From Odiellus spinosus (taxonomy: Eukaryota > Arthropoda > Arachnida > Opiliones > Phalangiidae), in assembly GCA_963920705.1 (NCBI GenBank), contig OY987231.1:16159024-16223023 (forward strand): 64,000 nucleotides of DNA, given 5' to 3'. Within the stretch, counting starts at the first letter, position 1; each line of letters begins with the position of its first letter. The notes beneath the pieces are model-generated. The model searched no databases. It was not told the DNA's origin and worked only from the letters and a program-made list of their open reading frames with translations. Shown here piece after piece: positions 1 to 64,000 of this stretch. The translations under genes were made by a program, and so were the position numbers.

Positions 1-114
1 GTTCAGTTCAGTCTAGGAGCCACAGAAACAAAACAAAAAATTTCTGCTATTCTAATTCTATCATTGCCATTTTGAGGGAACTTGTAGATAGACGGTCTTG
101 GTTATTTAGGTAAA

Positions 115-1186
115 ATGGTTAGAGTTTGTTGTTTGAAGATTTGTAAAAAGGAAAAGTTGCGTTTTTCCCGAATATCTGCTATTATAAAAAACCAAGGCGA
201 AGCTACACATAAATTGTCTATTGAGAGTTTTGAGACTTGAGAGGCGGAATCTTTGGTTGAAAGTGAAGCCTTGGAGCAGCGGTGTGAATGTTAACAGAAA
301 AACTGAGAAAATACATTCGAAACATTTTTCTCAAGTAAGAATGCTTTTTTCTAATACGAAATTCAACTAATAATCTAGGTTATTTTAAATTACCAATTAT
401 CATTTAATAGGTGCTCCCACAACCTTATTTGATCAAAGTAACGGTAACCCAAACTTGGTACCAAGCCCAACCTGTAGCTACGGTGGTTGAAAAGGCGTTT
501 AAGAGATGAGAGGAGAAAAATCGTTCACTGTTAAAACCAGTCACTAATGTAATGAGTGTTCCTAATTTGACATTACCTGAGTTTACAAATCCCTTTAATG
601 GAGCTGAAGAGCTTGAGTCTAATGATCCCGTTACCGAAAATGTATCTTACGCTAGCATTAGTAAGTTCCACGTCACTAATAATATTTTTCTTTTAATATT
701 CGTAGCTAAGTGAGAACTAATTGATATTTCGTAATTTAGGTTCTACGACTCCAGATATTATTAAGGCTGTACCGTTGTAAGAGGAGGTTGGTGATGAAGC
801 TGAAAATGATCCAGCAATTAAAAACTTTAGCCAGCATTCAAAGGAGCTGTGTGAAATTAGAATATTCATTTCATCCATTGGCAAATATACCCAGACATTG
901 CAAGATTTAAACGTAAGTGTTATTGATAGAGAGTATTGATTCTAGTACGCAAGCTGTCATTCACAGTACAAATTCTAGGACTCAAACGCTATTTAGAACA
1001 ATTGTTTGAACTGGAATTCGTAGAGTTAAATTTATGTTGAACGTGTGATTGGTTTGTTACGGCAAAAGTGTAAAATTTTGTGATCGACCCTTCTTTTGCA
1101 AAACTTTTGCACGGCGCTTCAGAATTGGAAAAAGAAAAAATTCCACCGATTGATAAAATATTAACTGTTGCTTGAAGGCTAATTAA
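115..1186 (+). pseudogene. Degraded THAP-domain / DDE_Tnp_4 transposase, multi-exon relic
   Basis: An ATG at 115 opens a frame beginning MVRVCCLKICKK, followed by an FxRI...NQGEATHKLS stretch typical of transposon THAP zinc-finger domains. The frame is then broken by a TGA. The exon seems to end at a GTAAGA near 335, just after a THAP-like SKHF motif. The next exon (411-660) starts GAPTTLFDQSN...LVPSP in a shifted frame, which is the usual end of a THAP domain, and closes at GTAAGT. A third exon-like block (740-912) has good AG/GTAAGT borders but carries an in-frame TAA. From about 1030 a frame reads IYVERVIGLLRQK and, after a shift, IDKILTVA...LINL, which is the C-terminal end of a DDE_Tnp_4 catalytic domain around its glutamate. 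The first two catalytic aspartates and the core between are missing. Stops, frame slips and the missing core make it a dead copy. Domain assignment is by motif reading only. Confidence 0.72.
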
Positions 1187-2074
1187 TCTAATGTCCCCGG
1201 TGATTCCAATTTCATGAATAAATGAATGCTAACCTGTACCCAGGGTTTTTTGGACCGTAGAACTCGGATTTTCAATTTAGAAGATCCGTTCAGTAGTTTC
1301 GGAGATATGGATTGTCACTTTAGGAGATTTGACTTTGACCCCCAACAGTAACCTCTGTTTTTCTCAGCTACTAATTGAGATAAAAACACTCAAAGGGTCT
1401 CATTTTAAAGGTAATGGGGAGCTCTTTTCGAAAAAAGATTTAGTTTTAAACTGTCTCTAAATTAACAATGAAAAATATTGATTTTTAACACTTTACCTTT
1501 GACCTTGAAAATAGCTTATCATCGATTTTCAAAATTATATTTCTCTGGGAATTTTCTGCCCACGGTTTATTAGTATACCAAAAATTGCGAGGGTAAAATT
1601 TTTCGTTTTCGAGATAAAATATGTTTTTCAACCCCCAGTGCAACAAAACATAAAATGAAAAAATGTATATTATTTAATTCATTTTGAACAAAAAGATGGA
1701 ATATCCTTATTCAACCTTTAGGCTATCCTCATATATTCCCTTCCCTATACGTTAATAAAACTGATCTTAATTAAAGGATATGAATAGATTTACCTCCAAG
1801 GCTCCAAATAATACTATTGGGATTTTACATAGCGAATCTGGATTTTAAATATTTTATTTTAACAAACTGGTTAACGGATTGTTCTCAACTTGCCATAATG
1901 GAAACAGTATCCCCAAAAGCAATCGAAATTCCCCCAAAATGGTTAGTCAAAAACTAATGAAACATAATGAGTAAGTGTCCTATATACTCCTATAATTTCA
2001 TAGCAAATAAGAAAAGGTCTTTTAACAGATTGAGGCCCTTTTTCTGGTCCCTTTAAAGGGACTATCCGCTATTT
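1187..2074. other. AT-rich non-coding stretch
   Basis: No open frame of useful length and no splice-bounded exon is visible. It may be the 3' flank or remains of the THAP transposon, but I recognise no terminal repeat. Confidence 0.4.
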
Positions 2075-2692
2075 TTAAATCCCCTTTAAGTCGCCTTCTT
2101 TTATAGCTTAGCACTGAGTTAGCAGACGACGTTGACCATTGTACAGTCAAAGCTAGGCTGTATCAGACGCCGATGAAACCCTCCTTTGAAGTCTATTACT
2201 CCCGGGTCTTGTCTACCCCTCTCTGTATGGGTTATTCTCAAAAGGCGCGATTCGTACGCCTCCTAACGGTAGATGTTTTCGGAGCGGGAGCTCGTCGAGC
2301 GAAAATCTCTAGCAGCCTTGGAGTTCGTCCAAAAAACGTCGTCGTTTGTGGAGAGAGAGAATTTCCAATTTTCCGTAGACATGGGGGATGAAGTAGGACC
2401 CCTTCTAACTCGTAAAATTGGGAATTTTACCCATACAGAGAGGAGCGCTATATGGAATATTGGAGTAATTGACTTCAAAGGAGGGTTTCATCGGCTTCTG
2501 GCTGTGTGTATAAGGGAAGATCATTTTAAAGGGGCAAATTTCCGAGCATTTAAAGGCCCTATCTGCTCTGAAACTTGCCCCTTTAAAATGCTCTTCCCTT
2601 ACGCACACAGCCTAGCTTTGACTGTACAATTTGTTTTGTAAAACTTCGTCTGCTAAGCTAGAAAAGAAGGCGACTTTAAAGGGGATTTGAAA
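2075..2692. repeat. Long palindromic MITE-like element, interrupted by another MITE
   Basis: The left arm (about 2075-2163: AATCCCCTTTAAGTCGCCTT ... GTACAGTCAAAGCTAGGCTG) pairs with the right arm (about 2600-2692: CAGCCTAGCTTTGACTGTAC ... AAGGCGACTTTAAAGGGGAT). The middle also holds short inverted repeats built on CCTTTAAA. A second element (2164-2500) is inserted in it and has duplicated 7 bp of it. A related half copy lies at about 42378-42560. Two arms of about 90 bp with no coding capacity fit a foldback or MITE-type element. Confidence 0.65.
2164..2500 (+). mobile_element. MITE family A, copy 1 (7-bp target duplication)
   Basis: The 337-bp element has inverted ends around CAGAAGCCGATGAAACCCTC (the left end reads CAGACG here). 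It is flanked by GCTGTAT (2157-2163) and GCTGTGT (2501-2507), a 7-bp target duplication with one mismatch. Three other copies in the window share its full length. Short open frames inside it are shared by all copies in both directions and look like by-products of its GC content rather than a gene. Confidence 0.8.
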
Positions 2693-5600
2693 AGAGTTAG
2701 TTTTTGCTCCCCGTTACATTGTACGAAACGTTATTTTTCCTATAATCGCCCGTGTTTATTATTGATCCCGAAGAATCTGATAACCTTTATCAAAAAGCCT
2801 GGTCATGTTAGATACGGGAAACATCTAAACGGATTATCAAAACCGCGGGATTTCTTATATTACAAGATATTTCGGAAAACCCAAACGCGTGAGGTGTCAA
2901 ATATAATCAAAAGCCCACAATATCCTTAGAAATAAAGACAAAGTGGACTACATGACAAGAACCGAGCCTGAAAATTAATATCAGAGGGCACGTGTCGGCG
3001 AATATTTACAAATCCCGGCTTTAGAAATCTACTATACGTATAGTTTGGTTTGAGCGCCCAGTGCAGAGTTAATATCGTGTCGAAAACTTTTGGGGACGCC
3101 GAACCCGTGAAGGCCAAATTAAATACCAGTATATCACGCGATGTTTCGTTTGTTCTCTCACCAGGGGACGCTATAACTGATAGAAAAATAGAAACGGGGT
3201 CGCGTCTATCTATCACGTAATAATAACGATAAAAGTATATGGCAGATACTATCGACACCACGCGTTCTATAATAGAAGAAATCCTTGTAGGACATTGTAA
3301 AAAACAATGTTCGAGCAAATGTTTTTGTCATACGCTTAATAGAGGGTCTCTACGATGAAGGATATTTTTTTTATTAATTCTATTCGGGGTTTGGTTCGGC
3401 GTAGCACGCTTCATCGGATCCAAAAGGAAGTGCACCGATATCAACGTTTGTTTTATGGGAACAAGTTGGCCCTACTCTCTTAACGTTTAAATTCAAATAT
3501 ATTCTTGAAAACAATACATCTTGTACAAATTTCGGATGGATAATGTAAAAAAAAGTTCTATTTCGTTGCCGTTGGAATAGTAAACACGTCATTATCTTCA
3601 TCCCCGAAATTTCCAATGGAGGTTGGGGGACAGATAACTTAGAAATAGGGTGTACAAAAGCTTTGAACTCTTTGCAATACCAAAGCTGAACTCGGATGTG
3701 CAACGAATTTCAAATGTGTGCCTAACTTTATCCCTCTCAAAACTACCAAATCTTTGATATTGAGTTATCTAGTACCCATGGTTCAAATATAATTATGAGA
3801 GGAATAGAATCGGAATAAAGACGCAAATAGTATTTGGAGTTCGTATTTATTTAATTAATGAACAAAAAAACCTATTTTGTTAAACCGAAAACTCGCTCCT
3901 ACAAGCTTTCTTTGTACGAAAGATCCATATACCCCTTGGGCTTAAACAAACCACTAACCAGCGCCCAATTCCTAGAAACATTTGAAAGAAAAGCGAACAT
4001 TTGAGAGGACGTAGGAATATAATTTACAATTTTGAAAATGCCGAGGATAGTTTTCAAAACATTGAAATTCCAGTATCCTTTTATGTAATTTTGTTTTAAA
4101 TCTTTCTGACAAGTAGTAAGCGTTTTAAAAGGGATTTTACAAGGAACTAATACATCCTCTTCAGAACTGCACACTGTAAAATATATATAAAGCTATTTTT
4201 GTTTCTGAAATACGATTACTAGGGCTTTGTCTAAAACTTGTAAAAAGAAGATGAGATTTATGGCGCGTAATCTTTGATCGCTTCTAAGATACCAGATCTA
4301 TGGATAACAGCCACCCCTGTTCTAACTACTTTCATTTCTATAAAGATAAATTTTGGGTATCAATCCTCCTCAGCTTCTTCCAATAAAATAAATTATATTA
4401 AGAATCTTTAATAGATTATTAACGCACTTCATATACATAGACCGCCGTTCTAATAGTTTCAGTGAGTGTGGGAAGACGCGAGGAAAGGAGGAGGAACGAA
4501 AGGTCAGGGTTCAAACGTTAAGCGTACGTGATCGAGTTAAATATGATGCTAATGAGCGGAAACTATTAGAAAAGGGAGACCTTCCATTTTTATATGCCCT
4601 TTGGCTAAAATATAATAATTTGAAATTGAAATTCAGTCGATGTAGATATATAGGGGTTTTTTTTATAACCGTGGAGATAGAAAAAGACGAAACGGGTGAG
4701 ATAAAATCCCTAGGCGAGACCTTTGTAACAATTATTACTTATTACGTTGTCTTTTTATTATATTTTTTTGTCAGCACTGTCTTTTTTGATATTTTAACCA
4801 AAAAACGGGCTATCGGGTTTAAACATATATAATACGCCGGTACAAACATTTTTTCCCCATTTATTCTCGAGAGTGGTAGCGATTGTCGTAGCTATAAGAG
4901 GTTAAGCAAGTGTACTTCCGGTTCGAAATAATGTTTAGAATTAATAATTAGCCGCTTTATATTCCACCCTCCCAATCCCGTATTATGTTTGTATAGGATA
5001 TGAACTTGGAAATTTTGAATGAAGTGATAAAATCTATACTATAACGACTTTATTCTATCAGATGGGCGTTCCGAATATCTCATCGTGTTCGCGGTTAAAA
5101 ATGGTGTAGGGCATATATTAAATTATTTCACAAAGGGATCGTATACAAAATACTGAGCTTCAAGAATAATTTTCTTGGCCGTTAACTGCGGTAGACCTAC
5201 ACTGACACAAGTGCCCAAGTATCCAGTGAGTCTTTGAGCGGATGCGATTAATCAGTATTTATGAGATTACTCGGGTTGCTTTTTCAAGCAGGCAGTCATG
5301 GGATTGGGGGCTATACAAAGACCGACCCGTTTCGGACATAACCACAGATACAGGTTGAGAGACATGTGCTTGAAGACCAGTCCTGGATTAAACACAACTG
5401 GGGTACGTGCCCTGGGTCTCGTAATTTTTGGGGGCCAACAAAATTAGAAATATCATTTTTTCTGAACACTTTTTAAGCTCTTTGGGTTATGTTGGATTGG
5501 GTTAGGTTGGGCTAGACTTTAATGTATTTGAGGTCTTCCTGACAGAATAATTATCATAATAATTGACACTATTTTGATATCCTCATCATTTAATACGTAC

Positions 5601-7324
5601 CGTAACCAAAGGGCAGCAGCGTCGCGTTTCAAAAATCATCTTTCACATCTTGGATCCTCATTGTTTACAGTTTGAGCTACCCCTATTTTATAAATTGCTA
5701 CTAAGAGTCCGATGTTCTTGTTAATAGCAAGATTGTCAACAGTTCCTTGAGAATCGATCGTATCTCAAACACGCGCGGCGAATCAAAAATATATAATAAT
5801 ATTTAATTATAAATAATAACGACAACATGATGAATGGGTTAAACAACCCCGGTCATAACCGGAAACGAGTAAATTAGGCGTGAAAAACACTTTGTAAAAT
5901 GAAAAAATAGTCATGTTTTCAACTTTTCGCATGAGCTTGAATTGAACAACAGCATGCCAATAAACATACAATCGTCTGGATGATAATCAACAGACCATAG
6001 CTTATTGTAATCTCTAGTATCTAAAAACAATTAAATATGGTTAAAACAATGAAGCAAAATTCCAATCTCGTATAACTTTTTTTTTTTTTTTTGGTCTGAG
6101 GCTTAGACGTTTTGTTTATTAGTCGCTATTAGAACTTGATTCACGCATCAGTTTAGTCTCATTAAGACGACCGAAAACGTTGTCTCAAAACTTTGTGTAT
6201 TATTTGCATCGCCACATTCTACGTGTCTTCCGGTGTTGTCTTTTCGGTCTTAATTTCAATCATCAGACTGTTTCTGTGTTTAAAGTCAAGGAACCGATTA
6301 AGTAATCAGTGGTTTGAAGGAAAAGTAAAGTTAACGCTTCTTAAATTGAAGCCTTTTTTTCTCAAAGGTCAATACATGTTGATATGGTCTTCATTATATT
6401 TGAATACAAATGGCAAAGGGGATGACATACCATTGATGTTGCTTGGTACTCTCCTCTCGAAGAATCATTGGCAGATAACTTCGTTTAATCAAATCAATCA
6501 ATCTAATCATAAAATAATCAATTCTTTTTAATTTAATACCGAAATATTTATCGAATTTCATCATAATTTAATCGACCTAGTACAATTACCACATGTTATA
6601 CGGCAGTGGCGGCTGAGTAGGCTATGCAGTATAGAGTCCCTTCGTGGTCTGAGGAGAACTTTTAAGATTTTTCTAAGAGATTTCAGCATATAGAGAGAAA
6701 CAGTTAACTTAATAGTACATACACGAAAAATGTCCACAAATGCTAATTTTTTAAATTGAAGTATTATAATCATTAACCACCCAAAGAGTGCAGAAATAAA
6801 TTTGTTTGTCTACACCCAAGCACGAAATCCGGCGAAACGCTTCGAATACCACAATATTTAAGTCTAAAAATAAAGCTATTAATTCGTATTGTCGCGAAAT
6901 AAAGAGCAAAAAGTGGAAAATTTTAAAATTCGTAGCACGACGCCTCATTTCTCAGCGACAAAAAAATAACAATAGTATAAGTAATTTTAGAGGCCTTCCG
7001 TTTGTATAATCTTTGTGTAGAGACACATGAGCCCAATTATGACTCGGCTATTTACATTTAATGGTACGTGTCGCTTCATGATCGTAAATGTGACGAGTTT
7101 AAGCGACACTGAAAGACGTGATGTCTCTCGTGTTTTTCTTTTTCTGGAGGATGATATCGATTCATCAACTTTCATTGTCAAACACAATTTGCATACTCGT
7201 TGAAAAGACTACATACATGGGTAACCAAGCTAAATAACATTAGGTTTAAAGAATAAATACTGCTACCCAGAACTAATTTATGTATATAAGAACATGCGAC
7301 AAACAATAATCTAAACCCATCCTC
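2693..7324. other. Non-coding host DNA with small unassigned open frames
   Basis: No gene is recognised. The longest open stretch (2926-3318, minus, 130 codons) and those at 3380-3703, 3899-4174 and 6193-6531 have no motif, no splice context and AT-driven composition, so I do not call them. There is a T-run at about 6077-6092. The segment 5480-5520 is rich in TTGGGTTAGG-like sequence, similar to 7490-7515. Confidence 0.4.
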
Positions 7325-7595
7325 GAATGGTATGCGTCCGCTTGCGCAGTTTCCCACTTGTGCATTTTCATTTGTGCAGTAGCCATTTGCGCGATTTCCC
7401 AATTGCGCATTTCCATTCGCGCGGTTCCCATTTTGCGCAGTTTGCCATTCGAGCTGTCCACAAGAGGGACATTCTAGTTCGAGTGATTAACTAACCCTAA
7501 CCTAACATAACCTGCAAATGAACACTGCTCAAATGAAAAACTGCGCAAAAGGAAATGCGCTTGTGGGAACTGCCAAAAAGGGAACTGCGCAATTA
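7325..7595. repeat. Foldback repeat built from TTGCGCAGTT-type motifs
   Basis: The left arm repeats variants of TTGCGCAGTTTCCCA every 13-20 bases (7340-7445). The right arm (about 7510-7592) carries the inverse, for example GGGAACTGCGCAATT. Between them is CTAACCCTAACCTAACATAA. Inverted ends made of iterated short motifs with no coding capacity fit a foldback/MITE-type element. Confidence 0.5.
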
Positions 7596-10500
7596 TTAAC
7601 TATAGGTCTAGATTTATTTAAATCCAAAGTAAATATGAAACATTACTAAGAAACGTGAGTTTGAAATATTGATTTGTATAAAAATACGAAACTTTTAAGC
7701 CTTATATATGAACGGTTTTTCTAGCATATATATTTCCAAATAAAAACTATATTTTACTTCTATCTCCCCGATTTGATGTATCATAATGTTTCCTTCGAGA
7801 GATAGAGAGAGGATAGTCATCAGTGGCTGGGAAAAGCGGAGTTCGTATTCAGGAAATGGAGCAATGATATAGACACCCGGGACTTTTATTTTGACGATTT
7901 TTCAGCTTGAGAATGCAATGTTTCAGTCTCCAACTACCATTCGATTTCTTGTTTTGATATAAAGGTTCTTATATTTCTACGCCCTGCAAACTTAAAGTGT
8001 AATGGACAATATAGAGCGAGAGACGGAGAGTGGATGACATCTTCCATCAACTTCGCTTCGTTCTCTAAAAAAAGATTTCTCGTCTGAAATATAAAAAAAG
8101 AAAACGATATGTTGGACACAGGTATTCACTCTAAAAAGTTCATTTTGTCAACATAGGAGTCGTAATGCTTCCCCAGGAATATTTTTCTTCATCTCGTTGG
8201 ACAGCTGTTTCTCTTAAACTCGACATTATATCCTTAAAAGGGAAATATCGACGATATTCCGAGAATGGAAGATTTTTTGAGCCTCTACCTATTGAAAGTG
8301 AAAATTGATGAAATCATCAAAACTTAAAAAGGATTACGAATTTTACGCGAAAAGTTACATCTGAAATATATTTTTTAATCATCTGACATTTTAAATTCGT
8401 TAGGATAATAATATCTTACAATTATTTCAAATTAAATTAATCTCATCACTTTGCTACAATTTACCAAAGTAGAAAAATATTTAAAACATTTTTTAGATAT
8501 CAAGATAAGTGATTTTAAGTGATAATCTATTCAAGATTTTAACTAAAGGGGTATTTAAGTTACCTCAATGTTTCTAGTACCATTGTGAGTCAAGCCCTAA
8601 GTAGAGAGAAACAGACAATTCGGAACTGATCCGAATTGAACTCGCCTTATAAATATTATGACAACTCAGCAATGAAGGCAAAGCTGAGAAAGACGGGTGG
8701 AATTTACACTATCCCCTTTATTAAAAACATATGTATAGATATTTAAATTTTATTAATTACCAGGCCAAAATACCTCCGAACTTGCTAATGACTATAAACC
8801 TTTTCTTCGCGCATTTAAATCTATAAAATAAATTTTACTCTTAACCAAATTTATTCCGCTTTGACTAACATTATATTAATCACATTAAATTTAAAGAAAC
8901 TTTCACCCGAAGCTAAATAAAATCTTCGCGTGCCACCCTTTATCCACACGCTTCAAAGAAAAAAAAAGACATAAAAGTACTAATCATGTAAAAAAAAGGG
9001 ACGAAAAGGTTATAGAAGAATACATCGCCAACAGGCTTTAACTTCGAGTCTTCGACTCGCAAAAAATACGGCAGCTGGTCTCTCCCAAAACGAAATGAAA
9101 TCAAGGAGCGACGACTCTCAATTAGAAGAGAAAATTTGACTCAAAGACAAAAAAATAAATCCTGGGACCCTCGAAAAGAAATCAAGCGACGAAAAGTTTA
9201 GGAGGGAGAAATAAAAGGAGCGGCGACAACAGTCGCGTCAGGAAAACTAAAGCGTTTTCCAACGTAGCTTAAGCTACTAATATCTCTAAGGAACGAAATA
9301 ACAGAAATAGATCGAACCTTAGTTTCGCGCTGGTTGCAAACTTAAGTAGAAATAGAGTAAGTGAAAATAAAAAACGGAATTTGGAAAAGCGCAATTTCAA
9401 ATTCACCATCTGCGATTTAATGCCGATGATTAAATTGGCGGGGGTATCAAGTCGGTGGCGTAATCGAAATAGTTTTTGGCGTAGAAATATAATCATCTCT
9501 TAAATACACGTGTAACTGGGATAGGGGCTGCGCCAATTTATAAAAATCTAAGACGAGTAGAAAGAAAACACGTGTAGTACGATCGAAAAGCAAGTGGTGA
9601 CTCTGACATAACACTCGATAATTTTTTTTTTTTTTTTTTTTTTCTTTTCCATTCTCATTTCTCACCCCTAGTATCCGTTCAAAGTATTCGAAGCAACGCG
9701 TGCATAACTGATAGATGGTAGTGATACTACCGGCTTTTCCCATCCGTCAACATTACTCAATTGTTTGAAATTGATTAAAATTGCTGTAGATGCCAGGGGG
9801 AAATGAATTTAGTCTGACATGTTAAAAATTGTAGTATGTATTAAGTTATTGGATCGCTGTCTTTAACAAACAATTCATAGATATGGAAGGTAATTCAGTT
9901 TTAAACATAGTTGAAATCTCTGACTGATGAGACGAACGACATCGCGTGATGACCATCAAACTTACTAAAAGTCAAAATTGAACCGTGAGAAATTATTTAG
10001 TTGTCCAAATATTACTATGGCCATGGCTCATGGCCCTAGATAGTATTTTAGGTGTGGTTTAGTTTAATTTGCACGGGTGTAATAAACGATATATTATGTG
10101 GTATAGAGTGATATTACATTTCCGATTTTAATTAGGCTTAGTTTACGATACTGGTTTTTCAACTTTCTTCGAAAATCTTGATTTATTCGACGTGAATATA
10201 ATTAATACATATCTATAAGACGTACATGCTCGGAATTATAATAAATTCTACAGGATTTCTCCCGCTTACAAGAACCATAGACGAATTTACTCTCTCGTCT
10301 ACGTTACTTAAAACTAAATTTCTTAATAATTTAGTGAGTTAAAGGCTAGGTGTAAAAATGATATACTCGTATTAAAACGGTATATTTGCATTTGACCTTA
10401 CATGCTGCGTCGTCCCGCTTTGAGGCTCAACTTTACACGTGTATCTCCATGTAGCCATTAATTTTATGGCGTATAAATGGCGAGAAGGGGGAGGTGGAAG

Positions 10501-12902
10501 TTTAATAAGCCTTGCCGCGTTACATAAAAAGAAAAATCTCGTAATGACGGTGATTTGGAATCTTCGGCAATTGGTATTTTCCGGTGCCGATATTTGACAA
10601 GACGAGTGATCGAAGATATATAACCTAACACGCGCGAAGAATTAAAAACGGACTACTCACACTGACTCGCGAGACCACTTATCTTGAAAGCGGAAAGGCT
10701 GAAGGACGAAAGAGATCTCGTATCCCTTCAAAAATACTTAATTAACTTGTCGCGAAAGAACCTTTCTTTTCTAGTTTTCACCTGTCCGTAATGTAACGAG
10801 AGAAAAAAAATTTGTACTCGAAGAATTGAGTCGTTTGTACCCGGTTATATTTTATTTCATTATTTATTGCCCTTTATTTTTCTTCTCTAATTTTTTTTTA
10901 TGAACGTGATTTGTATATTTTATATCTAAGATAAAACTATTTTGAAAAATTCAAACTTTTCGACAGAAATCTGGGATTTTATCTCATTTTTACATACATA
11001 ATCTCTCTATACATATAGCGTAGACCTTATTTTTTGCGATTTTTTGTGTTTTTAGTATGTCTTGTCAGAACTCTAGTTCATCTATGGATCAGAATGACTA
11101 AAGACTGAGATTAGAAAAAGAGCCGAGTCATAGTGTAGTATATTTTAATTAATCTCGGATTAAGCCTCTCGTAGAAGTACGCATTAAACCTCTCCAGTCG
11201 TTGATTAGAAATATTCTATCTAGTGATGTCGTCACCGAGGGAAAGACACTCTAAAATTTTCTGCGCACAAAATTCAGTTTTGACATTGAGTTCGGACTCT
11301 AATGTTAGTCCAAAAGATTGCAAAAAAATTGTACAGCTAAGTTCGTGATTGTCTGACCTATTGGTCGTCACATCACGTGATTGTCTGATCCTTTTGTCGT
11401 CACATCACCTGATTATTCCAGGACCCCTCTGTATTTAACCGCTCTGCTATGGACCAGTGTCAATATCTTTATTGGAGCCTGGAGGAACTCTTAGACATAT
11501 TAACTTAGTGAGGTGGTAATATAATATGGTATTGATAGATTAAATTTACCGTCATGATTATATTAAACTCAACCATGCATACGAGAGACTATACAATTTG
11601 CTTTGTACAGTACCCATTACACGAAATTTCCGTTTTGTATCTTGTTTCTTTTTCTGACGCTTCGTAGCGTCCCCGATATGAAATGTTTTTTTTATTTGAC
11701 ATTGACAAGTGCTGACATCTGTAATATGTGAGGGGATAGAAATGGGTGTATATTTTTAGCAACCGAGCAAGGTGATTCCATTTAAATGGTTCATTAAACA
11801 TAAGCGCATATTTTTCCCTAACTGCCGAGATAAAATAAAATATAACGCTTGTTATTTGTATTAACATTTATGATAATATCAGAAGCGTATGATTTACTGG
11901 GAAGTATGCAACGTTCGACAATGTCTAATGTGGCGAACTTCATTGTTTGACCAAGAAGTCGTATTTCAAACCCTCTCATTGCCACCTAACCCACAAAAGG
12001 ATCAGGTTCTAAAACTTCAGTGGTGAGCATCGTATGCCAATAAGAGACTGCATATGAGCCAAAAAATACTCGAATCCGAGCACGGCTTGGACATTTGTGT
12101 TCATTATTGTTTCTACCTACTCTGCTTATGATTAGTTCCATCTTAACGTAGTGTCTTAAGAATCAATATGGACTATAGCATAGATTATTGCACTAAACTG
12201 AAGAATTGCGCTTATATTACGACAACTCTCGTGTTCCTCGGGTCCATGATAAAGACCTTGTGAACTGGTGTTATGTCCATGTTCCGCGCAAAAGCAAAGG
12301 CGCTGCCATATTTGATTTGTGTGAGAAAAATATAAAATTTGAGATTTCTCAATAAAGTTTCTAGTTTCTCTTCTACAAAATAGATCGTTTAGCCTTAGCA
12401 AAATTGAATGTTTTTTTCGAATGTCAAAACTTCTAAACCAATTTTAAAATACCCCCAAGCGAGGTTTTTTAATTTAATTCTGTATATATATATATTGAAA
12501 AAAAAAATCTGCCAGCCTACCGATTCAAATTTTATTTAAAGAAGATGATCGTTGATATAATTTACTGCTAAAAATTTCATCGCGTGGCAAAGATTAGCGC
12601 CACTAACTATTATTATAATAATTTCTAGTTTCTCCCCTTTCTATGAGTCTTAGAATTGTTTAAAAAAAGGCAATTTAAAGCCGGAGGACACGAAAATAGT
12701 TTGAAAATGACGTGTTTTCTTGGCACCTTGGTTAGTATTATACGTTTGAAGACAACCCGAATAAGAATAATGAAGTTAAACAAGATGGGAAAGTTCATAA
12801 GGAAGCCAGACCCCGGGAAACAATTTTGAGATTTTTTTAGGGGTTTGTGGAGTTTTTTCGTAAAATTTTGTGTGATTTGACCAATTTTTATGAGATTTAT
12901 GG
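7596..12902. other. Non-coding AT-rich host DNA
   Basis: No gene is supported. It contains a T-tract at about 9621-9644, a short TA microsatellite near 12483-12496 and scattered open frames under 100 codons without recognisable motifs. Nothing else stands out. Confidence 0.4.
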
Positions 12903-13197
12903 AGCTGAAAAAAATTCCAGACAAGCGACAAGTTTTATTTTTTAAGTAGGAAAAAGCTGAAAAAAATTCCAGACAAGCGACAAGTTTTATTTTTTAAGTA
13001 GGAAAAAGCTGGAAAAAAATTCCAGACAAGCGACAAGTTTTATTTTTTAAGTAGGAAAAAGCTGAAAAAAATTCCAGACAAGCGACAAGTTTTATTTTTT
13101 AAGTAGGAAAAAGCTGAAAAAAATTCCAGACAAGCGACAAGTTTTATTTTTTAAGTAGGAAAAAGCTGAAAAAAATTCCAGATAAGCGACAAGTTTA
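12903..13197. repeat. 52-bp tandem repeat, about 5.7 units
   Basis: Units start near 12903, 12955, 13007, 13060, 13112 and 13164. Each contains ATTCCAGACAAGCGACAAGT followed by a T-rich stretch and TTAAGTAGGAAA. Units are nearly identical, differing mostly by one A in a run, so the array is young. Confidence 0.9.
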
Positions 13198-16000
13198 TTT
13201 AATTTTTATGCTCTTAAGCTTTACTGCAAGTCACTTAATTTTTGCTCTTGATGACGTTTAGTGTTTTTAATTTTTCCAAATATCTATTATCTCCTCCTTC
13301 ACACAGCCCCGGACAATACAATAGTTTATACCCACCCCGGTGATAGGGGATAGGTGTGGCTAAAAATGTTAAAAAAAATGAACATCTGTTTTCGGTGCCT
13401 AATCGTTTCCACGGGGTTTAATCATCATTCTCTGTATAATTCGATCTTAAACAATTCTTACAGATGTTTAAAGCAAAGATCGCGCGTCACTTATTCGTTT
13501 GAATTATTCGAAATTATATTCCTCAAATTTTAATTAAGGTTTCGTCGCTTTCATTAAATAACATTATACAGGAACTAGCATTCTCGATGAAAATAAAAAA
13601 GAATTGAAATGATATTTTAATTGCAAGAGACAAAACGGTATAGCCGTCGGATAAATAAGAATTTAATGATTTTCTTTTTCGTGTCGATGTAGGCGAAGAA
13701 TTAGGGAATTTTCTAGTAGTACAATATGGACCTCCCTTCCATTATCACTTCATATAGCGCTGTAGAGAGGGTAAGACGGTAATGTTCAAGGTTTTATGCT
13801 AAAATCCTGAGCTCCCTAACTCGAGAGACAATGATTAAGGGTGTTCTAAGGCAGCGACACCTGAACGCATATCATTATAACAATGAATTTAATACTTTTC
13901 AAATCCATAAATTACAAAAATAATTAGGTTTCCTACGAATATTGCGCCTGTAGAAATGGTTTTCCTTGATTAAATTTAAAATCGGAATTTAAAATTGATT
14001 CGGAGATTGAAATAATACCAGTTCGTGAATCATTAAAAAAATGAAAAATTCAGTACATTCTAAAATAATTACGGATATTTCTTAAAGTACGTAAGATCAA
14101 AAACCTATATAGATATGTGAATTATTTTATAGTATGGTCTTTTCACCTTACAAAGGTATTGTTCGAGAAAACATAGTCTTTTCAGTAATGACCCAATATG
14201 CAAAAAATAATTTAGAGTAGCTTAAACAAACACTCTTCTATAGATCTAGGATCTCATCATATGAAGATAGTATTTAGTGAACTTATAGTTTCACTCAATT
14301 AACTAGTATTTTAAAATAGAAGTTTATTTGTACTACTTCAAACTATAGATTAATTTATTTAATTTAAATTAATCAGCCCACTCTGAAATCTGTAAGAAAC
14401 CTTATTATTTTGCAGTAACCCAGTAAGCATAGCTACAAATTGCAGTAAACCAGTAAACTGAGATCTTAGCTACATAATTCTACATTTAGTTTGTTTTATT
14501 TTAATTAAATTACAATTTTTTAATGTTTTCAATTAGTTTGTATTGTTCTGGTATATTTGCCACGTTTATGTGGTTGCCTGCATTCTTTAGTATAAGTAAA
14601 ATAAATATTTTATTATTATTAATTAACTCATATTGTTTGTAATTTGGTGAAATTTCGATTTAAATGGCTGAAAAAACTTTCGATATTATTATGCAAAATT
14701 TATTCAAGTTAAACAAACTAGTCAACGCTGATATAATAATCTATATATTAATCAAATGAATAATACAAAAGTGGATGGAAGGCAAGATATATACAAAATG
14801 TTTACTCGAAGGAAGAATGTACAACGCGTCCGTGTAAAGGTTGTACTGGAAGGAAGTTGTCCGCTAAAATGCCATCGTTGCCGCTTGGTGGGAACTCTCC
14901 TTTGGTGTAGGTTACTAAGCGACGGAATTCTTCCAACTATAAATAAACAAAACAAAAGGAAAAATTGAATGAAATTTAGAAATTAATGATTAGATTCAAA
15001 GATATATTTCCAAAATACCATTCACGTTAACTACTCATCCACAGCCTTGAAAATAATTTTATTTCGCATCGGACAATTGGTTTCCCAATGGGAATTTAAG
15101 TTAGTTTTATGATTGTTAATATTTAATTTCCAAAAATACGAAATTTAGCTTTAAAATTCTGATAATTCGCATGCAATTTTCAATCCTTCTATTATCGACA
15201 TTTTAACATGTATTGTTTTCCTTATTTGATCACGGACTTAATTACCTCCTTGGGGCAGGGTTAAAAAAATAATACGGCAGAGAACTTTGCTCTTTGCAAA
15301 ACATCTTCTCCGTGAATTAATTTTTTTAAATAAAATTTTGCAAAATAAATTTCATGTAAAGTCTGGAGAAAATTGTAAGATAATAATAGTAATACGTTTA
15401 CTCTAATATTTATTTCTTATTTCTTTTTCTGTCAATTAGCTCGTATTGCTCGAGGTAACGTATAAAATGAAAGATGGGAAACGAAATAAATATTCATGAA
15501 GATGGACAGCCCATTCAAGAAAGGAGGTACCATCGCTACCAGAAAACTCGGGAGTAGGAGGTGATTACAAGAAAATGAACAATTAACTGACAAGAAAGGG
15601 ATTAAGCACACTCCAATTTCGTTCAAAACTTATAATTGCTCCAAGACAAACAATGTTAAAACTAGTATAAACGAAATTACGAACATCCTGTCAAAATCTT
15701 TGTAGACCGGGCTAATTAGAGCCGCGGGCACTCGACTATATGTCTATATAAGAGGATATACGTATCGAAAAAGGTGTTTTTTAATTGTTAGGGATGATGC
15801 TGGGGGATATATCCAGGAGGTAAAACAAGCGTTTTTATCCGACGAACATGCGCGATCAACATTCGAACAAATGATTAGTTAAGACTTCAATTCAAAATGG
15901 ACGCAACTCAATGATTCAAGTTAGTTCTTTTGGGGCCCCGTCTGATAAGGTATAACTACGAACACGATGGCATCGAGGGGCTAAACACTTCCCTAAAATC
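13198..16000. other. Non-coding AT-rich host DNA
   Basis: No exon or named element is recognised. Open frames at 14752-14968 exist on both strands and at 15432-15626 on the minus strand. They lack motifs and are not called. Confidence 0.35.
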
Positions 16001-16009
16001 TGTCCACCA

Positions 16010-16140
16010 ATTAAGCGATTACGGAAATGATTACAGACTTTGGTAGTACAAAATTACGTAATCGTTTTAGTACAGTCAAAGCTACAGGCATGTACACCAC
16101 GTGGACTGGTCAGCAAAAGATTTTCGACACTATCAGAGTA
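16010..16140. repeat. Dispersed ACGTAATC/GTACAGTCAAAG repeat, copy
   Basis: It contains GCGATTACGG, AATTACGTAATCG and GTACAGTCAAAGCTACAGG, then a GTACACCACGTGG box. The same words in the same order, or inverted, recur at 34715-34860, 48950-49140, 57170-57325 and 62690-63050, which marks a dispersed family. Confidence 0.5.
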
Positions 16141-18585
16141 ACAATGCTAAAGGTTCTCTAACCAAAACTACCTACAGTTCTTAAACATTAGCTATTATAT
16201 TTAATCTACTAATCTTGTAAAAATATTCCTTTTAATATTATAGGCCACCACTGGCTCATATTCTATTTTGTGTGTCACTCTAATTAATCTAAGTCAAAAC
16301 GCCTTGTTATACCAGTAAGTTGGAAGCAATATTTAAAATATAAAAAAAGTAACCGCAAAACAGATATACGTGGTTTTTAAATACAACCATGAATTCATGT
16401 TTTATTTAATTGTAGCCTAGAGTCCAATTGTAAAATTATTATTACCGTGTTTATTTAAACTGGGAGCAATCAACGGACTAATTTATGCGTTTTTTTAAAT
16501 ATAGAATTAAGGATATAGAGAAACCTAGGCAATGAACTGGCGACCAAGTGACCGTCCTAAATATTGTCCAAGCTCGCTCGAAAAATTTACATACAATAAG
16601 TGACCGACATTGGTTAGACTATTTTTACGAGAAAAAACCCCGCCCATGAAATTTCACAAACAATGCTACGCTTGTTTAAGAAATAATTTTCCTCCAGTAG
16701 CATAGAATATAACATAATATTAAAACTGGATTGAATCGTGTCAACTAGATATATAGACAGCTTCAGGCCCTTGTTAAATCAAAACCTTTACATAATTATA
16801 ATTGATTTTACATTGAAGACCAAATTTGAAATTTCATATGCAGACAACCATTCCTAGATATTAAAGGACTAGTCTCATAAACATTTTCGTTTTTGGCTAG
16901 CAATATATTGTAGTTAAATTGTAGAAGCTCGAGTATTTGCAAGGGTTACGGAACTTAACGGAAGTACAGATTATTTGTAATAGTTGTTAGAGTTCCTTTC
17001 AGGAAGCTTCGATTCGTTCAAGGTCTACTATTAAATTAATTTTATTTGTTTTTGGTGCAAATTATATTTTGTTTTATCCAGATTGGTCCAATTTAGTATT
17101 TAATTAACCCATTTAAAATATTTCAGCAACATGCAATTTCTTGGCATATGTGATTTTTTTCATAAAGCTCTTGACTTTTCTAAATCTTAACAGCCTTTTT
17201 CTGTTTTAATATGATTTTATACATTTGATTATTTATTTAACATTATCGACGTCCTCTCCTCTGCGTAGAGCTTACGAAAAGTTCGTCAACTTCGTCTGCT
17301 TGAATTTCGAAAAAATTTGCTTCGGTTAATCTTGATATGTAAGCTTTTGCTTGGCTTGATTTCATTAATCGATTTTAAGCTTTTTTGTTCTAAGTATCTG
17401 AGTTACCGGTGTAACCGATTTTAAAATTTAAGCCCCGATGTTGATTTTCCTATACTTATTTCCGTTCCTGTTTGAAATTTTCTGAATTCGTCCGCTATGT
17501 CAGGTTTATTTTTTTTTTTTTTTAAATATTTTACAGAAAATATGTTCTTATGCTATTAAAAAACTATTAGATAAACATTTAGTAACCTTCTCATTTTTCA
17601 AAATGTGTATTTGTACATTTGAGAATTTAATGGACATTTCTGAAGTTCTCTTCTTATTTCCCTCCCTGCATGAAGTCTTTGCGTGCGGAGAGTTCGTCTG
17701 CTCATTTATTTACTCCATGTAACAAGTTAAAATTTTTAACGGATGAAAACTATCTTCGCGTAAGCTTAGAAACTCTTTCTACGTGTTGCTAAAATAATTT
17801 AAATGTCATATGAACTCTTCTTAAGTATGGATAAAGATAGTGTATAAGTTTAATTACTACCCACGAATTGGAGAAAAACTCCATTCTCCAGGCCAGTGAA
17901 ATTGTCTTCGTTCAAACTCAAGTTGGATTTATTTTGATGAAGTTCCTGAATTTAAAGTAGTAGTGGAAGTCTTTTGTACTATGATTTTTAATGCGAAACT
18001 GATTACTGATGAACCATATTATAAAAGTGTCACCAAACTATATTTAACAATTGGATTACCCAAGATCTACCCTTTCAAAAGCTGGAATAGGCAAAGAGAC
18101 GGTAATCATCTTAGGCAACAGTATCTTACGTTACTTACGCTACCATGTTAATTGGTAAGTGATTTTTACTTGAAATATATATAACACTTTATATTGGAAA
18201 AGGTTCGGAGCTGTAAATGCTCCTGTAATCGTGTTCAAATGGAATTGCTGTGGACCTGAGATATTTAATCTTGTGTGTCTATCCACCTCGACATTTGTAA
18301 TCACACCCCAAACCACAAATTTTAATCTTTATTTCTTGACCTCACCTCGTTTACTTCACCCGAGGAACGGAGCTAGTTTAAACGCCATTATGATGATTTG
18401 AAAGGTTTTGAAGTGATATTATATGATTTTAATGCGACGCAACCCTCCAAGATGGTAAACTCAAATATTCTCTCTTACGTCTGAGTACATGGTAAAACGT
18501 ATAGTTAGCAATTCCTATTGAACAGGAATACAAGTCTGAAATAAGTAAAGTTCTACCAATGTGGGTCCAACTACGTATAATTTCA
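16141..18585. other. Non-coding AT-rich host DNA
   Basis: Nothing recognisable. A 62-codon open frame at 17963-18151 is followed by GGTAAGT, but I see no acceptor or family match, so I do not call an exon. Confidence 0.35.
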
Positions 18586-18660
18586 AACGTGATGCGTCAC
18601 TGGTGGGATTTGAACCCACAGCCTTCCGCTTAATTCTGACCCTACATCTTTTTGACGGGT
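18586..18660 (-). other. tRNA-like (Pol III B-box) fragment, possible SINE head
   Basis: On the minus strand the stretch reads GCTGTGGGTTCAAATCCCAC, a good T-arm/B-box with pairing GTGGG/CCCAC. The 5' half does not fold into a convincing tRNA and no matching acceptor stem is seen. It is probably a tRNA-derived SINE remnant rather than a gene. Confidence 0.45.
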
Positions 18661-18837
18661 GGGTATACATTTGTAACATCTTACGGGTATTAACCAGCCC
18701 ATAATTTGGTTAAAGAAAAACATATTAAATGTTTTGCGTATATTTTTAATAAAAAGCGCTGCCATGGGAGTGAGGATGTCTTAACACGTAAGACTAAATA
18801 ATTAGATTAATTGTAAATAATTCTCATTAAGTTGGGA

Positions 18838-20515
18838 CACAAATTATATCAACTTGTGGAACACAAATTTAATAACTTGCGGGACACAAATTTAATAACT
18901 TGTGGGACATAAATTATATCAACTTGTGGGACATAAATTATATCAACTTGTGGGACATAAATTATATCAACTTGTGGGACATAAATTATATCAACTTGTG
19001 GGACATAAATTATATCAACTTGTGGGACATAAATTATATCAACTTGTGGGACATAAATTATATCAACTTGTGGGACATAAATTATATCAACTTGTGGGAC
19101 ATAAATTATATCAACTTGTGGGACATAAATTATATCAACTTGTGGGACATAAATTATATCAACTTGTGGGACATAAATTATATCAACTTGTGGGACATAA
19201 ATTATATCAACTTGTGGGACATAAATTATATCAACTTGTGGGACATAAATTATATCAACTTGTGGGACATAAATTATATCAACTTGTGGGACATAAATTA
19301 TATCAACTTGTGGGACATAAATTATATCAACTTGTGGGACACAAATTATATCAACTTGTGGGACACAAATTATATCAACTTGTGGGACACAAATTATATC
19401 AACTTGTGGGACACAAATTATATCAACTTGTGGGACACAAATTATATCAACTTGTGGGACACAAATTATATCAACTTGTGGGACACAAATTATATCAACT
19501 TGTGGGACACAAATTATATCAACTTGTGGGACACAAATTATATCAACTTGTGGGACACAAATTATATCAACTAGTGGGACATAAATTATATCAACTAGTG
19601 GAACATAAATTATATTAACTTTTGTTAAATTAATTTTATCTACTCTTGGAACATAAATTATAACAACTTTTGGAACATAAATTATAACAACTTTTGGAAC
19701 ATAAATTATAACAACTTTTGGAACATAAATTATAACAACTTTTGGAACATAAATTATAACAACTTTTGGAACATAAATTATAACAACTTTTGGAACATAA
19801 ATTATAACAACTTTTGGAACATAAATTATAACAACTTTTGGAACCTAAATTATAACAACTTTTGGAACCTAAATTATAACAACTTTTGGAACCTAAATTA
19901 TAACAACTTTTGGAACCTAAATTATAACAACTTTTGGAACCTAAATTATAACAACTTTTGGAACCTAAATTATAACAACTTTTGGAACCTAAATTATAAC
20001 AACTTTTGGAACATAAATTATAACAACTTTTGGAACATAAATTATAACAACTTTTGGAACATAAATTATAACAACTTTTGGAACATAAATTATAACAACT
20101 TTTGGAACATAAATTATAACAACTTTTGGAACATAAATTATAACAACTTTTGGAACATAAATTATAACAACTTTTGGAACATAAATTATAACAACTTTTG
20201 GAACATAAATTTTAACAACTTTTGGAACATAAATTATAACAACTTTTGGAACATAAATTATAACAACTTTTGGAACATAAATTATAACAACTTTTGGAAC
20301 ATAAATTATAACAACTTTTGGAACATAAATTATAACAACTTTTGGAACATAAATTATAACAACTTTTGGAACATAAATTATAACAACTTTTGGAACATAA
20401 ATTATAACAACTTTTGGAACATAAATTATAACAACTTTTGGAACATAAATTATAACAACTTTTGGAACATAAATTATAACAACTTTTGGAACATAATTTT
20501 TATCAAATTTTGGAA
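18838..20515. repeat. 24-bp minisatellite, about 70 units in sequence blocks
   Basis: There are two related 24-bp units. About 30 copies are of the type GGGACATAAATTATATCAAC (18900-19618) and about 36 of the type GGAACATAAATTATAACAAC (19650-20510). Within the first block, about 18 identical ...CATAAA units are followed by about 10 identical ...CACAAA units. In the second block a run of ...CCTAAA units sits at about 19843-19990. Because 24 is divisible by three and the unit has no stop in two frames, long artificial open frames run through it. Confidence 0.97.
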
Positions 20516-22066
20516 GAAAGTTAGTTCAGGAAATCGAAATCGATAAAAAATAGATGGGCAATAATTGATGGTGTCTAGTACGCAAGACGGACTATTTCCG
20601 TTAAAAGCCTAATTAAGCGAAGTCGCGAAAGAACGAGATAACGCTTCGCGCTACAAAACCGGTGAAAGAAAAGTCTCCATAGTCGAGTGACAGACCACGG
20701 TTGCACCTAAAATGATCGATGCGATTAACCTTGGTTTCTCAAGACATTGTCTTCAATCATCCGGTGTAGGCTATATCACCTGGGTGCCGGGGGCCAACAG
20801 CCCCACTATATACCAGTCATGTGTGTGTCTTTATGCGCAATTAAGCTCTGACCCGACTTCGCTCTTCGTCGACGGGCGGAAAATTACTTATAATAGTACC
20901 GCGTTATTTTCTACATGGCAGTATAACATGTTGGGGGAAAGGTATGCCAAAGTTCTTAACTTCAATCCCGGAACTGACTGCATTAGTGCATGTAAATTAA
21001 CTTTAAAAAATTGATGAATTTACTTAATTTTCTAAAATAAGTCCTAAAAAGTTTTGATAAACATCAACAATGAAGGACCTCAATAAACGTTAATCCAAAT
21101 ATCTAAATTTAAGACCATGTTGTCACGTAAAAAAAACCTTACTCTTTGTGTAAGGGATTCAACGATTCATTCGCAGACAAATATTTTGAAGCCAGTTTTG
21201 GGCTTGTTAATATCCAATTTTCTAAAATTACAAGTGTTTTTATTAATTCTTAAACGAGAATGGTAGTAACTGTTTATACTGTAGTATATGTTTCCAAAGT
21301 TACTTAGGTTTTGAACTGGGGTCTCGCTTGTCACAAGGCACGCATAAATAGTATATAATTAAACAAGTATTCCGCGTGGCAGCGCGTTTCCGCACGCGAA
21401 AACTTTGAAGCAAGCAGACGCGATTGGGTAATAATAGGGACGGTGTAGGTACTCCGTGAGATTGCCGAATGATAGATTAGCTCTCGGTCGAAGATTACTC
21501 GGTTAATTTTAGGGTTTTAGAGGCAAGAAGCGCGCAACTATAGAGAAAATCTGACTACGGATCGGGGATAAATATTGTAATAAGACGAGCTATTTCCAGC
21601 AAGAGAATGGATTACGCAAACGCCCCGCTAGCAGGGTGGGCAAACGCAATAACAATAACACGAACAGTTTTAAACTAAAAGGTTCGTGATATTTCGTTTA
21701 AATAAGTTTCAGTCGTGCCAGATATTTCAAGTAAACAATTTTTTAAGTTTTTAAATATGTTTATTGGTAATATCTTGTCAAAAGTAAAAGATGTGGCCCG
21801 GGAGGAATGTCTCATGATGGGTTAGATAAAATGAGGCTACCATTTCTGAATTTTTTAAAATTAAAATTCCCCTCGATACTACGTCATTGGTTGCGTGACT
21901 ATTTTAGAGCCCACATTTAATTCTCGCGCGTTCTGACAAGGTTGCTTTCGCGCCGTCTTTTTCGTAAAAGTACTTATTCTAGAAACATTAGAAAAATAAA
22001 TAAAAATGGTGACAGCTTCGCTTTAAAGTTGCCATAATCTTGATGTTTTTGCTCAATCCAGAGATG
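20516..22066. other. Host flank left of the integrated element
   Basis: It holds one moderately long open frame (20712-21014, plus, 100 codons, ATG start, higher GC than its surroundings) that I cannot name. The part at 21855-21990 (ACTACGTCATTGGTTGCGTG ... TTTCGCGCCGTCTTTTTCGT) recurs at 36795-36930 and partly, inverted, at 59680-59720, so it is a dispersed repeat into or beside which the element inserted. Confidence 0.45.
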
Positions 22067-22072
22067 TTCCTG
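22067..22072. repeat. Left 6-bp target-site duplication (TTCCTG)
   Basis: TTCCTG directly precedes the first base shared by the inverted repeats and is repeated exactly at 33700-33705, just beyond the right end. Six base pairs is the duplication size made by Polinton/Maverick integrases. Confidence 0.93.
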
Positions 22073-22922
22073 AGAGATAAGGCAAGCGATCCACCGATAA
22101 GGGGTCCGAAGGGGGGCGCAGTGTGCTTTCCCCCTTGACCCTCGTATCTCTCCTTCCCCTAATATTTCTATTCATCGGTGAATCGCTTGCAGCGTCCTAG
22201 GGGGGCGCAGTGTGCTTTCCCCCTTGACCCTCGTATCTCTCCTTCCCCTAATATTTCTATTCATCGGTGAATCGCTTGCAGCGTCCTAGGGGGACGCAGG
22301 GTGCTTTCCCCTCCTGACCCTCGTATCTCTCCTTCCCCTAATATTTCTATTCATCGGTGAATCGCTTGCAGGGTCCGAAGGGGGACGCAGTGTGCTTTCC
22401 CCTCCTGGCCCTCGTATCTCTCCTTCCCCTAATATTTCTATTCATCGGTGAATCGCTTGCAGCGTCCTAAGGGGGGACGCAGGGTGCTTTCCCCTCCTGA
22501 CCCTCGTAGTGCTTTTGGCCGCCATCTTTCTTTTGGCCGCCATCTTTCTTTTGGCCCCCATCTTTCTTTTGGCCGCCATCTTTCTTTTTGCGAGCGATCG
22601 GAGCGCCATCTGAAGTATTTTTAAACCCCCAATTTTTGGCCGCCATCTTTCTTTTTTGCGAGCGATCGGAGCGCCATCTGAAGTATTTTCTATTTATTTT
22701 ATATTTACGAAATTTATTTTTTCTGTCCTGACCGGGGTTCGAACCCACGACCAAAAGGATCATGAGGTTGCTAGCCCACCGCGCTAACCGATCGGCCATA
22801 GAAGCATTGGTTATTAAAACCTTAAAGTTGTCTTTAATTTCTTCATGTTCCAGGTTGGTGTCAATATTGTGGATGGGTGCGGACCTTGTAAAACCTGTTT
22901 TAACAAATGGTTAAAAAATCTA
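22073..22922. repeat. Left terminal inverted repeat with internal tandem repeats
   Basis: It matches 32680-33699 in inverse orientation. Its outer part has four units of about 88 bp, each with the words CTAATATTTCTATTCATCGG and TGAATCGCTTGC. The inner part has a tRNA-like segment and GATGGCGGCC-type short repeats. It is about 170 bp shorter than the right copy because it has two fewer 88-bp units. Confidence 0.95.
22724..22800 (-). other. tRNA-like Pol III promoter segment in left TIR
   Basis: Read on the minus strand, this has an A-box-like TGGCCGATCGG and a perfect B-box GGTTCGAACCC. Between them an anticodon-loop-like CTAGCAA and a GATC/GGTC hairpin recall a class II (Ser/Leu-type) tRNA. 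The 3' strand TCAGGAC has no pairing partner upstream, so it is not a complete tRNA. An open frame of 110 codons crossing it is identical in both TIRs. The frame's VGSNPG peptide is just the translated B-box, so I treat it as non-coding. Confidence 0.6.
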
Positions 22923-23430
22923 AGTCTGCGGCTAGAAAAAGATAGGCTTCAACATAAATAAAAAACACAGTTTCAAAGACAAAGTCTCCCAAAAATCATT
23001 TTTATTGTTGCAAATTATACATTTTTATTTAATATTGCAACTCAAGGCTTCTTTTAGATTACGTCGTTGCGAGAATACCAACAAATTATCGACTCTTAAA
23101 GAGTACCTACGTCTTACAAAAACATTTTTATTGACAAATATCTTACACGCTATACATTTTAGTTCCATTATAACAATTTATATCCATTTTAGTTCGCAAT
23201 TTATACGCATTATTTTTTACACAATCCAACTTTTCCCGACCGTAGCCGATATCTGAAATCTTGTCTTCATCTAAGCGAGAAATTTTGAAATCGCAAGTTT
23301 CTTAACCAAATTAAATAGCAACTAACATACACTAAGCAAATACAGGGTTAATAGAATAAACATCTACCCATTAGCTCAAAAAAATACCGTTAACTTAAAA
23401 TATTAGCTCACTTTTTTTCCAAGTATAACA
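22923..23430. other. AT-rich non-coding spacer beside left TIR with minus-strand poly(A) signals
   Basis: No gene is seen. TTTATT at 23001-23006 (AATAAA on the minus strand) could end transcripts of the minus-strand accessory region. Confidence 0.4.
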
Positions 23431-23540
23431 TCGATGCGACTCGTTCAGTTGGGGACGGTCGAGCGAATGGCCCGTACGAAAAATCCTGGCGCTACATTCC
23501 AACGATTTACAATGGCATGGGATGATGGGAGTTCCGAGTT

Positions 23541-23987
23541 TTATTCAGCAGTGATTGATTTGTTTACCGCGAATTCGAAAAAAAATTTCCATCCTTTGTC
23601 AGATAGCCAAGGCATCAGCCGCACCTCGAATCTTTTGTAATCTCCCCTTCTTTTTCGGCATGGGGTCCAGCTACGTTTTAACGAAATAGCGGTTACTCGT
23701 AGGCTTCTCCGCCCAGGGTCCCGACCTTTTCTTAAATCCTTTTTCATTATGGCTTGGAACTTTTCAATGTTATTTCACCTTTTCCGTATAGCAGACCGAC
23801 AGTACTGTTCATCAACACCGTTTTCTATGTCCTCTCTACCTTTTTCCCCTCGCAGGTAGTCTAAAATGTCGTCTGTAAACAGGTTGGGTAAGCGTATAGC
23901 AATAGCTACACCCCGGAGTTTAACCTTAAAATACACTGCACTTGTACAAAAACTAGTACGCTTCCTTCTGCTAAAAAAGTTCAATTA
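23541..23987 (-). pseudogene. Unassigned minus-strand frame interrupted by one TGA; possible exon
   Basis: On the minus strand one frame runs from about 23987 to 23541, broken only by a TGA at 23775-23777. The upstream part has no ATG. It begins right after TAA and contains an acceptor-like CTTTTTTAGCAG, so it could be a 3' exon. It includes the acidic stretch FTDDILDYLRGEKG. The downstream part could start at its own ATG (23747) and is rich in Arg/Lys (MKKDLRKGRDPGRRSLR), 68 residues to the stop. I recognise no family. It could be one gene with a nonsense mutation, two small genes, or a spliced gene. A plus-strand open frame at 23434-23640 overlaps it and is equally unassigned. Position between the second membrane-protein copy and the AATAAA near 23003 fits a last gene of the leftward transcription unit. 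Confidence 0.35.
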
Positions 23988-24001
23988 TACGTGAAAGGCG
24001 A

Positions 24002-24193
24002 TTATACGCGGCTATGGTTTGACGATTGAACGGTGTTTGGTTTCAAGTCGATCTTTATGTCATAGTGCTGAACCCAAAAATTCATAAATTCAAGAAAGCC
24101 TATAACTAATACGAGGGTTAATAGGACGATAAGATTTTGAGGTTTTTTAGCCAAAATTCTCGAGAGAGCTGTAGATTCGGACGGTATGTCCAT
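24002..24193 (-). CDS. Small single-span membrane protein, copy 2 (distal)
   Basis: This 63-residue protein has a basic segment (RILAKKPQN, 12-20), one predicted membrane helix (about 21-40, LIVLLTLVLVIGFLEFMNFW) and a polar tail (IKIDLKPNT, 46-54). It has no cleavable signal; the positive-inside rule suggests the N terminus stays cytosolic. It is 75% identical (47 of 63 residues) to the protein at 25452-25643, and the similarity continues about 120 bp upstream, so gene and promoter were duplicated together. Both copies are uninterrupted, start in the same CAAGATGGAC context and keep the FLEFMNFWVQHY core, which suggests both are used. I do not recognise the family. The pair brackets the BIR and PPP1R15-like genes. 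Confidence 0.7.
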   Translation of the reverse strand: MDIPSESTALSRILAKKPQNLIVLLTLVLVIGFLEFMNFWVQHYDIKIDLKPNTVQSSNHSRV

Positions 24194-24391
24194 CTTGGTG
24201 GTTTAGAGTCAAGTGTCGCTTCTTTTGCAAGTCAATCGCGAGGTCACTACGCGAACCGCGCGCGCGAAGGGAGGTGGACTGTCACCGCGAATCGCGAACC
24301 GCGGCGCGTCAATTATATCGCGTCGAGATAAGTGTAGGTGTAGGCGTAGGTTTAAATGAAAAAAACGCAATTATTATAGAAAACAAAACAT

Positions 24392-24397
24392 TTTATT
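24392..24397 (-). terminator. Minus-strand poly(A) signal (AATAAA)
   Basis: TTTATT on the plus strand lies 150 bp beyond the stop of the PPP1R15-like gene and before the second membrane-protein promoter. It is a plausible 3' end for the BIR/PPP1R15-like transcript. Confidence 0.45.
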
Positions 24398-24547
24398 GAA
24401 AAATTCTTACAAACCATACATTATTTTAAACATGGTTAAACATTCACTTTTAAAGGGTTAAGAAATTTATTTGAATTCAATGAAAAAGCTTCTTTTAAAC
24501 ATGCGTACGCAGTCGTAGGATATGCCTTACGAATCTTCTTTGCCCAG

Positions 24548-24733
24548 CTATGGGGTACTCAGGGGCGTTTTTAATTTTAATAATTTTTTTCGGAGAATCG
24601 GGTGTAACAACACGTGCATTTTTTTAATCCGGTTCCGAAATCTCATGGCGTCTCGCCAATGATAATTTCTTCTGTCCTCGTCGGAATTTATGTAGTAAAT
24701 TTCGACAGAACTGTCAAATCGAACCTTGCGCAT
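24548..24733 (-). CDS. PPP1R15 (GADD34)-like PP1/eIF2alpha-binding mini-protein
   Basis: This 61-residue protein starts MRKVRFDSSVEIYYI. KVRF at 3-6 is a consensus RVxF docking motif for protein phosphatase 1, followed by a hydrophobic Val-Glu-Ile-Tyr segment. A later stretch, WRDAMRFRNRIKK (27-39), has the Trp then RFxxRI helix that in the PPP1R15 family binds eIF2alpha and actin, and LLHPIL follows as in that family. In known members this core recruits PP1 to dephosphorylate eIF2alpha and restore translation under stress; some animal DNA viruses carry similarly short versions against PKR signalling. The spacing between Trp and RFxxRI is a few residues shorter than in host proteins. Its ATG lies inside the end of the BIR gene in another frame (46-bp overlap), so both may come from one transcript. 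The family assignment is motif-based inference. Confidence 0.62.
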   Translation of the reverse strand: MRKVRFDSSVEIYYINSDEDRRNYHWRDAMRFRNRIKKMHVLLHPILRKKLLKLKTPLSTP

Positions 24734-25182
24734 GATCCAATACTTTCTTCACGTGGTACTGTAGGACAAGTTTTTCTACGTCTCTTCGGCTGGCTGTAAC
24801 GGTGATGAATGGCTTTCCAGCTTTGTCTTTTGTGTGGGTACGCGATTTTTGGGGAATGTTCAAATAGTTTTCCGCCCTCGCGTCGTCTATACAAGGGGTA
24901 TTCGCCTTTTGGGGGGTATTTCCCCGTGACGTCATCGCACACGCCTGCGCTGGCGCGCGCTAACTTTTGAATGAACTCACAACGAGGAAATTTCTCTCTA
25001 TGCTCTTCCAGCGGGTCGTCAGTGGTCTGCCACGCTGTAAGCCGACCGTGACACGTAAAACACTCGACCTCATCGCCCCCCTGGTTACGGAAAAAGAAAC
25101 CAGCTTCAGCCATTAAGATGGGCGAGATGTTGCGATGGGGGTAATCGAAGAATGTAGCGAAACGAAAGCGTGTGTCGTCCAT
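24688..25182 (-). CDS. Single-BIR inhibitor-of-apoptosis-like protein
   Basis: This protein has 164 residues. Residues 5-73 form a BIR zinc-binding domain: RFRFATFFDYP at the start, AEAGFFF at 26-32, then CFTC (C41, C44), H61 in EEH and C68 in FPRC, with the exact C-x2-C-x16-H-x6-C spacing. BIR proteins bind caspases or IAP antagonists and block apoptosis. There is no second BIR, RING or UBA domain, so it is much shorter than typical host IAPs. The last 70 residues are Arg/Lys-rich with no recognised fold. An overlapping frame (24714-24935) reads more protein-like there (DVEKLVLQYHVKKVL), so a frameshift or splice near residue 85 is possible. A minus-strand TATAAG at 25218-25213 lies 36 bp before the ATG. 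The gene is read leftward, away from the capsid genes. Confidence 0.85.
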   Translation of the reverse strand: MDDTRFRFATFFDYPHRNISPILMAEAGFFFRNQGGDEVECFTCHGRLTAWQTTDDPLEEHREKFPRCEFIQKLARASAGVCDDVTGKYPPKGEYPLYRRREGGKLFEHSPKIAYPHKRQSWKAIHHRYSQPKRRRKTCPTVPREESIGSCARFDLTVLSKFTT

Positions 25183-25212
25183 GATGGCGGGGCACTGAAT
25201 GAAAAGTGTAGG

Positions 25213-25218
25213 CTTATA
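25213..25218 (-). promoter_or_regulatory. TATA-like box before BIR gene
   Basis: The minus strand reads ATTATAAGCC, 31-36 bp upstream of the BIR start codon. Transcription would begin only a few bases before the ATG. The adjacent TTTATT (25234-25239) could be the poly(A) signal of the preceding membrane-protein gene. Confidence 0.4.
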
Positions 25219-25411
25219 ATATTTAGAGGTGTTTTTATTTTGTCGGGGGTAGCTGTCGATTCGGGGGCGGACATTGATTTCACCATGGAACGATGGGGAG
25301 AGCGTTAATCCTCAGGGAATGACAGATAGGGAGCGGCCTTTCTTTGCAAATTGCCCCTCTTCGCTGGCCGGGAATTTCCCTTTTCTTTTCATAGAGGGTC
25401 GTTTTTCCCCA

Positions 25412-25423
25412 TGACGTCACGTG
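25412..25423. promoter_or_regulatory. CRE / E-box composite (TGACGTCACGTG)
   Basis: A palindromic CRE (TGACGTCA) overlaps a CACGTG E-box, 230 bp upstream of the BIR gene and just beyond the stop of the first membrane-protein gene. A second composite, CACGTGACGT (25745-25754), lies 100 bp upstream of that membrane-protein gene. ATF/CREB and XBP1/ATF6-type stress factors bind such sites; whether they are used here is inference. Confidence 0.4.
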
Positions 25424-25451
25424 TTTTACTCGTGAATTTACAGAGTCCCAA

Positions 25452-25643
25452 TTATACGGTGCTACGGTTAAAGGGTTGACCGGTATTTGGTTTCAAATCA
25501 ATCTTAATTTCATAGTGTTGAACCCAAAAATTCATAAATTCAAGAAACCCGCTTACAAACATGAGGGTTAATATGATGATAAGATTTTGAGGTTTCTTGG
25601 GCAATATTCTGGCGAGAACCGTGGATTCGGGCGGTGTGTCCAT
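25452..25643 (-). CDS. Small single-span membrane protein, copy 1 (proximal)
   Basis: This 63-residue paralogue of the protein at 24002-24193 has a basic stretch RILPKKPQN, one membrane helix (about 21-40) and an invariant FLEFMNFWVQHY / IKIDLKPNT C-terminal half. Of 63 residues 16 differ, mostly near the N terminus, in the helix and in the last nine residues; many changes are conservative. Upstream, both copies share an AT-rich box (here CATAATTAAC, in the other ATATAATTGAC) about 95-120 bp before the ATG, followed by GC-rich DNA. It is the first complete gene leftward of the divergent control region. Function unknown; localisation to a cellular or viral membrane is inferred only from the helix. 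Confidence 0.72.
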   Translation of the reverse strand: MDTPPESTVLARILPKKPQNLIIILTLMFVSGFLEFMNFWVQHYEIKIDLKPNTGQPFNRSTV

Positions 25644-26205
25644 CTTGGCGGCGTAGAGTCAAGTGTCGTTTCTTTTGCAAGTCAATCCTGATGTCACTAT
25701 GCGAAGGGGGGCTGACACCGAGAACCGTGGCGTGTTAATTATGCCACGTGACGTTCCTTCGCGTAAAACATGTGCGGGGAGCCCTGATATATTTACACGT
25801 ACCACCAAATATTAGAAAACCCCATATTTAGAAATAGTGTAAAGATCCAAAATCGCAAATAAAAACTTACATCAACCTTTTTTGTTAAATAACCACCGTC
25901 ATCTATAATAGAATACAAAATGTCAGTTTCGCGTAAAGTTTGGGCCATATTAACGATTAGTTTCGGCTCAGTGCTATAGATAAAATCAAGGTTATTCCAA
26001 TGAAGCGCTCGAAATCTAAAGGCACGATTTTTGGTCGGTACTTTTATTTGAAAAATGCAGGTTTCACCTCGAATGTTTTGGTTCCATCAGCGCAGAAACG
26101 AAAGTTTGTGAAACATTTTGACGACACGAAAACTTAAATTCAATAATCGCTATTTCGCGTTCGATAATATATTAGCGGGGAAGCGGGGAGGGGGTTGACC
26201 GGGGG
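25644..26205. other. Divergent control region with an exon-like minus-strand stretch
   Basis: On the minus strand a 72-codon stretch (26086-25871) is open. It reads for example FQIKVPTKNRAFRFRALHW and, after a Met, AQTLRETDILYSIIDDGGYL. It ends at GAT followed by GTAAGT, a consensus splice donor (intron from 25870 leftward). A stop precedes it, so if real it starts at an acceptor such as the AG before GTGAAACC or at the internal Met. I recognise no family. The rest is AT-rich with a CACGTGACGT box at 25745-25754. Confidence 0.4.
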
Positions 26206-26212
26206 TATAAAT
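26206..26212 (+). promoter_or_regulatory. TATA box of the plus-strand structural gene block
   Basis: TATAAAT sits in a G-rich context (GGGGGTATAAATCCGG), 57-63 bp before the ATPase start codon and about 30 bp before a plausible initiator in CTCCATTTTACGG. No comparable box precedes the later genes, which have little or no intergenic space, so this may be the main promoter for the block. Confidence 0.6.
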
Positions 26213-26268
26213 CCGGCACACTTTTAGCCTCGGCTCCATTTTACGGCGAACAACCAACCAAGATCGTC

Positions 26269-26886
26269 ATGATTCCGTTTTATCACCCGTTTAACGCCAT
26301 TTTGGTGGGACCCTCTCAATCGGGGAAGACTCAACTAGTTTTAAAACTACTCGAACACAAGGCCGTAATGTTCTCACCCCTGTTTAACGAAATTCACTGG
26401 TATTACGGGGAATGGCAACCCTTTTTCGACGCTTTGAAAGAAACGGTTACTTTCAGGTCGGGATTACCCGACCTGGCAGAATACAACGGTAGCAAGCCGT
26501 GTCTTTTAATCGTCGATGACCTAATGTCCGAGAATAAGGGACAAATCGGAGCGCTGTTTACGAAAGGTACACATCATAGGAACCTAAGCGTGATTTTCAT
26601 TAGTCAGAACTTATTCCATCAGTCGAAGGACTCACGTGACATATCTCTGAATGCTCACTACCTCATCTTAATGAAATCCCCCCGTGACAAACAACAACTG
26701 GCCACGATAGCTCGCCAAATGTTCACGGATAATTGGCGTTTTGTAGTAGACGCGTACCGGGACGCTACGGGACCGGCCTTCGGATACCTTTTACTGGACA
26801 TGAAACAACAGTGTCCTGAAAACCAGCGGGTTAGAACCTTGATTTTTCCGGGGGACTCGTGCGTCGTGTACGTCCCGAAGGTATAA
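26269..26886 (+). CDS. A32/FtsK-HerA-type genome-packaging ATPase
   Basis: This 205-residue P-loop ATPase has Walker A GPSQSGKT at 14-21 and Walker B LLIVDD at 79-84. A THHRNLSVIFISQNLF block at 101-116 carries the sensor glutamine-asparagine typical of the A32-like packaging ATPases of Polintons and related double-jelly-roll viruses. These pump the genome into preformed capsids. The length is close to the usual 200-260 residues and there is no insertion or break. It is the first gene of the rightward block, 57 bp after the TATA box, with ATG context GATCGTCATGA. The next gene follows after 40 bp. Confidence 0.93.
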   Translation: MIPFYHPFNAILVGPSQSGKTQLVLKLLEHKAVMFSPLFNEIHWYYGEWQPFFDALKETVTFRSGLPDLAEYNGSKPCLLIVDDLMSENKGQIGALFTKGTHHRNLSVIFISQNLFHQSKDSRDISLNAHYLILMKSPRDKQQLATIARQMFTDNWRFVVDAYRDATGPAFGYLLLDMKQQCPENQRVRTLIFPGDSCVVYVPKV

Positions 26887-26926
26887 AACGGCGGGATAAC
26901 CTGTCCGCAACCGTCAATAGTGAAGA

Positions 26927-27262
26927 ATGCCTTACGCGGTGAAGTCGCAAAGAGATTTGCTCTCTGTCCTAGCCCATTCGAGACGCGCTCAACGTAGGAC
27001 TTTATTGAAAAACGCCAAGAAATCGCTAATCGACGCTATAGCCGAGTGTGTTCATAATACCTTGTACGGTAACGTAACATTAAACCAGGCCCAAGTAAAG
27101 AAATTGGCTAGACATTCGACAAAATTAAGAAAGATTGCTAACAAGAAACTAGCGTGGAAAGTTAAACGTGACATACTAGTTCAAGAAGGTGGAGGTTTTT
27201 TCTCGCTTCTCTTCCCTATCGTCTCGTCCCTGATCGGCGCCATCGCCGGAAACCAGTCTTAA
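26927..27262 (+). CDS. Small basic Polinton-type core/structural protein
   Basis: This 111-residue protein is strongly basic and helical. It has an N-terminal LAHSRRAQRRTLL stretch, an AIAECVHNTLYGN segment near 37-49 and a glycine-rich hydrophobic end (GGGFFSLLFPIVSSLIGAIAG, about 88-108) that could insert in membranes. Proteins with this plan, a basic body carrying an IxECxxNxLxGN motif then a GGG-hydrophobic tail, are recurrent neighbours of capsid genes in metazoan Polintons, but their role is not established to my knowledge. A minor capsid or core role is inferred from the neighbourhood. The next gene begins 2 bp after the stop. Confidence 0.72.
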   Translation: MPYAVKSQRDLLSVLAHSRRAQRRTLLKNAKKSLIDAIAECVHNTLYGNVTLNQAQVKKLARHSTKLRKIANKKLAWKVKRDILVQEGGGFFSLLFPIVSSLIGAIAGNQS

Positions 27263-27264
27263 TC

Positions 27265-27945
27265 ATGCAGTACGCTCAGAAAATGTTACTCGTGCCAAAC
27301 TCAGCTCTCAAAGACGATCCTTTCCCGCACCAACAAAAACAAGTCGTAACGGCGCTAGACGGCGAAATGCACTCCATTTTGGATAGAAAGGATTTGGACG
27401 ATAGTTCGAAATGGCGTTTGTACGAACAGGCGCTGCAAAGACATACCAACTTGCATAATATCGCTAAACAACCGAAACAAATATTGATAGAGGACGTCCC
27501 TAGTAAGGGTTTGAATTTAGCTTGGCTGGACGACATTCCTCTTAGATATATATCCAGTGTTCAGAAGCTCGTTGATCAGATCGACGATATTCCCCACAAG
27601 ATTAGGTGGTCAGAGACGGATGAAGTAATTGTGAATAACTCTGTAATACCGGGTTCTAACATTAGGGACATTGCCCTGGAATTTGTCAGACCGACGTATG
27701 GTACGAAACCGCGGGGTTATTACGCTTTCACCAACTTGCTAGGTAAGTTCATGCCTCAAACAGCGTCACCGCTCCCTAAAACCCCCTTATCCAGCGTGAA
27801 AAAATTCACATCATCAAGCGTGAAAAAGAGGACTCCGTCCCCCCTATCAAGCGTGAAAAAGAGGACTCCGTCCCCCACATCCGGCGTGAAAAAGCTAACT
27901 CCATCCCCCAAATGGACGCCGTACAGGACAACTCCGAGATACTAA
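27265..27945 (+). CDS. Polinton-type conserved protein with S/T-P-rich basic tail
   Basis: This 226-residue protein has a conserved-looking part (1-165) with KMLLVPNSAL near the start, ALDGEMHSIL (30-39) and KWRLYEQALQRH (49-60), a pattern I associate with proteins beside Polinton structural or integrase genes. Residues 170-226 form a repetitive tail of SSVKK and KKRTPSP units, repeated four to five times, carrying many Ser-Pro/Thr-Pro sites. Such a tail could bind nucleic acid and be regulated by phosphorylation. The function is unknown. Its last 34 bases overlap the start of the integrase gene in another frame. Confidence 0.7.
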   Translation: MQYAQKMLLVPNSALKDDPFPHQQKQVVTALDGEMHSILDRKDLDDSSKWRLYEQALQRHTNLHNIAKQPKQILIEDVPSKGLNLAWLDDIPLRYISSVQKLVDQIDDIPHKIRWSETDEVIVNNSVIPGSNIRDIALEFVRPTYGTKPRGYYAFTNLLGKFMPQTASPLPKTPLSSVKKFTSSSVKKRTPSPLSSVKKRTPSPTSGVKKLTPSPKWTPYRTTPRY

Positions 27946-29030
27946 AAGATATTTACTTTAGACCAGACCACGAAGGTAGTTTCGGAGGTGTGGAAAAACT
28001 GTATTCAGCCACAAAATCGCATGGAGTTACGAGACAAGAAGTTAGAGATTGGCTTAAGGGAGAAGAGACGTACACCCTACACAAGAGGGTTTTTAAAAAG
28101 TTTAAGCGAAACAAGGTGTTGGTAGACAATATAGCTGACCAATACCAAGCCGACCTCAATGATATGCGGTCATTGTCCAAACTTAATGACGGTTACAACT
28201 ACATTTTGACAGTAATCGATTGTTTTAGTCGTAAAGCCTGGGGTGTACCCCTGAAAAATAAATCCGGTACGTCGATAGTCGAGGCGTTTAAGAAGGTATT
28301 TAGCGACAAAGTTCCATTGAAGTTACAAACTGACAAGGGGACTGAATTTAAGAACAAACATTTTCAAGCCTATTTAAAAGAAAAGGGTGTAAAATTTTTC
28401 ACTAGCGAAAACGATGATATTAAAGCGTGTATGGTCGAACGATTAAACCAAACCCTGAAGGCCCGGATGTACAGATATTTTACTAAAAACAACACCAAGA
28501 GATACATTGAGGTTTTAGATGATCTGGTTAAGGCTTACAATAGTTCGAAACATTCGACCATAAAAATGGCCCCCGATGAGGTTTCGGAAAAGAACGTCCT
28601 TAAAGTTCTAAATAATATCTATGGGAAATACTTCAACGAGAAAAAACTTTGGAAAGAAGGTCAGAAAGATAAACCAAAGGGGCTGAGAGTGGGGGATTAC
28701 GTTCGTGTTAGCCGAAACAAGATGATTTTTGAAAAAGGGTATGACGAAAATTGGACCTTGGAGATTTTTAAAGTTACCGGGTTAGTAGAAAGATATCCAC
28801 CCGTATACAGGCTGGAAGATTTAGCGGGAGAGCCTATTAAAGGAGTGTTCTATACTCAAGAGCTTCAGTCAGTCGACAGACCCGCGACCTACAAGATAGA
28901 GAAAGTTTTACGTAAGCGTAACAGAAAAGGACAGAAAGAGTTGTTCGTAAAGTGGCTAGGTTACCCCGAATCAATGTCCTGTTGGATTCACGCTCAAGAT
29001 GCAGTCTCCCTTTTACCTAACGCTTCCTAG
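27912..29030 (+). CDS. RVE-family integrase with C-terminal chromodomain
   Basis: This 372-residue integrase has an N-terminal helical part (1-60) with the SFGGVEKLY...GVTRQEVRDWL motif of Polinton-type integrases. The catalytic core spans about 70-215 with D81 (QADLNDM), D141 (QTDKGTEF) and E176 (MVERLNQTLK), a D-x59-D-x34-E spacing. An SH3-like segment (about 256-322, LRVGDYVRVSRNK) follows, then a chromodomain at 327-367 (YKIEKVLRKR ... VKWLGYPES ... CWI). It would insert the element and make the 6-bp duplication seen at its ends. The chromodomain, which reads methylated histone tails in other elements, may steer insertion to certain chromatin. No break is seen. The start overlaps the upstream gene by 34 bp and the stop overlaps the penton gene by 32 bp. 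Confidence 0.95.
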   Translation: MDAVQDNSEILKDIYFRPDHEGSFGGVEKLYSATKSHGVTRQEVRDWLKGEETYTLHKRVFKKFKRNKVLVDNIADQYQADLNDMRSLSKLNDGYNYILTVIDCFSRKAWGVPLKNKSGTSIVEAFKKVFSDKVPLKLQTDKGTEFKNKHFQAYLKEKGVKFFTSENDDIKACMVERLNQTLKARMYRYFTKNNTKRYIEVLDDLVKAYNSSKHSTIKMAPDEVSEKNVLKVLNNIYGKYFNEKKLWKEGQKDKPKGLRVGDYVRVSRNKMIFEKGYDENWTLEIFKVTGLVERYPPVYRLEDLAGEPIKGVFYTQELQSVDRPATYKIEKVLRKRNRKGQKELFVKWLGYPESMSCWIHAQDAVSLLPNAS

Positions 29031-29880
29031 TAATGCTAGTATGAAAATTTACGCTGATAACACTACCGCCCGTTACTCTACCAAACTATCAAAAGCTATA
29101 CAATTGGAGGGGAATGATTGGGAGGTGGCCTTAGTTGAGATTATATACCCCTTATCCTTTCACAATATTAAGGAAGGCGAAGGTTACGTCCAACTAACAG
29201 TGAATGAGCCTGTTGCCGCATACGTACCATCCGTACCACCAAAGACCCGAACTATCGTAAGAAATGGTGGCGCCGTAACGTATGTGGAGACTCCACCCAA
29301 ACCTGCGGTAGTAGGTCATACTTTTACTATCCCCGGTGGTTACTACGCAAGCTTACCCGTATTAATAAAGCAGTTGTACCGGGGTCTTGAAACGTGGGAA
29401 TACGGTGCTAGGTTTTCGATTATCGGTGATCCCTTATCCGACAACATAAGCGTATTTGTCCGACATCTTTCGACCGTCGCCTTTTCCCCAGCTCTTACCA
29501 GAGTCCTAGGGTTCACGGAAGAGTTTAAGACTTTTAGTTGTCCCGATGACAAGTCGGAGTTAAGTTTCAGAAGCGACGTCCCTGCTAGATTAAACTACTT
29601 TGTACCCGATCAGCTGTTTGTCTACTCCGATATCGTGAGTAATGAGCTAGTAGGCGATACGGTCGCTCCCCTACTCCGAATCGTTAGTGTCGAGGATAGA
29701 CCCCATGGCTCGGTAATCACGAAAACATTCGATTCACCTCACTACGTTAAAGTTGCTAAACGCTATTTTGATACGTTGGAAATGGATATAAGGACAGGCT
29801 TAGGACAAGTTGCGCCATTCGAGTTCGGACAGAGCACGTGTAAACTTCACTTTAGACCATGCCCAAACCACACGTCTTAG
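28999..29880 (+). CDS. Penton-like minor capsid protein (single jelly roll)
   Basis: This 293-residue protein starts FYLTLPSNASMKIYADN, with WEVALVEIIYP at 41-51, IPGGYY at 111-116, FVYSDIV at 207-213, VGDTVAPLLRIV at 218-229 and a C-terminal PFEFG...LHFRP (273-287). This series of motifs is characteristic of Polinton/adintovirus vertex (penton) proteins, which form the fivefold capsomers beside the major capsid protein. The length is normal and the gene is unbroken. The ATG (28999) lies within the last codons of the integrase gene and the stop overlaps the next gene by 22 bp, so the start is fixed by the conserved N terminus rather than by spacing. Confidence 0.9.
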   Translation: MQSPFYLTLPSNASMKIYADNTTARYSTKLSKAIQLEGNDWEVALVEIIYPLSFHNIKEGEGYVQLTVNEPVAAYVPSVPPKTRTIVRNGGAVTYVETPPKPAVVGHTFTIPGGYYASLPVLIKQLYRGLETWEYGARFSIIGDPLSDNISVFVRHLSTVAFSPALTRVLGFTEEFKTFSCPDDKSELSFRSDVPARLNYFVPDQLFVYSDIVSNELVGDTVAPLLRIVSVEDRPHGSVITKTFDSPHYVKVAKRYFDTLEMDIRTGLGQVAPFEFGQSTCKLHFRPCPNHTS

Positions 29881-30263
29881 AATCACGCCCCTGTGCGTAT
29901 CGTGAATACTATCTCGACCAGGCTGGCGGTGGGGTTTCTAGAGTCTTTGTAGGCACCCCTAATCAGAGAGGACATGGTATCGGTAGTATGCTCAAGGGTT
30001 TGTTCCGCTGGGCCAAGCCATTATTAATTAGGGGGGCGAAACATTTGGGCGTCAAGGCTGCTACGACTGGCTATAAAATTCTTGGTGACGTGGCCGAAGG
30101 ACAAAATGTAAAAACCGCCGCTAAACGTCGGTTTATCGAGACTATGGATGAAATTGTCAGCCCCCAGGAAGGTTCGGGTGTTATAAAGAGACCCAAATTG
30201 AAACACCTGTCAGTCGTGAACAGGAAGCCGAGGAAGATACCGCGCGATATTTTCTCGTCCTGA
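29859..30263 (+). CDS. PX-like minor capsid/core protein
   Basis: This 134-residue basic protein has YYLDQAGGGVSRVFVG at 17-32, NQRGHGIGSMLKGLFR at 35-50, then an amphipathic helix PLLIRGAKHLG and a lysine-rich C terminus. The YxxQxGxG...FxG...QRGxGxG...LGGLFR plan is shared by the PX/pVI-like minor proteins next to the major capsid gene in Polintons. The Gly-rich site before the amphipathic helix resembles a region where adenovirus-type proteases cut their precursors, but I see no exact consensus. A role in membrane disruption or core packing is inferred. MCP starts 7 bp after its stop. Confidence 0.82.
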   Translation: MPKPHVLESRPCAYREYYLDQAGGGVSRVFVGTPNQRGHGIGSMLKGLFRWAKPLLIRGAKHLGVKAATTGYKILGDVAEGQNVKTAAKRRFIETMDEIVSPQEGSGVIKRPKLKHLSVVNRKPRKIPRDIFSS

Positions 30264-30270
30264 TAAAATA

Positions 30271-31566
30271 ATGTTATCCCTTGAAGCTCTTAAGAGCGAA
30301 CTCGACATTTTCGCACCAACACCCACCCAGACCAGCATCGAACATTCACAATGTACTTGGTACAAACCTTTATCTGCTCTAAACGATAGCTCAACTGTTG
30401 AATACCAAATTCCAGGCAATGGCGACTACTATATTGATTTGGCACACACTATGCATTATACTCGTCTCAGTGTTACCAAAGACGATGGCGGTATATTGCC
30501 GGACGACGCTGTAATAGGGCTCGTAAACAACGCCGCTCACGCGTTGTGGCGTACTTGCGAAATATATTTCGGATCAACTCTAGTGACACCCGCTGCAAAC
30601 AATTACTCTTATCGCGCCTACATTGAATCGCTCTTAAATTACGGGGCGGACGCCAAAACCTCTCATCTGATTTCCGCCGGCTGGGTCAAAGACGAGGGTG
30701 GAAAGATGGATGACCTGACCAACAACGCGGGATTTCTCATTAGAAAAAAAGCCGTTGAAAAATCTATTGACATTGAGTTTTACTGCCCAGTGTTTTGCGA
30801 TGTTTTTAACATTCCTGAATATCTGATGAACGGTGTTGATGTTAAAGTATCTTTCGCAAGAAACAAGGATGCATTTGTTTTAATGCTCAAGGAAACCGCT
30901 AGTCTGAAAGACTGCAAAATTAATCACAAAGAAGACGGTTTGAACGTCCGTAAAGTCAAACTTAGCCCTAAAATACTGTTAGCGCACGAAGCGGCTCTAG
31001 CCAGGAGCGCGGCCCAGTATAATTTTACCCGTACGGAGATTAAAACGAAAACCCTGGCGGCGCTGACCCAAAGTCAGAGTTTCGACAATATATACTTGGG
31101 CGCTTTACCTACGAGGGTCATAATTGGTTTGGTCTCCAACAAAGCGTTCAAAGGTAGTTACGCCGACAACCCATTCAACTTTAAGCACTACGACTTAAAC
31201 CATTTGGCCTTGTACGTTGATAACGACCAGGTTCCTTCGAAGGCCTTGTCCCCAAATTTTACTAAAAAGCTGTTTATGAGAGAGTATTATACGATCTTTT
31301 CGGGTTGCGGCATACATTACGGGGACAACGGTAATGACATTTCACCGTTCGAGTACGCCAATGGATTTACTTTTTACGCGTTCGATTTGACTCCGGATAT
31401 TTCTGCAAATAACAGTAATCATTGGAATCCTGTGCGCCAAGGGCAGTTACGTTTGGACTTGGGATTCGCCACAGTCTTACCCGACGCTGTGGTGTGCGTG
31501 GTCTACTCGGAATTTCAAAGTCTGATTCAGATTGATAAAAATAGGAACGTCATTGTCGATTATTAA
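30271..31566 (+). CDS. Major capsid protein, double jelly roll (hexon-like)
   Basis: This 431-residue protein carries the Polinton MCP signature: YRAYIESLLNYG (114-125), VRKVKLSPKILLAHE (226-240), LGALPTRVIIGLV (276-288), NPFNF (300-304), FDLTPD (371-376) and a closing IQIDKNRNVIVDY. These define the double-jelly-roll trimeric capsomer protein, seen in annotation as F54H12.2-like. The length is slightly under the 450-650 often seen, with shorter tower loops, but both jelly rolls seem covered and no stop or gap is present. Its stop codon overlaps the protease start as TAATG. Confidence 0.94.
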   Translation: MLSLEALKSELDIFAPTPTQTSIEHSQCTWYKPLSALNDSSTVEYQIPGNGDYYIDLAHTMHYTRLSVTKDDGGILPDDAVIGLVNNAAHALWRTCEIYFGSTLVTPAANNYSYRAYIESLLNYGADAKTSHLISAGWVKDEGGKMDDLTNNAGFLIRKKAVEKSIDIEFYCPVFCDVFNIPEYLMNGVDVKVSFARNKDAFVLMLKETASLKDCKINHKEDGLNVRKVKLSPKILLAHEAALARSAAQYNFTRTEIKTKTLAALTQSQSFDNIYLGALPTRVIIGLVSNKAFKGSYADNPFNFKHYDLNHLALYVDNDQVPSKALSPNFTKKLFMREYYTIFSGCGIHYGDNGNDISPFEYANGFTFYAFDLTPDISANNSNHWNPVRQGQLRLDLGFATVLPDAVVCVVYSEFQSLIQIDKNRNVIVDY

Positions 31567-32033
31567 TGGCCGGAACAAGCACTACGGATTTGGTTTACGC
31601 TTTATCAAAAACGCCTTGCTTCTCTGGCGTTTACCCGTCAGATAGGCTACCCGCTAGAATAACCAAATACCCCTCAGCCATGGTTATAAACTTTGACCGA
31701 CAACATGACCGTGGATCACATTGGGTGGCAGTATTCATCGACGGTTTTCGTAATGGGTACTACTTTGACAGTTTTGGGTTACAACCATTTATACCGTCCA
31801 TACGTCAATTTCTAAACTCCAACTGCCGTAAATGGTCGTATGGAAAAAGGCAACTTCAGAGCCTCGAAAGCGACGTTTGTGGACCGTACAGCGTCCTTTA
31901 CCTCATACATAGAAGTCACCGAAAAAGTACCAAAGCCTTCTTGAGAGGATTTTCTAAGAATCAGCATCTAAACGACACGAAGATTACACGAAGATTCATA
32001 AACCATATTCTGCGGCTACGTACACGAGATTAA
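31566..32033 (+). CDS. Adenain-like maturation cysteine protease
   Basis: This 155-residue protease of the adenovirus/Ulp1 (C5-like) fold has the catalytic series in order: H52 in GSHWVAVFID, D68 in YYFDSFG, Q98 in RQLQSLES (oxyanion hole) and C105 in SDVCGPYSV. This family cuts capsid precursors during virion maturation in Polintons and adenoviruses. Length and spacing are typical for the short Polinton version. The ATG shares one base with the MCP stop (TAATG), which fits translational coupling or reinitiation. It is the last gene of the block; an AATAAA follows at 32351. Confidence 0.93.
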   Translation: MAGTSTTDLVYALSKTPCFSGVYPSDRLPARITKYPSAMVINFDRQHDRGSHWVAVFIDGFRNGYYFDSFGLQPFIPSIRQFLNSNCRKWSYGKRQLQSLESDVCGPYSVLYLIHRSHRKSTKAFLRGFSKNQHLNDTKITRRFINHILRLRTRD

Positions 32034-32679
32034 ACCAAGTTTGGACCATATTTAAGAAATAATTGTATAGTTTGTAAAAATTGATCATTAAAATGTTTTT
32101 TTGTTTAACCACTGACTTTTTTACTAGTTGAAGCCTATACTTCTTTAAGTCCGCCTAGATCGACTGAAGCCCTCTAAATCTACACGGTCGCGGGAAAAAC
32201 GCGGCGCGAAACCGCGGTCGCTGGAAAAACGCGGCGCGAAACCGCGGTCGCGGGAAAAACGCGGCGCGCGCGCGCGCGCGTGAAATCGCGGGGCGCCCGG
32301 CCGCGGGAGAGAGAGAGGGGAGAGACACCCCCCTGGTGGACATTTTGATTAATAAAAATATTGTAAAAACATAATTTTTTGAGAAAATACAAGTTATGCC
32401 AACAGAAATCTGTTGATCTGTAATGACGACCCTATACAAAAAAGTGTAAATGTAAATTTCAGCTGTTTCCATTGAAATAACGTTGAATCGAAACGTGGAT
32501 ACTGACACGAAATCGATAATTTAGAGAGGTTAAAAATAACACCAAACAAGGTTTTTGTCTAGATTATTAAAACGCTTGGTTTTTGGTAAAAAATTGCAAT
32601 CTAAAAGTATGATATTGGTTAAAGTACAACGTGTTTATGGTTTTCTATGAGGGGAGACTTCCCCCTTTAATTGAGTGTC
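32034..32679. other. Non-coding right arm with CpG-rich tandem repeats and poly(A) signal
   Basis: No gene is seen. A GC-rich block at 32188-32305 repeats about 33 bp three times (GGGAAAAACGCGGCGCGAAA then CCGCGGTCGC). A short open frame crossing it on the minus strand (Arg-Ala-Phe-Pro repeats) is a by-product. AATAAA at 32351-32356 could end the structural transcript. Confidence 0.55.
32188..32305. repeat. 33-bp CpG-rich direct repeats
   Basis: Three units contain GGAAAAACGCGGCGCGAAAC; the last runs into a (CG)n tract and GGGGCGCCCGGCCGCGGG. Related GCGAACCGCG words occur near the other end of the unique region at 24240-24315. Confidence 0.8.
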
Positions 32680-33699
32680 TAGATTTTTTAACCATTTGTT
32701 AAAACAGGTTTTACAAGGTCCGCACCCATCCACAATATTGACACCAACCTGGAACATGAAGAAATTAAAGACAACTTTAAGGTTTTAATAACCAATGCTT
32801 CTATGGCCGATCGGTTAGCGCGGTGGGCTAGCAACCTCATGATCCTTTTGGTCGTGGGTTCGAACCCCGGTCAGGACAGAAAAAATAAATTTCGTAAATA
32901 TAAAATAAATAGAAAATACTTCAGATGGCGCTCCGATCGCTCGCAAAAAAGAAAGATGGCGGCCAAAAATTGGGGGTTTAAAAATACTTCAGATGGCGCT
33001 CCGATCGCTCGCAAAAAGAAAGATGGCGGCCAAAAGAAAGATGGGGGCCAAAAGAAAGATGGCGGCCAAAAGAAAGATGGCGGCCAAAAGCACTACGAGG
33101 GTCAGGAGGGGAAAGCACCCTGCGTCCCCCCTTAGGACGCTGCAAGCGATTCACCGATGAATAGAAATATTAGGGGAAGGAGAGATACGAGGGCCAGGAG
33201 GGGAAAGCACACTGCGTCCCCCTTCGGACCCTGCAAGCGATTCACCGATGAATAGAAATATTAGGGGAAGGAGAGATACGAGGGTCAGGAGGGGAAAGCA
33301 CCCTGCGTCCCCCTAGGACGCTGCAAGCGATTCACCGATGAATAGAAATATTAGGGGAAGGAGAGATACGAGGGTCAGGAGGGGAAAGCACACTTCGGAC
33401 CCCTCTGCAAGCGATTCACCGATGAATAGAAATATTAGGGGAAGGAGAGATACGAGGGTCAGGAGGGGAAAGCACACTGCGTCCCCTTCTGCAAGCGATT
33501 CACCGATGAACAGAAATATTAGGGGAAGGAGAGATACGAGGGTCAGGAGGGGAAAGCACACTGCGTCCCCCTAGGACGCTGCAAGCGATTCACCGATGAA
33601 TAGAAATATTAGGGGAAGGAGAGATACGAGGGTCAAGGGGGAAAGCACACTGCGCCCCCCCTTCGGACCCCTTATCGGTGGATCGCTTGCCTTATCTCT
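32680..33699. repeat. Right terminal inverted repeat with internal tandem repeats
   Basis: This is the inverse of 22073-22922. It holds six units of about 83-90 bp, each with GCAAGCGATTCACCGATGAA and AATATTAGGGGAAGGAGAGA, against four on the left. The innermost 120 bp are identical to the left copy by eye. Confidence 0.95.
32802..32878 (+). other. tRNA-like Pol III promoter segment in right TIR
   Basis: Copy of the left-TIR segment: TGGCCGATCGG (A-box-like) and GGTTCGAACCC (B-box) about 50 bp apart, no acceptor pairing. Transcription from it would run outward through the tandem repeats toward the element end. Confidence 0.6.
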
Positions 33700-33705
33700 T
33701 TCCTG
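33700..33705. repeat. Right 6-bp target-site duplication (TTCCTG)
   Basis: Identical to 22067-22072, directly after the last base of the inverted repeat (CCTTATCTCT). Confidence 0.93.
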
Positions 33706-34363
33706 AATATTTATACATAACGCAGACATGTCTTATTATTTTTTACTAGACATTTTCATTAATAATACGAGTTGAATTAGAGTTAATTAATATTAGTACC
33801 CGGCTCACGTCAACTCCACTCTTAATAAAAAAAAATATAAAGCCAAATATTCGAGTTGGAAACTTTACAAAGCTAATTAAATAAGACGGCGAATATCTAT
33901 TGATCAAATAGCCGCCGATGTTGAACAAATTTCGAAATCATAGTAATATAAATGAGCAAAGGGCGAAAAAAAATTCTACCTGTCGTGCACGAGGGGAAAA
34001 TGAATGGAAAAACCAAAGACAAACAAGAGTTTCGTGTCGCGAGCGAGCCCCCTAGACTCGACTCTTGTTCAAATCCATAGTTTTGTACCGAAAAACTTGT
34101 CGATAAATTAGAAGAAAAAATAGCTGGATATTCTGATATATTGTGTTCCACGTCGACTAACACGGAAACAACGGATTAACAAGATTTACGTTCACCCCCC
34201 TTTAAGCCAACCCCACGCGACCAAAGAGAATAGATATCGGGAGTACGGTAGTCCAACCCTGAGAAGATAACCGTAGAGTTCTAAAATTACCATAATTTAG
34301 GAAATCGGTAAATTACGCGATTTTTAAATTATAACTTACAGTTTTGGTAATTTACCAGAGAAA
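33706..34363. other. Host flank right of the element, no gene seen
   Basis: AT-rich, no exon or named repeat recognised. Confidence 0.35.
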
Positions 34364-34565
34364 CAGGGGCGTCGCTAGGATCTTCAAATTGGGGGGGCTA
34401 ATCTGGGCAATTGGGGCTTTTGGGGGGGCTAATTGGGGCTTTTGGGGGGCTAATCGGGGCGATTCGGGTGCTATTCAGGAGGGTTCTGGGGAAACACATG
34501 TATTTTTTAAAAATTTTGGGGGGGCTAATTTGAAATTGGGGGGGGGGGCTATAGCGACGCCCCTG
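34364..34565. mobile_element. Small hAT-type MITE (CAGGGGCGTCGCTA ends)
   Basis: CAGGGGCGTCGCTA at the left end and its inverse TAGCGACGCCCCTG at the right enclose about 200 bp of G-rich sequence made of GGGGGGGCTAAT-like repeats. CAGGG-type ends suggest hAT; I see no clear 8-bp duplication. An open frame inside is a by-product of the G runs. Confidence 0.65.
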
Positions 34566-36794
34566 CAAATCGATAAATTTTCGTTAGCTTGGTATTTTAC
34601 CGATTTAGAACTCTAACTTGTAAGTCTAAGACATGGGGAAATCTGTTGATTTTAGGTGGAGATCAATTTTGCCAACTTGAAATTTTAATTTTTATCCTGA
34701 AGTTTGTTATCATCCGAATAATCGGTGTACAAGCCTGTAGTTTTTGATTATACTAAAGTAATTACGTAACTGTGTAAGTATTTAGCATTACCAAAAGCTG
34801 TAATAAGTTACGTAGTCGCGTAGTCTGTGTACAGATTTTACTGAAATGGTTAATTGACCCATCGTCAACAACTCATGTGAATTCAGCTGCGATTTGCTAA
34901 CTCTGCTTAAAAAACTTGGTGGGGGGCCGGGGCCCCTTGGCTTCGCCCCTGTTTATTTTAAATCCTATTAATTCAGATTTAATCAAGGTAGCGAAATATT
35001 ATTTTTTCTTCTCCATCTAATTACCTAATTAACTTAATGAAAAGTTTCTTCGTAGATTAATTTGTTTTGGCAGATGTTATGAAGCAGAATGTTTTCACTG
35101 ACTATTTCTTTCTTTTACGCTAATTATATTCATTTGAACTTCCCGACTCCCTCTATCTTGAGGTGGCAGTACGTGGAGATGTAGGCTTCCATGATCTTGA
35201 AGTTAAAAAGAATGTCTGATAACGAGGTAGCCTAGCTTTGAGAATGCTGTAGTTTCGAGGTAGATTTAACTTTTAAAGTTCAAACGTATCTCTTGGAGGG
35301 TTCTCCTTAAGCCGCATTCACACTAGAGGCTTTAAACCCAATTTATAAAATTTAGGGGGTCATCTTTTAAAAGAGATGTTTTGTCAAATATTAATTTGAA
35401 CATTTTAAATTATTTAAAAGTGCATAGTGTTAAAGTAGCTTTAGTTTCACACTTTCGTACAATGTTTAAACTGATTGACTTTAGGCTGAGACTTGATAGA
35501 TATGGAATTAAAGTCCTCTCCATTTCCGGTTTGTCGATATAGGCTTTAACGGCGTCAATGTTTTCGGAAGTAGAAAAGAAAATGGATCCTACACCATACC
35601 GCTGTTTATATATTATTTAGGCTGAAGGTGCAATGTGTTCGGCTTCTCCTTGGGCACCGAACGTACGCGGTTAACTTGAACTCGTGTGAAATATAGATAA
35701 ATTTATCGTTTTATCTTAAATGTGCAAAATTCTGACTTTCAGCAATCAGCCAAATGAAAGACTGGTCAGTTTTTGTTTATCTAAATTGATTTATATATTT
35801 TTATTTTCTGACCAGTTGATATTTCATATTTTGGGATTAGTAATTATACAATCCTTAACAAGTTAAAGTGAAATCGCGATAGCTTCAAGAGATTAATATC
35901 ATACTAATCCAAATTCCAATGAGTTTTAAAAATAGAAGTTTATGTTGAATTAACGTACGACTTTCTACTCCAGTCTTTTCTCTTTTCCCTCTAATGCGAG
36001 GGCGGCCCTAATTATTAAAAATACCCTAGCTCTACTTAGGCGCCTCTAGCGGGATATGAAGAGAGAAAAGTATTAATAGTACCGCCCATTTTCTCCGCGT
36101 CCTTAGGGGAGGGCGCTGTTAGCGATACGCGTCGATTTTCAAAAGCTTAGGAAAATTTAACCCAGCGTTAGCTGATAATGTTTCGGAGGCATAACCATGT
36201 TTTAATCTTTCTAAAGCGCGAATTCTAGTTCGTTGTTTTCTCTCCCCGTTTATTTATTATGCGCTTAACGTACCAGCAATGGCACTCTGAGTAATAAATA
36301 GCGTATTGTTATGAAACCATATATACACCCTACATGTCTTTAAGCTAGAACAACATTAACTAATATCGTACACTAATGTAACTTTACGCAAAGTCTTCTT
36401 ATACAGGTTGCGAACTAGTGTCCAAGTTATTTTTTTTTCTTCTACTAAACCTGTTTCTACGCGAAAAATGAGACCAAAATGTTTAAGTAAGAGTTAACGC
36501 CCTTGCAAATAATTATTTAATCATAAGTTATAGTTATCTTGAATTACATTGCGAGGAATTATGAAAAAATTAAGAACATTTTGTTCAGGAACGAAATTAA
36601 TTTTATTATATCCGAATTTTGTTATAAACGAATACTCGTTTTAAAATATATTGCCCCTGATGGTTAGCTTCAGTCTAAACACTAGTGTATGGAGGACAGA
36701 TCAATATTAAGATTACAACACGTCATAAATTGAGTAGCATTACCGCGACATTAAAAATACAGATTTTATTATCGCTATTTTTGATATTTTTAAA
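34566..36794. other. Non-coding host DNA with dispersed repeats
   Basis: 34715-34860 is a copy of the ACGTAATC/GTACAG family. 35317-35450 has TTCACACTAGAGGCTTTAAA and an inverted partner, weakly like the TTCACACTAG family. No gene recognised. Confidence 0.4.
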
Positions 36795-36930
36795 ACAAAT
36801 ATTTCCCACATACTACGTCGTCACTATGGTCGCGTGTCTCTTGTATAGCCTATAGTTGGTTTATTCGCGTTCTGGCACGTGATAAGGTCGCTTTCGCGCG
36901 ATCGTTTTCGTGAATGTACTTAATCCAGAT
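36795..36930. repeat. Dispersed repeat shared with the element's left flank
   Basis: ACTACGTCGTCACTATGGTC ... CGCTTTCGCGCGATCGTTTT matches 21855-21990 with substitutions. A short inverted piece recurs at 59680-59720. Confidence 0.55.
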
Positions 36931-39120
36931 ATTCCTATTTTCTATATGAAACATATTGTTAATTACGTCCCAGACATAAAAATATATATATATTTTTGGC
37001 ATTTTATTTTTGAAGTTGCTTAAAAACAAGTCAACCCAGGGGTGTAAAATTTGGAATATGTTTTTTAATAGTATGCAAAAAACTAAAATTTAATCCATAG
37101 GTCTTCGAAAATATTTAACGCTTATCGTTGCAAGATGGGTATTCAATTCGCTTTTAAAATGTTTTTCGCGGAAGGATAATCATTAGGTCTTAAAATTGAG
37201 ATGAAACAATCTCTTTTAGCGAGTAACTTAATACTGGTCGTAAACCTATTTGTATGGCTCACCTCTTTCAAACGCGTTCTATAATTTCATTGGTCCGGCT
37301 GCTATTTAGTTTTTGAAGCTTTTAACAACTTTGCTCACGACATTCTCACGCGCAGAACGAATTAAAAATGCACCCTTATATAATGCGCGCATTAGGCAAC
37401 GACCTGGAATACGCTCATGACGGAAATACCTTTCTTCCCATGATCGTTTCAACATTTTGGGAGGAGGCGTACTCAAATTTTTATTAGATTGTATTAAATC
37501 ATAATATAGGACCGTGTTTAATTAAATCGGTAGAGACTAGAGCCAGAGACAGATTCTGAAGAATTCTGTTTTACAGTACTAAAATAATTGTACTCAATCC
37601 TTGTACTTACAAAAGTTGTATACTCTTGTTTGATTTCAATGCACTGCCATGTAAAGCTTTTTTTTTGTACTCATTCCTTGGGTATAATATCCAAATCCAA
37701 TGAGTCAAAGATACATATCTGGTACTCATTCATTCATGCAGTATATCCAATAATGCAAAGCTATATTTTAACTCAGCCGTCAAATTATCTAGAGATATTT
37801 AGTACTAATATATTTAGTCTATCCATAACTATTTTGTACTCCTTAGTTAACCCTATCCGGAGTTATTTTGTACTTGTACGTTAAGTCTATCCAGTTTCCA
37901 GATTGACTCATTAGTTAAATATACCAGAGCTATTTTGTACTCATTTGTTAAAGTGTGGATGTCACAAATTCTTTTTGACATGTTTTTAAGAAACTTCAAA
38001 ATTAAAATGCCAATTCTTGACGTAGTTTGATTTGGAACATATAATTAACGATAATTATGTGGGTAAGACTTTTTGGACTAAGTACTTACACAAAAAGACC
38101 GCTATTTTGTACTCAGATGTTAAAGATCTATTTTAGTCTAATGCGAAGTACATCAAATTATGTATATAAATTAAGGTTGGAATTTAATTTTTAAAGACAT
38201 AAATTTAGGTTATCAAAAATACGCTTCAAATCACCACAGTTTATTCCTCGTGTAACTATTTCTTTAATATATTTGGTGTAAGTAATAACAGGGAAATGCT
38301 TGGTCGCTTTTGAAATGACGGTGCACTCTCTAGCTGTAGCGATTTGCACACAATACGCGAAAAAAACTATCGAGAAAGTTCAACCAGGTATCTTCAAGAA
38401 TAGTTTAAAACTACTTTTTCTCTGAATGAGTCCCAGAATTATGTATCAATCCGTCCTACTGTTTTAAATACTCTTAACTCCTTTTGAAACAGAAGTATCT
38501 GATATGAAAGCTTAATCTTAAAGAGTGCGAATGAATGCTCTCAGGAGTAGCCGATTCGATAGAGATTACGATCTAAAAACATTAAATCGAGTTTTACATC
38601 TTGTATTTCGTGTCTGGCTTACATTGTCAACGGAAATTCGACATAAAAAGAAATAGATTTGTATAATTGGAGAGAAGATGACGCGACGCGTACTGCGACA
38701 ATAAAAAAAAATATATAATTTAACGAAAATCGCTAAGCCGTGAAGACGATAAAAACTGGCTCTTTTCTTCATTTCAAATGGGTTTTGTTCGTTAAAGTGT
38801 CATTATTAAGACTAGCAAAAGTAACAATTGTATTTTTACGTTTTTGAAAAGCCGACAAATGATGACGTATTTCTTTAGGATATATCTCATTAAAGTATAG
38901 TTTATTCTACCTCGACCTGACAGTAGGGGTAAAACTAGATTTCCTTTGTTTCTATATTAGTCAATAATTCATAGAGTTAACTGAAAGGTTAGCTTTGCTC
39001 ATGCTGACCATTCAAGATGAAAATAAATATAATATACGAAACCCCAAAATAGAATTGATTATATTGGTTTATAATATAAATGATTCGCGCCTATTGTTAC
39101 AAAACAAGTCTTAATCTTAC
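36931..39120. other. Probable intron with degenerate tandem repeat
   Basis: 37590-38130 repeats a loose 55-65 bp motif, TTTTGTACTCATT..GTTAA..TATCCA, seven or more times. No exon found; I looked for the 3' exon of the CA8-like gene on the minus strand without success. Confidence 0.4.
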
Positions 39121-39233
39121 CTGTAAACCGGATAATGTAAGTGGATATCTCATGATGATCCAATCAACATTTTCTGAGAATGGTGGCCACGTTAAAGAAC
39201 CCTTATAAGTCCAAAAATCTCGCAATGATGGGT
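39121..39233 (-). CDS. CA8: CA8-like carbonic-anhydrase-related protein, internal exon
   Basis: On the minus strand the exon is bounded by TTATTTCAG and GTAAGATTAA and is 113 bp long. It starts in phase 1 and ends after a complete Gln codon. It encodes PSLRDFWTYKGSLTWPPF and WIIMRYPLTLSGLQ, the conserved YxGSLTxPP...W block of alpha-carbonic anhydrases. The SLRDFW and RYPLTLSGLQ wording is closest to the CA8 (CARP VIII) subgroup. The residue after the GSLT threonine is Trp, and the usual Cys of PPC is Phe, in keeping with a non-catalytic related protein. The phase matches the exon at 56321-56375. CA8 proteins are cytosolic and bind the IP3 receptor in vertebrates. The following exon is not found in the window. 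Confidence 0.88.
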
Positions 39234-41913
39234 CTGAAATAATAATAATAAAATTTATTAAAATCAAAATCAAATGATTGCAGAGTTGTACAACTTATCG
39301 CTTAATTGTTATATATGTGTCTAATTGGTTTGATTATATATAACTTAACCAAACTTTAGAAATTAATTTCAAACGCCAAAAAAGTGTTCAATTATAGTGA
39401 AAAACCTTTTTGACATCAAGATTCCAAAAATAAACACCGAAGTTTCCTGTTTTTAACGATATTTTCGAAAATGCTACTTAAATTTTATTTGAAACTCGTA
39501 AAAATTTGGGACGCCTTCAAAAGTAATTCAAAATCGTTAAGATTCAGGTTTTCTAATAATTTGATCATAATATTATCACCGATTGTTCAAGTTAATTCAG
39601 GTTAATTTCAAATGAAATTATTTTCACACTATTTTTAACATTCTTCGAAATTTATTCTAGCTAAATTTATTTCTGGTTAAAGTTGTTTTTCTCGTAAAGT
39701 TCAAAGTTTGAATATTCCAGAATGGAATAAATTCTATCGCCCTAGGCAATTGGACACGAAGCCAAGGTGCGCTGTATACATTTGGGCGCCTTTAATGGAA
39801 TTCGCGCGGTTCGAGAAGACATTTGATAAATCGTGTTAGACGCGATTTTCCCGTGGTTAGAAATTATTTTGCATAAAACCATATTTTTTGTTTTTTTCGC
39901 CCGGAGAATCGCGAATCCTCCTCTTTCTATATAGATGACTTTTATGCAAACGAATCTGTTCCAGCAGCTATACGGAGCCATGGGTGTGGATATGACTCGC
40001 CAATATTAAATTTATCCTCGTAATAAGTAACACGCTACCGGTGCCATCATAAGCATTTTAAAATCACAAATCAAGATAATCTTTTATAGAAAAATATGAA
40101 CAAGGTGTCGCTTACTTAGAACTTCATAGTTCAACTCTCAGAACTTTTAATTTTAATCAATTTTATTTCATACGAAATATCGCGTGTAGGTAACGGAATT
40201 AAAGGTTTTTGAAAACATTAACTGTGCGAGATTAACGCTTTCGACACAGACAATAGACAGAAGGTTTAGTAGATTCGGAGAATCCTGACATCGGGTCAAA
40301 CTTGATACGTTCCGTTTGATATTCCGGCCCTCTGCCGTTGTAGCAAACACGTTGTGAATGACGTTATTGCTTTTGGAGCCAATAGTAACTCACCCAATAC
40401 GGAACGGAACCAGTTTTAGGCTTGGCATGAAGAATGAATGCACTACAAAGGCTTATTCCTTCTGTATATTGTCTATGCTGTGTACCTCGAAGGCTTTCTT
40501 CAGACTGCGGAGGACCGTACCAGGAGCTAATCCTGTATTCCAATGTTATTATGCTCTTCGAGCTTATTAGGAAGTAGTCCAGGAGAAAAATGAAACGTCA
40601 GAGTGCGCTCTATCAATTTTTAGAGGAGTTAGAAAGCGAATAGCAGGCGAATTTTGGTCTACAAAGTACGCTAAAGAGGGGGATACTGTATTCCAATGTT
40701 CTTACGCGCTTCAATCGCACGACTTCAATGAGTTCTTGGTTTCAATCTCTCCTAAGTGAAGTGGAATGCTTAAAATTGTAGTTCATAGCCTCTAAATAAG
40801 ATTAGATTCTACTAAATGTGATTAAAATGGTGTTTCAAAAAGACATGACGGACATCATAGACCACCCAAAACGGTTACCTCGAAGTTTGACATTACGGAA
40901 AAATGCCTTGTAGTCTCTCTTAATGTAGAATGTATGCGCGGCCTGTTTGGTTATACGAAACACAACCAAAGAGGGGGGTCTTATAGCTACTCTCTTTCGG
41001 CATTAAATACTAAACGCTACTGGCATATTAAATCTCTCTGAAATTTATGATGCTTCCACTATATAGAAAAGAAAAAAGGCTTCAGCAACACATGCGCGGA
41101 TAGGAAAACCCTGAAGTAAAAAAAATGAATAAATGCATCATATTTTTTGGGGGCTCGGGGACCGTGACACGCCCAGATTCGAACCCGCGTTACGTCCCAC
41201 GACAATCAAATTAAACTCGGGGCAAAGGGGAAGAAGGGAGGAGGGAGCATAGAGAACCTTAGAAAATTGTAGAGGTTTTTTTTTGGTTTTCTCCGAAGGA
41301 GACATCTTGAAACACATGTAAAAACCGTTTACTCGCGTTAACATATCGTGTTTTCGGACTCTAATGGGATAAACTTTAATACGTGATACGTGACTAGCTC
41401 CTTACAGACTTTGAAACGACCATTCGCGTCGCTAATGAAGAATATAGGTCTTAAAGTCCACTTGAAACTACTCAATTGGTCCATGACTATATACGATCGG
41501 GTGCAGACATCACTGCCGCGATTAAGTTTAAATCATGATTCAATTGGATTAAAAAATATTATCGTATACCTTCCACACTTTGATTAGCCTAATTAAATCC
41601 GATTAAATAGATAATCTGAAACAAAGTGGTGTCCCATAGAGTCCTGGGTTATAATTGGACATTTTCTCAGGTGCATTGCCAAAATAATAAATTTAAAAGT
41701 GGAAAAAGTTGCTCAAATGGGTACAAATATAACATTTTTAATCGAAATATTTCTATCACATATCAATAATATTTCATGTTTGACCACTTTGGCGTCAATG
41801 ATTTTTAAATTCCATGGTAAATGTCTCAATCACTTGGCCATATCTATTTCAATATGCATACGGTATACCTAAAAAATTAAAACTTTATTCGGGCAAGGAA
41901 ATATATAGTTTAT
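39234..41913. other. Part of the 17-kb intron of the CA8-like gene
   Basis: 39400-39600 shows partial similarity to the palindromic repeat at 42955-43435 (TTTTTGACAT...GATTCC.AAAATAAA). A B-box-like CGGGTTCGAATCTGGG on the minus strand near 41165-41210 is a tRNA-derived fragment. No other gene recognised. Confidence 0.45.
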
Positions 41914-42246
41914 AGCCGATGAAACCCTCCTTTGAAGTCTACTACTCCAATGTTCCATATAGCGCTCCTCTCTGTATGGGTAAAATTCCCAATTTTACGA
42001 GTTAGAAGGGGTCCTACTTCATCCCCCCTGTCTACGATAAATTGGAAATTCTCTCTCTCCACAAACGACGACGTTTTTTGGACGAACTCCAAGGCTGCTA
42101 GAGATATTCGCTCGACGAACTCCCGCTCCGAAAATATCTACCGTTAGGAGGCGTACGAATCGCGCCTTTTGAGAATAACCCATACAGAGAGGGGTAGACA
42201 AGACCCGGGAGTAATAGACTTCAAAGGAGGGTTTCATCGGCTTCTG
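41914..42246 (-). mobile_element. MITE family A, copy 2
   Basis: Full-length inverted copy. The left end lacks the first four bases of the terminus. GTTTAT occurs on both sides (41908-41913 and 42247-42252), consistent with the family's 7-bp duplication after decay. Confidence 0.78.
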
Positions 42247-42377
42247 GTTTATCGTATGACTGTAGTCCTCGAATCGTATTTACAAAGCTTTTTGTTTATG
42301 ATAGATGTAAAATTTTAAACCTTGGTAAGCAAAGCCTTGATACGAGAAAGGTTACTTTACGATTTTCAGAACCTTAG

Positions 42378-42560
42378 ACTCCTTAAAGGCCCTATATACT
42401 CTGAAATTTGCTCCTTTAAAATTCTCTTCTCTTATGCACACATCCTATCTTTGACTGTACGGTTTGTTACGGTCAACGTCGTCTTCTAAGCTAGAAAAGA
42501 AGGCGACTTTAAATTGGATTTAAAAATGGCATTTAGTCCCTTTAATAGGAAATTAGGAAT
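42378..42560. repeat. Half copy of the palindromic element at 2075-2692
   Basis: It shares TTTAAAGGCCC-like and TTTGACTGTAC words and the AGCTAGAAAAGAAGGCGACT segment with 2600-2692. Confidence 0.6.
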
Positions 42561-42954
42561 AGATATCACTTAATTCTTTCGTAAATGATTTTATATATAT
42601 ATAAATAAATAATCTTTAGCTTGCATCTGAACTTCAAGGCCCGATATATTTTAGGCTTTCTTAGCCCTATTATTACCGTGTCCAACATTATGATGAATTA
42701 TAGGAAGAAGGTTGCCTCCTAATGACAACCTGGAACCTAAAGTATATTTTTTTTGGATATATCTTGTGGTCTGGATGTCTTTAAACAATACGTTATATTC
42801 CTCATTGAAGGTAGTTTCAAATAACATATCAGGGCTAATTTAACTGTACACCGATTAAACCATTTAAAGTAGTATTTAATTAATAGGAATGAATCGAATC
42901 ATTTAATTTTCATGGGCCAAATGTTTCTATTTATTTTTCTTTTCTTTTCAGCCC

Positions 42955-43435
42955 TTAATTAAAGGGAAACATTGAGCTAAAAATGGAACATATTTGATTT
43001 TATTAAAATCATATTCGAGAATTTTCAAACAATTAATTTAGACACGTTTTTGATGTTTAACTTAATTTCTTAAGTTTGGTAAAATTTGAAAAAAAAAAAA
43101 TATTAAATATAAATTCGACAAAATTATATCATTTCAGTTTTAAACAGCGCTTGTAACGTCTTAACATTAAAAGAATAGGCTGGCGTTTGATGCCTAAGAT
43201 CTTTAGTATCAAACGCCAGCCTATTATTTTAATATTAGGACCTTACAAACGCTGAAGGCTGAAATAATATGATTGGCCCGAATTTATATTTGCTTTTTTT
43301 TTTCAAAGAAATTAATTTAAATACCAAAAACGTGTCTAAAAATTCCGAAAAAATTCTCGAATACCTTTTTTGACATGGTGATTCCGAAAATAAATTCAAT
43401 TTATTCCATTATTAGCTCCAAGTTTCCCTTTAAAA
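42955..43435. repeat. Palindromic MITE-like element with strong central hairpin
   Basis: The ends read AAAGGGAAAC and GTTTCCCTTT. The centre has AATAGGCTGGCGTTTGAT and its perfect inverse about 15 bases later (43173-43226). Intermediate blocks also pair (for example CAGCGCTTGTAA with TTACAAACGCTG), giving an imperfect palindrome of about 480 bp. Confidence 0.65.
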
Positions 43436-43535
43436 CTATAACGTATTTGATTATGCCCCATAACTAGTATTAAAAATGCCGTCATTTTTTATCATAAAAC
43501 TTTACGAACAATAAAATATTAATAGTTAGTAATAT

Positions 43536-43872
43536 CAGAAGCCGATGAAACCCTCCTTTGAAGTATATTACTCCCGGGTCTCGTCTACCCCTCTCTGTAT
43601 GGGTTAGTTTCAAAAAGCGCGATTCGTACGCCTCCTAACGGTAGATATTTTCGGAGCGGGAGTTCGTCGAGCGAATATCTCTAGCAGCCTTGGATTTCGT
43701 CAAAAAAACGTCGTCGTTTGTGGAGAGAGAGAATTTCCAATTTTGCGTAGACAGGGGGTATGAAGTAGGACCCCTCCGATCTCGTAAAATTGTGAATTTT
43801 ACCCATACAGAGAGGAGCGTTATATGGAACATTGAAGTAGTAGACTTCAAAGGAGGGTTTCATCGGCTTCTG
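43536..43872 (+). mobile_element. MITE family A, copy 3 (perfect 7-bp duplication)
   Basis: Starts CAGAAGCCGATGAAACCCTC and ends in the inverse, flanked by GTAATAT at 43529-43535 and 43873-43879. Confidence 0.87.
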
Positions 43873-44747
43873 GTAATATTATTCTTGGTAACCTATATAA
43901 TACCTTTGAACTATTAAATTTATTCTGTTAATATTCCAGCTTAAACCCATTCTCTCGATCTTTCCAACACTCGATAATAACTTGAAATATTCCTCAATTG
44001 GTGGAACAATTAAACAAATAGGCGCGCCGTACATTAGTGCCACCTCGTTATTTTAATTCGCGACAAATTAACCGAGTTGAGAAACGTTAATAAACTCATT
44101 TGCATAAAGAGCTCCTTAATTAAAACGAGACTGCGTGATGATGAATTATTCTCTTCGCGAGAATTCGTATAATTAATCAAAATATATTTTGCTTCTATAA
44201 TTTGAAGCCCATTTCGGGCGCCGCCGTTCTATCGACTCAGGGCCGAATAAAGCCGTTAAAATAAACATTGTTTTAAATATAATACCAACGTTTTAAAACC
44301 GCTTTATTATAGTGTTTACCTCTGTTGCGGGTAATACATTTAAATGTATTTTCTACGCGCGGTATAGCTACTCTACATTTATATTAATTTATTTTTAAAT
44401 ACAAGTTTAACGCGTAATTATAAGCTTAGTAATGCCGGTAATAGTAATAATTATATATTTTTGGCTTCTGTTAATGCCAGTTACAGTAAATAAGGTATAT
44501 TTTTGCAATATAGGCTAGAAATTTAGTATTTAAACATAGTTCGTTAATACCAAAATGCCATAAAATTAAATTTAATTTATTTATAATAATATATAATGTT
44601 TATATTGGTATATGAATCTAAGCAATTTTTAATTCTATCAGAGCAGAGTGAAATGAAAAGTAAAACGGGGTACACAGATTAATTCTTAAGATTAATTTCG
44701 CGAGCTTGACGAGGCCTGAATAGAGCAAGGGTTGCGTTTCTACTTTA
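43873..44747. other. Intronic AT-rich DNA
   Basis: Nothing recognised. Confidence 0.35.
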
Positions 44748-45277
44748 CAGGGTTCGTACAAGACCTGGAAAAGTCAGGGAATTTGGAAATTAACCCGAAA
44801 AGGTCAGGGAAAAGTCAGGGAATTTGGAAATTACCCCGAAAGGTCAGGGAAAAGTCAGGGCATTTGGAAATTACCCCGAAAAGGTCAGGGAAAAGTCAGG
44901 GAATTTGGAAATTAACCCGAAAAGGTCAGGGAAAAGTCAGGGAATTTGGAAATTATCCCGAAAGGTCAGGGAAAAGTCAGGGCATTTGGAAATTACCCCG
45001 AAAAGGTCAGGGAAAAGTCAGGGAATTTGGAAATTAACCCGAAAAGGTCAGGGAAAAGTCAGGGAATTTGGAAATTACCCCGAAAGGTCAGGGAAAAGTC
45101 AGGAAATTTTTAAATGAGTCCAAATGGTCAGAGAAACTAAATATTTTGGTACCTGTGAAGGAACTCCTTTTGATTGAATGACCAATTAATTGCAACGTAA
45201 TTATTATAAACCGAAAACATAAAAATTGGTCAGGGAAACCTGGAAAAGTCAGGAAAATGAACTTTGTACGAACCCTG
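44748..45277. mobile_element. MITE with CAGGGTTCGTAC ends and internal 42-bp tandem repeat
   Basis: The left end CAGGGTTCGTACAA and right end TTTGTACGAACCCTG are inverse, with CTTTA on both sides (44743-44747 and 45278-45282). The inside repeats GGTCAGGGAAAAGTCAGGGA followed by ATTTGGAAATTACCCCGAAA eight to nine times. Two overlapping open frames of about 100 codons across it are products of the repeat. Confidence 0.75.
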
Positions 45278-45900
45278 CTTTAAAAAGAGTAAAATCAAAT
45301 AAATAAAACTTGGAATATTACGAAAAAGCTAAAAATACATTATTTGTTTTATTACTCGATATCCTATATTGAGTCATCATTGGACTTCACGGGTGTGAAG
45401 CTAACTTTAACAGTACTATAATTTCACGAATGATTAAAGCAATGTTTAAGGGTATTTTCACGTACACGTATACGCTTTCCAATTAAATTTATTATGGGTT
45501 TTCCGATATAACAAACCGGCTTTTTTTTTTTATAGCCAAGTCATTAAAGTTTTAGCTAACAAAAGTGTGAAATTAAAAAATATATCATTCAGGATATATT
45601 TTACTAAACGACTATACGATTAACTTAGTCTATTAATGAAGAATATAATATCATTGTACACCAATTTATTTCCCGTATTATACGAAACTTGATTTGATAA
45701 ATTTATCCAAAAATAATGATTGTTATAATCACGAGGGATATATACAGATGAAACCGGGGGAAACCTATCGTAAAGAGGTTTTGAAACTGGATGGGTTATT
45801 AATTAAGCACGGGGTCAAACGCGATTTGCGACGATTATGTGACATATACGTTATCAAAGGGAGACTGAAATTGAATAATCAAATTTTTACTAACCCATTC
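45278..45900. other. Intronic AT-rich DNA
   Basis: An 89-codon open frame (45694-45963) runs into the next repeat and has no recognised motif. Confidence 0.35.
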
Positions 45901-45903
45901 TTT

Positions 45904-46606
45904 AAAGGGAGAGTGAAACCTAACAACAAGAGATTTTTTATCGATTCCTTATCGTTTAAATAGGCCTAATCCATGCAACAGTAAAACAAAATTACAAACA
46001 AATATTAAACTAGAAACAAATTTAAAACTTATCATCAAAGTAGGCTTAGCTGCATCCTAAACTTCCCGTATAAGAACTAACGACCAATGACATTGATCAT
46101 GCAGATCCTGCATTCCCCATATAAGAGCCATCGATCAATGTCATTGGTCCTTATACGGGAAGTATGGGTAATAGTCCTGGTCGATTTTGCCGGAAATGGG
46201 CGCTTGTCTCATAGCCGCGCCGCCATCTTTTTGTAGTAACAGGCTGCCAGACTATTTCTAATTTTATTTCCCACAAACCAAATTCAAGTTGTTAGTCTGT
46301 CGCTCTCCACTAGAACAGATCACTAGAGCAGACGAAAATTTCAAACTACAAAAAGATGGCGGACGATCACGTGACAAAAGTTTTCCCCGCCAAAATTTTC
46401 GCGAGGGTCTCTAGACTTCCGGTTTTGGAAATCGACCAGGACTATATCTCCATGAATGCAGCTAAGCCTATTTTGATAGTAAGATTTAAATTTATTTCTA
46501 GTTTAATATTTGTTTGTAATTTTTTTTTACTGTTGGATTAGGATTATTTAAACGATAAAGAATCGATAAAAAATCACTTGTTGCTAGGTTGCACTCTCCC
46601 TTTAAG
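45904..46606. mobile_element. Palindromic MITE family C, copy 1
   Basis: The ends read TTTAAAGGGAGAGTG and its inverse CACTCTCCCTTTAA. Just inside is TTATCGTTTAAATAGGCCTA on the left and its inverse on the right. The centre folds through ACTTCCCGTATAAG/CTTATACGGGAAGT and CCAATGACATTGAT/ATCAATGTCATTGG. Other copies: 49543-49955, 50885-51198 (part), 55488-55797. Confidence 0.7.
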
Positions 46607-49542
46607 GATATCCTGAAAAAGCCAGTGTCGAGTTTTGATAAGAATGAAACATTGTTGCTGACTTGAATGGGGGAAACTAAAAGGCTTTGGTTTGTTAAAC
46701 TTTTATTCATTTGGGCGATTGGTTCCTCGCGCCGTGAGATCTCCAGCATGGGAATTAAGTAGAGTCATTACGAAGAGCTCAAGCTCCCTTAATCGTCGAA
46801 AAATGCTAAACGAAATGGCTACTAACCCGCACCTAAAATTAATGAAAAATATGTATGAACGAGTTCGCTTAAAAATTCCTATTTGACCCGAATGGAAATT
46901 CTTTCTTATTTCTTGTTGATTTTAATCTCGGGCAACCCAAGTTGGGTTAGATACTAATAAGGGGAACCAAATTTTAGGGGCCAATGCCCCGAGAATCAGT
47001 CCAGAAATAGATAAGTTCATTCGGGAACAAATAATTTATATTAAGGTATATCAAGGTCGAAGATCTCGGTGGTTTCGTCTTTTAATTATCAACTGGATAT
47101 TTTAATACGAAAAATAATTCCTCTGTCGGAGAATAGATTATGTCAGATATTTTAATTGTTTTCATAAAATATTCAAACTGCGTTAGCAGATAATATTAAT
47201 TGCGTTAGAAATTATCGAAATAATTTGATTAATTTTCATTACACGTATAACTGTGGTGAAGACAATTAAAATTCCTCGAAAATCCATGAAAAGTATTTTT
47301 TTTCAGTACAAGATTTTATAGTTTTTATTTAAACCATGGATTAATTATACGTGCACTTATAATTAATCCATGTTTAAACTAAGGGAATTATTAGGGTTAA
47401 ATTATGTTTTTGATCATGTAGGCTGAAAAATTAAAGCGATTTTAACCGTAGTTCAAACCATTTAATTTTAATTGCATATGGAAATTGTTCCATTTTAATT
47501 AAATCCTTTAAAAATTCTCAAAAGGTATCCAGAAGCGTATATTATTTATATTTTTAGTTATTTCAAACTACAAAAAAATTTACCTCTGGGTTGATGCCTT
47601 TTTAAGAAACTTCAAAATTAATCATTAACACAAAACGTATTGGCCATTAACTGTAATATAATTTAATTTCTCTTTTCAATCAAGTTATAATTATAAACTG
47701 GATTGAGAAAGGATAAGTATGTCCGAAAAATCTTTTAAACGTTAATTTAATGTTTTCTTAGCCATAAAATAGGGATCTCATAAATTAATTAATTTAATTA
47801 TATATCAAAATATATAAATTAATATTTTTCAATTTGTTAATGTAGATTATTTCTGGAACGTGATTAACCATATGAAATTTAGTACTTTAGCGAAAGTAGA
47901 GTTTACCATACGGTTATGCTAATTTATTCCTGTAAAATTAAATTACTAAAATCGTAATTTAAATTTTAAAAGTGAACAAATTGCCAAAAGAGGTTAAAGT
48001 TTAACGTTTTAAATCGTCCACAAGTCTTTTTTTCAACAGTTAATCGTGTTTGGCGTTGTTAAGGACATCTTAATGTTATTTTTCATGTCTTAGTTACTTT
48101 GCCATTTCAATTCAAAGTCAAAAAGTCAAGACTCAAACATCTCATGAGAAATATTTGCATTTTTAACGAGTTTATTTGGTTTCTTTAGCCAGAAATAGGA
48201 ACTTTTAAGCTTTTTAAAATGAATTCCGTGTTTAAAATCACAGAAATTCAAATACAAATCATTTTGAGAATACCTGTATATACATGAGAGACGGTAACTT
48301 GGTAAATTACGCGAATAATTACCGCGTAATTTACTAATTTCCAAAATATCGGTAATTTTAGTACTCCATATATGGAAAAATATAGATTGAAAAGTTTTTT
48401 AAGGATCTATTCTATTTGGATTGCGTCAGGAGTTTGAATTTTTGTTACTTAGGTACTTACTCTACAGTTTACCCTTAAACAAAATTAATTTCTCCGCTTC
48501 TTTATGCAATACATGTAAAATAATATTAGAATATTACGTAACTATGTAGAAATAAATAGGCCTACCGATTTGGAAATCTCGTAAAATCTAGTCGATCCAC
48601 ATTGAAGCTATTTAGACTCAGTATAGTTTTAAGGTTTAGCTATTGAACGACGCGAGCCGACGACAATGAGTTGCTTCGCGAGACGCGAAAATGAGAGGTT
48701 AAGAGGCGACACCGGAAATAGGCGGGAGTTACATTAAACCTTGACGTCATTTTTGGGGGAATGCATGAATTATCTTTTTAGGTAAAGGCAAGTACCACGG
48801 CTATTAAAACAAAAATTTCTATAGTCTCAACTTATCGAAAGTGGTTGATATTATTCATCCATTAACTTTGATTAATTATGCTTTTTAATGTAAATTAGAA
48901 TTTTGGTCATGGTTAAAATTGTCGAAATTTTTACCCCAGCCCTTAATGGTCAGGTAAAAACCACTTCTGTAAAATTTGTACACGATTAACTGATTACAGC
49001 CTTTGGTAATGCTAAATACTTGTCCTGTTAGGTAATCAAAACTACAGGGGCTGATCACCCCACGTAGTTGGTGTATAAGCCTGTAACTTTGACTGTACTA
49101 GTTAAAGTTTAGTCAGTTACGTAATCGCGTGCCATGGTCGTTAAATATTATAAGTGGATCAAAAATCGAATGCAAAAATATAATATTTTCAAAATAAAAA
49201 TGATAGCAAATTAACCGAACCATGATCTCATATTTGGTGAGACTTAACCTTTTGTATATAGGAAAGGTGTTTCTTGCTATGGTTTCCCTAACCTGTATTA
49301 ACAACGCCCCTGTAAGGCTGGCTTCCAATTGGTTAGAGGCAACTGGCTTGTAGAGGTTTTTTCCTCCCCGCCACAATCTGTGTCAATATTCCCTGGTTAA
49401 TGTGACATTGATTCATAGCTTAAATGTTGTAGGAATTTGTATCACCTATTTAACGAGATCACGTGAATATTTCCATTAAATTTGCCCGCTTGCGAGTGTA
49501 ATATCATAAATAACATCACAGCTTGCAGTGTGTACTTAAAGG
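46607..49542. other. Intronic AT-rich DNA with dispersed repeat
   Basis: 48950-49140 is a copy of the ACGTAATC/GTACAG family (TTTGACTGTACTAG, GTTACGTAATCGCG). No exon recognised. Confidence 0.4.
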
Positions 49543-49955
49543 GAGAATATAACTTAACAATAAGTGTTATCGTTTAAATAGGCCTAATCCACCAGTAATC
49601 GAATTTTATAAACAAATATTAAACTAGAAATAAATTTAAAACTTACCAGGAAAATAGGCTTAGCTGGAGAGATGGAAATCCTGAATTTCTTCGCATTGAT
49701 GAGTCATTGACCAATTGGCAAAGGCCCATCGTTAAGGCAAGATCTCCATGAGACTTCCAATAACATTCGATTGGTCGCTTATCCATCAATGCAATGAAAT
49801 TCAGAATCTCCATATTTCCTGCTAAGCCTATTTTCTTTGTAAGTTTTAAATTTATTTCAGTAGTTTAAAATTACTTTTTCTGGTAGATTAGGCCTATTTA
49901 AACGATAAGGAATCGAGAAGAAAACATGTTCTTACGTTGCATTATCCCTTTAAAA
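49543..49955. mobile_element. Palindromic MITE family C, copy 2
   Basis: The GTTTAAATAGGCCTAATCCA arm and its inverse TGGTAGATTAGGCCTATTTA flank a centre with inverse blocks around GACCAATTGGC and GCATTGATG. Confidence 0.7.
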
Positions 49956-50432
49956 GAACGGTCATTGAAAAAATCTGTATATTAACTTCTTTTTCAAATT
50001 ATCCGTAATTAATTCGTCTATTTAGTTGCGAATTTAGTAAAGATTGGTCTTTAGGGTCGTGCGAATCAACCCTAAATATAGTATTCATATCAATTTTCCC
50101 GCGTGAGGGGGATGGGGTAACGAAACATAATCATTGGAAACACGCGTATCGCCCGAAGAACCATGTGTGACTAATATTAAATTTAAACAAAAATTATCCC
50201 GCTCGAATAACACGATTTGAGGTGAATCATTAGGACAAATTCCGTTTTCACGAGGAGAAGGATAGAGATTGAGGTAGAACGCGATTAAAGCTTTAGAAGA
50301 TCCAAATTCGATTGAGAATTTTCAAGTTATGATGGGGTGGCTAAAGACACGTTTTGGGGATATTCACGAATATCGCCTATAACCCAAAACTCTTCTTTAA
50401 ACTGATAATTACCGATTATTGAACATGATAAA

Positions 50433-50803
50433 AGCTACGTTCACACTAGCATATCGATAAAATCGTTCGAAATCGTTTTAAGCACCATCGACCATCCGTT
50501 CACGTATCTTCATAAATCGATTTACTATACTTCCATCTGTAGGTTGTTTAAATCGAATCGGTTTGTAACTGATTCACGAATAAGTTTCTAGAAATCGATC
50601 GCTCGAAATCGATTCAATTGAGCCTTGATCACACTAGATACTTTGAAACCGTTTTTAACCGTTTTAGAAAGGTCAAATTGTAAAATTTTGAGGTCAAATG
50701 TAAAGATCATTTCTCAAAATATATAATTATTAACTTGAAAAGTCGATTTGAAGATTCAAAAGGTTTTGAAAACGGTTTCAAAGTCTCTAGTGTGAACGTA
50801 GCT
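50433..50803. mobile_element. TTCACACTAG-type MITE, composite copy
   Basis: It begins AGCTACGTTCACACTAGC and ends CTAGTGTGAACGTAGCT. An internal ATCACACTAGATACTTTGAA suggests two copies joined. The interior is full of CGATTT/AAATCG words. Related copies lie at 52871-53166 and 60391-60826. Confidence 0.65.
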
Positions 50804-50884
50804 ATGTATTCAAGAAAAACGGTTTCCCGTTCACACGACTGCAGCGAAACGTTTTGAAACGATTTGAATCGACTCCAAACACGT

Positions 50885-51198
50885 AAAATAGGCTTAGCGA
50901 AATTCATTGAGATTCTGAATTTCATCATATTAAATGCTTATCGACCAATGAGCAAACGCCTGTCGTTAAGGCGAGATCTCCATGTGATTTCCAATATCAT
51001 TGAATTGGTCGCCAACTCTTCAATGCGAAGAAATTCTGGATCTACTTGAATCCAGCTAAGCCTATTTTCCAGATAAGTTTTAAATTCATTTCTAGTTCAA
51101 TATTTGTATGTAAATAATTTTACTGTGGGATTGGGCCTATTTAAACGATAAGGAATCGATAAAAATCACTCTTTGTTAGATTGCATTCTCACTTTAAA
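50885..51198. mobile_element. Palindromic MITE family C, copy 3 (left end replaced)
   Basis: It has the inner arms AAAATAGGCTTAGC and GCTAAGCCTATTTTCC and the full right arm (GGGCCTATTTAAACGATAAG ... CACTTTAAA). The outer left arm is missing where TTCACACTAG-type sequence abuts. Confidence 0.6.
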
Positions 51199-51870
51199 AT
51201 TTATTCTCAAAGAAGTAATGAATTAAAAAAAACGATTAAACTTTTTTTTCTTAAAAACTCGCGATTTACGTGGCATTTGTATTTTGTTAGCAATAATGTA
51301 AAGTAACCTCGAAATACGTGTCTTTCTCGAGGCTGGAACTTCAAAACTCGTGTTTGACCCAAACAGTCAGGGTTCGATTTAACTTAATCCGGTAAAAAGA
51401 AGAAAAAAAAAGTAAAATAAAAAAAGAGGTGAAAAAACCCGTCTTTAAACACACATGCACAAGCGTGTCCTGTAAAGATATATTGCGATTTTGAAAATAC
51501 ACGCTGGTCATTTCCTTATATACCCAAAATTAAAATCGACCCGTCTAAGCCTAGCTCAATCTCTCGTCCTTCTTAAAAGTAAAATGCTTTTAAGTGTCTT
51601 AGACATGAAATGCTCGGGTTAAAACGTGTGAAGTTTAAAGTGGTCTTCATCACAAAAACGATTCATCACTCGGCCTTTTTTAAATATATATTTATATTTT
51701 TAAAGGAGTACTCTAAACTGTTAAAAAAACAACTCCATCCCATTTTAATTGAAAATCATATATTCAAATCTTTTTTAAAACGTATACCAGTAAAAATATG
51801 CCACAAATCTGGAAATAAACATATCTGCGGAAAGTTTACAAAGGTTTTCCCTTTTGCATTAAAATTAAAA
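51199..51870. other. Intronic AT-rich DNA
   Basis: Nothing recognised. Confidence 0.35.
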
Positions 51871-51877
51871 CTATAAC

Positions 51878-52214
51878 CAGAAGCCGATGAAACCCTCCTT
51901 TGAAGTCTATTACTCCCTGGTCATGTCTACCCCTCTCTGTATGGGTTAGTCTCAAAAAGCGCGATTCGTACGCCTCCTAACGGTAGATATTTTCGGAGCG
52001 GGAGTTCGTCGAGCGAATATCTCTAGCAGCTTCGGAGTTCGTCAAAAAAGCGTCGTCGTTTGTGGAGAGAGAGAATTTCTAATTTTGAGTAGACAGGGGG
52101 TATGAAGTAGGACCCCTCCGATCTCGTAAAATTGGGAATTTTACCCATACAGAGAGGAGCGCTATATCGAACATTAGAGTAGTAGACTTCAAAGGAGGGT
52201 TTCATATACTTCTG
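51878..52214 (+). mobile_element. MITE family A, copy 4 (perfect 7-bp duplication)
   Basis: CAGAAGCCGATGAAACCCTC opens it and a slightly mutated inverse ending ACTTCTG closes it. It is flanked by CTATAAC at 51871-51877 and 52215-52221. Confidence 0.87.
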
Positions 52215-52221
52215 CTATAAC

Positions 52222-52870
52222 TATAAAGTAAACTAGCTTAGCTGTCATTTTCTCTCTCTTGCAAATAAACGACCATAAAGATAAGTTATTAACTATTACA
52301 CTTAATAAATTAAAACTGTTTATTTGCAACGGTGATTAATAAAATTAAATAAGGCTTAATCCTAATGATGGCTTAGATAATCAGAGAATCTATTTTATCT
52401 TGGTTATAATTTGTTTTTAATGCAAAAGTGATCAAAGTCGTAATAATTCTCTTACACTTTACCTTTAAATGAATTTACGAACTATTTCTTGCGGTATAAA
52501 GTTGCCAAAGATCTGCTGGCGAATTATAAAGAAGAGCTAGTTTTATCTCAATGGAAATCTAAAAGAGAGTGGTTATTTATGCTAATGACATACAACTCTT
52601 TGATCGAGTTCGCACTGATTTGATATATTAGCGATATTAAAAAGTTTTAAACACGTTTTATTTTAAAACTACTTATCAGTTAGTGCACTAGCCTCCAAGT
52701 GGATGGACATGGGTTCTATTCAGGATTGGGGATGTTTTTTTCCACGGTCCCAGATCTTTTGCATTCATTAAAAGCTATCATCCCTTTTTTTGGGGGGTGA
52801 AAAGAGCGTCCAGACATCTGCATGGGACATGGGATACGCTGCAGTTCAATGGTGGTTGTGTCGAACCAAA
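52222..52870. other. Intronic AT-rich DNA
   Basis: Nothing recognised beyond short repeats. Confidence 0.35.
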
Positions 52871-53166
52871 AGCTTCGTTCATATTAGGCCTTGGAATCGA
52901 TTTAAACCGTTTCAAAACGTTTCGCAGAAGTCTTGTGAACGGGAAACCGACTTTTCTCGAATCGATTTGATTCGATTTCTCGAAACTGCTTCGGGAACCA
53001 GTTTCATACCGGTTCGGTTTCAATAATCAATAGACGAAGCTACCATAAATCGATTTATAAAGATAATGCGCGAACACGTGACGCTTAAAACGATTTCTGG
53101 CGGTTTGATTATCGGTTTGATTTTACCGTTTCAAATCGATTAAGAAATGCTAGTGTGACTACAGCT
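52871..53166. mobile_element. TTCACACTAG-type MITE, copy
   Basis: Inverse relative of 60560-60826: both share GGAATCGATTTAAACCG-like, GAAACTGCTTCGGGAACCAG and GATAATGCGCGAACACGTGA segments. It ends GCTAGTGTGACTACAGCT. Confidence 0.7.
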
Positions 53167-53769
53167 AAAGCGCAAAATTCCAGACATTTGCGATTCTGTA
53201 ATAACCTCCTTCCGTCATCTATCGTCGAGCAAATTTTTCAGTCAAAATGTGTCAACTCCGTCTACCCAAAACCGAGGCTTCTACATATCCTGATCCATTT
53301 ACCTATGGTATCTTTCTAGTTCAAGCAGGTGATATAGTCACGCCATTTCGTGTCTACGCTTTGTATTCGGTAGCAAAATTATGATTATAACGATAATTTA
53401 AATACATATTAATTCATTTCATGAATTTAATAAAACTTACTATATATATTTCTTGATTTATAGGAATAATTTATGAGATATATAGAACTAGATAATAAAA
53501 TATCCCTTTTGCAGCCTATCTTGTGCGAAATTACGTAAAGTAGCGCTTAAAATATTTGAGTTTATTTCGTCATCTTGCGTAGTAAATCTAGAAGTACCGC
53601 GTAATATGAACGGATTCTTGGCCAAATATTGGCCAAAAAAACTTGTCGGCGAAGTAGGCTAGATTAAACACGAGTTAGATATTATGCCATTCTTAAAGAG
53701 GAACGTGCCGTGTATATCTTAAATAGATAGTTGCATCTACGTAAAGAATGGTAATTGTTAAACCTTTTC
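53167..53769. other. Intronic AT-rich DNA
   Basis: Nothing recognised. Confidence 0.35.
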
Positions 53770-54530
53770 TTTAGGAATGGTCGACATGTATTTAGGGATG
53801 ATCGTCATATTTAGTCATGATACCCATATGTTATCTTCGTTATCTTTAGGAATGATGGACTTATCTTTGGGGATAATCCCTTTATCTTAAAGGATGATCC
53901 CCCAAATCTTTAAGCTTGATCCCTTTATCTTAAAAGATGATCCCCCATATCTTAAAGGATGATCCCCCATATCTTTAAGCATGATCCTCCATATCTTTAA
54001 GCATTATCTTCCATATCTTTAAGCACGATCTTCCATATCTTTAAGCACGATCTTCCATATCTTTAAGCACGACCTTCCATATCTTTAAGCACAATCTTCC
54101 ATATCTTTAAGCACGATCTTCCATATCTTTAAGCACGATCTTCCATATCTCTAAGGATGATCCTCCATATCTTTAAGCACAATCTTCCATATCTTTAAGC
54201 ACGATCTTCCATATATTTAAGCACAATCTTCCATATCTTTAAGCACGATCTTCCATATATTTAAGCACGATCTTCCATATCTTTAAGCACGATCTTCCAT
54301 ATCTCTAAGGATGATCCTCCATATCTTTAAGCATGATCCTCCATATCTTTAAGCATGATTCGCCTTATCTTTAAGCATGATCCTCCATATATTTGGCCTA
54401 TTTTAAGGATGACCCCTTATCTTTAAGGAATGATCCTTTTATCTTAAGGAATGATCCTTTTATCTTAAAGAATTATCTATCTTTTCGAATGATCAAAAAT
54501 TTATTTAATGATGATCCTTATGTATCGTTG
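53770..54530. repeat. 22-bp minisatellite
   Basis: About 20 tight units of CATATCTTTAAGCACGATCT TC in the middle, with looser GGATGATCC-type units toward both ends, where period and sequence decay. Confidence 0.92.
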
Positions 54531-55487
54531 GATTGATCCCACGCAACAAATCACTAACTAGCACCGTCCGTAACTACGAAGAGCCATAGGAGGGGGGTAT
54601 AAAATATTGTTACCCCGCAATGCGTTGAACGTTAAAACCTAGGGATTATAATCACTTTTAAATATATAGTCGTAAAACCAAATATACCAATGACTTCACT
54701 CGTAAACTCGAGGCTTTCAATCGACGTGTCAGTTTTTCCAGTTGGATAATTTATATTTTCGAATTTGAAACTATCTATTTAAAAAGGGGAAGGGGATGGA
54801 GCTTAAAGAAAAGAGATCTTGTAAACTTGTTGCGCGTATCAATCGAGAGATGGCGCTCGAATAGACACGAATTTCGTTTGACCCCGGAGATCCCGGGCCC
54901 GAAAATAGGCGCTTATAATGATACCTTTTTTCCCGCCGTTCGAGACGAGCCCAGCATTTAGAGATTTATATTTAAGAAACTCGTGTCATTTCACGCTCTC
55001 ACGAAGCACGCGTTATAGATTTCGAGATTTGCCCAAACATTTCGTATACACGGTTTCGAGTACAGTCGCTTCCCCCTTGGTCCAGCCCCCCCCCCCCCCC
55101 ATCGGCCAACACCACTTCTTTAAAAGAAAGGCTATTACGCCTAATAGCCTCTTTCGTTTTGTTTTTTTTTCATAGGTGGGTTAAAAGTGGTTTCGAAATC
55201 GTGTATAACTTTTGCGGGGCTCAATTTTCGGGAACGGTAACGTTTATAAGACTGGTACTACATTGCGTAATCAGTTATAATCTAGCCCATCATTCATCGG
55301 GTGTAATTTAGCAGTCGACGCCGCCCGCACTAAGAAACCCAAGAAAATTGTAAAACAGGAGGGTTAGGTGTTTTTAGCAACGGTTTAACAATATGGCCAA
55401 TGGCAATACAGAGAAAGATACTATAAGAGAGATCCTTATATAAGACCCCAGGGGCTATGTAATAACTTTCTTCCATTGCCTGTTTAA
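54531..55487. other. Intronic DNA with C-run and small hairpin
   Basis: A run of about 14 C at 55087-55100 is followed by the inverted repeat GGCTATTA CGCC TAATAGCC near 55126-55147. No gene recognised. Confidence 0.4.
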
Positions 55488-55797
55488 AGGGATAATGAAG
55501 AAGGGTAACTTGCTCTTTCATGAAGATCACATGAATTCCCCATATAAGGACTAGCCACCATGTGAGATCGATGCATCTTACATGGGGAATGCAGGATTTC
55601 CATGATGAATGTCATTGGTCGCTATAGTTCTTATATGGAAAGTTCAGGATATCTTCATGAACCCAGCTAAGTTTTAAATTTATTTCAAGTTTAATATTTT
55701 TTTTCTAAACTTTTTATTGGTGGATTCGGCCTATTTAAAGGATAAGAAATCGATAAAAAATCACTTGTTATTAGGTTTTATCATACCTTTAAACGAA
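55488..55797. mobile_element. Palindromic MITE family C, copy 4
   Basis: The ends TTTAAAGGGATAATG and CATACCTTTAAA enclose a centre that pairs CATGAATTCCCCATATAAGG-type and TTATATGGAAAGTTCAGG-type blocks. The right arm CGGCCTATTTAAAGGATAAG matches other copies. Confidence 0.65.
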
Positions 55798-56320
55798 CAA
55801 TACCACAAGCCACGTAATTTCAGTATTCTTTCGAGTCGAACAATTTCGCGCGGATCTAAAAAACTCTTTACTCAACTTCTAGAAGCGAAATAAGAGTCAA
55901 TAAGATAATGAGAAATTAGGGAGCGGTTTAAAAAAGGCTTTGGTATATTTAGTAATCGTTGTTGGTCATCGTGGCAATCACGATTGCTTTAAAAAAAAAA
56001 AAAAAAACGCGCCATCTCGTCAAAAATTTCAAAAGTCTTAAGAATTCCGTCTATTATTAGCCTAGAATAGGAAACACACGTCTTCTCTATATATGAATAA
56101 TGCAATACATCAACGATATTTCGGTGCCTCATCTATAACCCTTAATTATATGGCTATTAAATAGTTTCGAACGCGGATGCAAATTCCTGATAATGTTCGA
56201 GTTTCACAAGGGTCTTACGAAAAACACTTTTTTTTTCCACACCTCGATCGACAAGAGTAAACCTATATCAACACCTCGTTAAAATACTGGACCTAGAATT
56301 AAATAATAATGATTACTTAC
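55798..56320. other. Intron sequence next to CA8-like exon
   Basis: A-run at 55991-56007; no gene. Confidence 0.35.
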
Positions 56321-56375
56321 GAGGAAGAAGGCTTTCTGGGTTAAATATAGCTGCTGGAATCGTCTTGGTTTGATT
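56321..56375 (-). CDS. CA8: CA8-like carbonic-anhydrase-related protein, internal exon
   Basis: This 55-bp exon on the minus strand lies between ATATTTTTAG and GTAAGTAATC. It encodes NQTKTIPAAIFNPESLLP plus one base, phase 1, which joins exactly to the exon at 39121-39233 to give ...ESLLPHPSLRDFW.... The TKTIP...FNPxxLLP wording is the segment that directly precedes the YxGSLT block in CA8-type proteins, so order, phase and sequence agree. The intron between the two exons is 17,087 bp (39234-56320). Earlier exons of the gene should lie to the right and were not found within the window. Confidence 0.85.
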
Positions 56376-58974
56376 CTAAAAATATATGAAGAAATAAAAT
56401 CGAGTTAATAAACCAATTGAAATTTGAAAAAGCCTCCGAAACAAATATATATTTCCTCCGAAACTTCTTCCAGACGGCCTACCGCCATCTATAACACCGG
56501 GTTTATACTATGTTTGTTAAGGGGGTCGTTCATAAATTACTATATCTTGTTTTGAATTTTATGAATATTACCCAGAACCCTTTTGTCACAGGCTCACAAC
56601 TTGAAATAATGTCACAACACATTACATCATATTATTCGAATATGGTTATCTAATTATTGGGAAAGATTCATTAATAATCTAGGTATAAGACTCTATCTTT
56701 AACAATACCATTTTTGTTGTCGCATATTTAATTTTTTTAATTAAAACTAATTAGGTATTATGACCAAAATTCTGATTAAATGTAACTTATGGAAGGCGAT
56801 CTTTATAGACTTAAACCCACAACACTTTATGGATTGCCTCCTCACCAACCACACTAACTATAATCAAAAATAAATACAAATTCAAGGCTAGCTTTAGCAA
56901 ATATTGGAACTTTCATACGACCTGTTTACAAAAGCAATTGGATTATATTCCGTTTTTATTAGGACTGATAATGTATACGTTCCTAATTAGGTGTTGAGTG
57001 ACATGACCTTAATGAAGCTCAACAATTATTTAACGGCAAGTCCTTGAATTTTCACAAAACTTTATATAATTACTTGGTGTTTTGCGCGTGCGTAGGATAT
57101 ATTGAGAACGGGTGTACAACTGTTCTAACACGTCTACCGTCGATAACTATAAATTACACTAGAATATGTCGAGCGGTTAATCACTTTTACTCGATTACGT
57201 AACTAAATAAACAGCTTTCTGGTAATTTTAAATACGTATTTGGTTATGTTAAATTACTAACCACTTCAGGACAATCGTAGCTAAGGGCTTTTGTACACCG
57301 ATTAAGTGAAGTGATTGACCCCTTGGAATATGTATCTTAATTGAACCATATACTAATTAAGGTTTATTAATCCAAAAGTTTATTATTATCTTTAGTCTTT
57401 GTAATACCTTTTAATTTTAATATAAAGCTACTCCTTGGTTGCTGTTTAGACTGTTCCTTTTAGCACAAATTGTTTCCACGAGGACAATGTGGTTAAAAGT
57501 TGAGGTTAATTTATACCCAATGCTAAACATCATAGGGGAAAATGTAGTCATTTCTACCTCCTCTTGAATAATATTGTTTTAACTTTCCACTCCTTATTCT
57601 ATATTCTCTCTGCTGTCAATAACCTTATAAACGTTAACTATAGAGACGCTAACGCCATCTACAAATAATTTCCTTAACTACCTTTCCAAAAAAAAAGCTG
57701 AAAAAATTTAGTTTCATGAACTAAAGAGCACAAACCGCGTAATAAAGCCAATTCAAAAGACCACGTCCATTCTAATAAAAAACACAATACCAAAATTTAC
57801 ATACGTATCTTGCTTTGTTTTAAATTTTTTAAAACAAACAACGAACGAAGTTTAAAAAACCTAAATTAAAAATAAAATCTTTTATCACGTTTTGTCATTT
57901 TTTTACTTATTCTGTGTCGCACGTATCTTTTAATAAAGCTTCAAACATTTGGAAACACTTTGGTCTACACATGTAGAATAGGGCCACAAACACAAATGTA
58001 AATTAAAATGAACCTAACCCTCATCCCACCTCCATTCAATGGGTCTTTTTTTCCCCCAAAGGGCCGCTAGCCCCGTCAAAAAATGGGTTGAATAGGTTGA
58101 AAAGGTATCACGCCCAAATTTTAATTTGCGAGAGTAACGGGTTACGTTTTCCTTATTAATTTTAGGACCCGTAGCCGACGCGAGTGGAAAATTGATATTG
58201 TTATATAACACTAGTTGGATTAATCTAACATAGTGGATTAAATGGGCTCGAAGAATTAGATCTGTTTTAGGAGGAAGTGAGGGTGAATGGGGTATTTCTT
58301 TTTTTAATTGAATATAGAGAGGTTTGGGGCGTAAACGTAATAAAAAATAATAACCAAAAGTACATTTATACCCGATGATAATCCCGAAATAAAATTAGTG
58401 ATATCTATACTCGTATTCTAAAGCTATTTGCATCGAATACCTTTTTTTCTAAGAGGACTAACGAATTGTGTATAAATCCGCCTATGTTTTGGCAACTATG
58501 CGAACTGTTTTAGAATCAAATTGTATCTGATATGAATATTACATATGTTACGATATCAAGGCACTGGTTATTTATTACTTAGGTTATTATACGTATGTTA
58601 ATTCGTGGTGTAATTTGAATTTGTTTTTGCATACAACTGGTTGTTTGTTTATATTGCGCAGTTGCGAATGAATCTGCGTCCAAAAGCAAAAATAAAATGG
58701 GTTTAATTCAAATTTCGGTCTTAAATTACGTGATAAAAATAATATAATATTTTAATTTCGCTTTGCTTCCACTTTAATTAGAATAATTAAACTTATATCG
58801 TCATTCTTCTTTTTATTAAATTTAAAGGCAATTAAACAACACGTTACACATGTAGTTTAAATTCTATGTCAAGTTTTTCTTAGTTGTTAAATTTTTATTC
58901 TCCTAAAACAATTAGAATTTCAATGGTTAGATTTTTTGATTTTTTTTAAATAATTGATAATATTAGTTAGAGTA
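56376..58974. other. Host DNA, probably intronic
   Basis: 57170-57325 is a likely copy of the ACGTAATC/GTACAG family. No further exon recognised. Confidence 0.4.
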
Positions 58975-59660
58975 TTTATTATTCAATTTTAAATAATTTA
59001 TAACTTTACTTCGAACATTTATTAATCAATTTTAAATATTTGATAATTTTAGTTCCAAAATTTATTAATCAATTTTAAATATTTGATAATTTTAGTTCGA
59101 AAATGTATTAAACAATTTTAAATAATTGATAATTTTAATTAGAATATTTACTATTAAATTTTGAATAATTGATAATTTTAGTTCGAATATTTATAAATAA
59201 ATTTTAAATATTTGATCATTTTAGTTCGAAAATTTATTAATCAATTTTAAATATTTGATAAATTTAGTTCGAATATTTATTATTTAATTTTAAATAATTG
59301 ATAATTTTAATTAGAATATTTACTATTAAATTTTGAATAATTGATAATTTTAGTTCGAAAATTTATTAATCAATTTTAAATAATCGATAATTTTAGAAGA
59401 TTTATTATTCAATTTTAAATAATTGATAATTTTAGTTCGAATATTTATTATTCAATTTTAAATAATTGATAATTTTAATTAGAATATTTACTATTCAATT
59501 TTAAATAATTGATAATTTTAATTAGAATATTTACTATTTAATTTTGAATAATTGATAATTTTAGTTAGAATAATTATTATTCAATTTTAACTAACATATA
59601 ATTTTAGAATATTTATTATTAAATTTTAAATAATTGATCTTTTTAATTATAATTGATCAT
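58975..59660. repeat. AT-rich 43-60 bp tandem repeat
   Basis: About 14 diverged units built on TTCAATTTTAAATAATTGATAATTTTAGTTCGAATATTTATTA. Variants with TTAGAATATTTACTA alternate with TTCGAAAATTTATTAA types, which suggests a higher-order two-type pattern. Confidence 0.85.
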
Positions 59661-60390
59661 TTTATAACATTTAATATTTAATAGCCACGCGACGTGATGA
59701 CGTAGTATTGCGGGAAATTTATTTAAAAATTGAAAATGGCGATTATAAAATGTATTTTTACTGTTGTGGTAATTTTTCTCTATAAATATTTTTTAAAGAT
59801 CTTTCGGAAAATGAAATTAAGCTTCCATTTACAGTTAATCTCTAAAATGTCACCTTAAAATTGTGTAAATATTATTTTATGAAAGCTGTTTCTCTTTGAA
59901 ATCAATTTTGGCATAGAAATAAGTAGCTATTTTTGATTTCTTCCAACGTGAATATTTCCTACTTTACTAGAATTTTAGTGAAATATTTTTTTAAAAATTC
60001 TAAAACAAACTCTATATACTCGCGGCGGTGGCGTTAACATCGTTAAAAAATTCGCGTACACCGTTTAAAACGATTCTACAAATTACTTCTATAATTCTAT
60101 AGCTATAGGGCCCCCTAAGTTATTAGGTATTCAAAAGAGAATCCGTTCCTCGCATTCGAAATAATACGAAATACGTGATCGGCGGTACTGACCATCACTC
60201 GCTCTGATTCACCTTCGCCGCCTTAAGAGAGTCGGAACAGCCCGATGACCGACGATTCATTTTCTAATTTCGAGCTATTAATATTAAAAATGAACCCCCC
60301 ACCCGGGGGTCTTTTGAAGGAATACTTAAATCACTGAGGAAGTATTTTTATTTAAGTGTATATTAACCTTTACCAATATTTAAAACGATG
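59661..60390. other. Host DNA, no gene seen
   Basis: 59680-59720 shares CACGCGACGTGATGACGTAG with the dispersed repeat at 21855-21990. Confidence 0.35.
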
Positions 60391-60826
60391 AGTTATGTTC
60401 ACACTAGCAACTTTGAAATCGTTTTCAAACCGTTTCGAATGTTAAAATTGATTTTTTAACCAAATATTTCCATTCTTTGACAAACAATCTTTACAGTTGA
60501 CCTCAAAATTTTGAATTTTGACCTTTCCAAAACCATTGAAAACGGTTTAGGAACACATAAGCTACGGTCACACTAGCATTTCCTAATCGATTTGAAACGA
60601 TAAAATCAAACCGATATTCAAATCGTCAGGAATCGTTTTAAGCCTCACGTGTTCGCGCATTATCTATCGGTTGTTGATGCCGAATCGGTATGAAACTGGT
60701 TCCCGAAGCAGTTTCGAGAAATCGAATCAAATCGATTCGAGAAAAGACGGTTTCCTGTTCACACGACTCTAGTGAAACGTTTTGAAACGGTTTAAATCAA
60801 TTCCAAGGCCTAGTATGAACGCGGCT
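60391..60826. mobile_element. TTCACACTAG-type MITE, two abutting copies
   Basis: Two units, 60391-60560 and 60560-60826, share the boundary AAGCTACGGTCACACTAGC. The second is the inverse of 52871-53166. Confidence 0.65.
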
Positions 60827-62689
60827 AATTTCTAACAAAAAAATATGTCGGAAATTCTAGTTTTGTCCGAAGAAGGGTTGGTTTGTTGACAAAATAAACT
60901 ACGAAACAATTTTTCGACTTTTCGATAGATAAGAGTATTAGTTCTAAAATTTTGAATATATCATACTTAATAATTAATTAACACAAGCGGAGTTTTCTAA
61001 TTATTTTAAATTTTCCTAATTTAAAGACCCGAAAAACTTGTAGAAAAATAATTAAGCCTTTTAAAAGTGAAATATAAATTGGAAATTTTTTTCTGTTTGT
61101 TTTTGAACAATCATTTAGTGTCTCCCACTTTAAAAATCCTTGTCCGGTTGATTTTAAGTATCCCTTTGAACGATAGCACCGTGGCGGACCCCGGTTCTTA
61201 TAGTCATTGGCGTGTTAAACATACGCTTTCGAAGTTTTGTGCTCTCGTGTGTCAAAAACCTATAGCAATAAAATTTTAAATCTCGCTCGTGGCAAGGATG
61301 TATTCAAATTTGTATACAGGGACGAGGGTTGTAATTAAGCAAATTGCGTGTATCTTCGTAATTATAGGTTTTTGTACTGGCAAAATTATAGGGGATTGGA
61401 GATTAGTGTTGTTTAACACCGTGTTACGGGGTTGCGCCAGTATATGATTTAGAATAGGCTCGCTATTTTCACTATTTAATGTTCTAACTAGCCAACTTTT
61501 ATTTCGTATCGTATATGTATTATTTTACAATATCTACACCTATCGAGACTTTATAAAATGTAAGACATGTAGACCTTGGGAAAATTAGGGGTAAATTGCA
61601 GGAAAAATCTAAAAAATGCGGGAAAAAAAAAAAAAAAAAAAATTGCGCCAAAAATTGTGTATAAGTTTTTCCCCAAATTTTGAAAATATTTTTTTTTCCT
61701 GCAATATTTTCACAATTTTTTTGTTTTGCCCAATTGTAGACGCAAATCCCTGAGTAATTGTAATATTGTCTCAGAATGGCATGGGTAGCAATCTATACCT
61801 GAAATAAGAATTGGTCCGCATCAAAATTCGGGTATAACGAAGAGAGTTTCGTTTATTAAGCGAAAGACCAAATTTTTTGCGAGTGAAAGTGAAACAAGCA
61901 TTTTGTTCCAGTGAGAATTTTATTTTTTATTTTATCATCTTAGGGGAGTTTTTGTTTTTCCATTTGCCACGGTGAAAATTAGCCTTAGTCGAACTTTACA
62001 CCGTAATTATTTATACCACGAAAATTCAAGATAGTAGGCCAATATATCTATTGATGTAATTTTCCAAGACTCTTCACCATACACGTAAAACACCAGAGTT
62101 TGAAAACGATTAATATTTTTTGGGTGGAAATCAGTTTTATCAAAATGGTACCACGCCCATAGGCCCATAAGGCGACGAGATCACGAACTATAGCCTCCGA
62201 AAGAAAAAAAAAAAAAACTCAAAATAAATCTTGGCTACTTTCAAAATGGCCAGGTCCGAATATTAAAAAGTTTCAACTCTCGTTTCACGCGGAGAGCCGC
62301 GCAACGCTCGGCTAAAAAAAGATCTTTAATTGTTCCAAGCTTCGCCGCTTATCGAAAGATATATTTTTTTAATGTACAGCGCGCTTCGGGAATTAATTTA
62401 GAAGTCCTAGTTTTTTTATTTCATCATGGACCTTATCATTTTTCAAGCGAGCTCTTTTACTGTTAAGCGAAAAAGTATGATTTACAGGCGGTAGTGGAGA
62501 TTTTGGGGAGGTTAGCCCGCGAGTATTCGTGAAAAATTCTAATAAGGAACCAAAATAAAAATAATTTATTTAGGTTTCGCGAAAAAAGGCGGACTTTTTA
62601 TCTTTCATTTGAATCTGGTAATCTTTCAACGGGATGCGAAATTTATGCCTTTACTTTTAGCTTAATTGCTTCGGGAAAATAGTTAATGT
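60827..62689. other. Host DNA, no gene seen
   Basis: A-runs near 61623-61641 and 62203-62217. A 70-codon open frame at 61067-61279 has no motif. Confidence 0.35.
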
Positions 62690-63050
62690 GAGGGGGGTTG
62701 ATTACTCCGTGTATAATCGGTGTATATTTTGGCTGAAATAATTACGTAATCGCTCTGTAATCATTTTTACAAAACTTGGTCAGGCGTAATCAGCGTAGTC
62801 ATTTTATAATTAACGTAATCACATCGTAATTGTTACGTAATCGCGGTAGTCGCCGTAATCACAACGTAATCGCCGCGTAAACATCGTATAGTTGCTGCGT
62901 AGTCGGTACGTAAACACCTTTGTCGAGTAATCACCGTAGACACCGAGTAATCGCTTGCGTAATCATTGAAGTGTCCGTAATAATTTACCTAATCAGTGTG
63001 ATCACTGATTACGTAGTCAGTGTAAAGATAAATGAAGAGTGATCAGCCCC
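62690..63050. repeat. Degenerate array of CGTAATC words (longest ACGTAATC-family locus)
   Basis: GTAATC or GTAGTC/GTAAAC follows a C or A more than 15 times at irregular 10-25 bp spacing, ending in AATCAGTGTGATCACTGATT, a perfect 20-bp palindrome (62990-63009). The ends GGGGTTGATTAC and AGTGATCAGCCCC are inverse. Confidence 0.65.
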
Positions 63051-64000
63051 CTCGAGTTAATGTGATCTCTGGAACATGACCGGGTACAAATAAACTAAGA
63101 TTATTTTGGTAATTTTAAGTTAAAACTGAAGATTCTCTTTAAAAGGGTTCATTTACGTGGGTAAACACGAAGAATAGCTTCAAAAATATATCCAATAGCT
63201 ACTTAAACCCCACCGCTGTTTTACCGCTACCGGTAATCCGATGGTAAATTCGCAGTTTTGGTTTTGAGATTCCTCTTCGTGGTCCAACCGTAGTAAACGG
63301 ACCCTGATTTTATACACTTGGAAGGTATTTAATTTCAGTACTAGGCAGTGATTAAGTTTTTAAATATTTTAATAGTAGTTAGCCCATCGGCTAACGTGTT
63401 GTAGACGTTGTAAACTTTTTTAACGGTCTATGTTTTGATACTTTTAATGTATTTGTCTATTTTAACGCGGAAGTGGCGTATTTAGGGGGTGGGGGTGCCA
63501 AACCCTCTAGAAACGCCACTGTAACGCTGTCATAATTGATTAAAAATAGATCTTCATTATCAGTTTAATGGTAAAGGTAATCATATTTTAAACATAAATA
63601 TTTTTTTCTAAATTTAGGCTTAAATAACTTTGTATGTCTAATGTTGGAATACCGTTAACACTAGGGTCCCTCGACAATTTAAAAACCAAGACCCCTAAAA
63701 GCGTTGTTCATATGGGCCCCTCAAGAGTTTTTATCCCTCCCTGTATATTGACACGCGTGTTACCATTACTGGTAAAAGTAACCAATTGAGTGCTCCATTT
63801 TCCTTCGATCATCAAGAACCATTCGTTTTCTTCCGTATAGAATCGAAAATCTTTAAATTCCCAATTCACTATTCCGCCCTCTAGCTCTCTCAAGGATGAG
63901 TCTAGGTAAAAAGTCTAGGTTTTTTTTGGTAAACAACCTCTAGACATTGTTTAAAACCTGGAAATAACTTTCGGTCCCTGCATTGATGTTAAGTTTTCTG
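63051..64000. other. Host DNA with one exon-like open stretch
   Basis: On the minus strand 63914-63708 is open for 68 codons after an AG. It contains GGIVNWEFKDFRFY and EENEWFLMIEGKW and ends in TGA. The upstream acceptor is purine-rich and poor, so it could be a terminal exon, a retro-fragment or chance. A small CAGTGGCGTA-type remnant pair (AGTGGCGTATTT ... AAACGCCACT) sits at 63471-63522. Confidence 0.3.

What the first reader, a model, noticed from the sequence alone, without database searches (positions are those of the whole stretch)
22073..33699. Complete, recent Polinton-family element that encodes a full capsid module but no DNA polymerase B
Both ends, both inverted repeats and the target duplication are intact, so this 11.6-kb form is probably what integrated. 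It has ATPase, integrase, penton, PX-like, MCP and protease genes without a break, yet no room for the protein-primed polymerase that defines autonomous Polintons. It may be a capsid-bearing satellite that uses a helper's polymerase, a distinct lineage that replicates another way, or the product of an internal deletion.
Basis: partly seen in the sequence, partly recalled or inferred. Interest (0 to 1): 0.92.

Follow-up and report, generated by a model that had tools for sequence, protein, structure and literature searches.

The report
Capsid-bearing Polinton satellite lacking DNA polymerase
A virus-like DNA element present in dozens of copies in one eukaryotic genome keeps its integration and particle genes but has no gene for copying its DNA, while longer elements in the same genome with the same ends do carry that gene and may copy it, as a helper does for a satellite.

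Summary
The ends are exact: 22073-33699, 11,627 bp, 6-bp duplication TTCCTG, inner terminal repeats 699/700 identical. Pfam scans find integrase, chromodomain, ATPase and BIR, but no DNA polymerase B. MCP and penton rest on gene order; no profile matched them.

The source genome answered late. The MCP matches 40 places, a lower bound. Ten PolB pieces from this genome find nothing in the window or in 50 sibling stretches, including 20 left arms. Four different duplications show independent insertion. MCP is open in 23 of 29 siblings, dN/dS about 0.06. Four 18-kb elements share the terminal sequence; PolB was found in all four.

So this is a multi-copy PolB-less lineage, not a chance deletion, with likely helpers beside it. 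Helper use is inferred, not shown.

The window copy combines two left-arm modules that siblings carry singly.

The parts
22067..22072 (.). left copy of 6-bp target site duplication TTCCTG
22073..22922 (.). left terminal inverted repeat (850 bp); ~90-bp tandem units at 22110-22508, 18-bp units at 22512-22588; tip shared with four PolB-bearing 18-kb elements
22928..23077 (-). fossil L1: diverged inverted copy of right arm 32154-32006 (protease 3' end and flank)
   Evidence: 110/130 identical, 0 of 500 shuffles;
24005..24193 (-). 63-aa ORF, copy A (hydrophobic stretch seen by eye), in direct repeat 24001-24255
24347..24538 (-). fossil L2: diverged inverted copy of the protease 3' end and its 3' flank
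24548..24733 (-). 61-aa PPP1R15/GADD34/DP71L-like ORF (stop included)
24688..25182 (-). 164-aa BIR-domain ORF (stop included), no RING found; overlaps the PPP1R15-like ORF
25455..25643 (-). 63-aa ORF, copy B, in direct repeat 25451-25705
26269..26886 (+). A32-like packaging ATPase, Walker A GPSQSGKT, Walker B LLIVDD
   Evidence: no PDB match at E up to 1
26927..27262 (+). 111-aa ORF, weak adenovirus protein X resemblance
   Evidence: E 0.047, below cut-off
27265..27945 (+). 226-aa ORF of unknown function
   Evidence: no meaningful match; model pLDDT 49.3
27912..29030 (+). retroviral-type integrase with C-terminal chromodomain, no HHCC motif
28999..29880 (+). 293-aa putative penton; name by gene order and recollection
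   Evidence: open in 22 of 29 siblings
29859..30263 (+). 134-aa putative minor virion protein
   Evidence: open in 27 of 29
30271..31566 (+). 431-aa putative major capsid protein; name by gene order and recollection
   Evidence: open in 23 of 29, dN/dS 0.064
31566..32033 (+). adenovirus/S273R-like cysteine protease
32680..33699 (.). right terminal inverted repeat (1,020 bp)
33700..33705 (.). right copy of TSD TTCCTG

Best explanation
A satellite-type Polinton: a multi-copy lineage that keeps integrase, packaging ATPase, protease and (putative) capsid but has lost PolB and is copied by the polymerase of co-resident PolB-bearing Polintons that have the same ends. Shown by sequence: intact insertion with 6-bp TSD; no PolB in this copy or in the sibling left arms read; many copies and several independent insertions; MCP under strong purifying selection among siblings; four 18-kb elements with the same terminal sequence (200 bp compared) and a PolB gene. 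Inferred: the helper's protein-primed PolB recognises the shared ends and copies the linear DNA; the element packages itself; the BIR protein restrains apoptosis and the PPP1R15-like protein recruits PP1 against eIF2alpha-dependent shut-off; the integrase inserts the DNA in the next cell. In the helper, PolB lies near one end (2-4 kb from the tip, pointing outwards); in the satellite the corresponding end holds the 63-aa ORF, with or without BIR and PPP1R15-like genes, and inverted fossils of the protease end, so overwriting of the left end by the right end is a plausible route of PolB loss.
For: 40 MCP places scored of 63 candidates. PolB: 0 hits of 10 own-genome PolB pieces, and 0 of the helper's own PolB piece, in L001-L050 and the window; the ten pieces find all 10 PolB loci. 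ATPase start found within about 70 bp of its expected distance from MCP in 17 of 20 copies, leaving no room for PolB between. TSDs CGCATT (L031), ATTGGG (L032), GACTTC (L033 and L034, probably one insertion duplicated with its flanks), TTCCTG (window). Of 17 tip-to-tip pairs, 12 hold this MCP (10.2-14.7 kb), four are 18.1-18.7 kb and one is 8.4 kb without an MCP match. The four long ones: 35-36 of the first 37 bp equal to the window's tip, alignable over 200 bp, TSD match in 3 of 4; PolB in 4 of 4, open throughout the 1-kb piece read in 3. MCP dN/dS 0.064 over 20 gap-free siblings; penton 0.26 over 10.
Against: No copying by a helper, free DNA, transcript or particle has been seen. The PolB piece of one long element (L075) has a longest open stretch of 405 aa, and no PolB of this type was read in full. 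The dN/dS comparisons all use the window as one partner and share ancestry. MCP and penton are not matched to a known capsid fold. Two of the copies (13.6 and 14.7 kb) hold extra DNA not read in full. For six copies (L065-L070) the right end lay outside the piece fetched, so no TSD could be tested. BIR and PPP1R15-like genes occur in only 4 of 20 sibling left arms, so the defence cassette is not typical of the family. PMC7615683 passages say the C-terminal PP1-binding piece of R15A alone does not raise activity on eIF2alpha, and this ORF covers mainly that piece.
Confidence: 0.7

Rival explanations
1. PolB-less lineage copied by host polymerases: the integrase works as a cut-and-paste transposase, as in Ginger elements, or host enzymes copy an excised form.
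For: Ginger transposons use a related integrase without PolB (PMC2836005 passages). Tlr1 has integrase, ATPase and capsid proteins without PolB (PMC4642659 passage), though with a helicase.
Against: Ends, including the start of the tandem units, are shared with PolB-bearing elements, as expected if one polymerase serves both. Ginger has 4-5-bp TSDs and shorter TIRs.
Confidence: 0.13
2. PolB was lost several times and recently from PolB-bearing parents with this same MCP; selection on MCP dates from before the losses, and the short forms are dead ends spread passively.
For: Left arms differ between siblings; gene loss is ordinary in Polintons (PMC4028283 passage).
Against: No copy with this MCP and PolB was found: none of the 40 MCP places lies in the four long elements, and the one MCP read there is 54% identical. 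All 20 left arms lack PolB, while siblings differ from the window in MCP at dS about 0.1 with dN/dS 0.064.
Confidence: 0.08
3. An unrecognised replication protein is present, for example the 226-aa ORF or a spliced gene.
For: The 226-aa ORF has no family match; introns were not modelled.
Against: Six-frame Pfam scans of the element show no polymerase, primase or helicase.
Confidence: 0.06
4. One-off internal deletion of an autonomous element.
For: Would explain a single PolB-less copy.
Against: Many copies, four different TSDs, no PolB in 20 of 20 left arms.
Confidence: 0.03

Closest known systems
Polinton/Maverick elements
   Same: rve integrase with chromodomain, A32-like ATPase, adenovirus-like protease, long TIRs, 6-bp TSD, probable capsid genes; ends shared with a PolB-bearing Polinton of the same genome
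Tlr1 element of Tetrahymena
   Same: integrase, ATPase and capsid proteins without ordinary PolB (passages)
   Different: Tlr1 has a helicase protein; none found here
Ginger transposons
   Same: related integrase, no polymerase
   Different: 4-5-bp TSDs, shorter TIRs (passages); no capsid or packaging module by recollection
Virophages and satellite viruses
   Same: proposed dependence on another element
   Different: here capsid genes are kept and replication is outsourced
African swine fever virus A224L and DP71L
   Same: a RING-less BIR protein and a small PPP1R15-like protein in one genome (PMC5618007 passages; PDB match to DP71L)
   Different: unrelated large virus; no sign of common descent of the pair

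Membership tests
Polinton/Maverick | retroviral-type integrase | tested here: met
   rve above cut-off, D141 and E176, no HHCC
Polinton/Maverick | protein-primed DNA polymerase B | tested here: not met
   absent in window copy and in 20 sibling left arms
Polinton/Maverick | 6-bp TSD and long TIRs | tested here: met
   TSD length for Polintons from PMC10045372 passage
Polinton/Maverick | packaging ATPase | tested here: met
Polinton/Maverick | adenovirus-like protease | tested here: inconclusive
   below Pfam cut-off; S273R E 0.0023
Polinton/Maverick | double jelly-roll MCP and penton | tested here: inconclusive
   no match, poor model; related MCP in a PolB-bearing element
Tlr1-like element | superfamily 1 helicase protein | tested here: not met
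Ginger | 4-5-bp TSD, short TIRs | tested here: not met
Satellite with helper | lacks replication gene, lineage spreads | tested here: met
Satellite with helper | co-resident element with same ends and the missing gene | tested here: met
Satellite with helper | replication shown to need the helper | not testable with these tools
   needs experiment or expression data
PPP1R15/DP71L | KVxF motif and RF..RI region | tested here: met
   Pfam E 1.3e-4 on the 66-aa stop-to-stop frame, below cut-off; PDB E 0.0079 on the 61-aa ORF; motif kept in two PolB-bearing elements
PPP1R15/DP71L | eIF2alpha dephosphorylation | not testable with these tools
   needs assay
IAP (BIR) | BIR zinc signature | tested here: met
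   68.5 bits, exact CX2CX6WX3DX5HX6C

The most novel reading that the evidence does not exclude
A stable lineage of Polinton satellites that keep their own capsid and integrase and outsource only DNA copying to a PolB-bearing Polinton with the same ends: the mirror image of satellites that keep replication genes and use a helper's capsid, with some members carrying a dual block of apoptosis and eIF2alpha-dependent shut-off.
Probability: 0.6. Interest if true: 0.87.

Novelty: new variant of a known kind. Interest (0 to 1): 0.78.

Why it matters
PolB is one of the two genes that give Polintons their name. A spreading, capsid-selected family without it, beside PolB-bearing elements with the same ends, would be a natural helper-satellite pair inside one genome and would make helper dependence of Polintons directly testable. 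The BIR and PPP1R15-like genes, found also beside PolB in two other Polintons of this genome, are evidence that these elements meet a cellular antiviral response, as viruses do.

Tried and rejected
Relatives elsewhere: MCP, integrase, ATPase and penton in viral contigs and MCP in genome contigs: 0 of 5 queries gave a relative; two degenerate motif scans of viral contigs found 0. I presume these collections hold few eukaryotic proviruses.

Structure: single-sequence models of MCP and the 226-aa ORF were too poor, so no fold search was run. A tRNA-like stretch in the TIR, suspected by eye, got no Rfam match at E up to 1. DUF3432 and Cornifin in the left flank lie in the 24-bp satellite and pass no single-stretch test.

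Readings changed on checking. I first took the two 63-aa ORFs (dS 0.54) as an old duplication inside this element that argued against deletion in the left arm. Siblings show instead two modules that usually occur singly, so the window copy and L031 look like recombinants and that argument is withdrawn. My first alignment range for fossil L1 began at 22925 by choice; with the range opened to the TIR boundary it starts at 22928. Block-of-two shuffles were replaced by dinucleotide-preserving ones: L1 and L2 0 of 500 each; controls A to D 160, 40, 66 and 22 of 500. The tblastn match of L2 to the protease end has E 0.042 only. L1b was reached by 4 of 300 shuffles and is not claimed. The PP1 pattern was written after the hit (0 strict, 8 loose matches in 200 shuffled windows). 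Odds were changed: satellite up from 0.48 to 0.70, one-off deletion down from 0.22 to 0.03.
Full report
Observation. The element spans 22073-33699 (11,627 bp). Both ends begin AGAGATAAGGCAAGCGATCC; TTCCTG flanks it at 22067-22072 and 33700-33705. TIRs are 850 and 1,020 bp; the innermost 700 bp differ at one site, and the rest differs in the number of ~90-bp tandem units. Parts of the element have GC 0.39-0.50 against 0.338 in the flanks.

Genes. Eight open + strand ORFs fill 26269-32033 with overlaps or gaps of at most 40 bp. ATPase, integrase and chromodomain pass Pfam's cut-offs. The protease does not, but its best PDB match is S273R, E 0.0023. MCP and penton have no meaningful match in Pfam, PHROGs, NCBIfam or PDB; their names rest on gene order and recollection. 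Six-frame Pfam scans of 22600-33699 show no polymerase, primase or helicase.

Left arm. On the minus strand lie a 164-aa BIR protein with exact zinc signature and no RING found and, overlapping it, a 61-aa ORF like the PP1-binding core of PPP1R15. Pfam PP1c_bdg gives E 1.3e-4 on the 66-aa stop-to-stop frame, below the cut-off; all five PDB sequences listed at E up to 10 are PPP1R15B or DP71L. Two other PolB-bearing Polintons of this genome carry both genes next to an ATPase gene: BIR 36% and 39%, PPP1R15-like 38% and 39%, with KVxF or HVHF, a hydrophobic pair, DR or NR and RF..(R/K)I kept and the same short spacing. That makes the small ORF a conserved gene. African swine fever virus has a similar pair (PMC5618007 passages). 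PMC7615683 passages report PP1 docking by RVxF but no rise in eIF2alpha activity from the C-terminal piece of R15A alone, so the proposed action is uncertain.

Siblings. The genome (443,074,358 bases, 286 contigs) has at least 40 places matching the first 730 bp of MCP, 87-100% identical; 40 of 63 candidates were scored. I read the left arms of 20 siblings (the 20 best after the window, L031-L050; 20 of 39). Ten PolB pieces from this genome find no match in these, in the 30 MCP neighbourhoods or in the window, while they find all ten PolB loci. Fifteen arms are complete from a tip (with up to 6 mismatches in 20) to the ATPase, and the ATPase lies at the expected distance from MCP in 17. TSDs: L031 CGCATT, L032 ATTGGG, L033 and L034 both GACTTC, probably one insertion copied with its flanks; for six further copies the right end lay outside the fetched piece. 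With the window that makes four different TSDs.

Selection. Of 29 siblings, MCP is open end to end in 23, penton in 22, the 134-aa gene in 27, the protease in 4; most protease matches listed stop about 10 bp short of the window's end, so the last figure mostly reflects my end-to-end rule. Pooled dN/dS against the window: MCP 0.064 (20 gap-free copies), penton 0.26 (10), 134-aa gene 0.40 (26), protease 0.14 (4, only 3 changes). The comparisons share one partner, so they are not independent, but MCP is clearly constrained among these copies.

Modules. Siblings carry the 63-aa ORF in 19 of 20 left arms (16 in one full-length piece, 3 split, absent in L047), no stops in the matched stretches. L035-L046 and L048-L050 (15 of 20) carry the module with copy A; L032-L034 the one with BIR, PPP1R15-like gene and copy B, in L032 with BIR and PPP1R15-like gene in the opposite orientation; L031 and the window carry both in tandem. 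The BIR domain part and the PPP1R15-like core lack stops in 4 of 4 copies, but the BIR tail changes frame in three (L031, L033, L034) and was not matched in L032.

Helper candidates. PF03175 gives 161 matches in the genome, 77 of 570 candidates scored, many in open frames of 1,273-1,298 aa. The tip pattern with up to 2 mismatches occurs 41 times, its reversed control 0 times. Seventeen tip-to-tip pairs result: 12 hold this MCP (10.2-14.7 kb), one is 8.4 kb without an MCP match, four are 18.1-18.7 kb; seven tips stay unpaired. The four long elements match the window's first 37 bp at 35-36 positions and align over 200 bp; TSDs match in 3 of 4 (CGTATG, AACACA, TCTCTC) and not in C18:7571247. In C18:4575246 a PolB lies 2-4 kb from the tip on the minus strand, and MCP (54% over 102 residues), protease (41%) and BIR (62% over 74) lie near the other end. 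PolB 96-99.6% identical to it lies in the three others, open through the 1-kb piece read in each; in C18:4575246 the longest open stretch is 405 aa. Two other PolB-bearing elements (pieces L071-L074) showed no such tips in the 5-kb flanks read.

How PolB may have been lost. The helper's PolB lies near one end, protease and BIR near the other. In the window the left end holds inverted fossils of the right arm's protease end: 22928-23077 against 32154-32006, 110/130 identical, and 24347-24441 against 32137-32039, 76/93; 0 of 500 dinucleotide shuffles reach either, while four controls are reached by 22 to 160 of 500. A second piece of the latter, 24486-24538, matches protease codons (E 2.8e-4). 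Overwriting of the left end by the right end fits; re-use of one polyadenylation region is the alternative. In the helper BIR lies downstream of the protease, so the order in the satellite does not follow from one simple copying step.

Known families. All Polintons are said to encode PolB and integrase (PMC4642659 passage); this lineage fails that test and meets those for integrase, ATPase, TIR and TSD. Nine searches of the held library (listings and abstract starts seen) showed no PolB-less capsid-bearing Polinton satellite and no Polinton with BIR and PPP1R15-like genes; the adintovirus paper is not held, so novelty is only weakly supported.

Limits. Helper use, free DNA and expression are untested.

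Noticed in passing
L071 and L072 (C2:11039400-11053300): The flanks of one PolB gene are inverted copies of each other over 3,399 bp at 99.94%, an unusually long inverted repeat.
   Followed up: no
G000, PF03175 matches: The genome holds at least 161 PolB profile matches, in several families with near-identical open frames: a large, apparently young Polinton population.
   Followed up: partly
22512-22650 and 32953-33090: Each TIR has four copies of AAGATGGCGGC (8 of 9 in the window) and two of CAGATGGCGCT (all 4 matches of a degenerate form); they resemble YY1 and CTCF sites (recalled names).
   Followed up: partly
27812-27910: 33-bp tandem repeat (3 copies) in the C-terminus of the 226-aa ORF, just before the integrase start.
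   Followed up: no
32185-32268: GC-rich 30-bp tandem repeat (2.8 copies) in the right arm.
   Followed up: no
18832-20515: 24-bp satellite of about 70 copies, about 1.6 kb left of the element.
   Followed up: no
42959-43433 and 49567-49908: Two self-complementary stretches (70% and 72%) in the right flank, like fold-back elements.
   Followed up: no
2188-2316 and 42094-42222: Two flank stretches encode nearly the same 43 residues in opposite orientation, probably a dispersed repeat.
   Followed up: no
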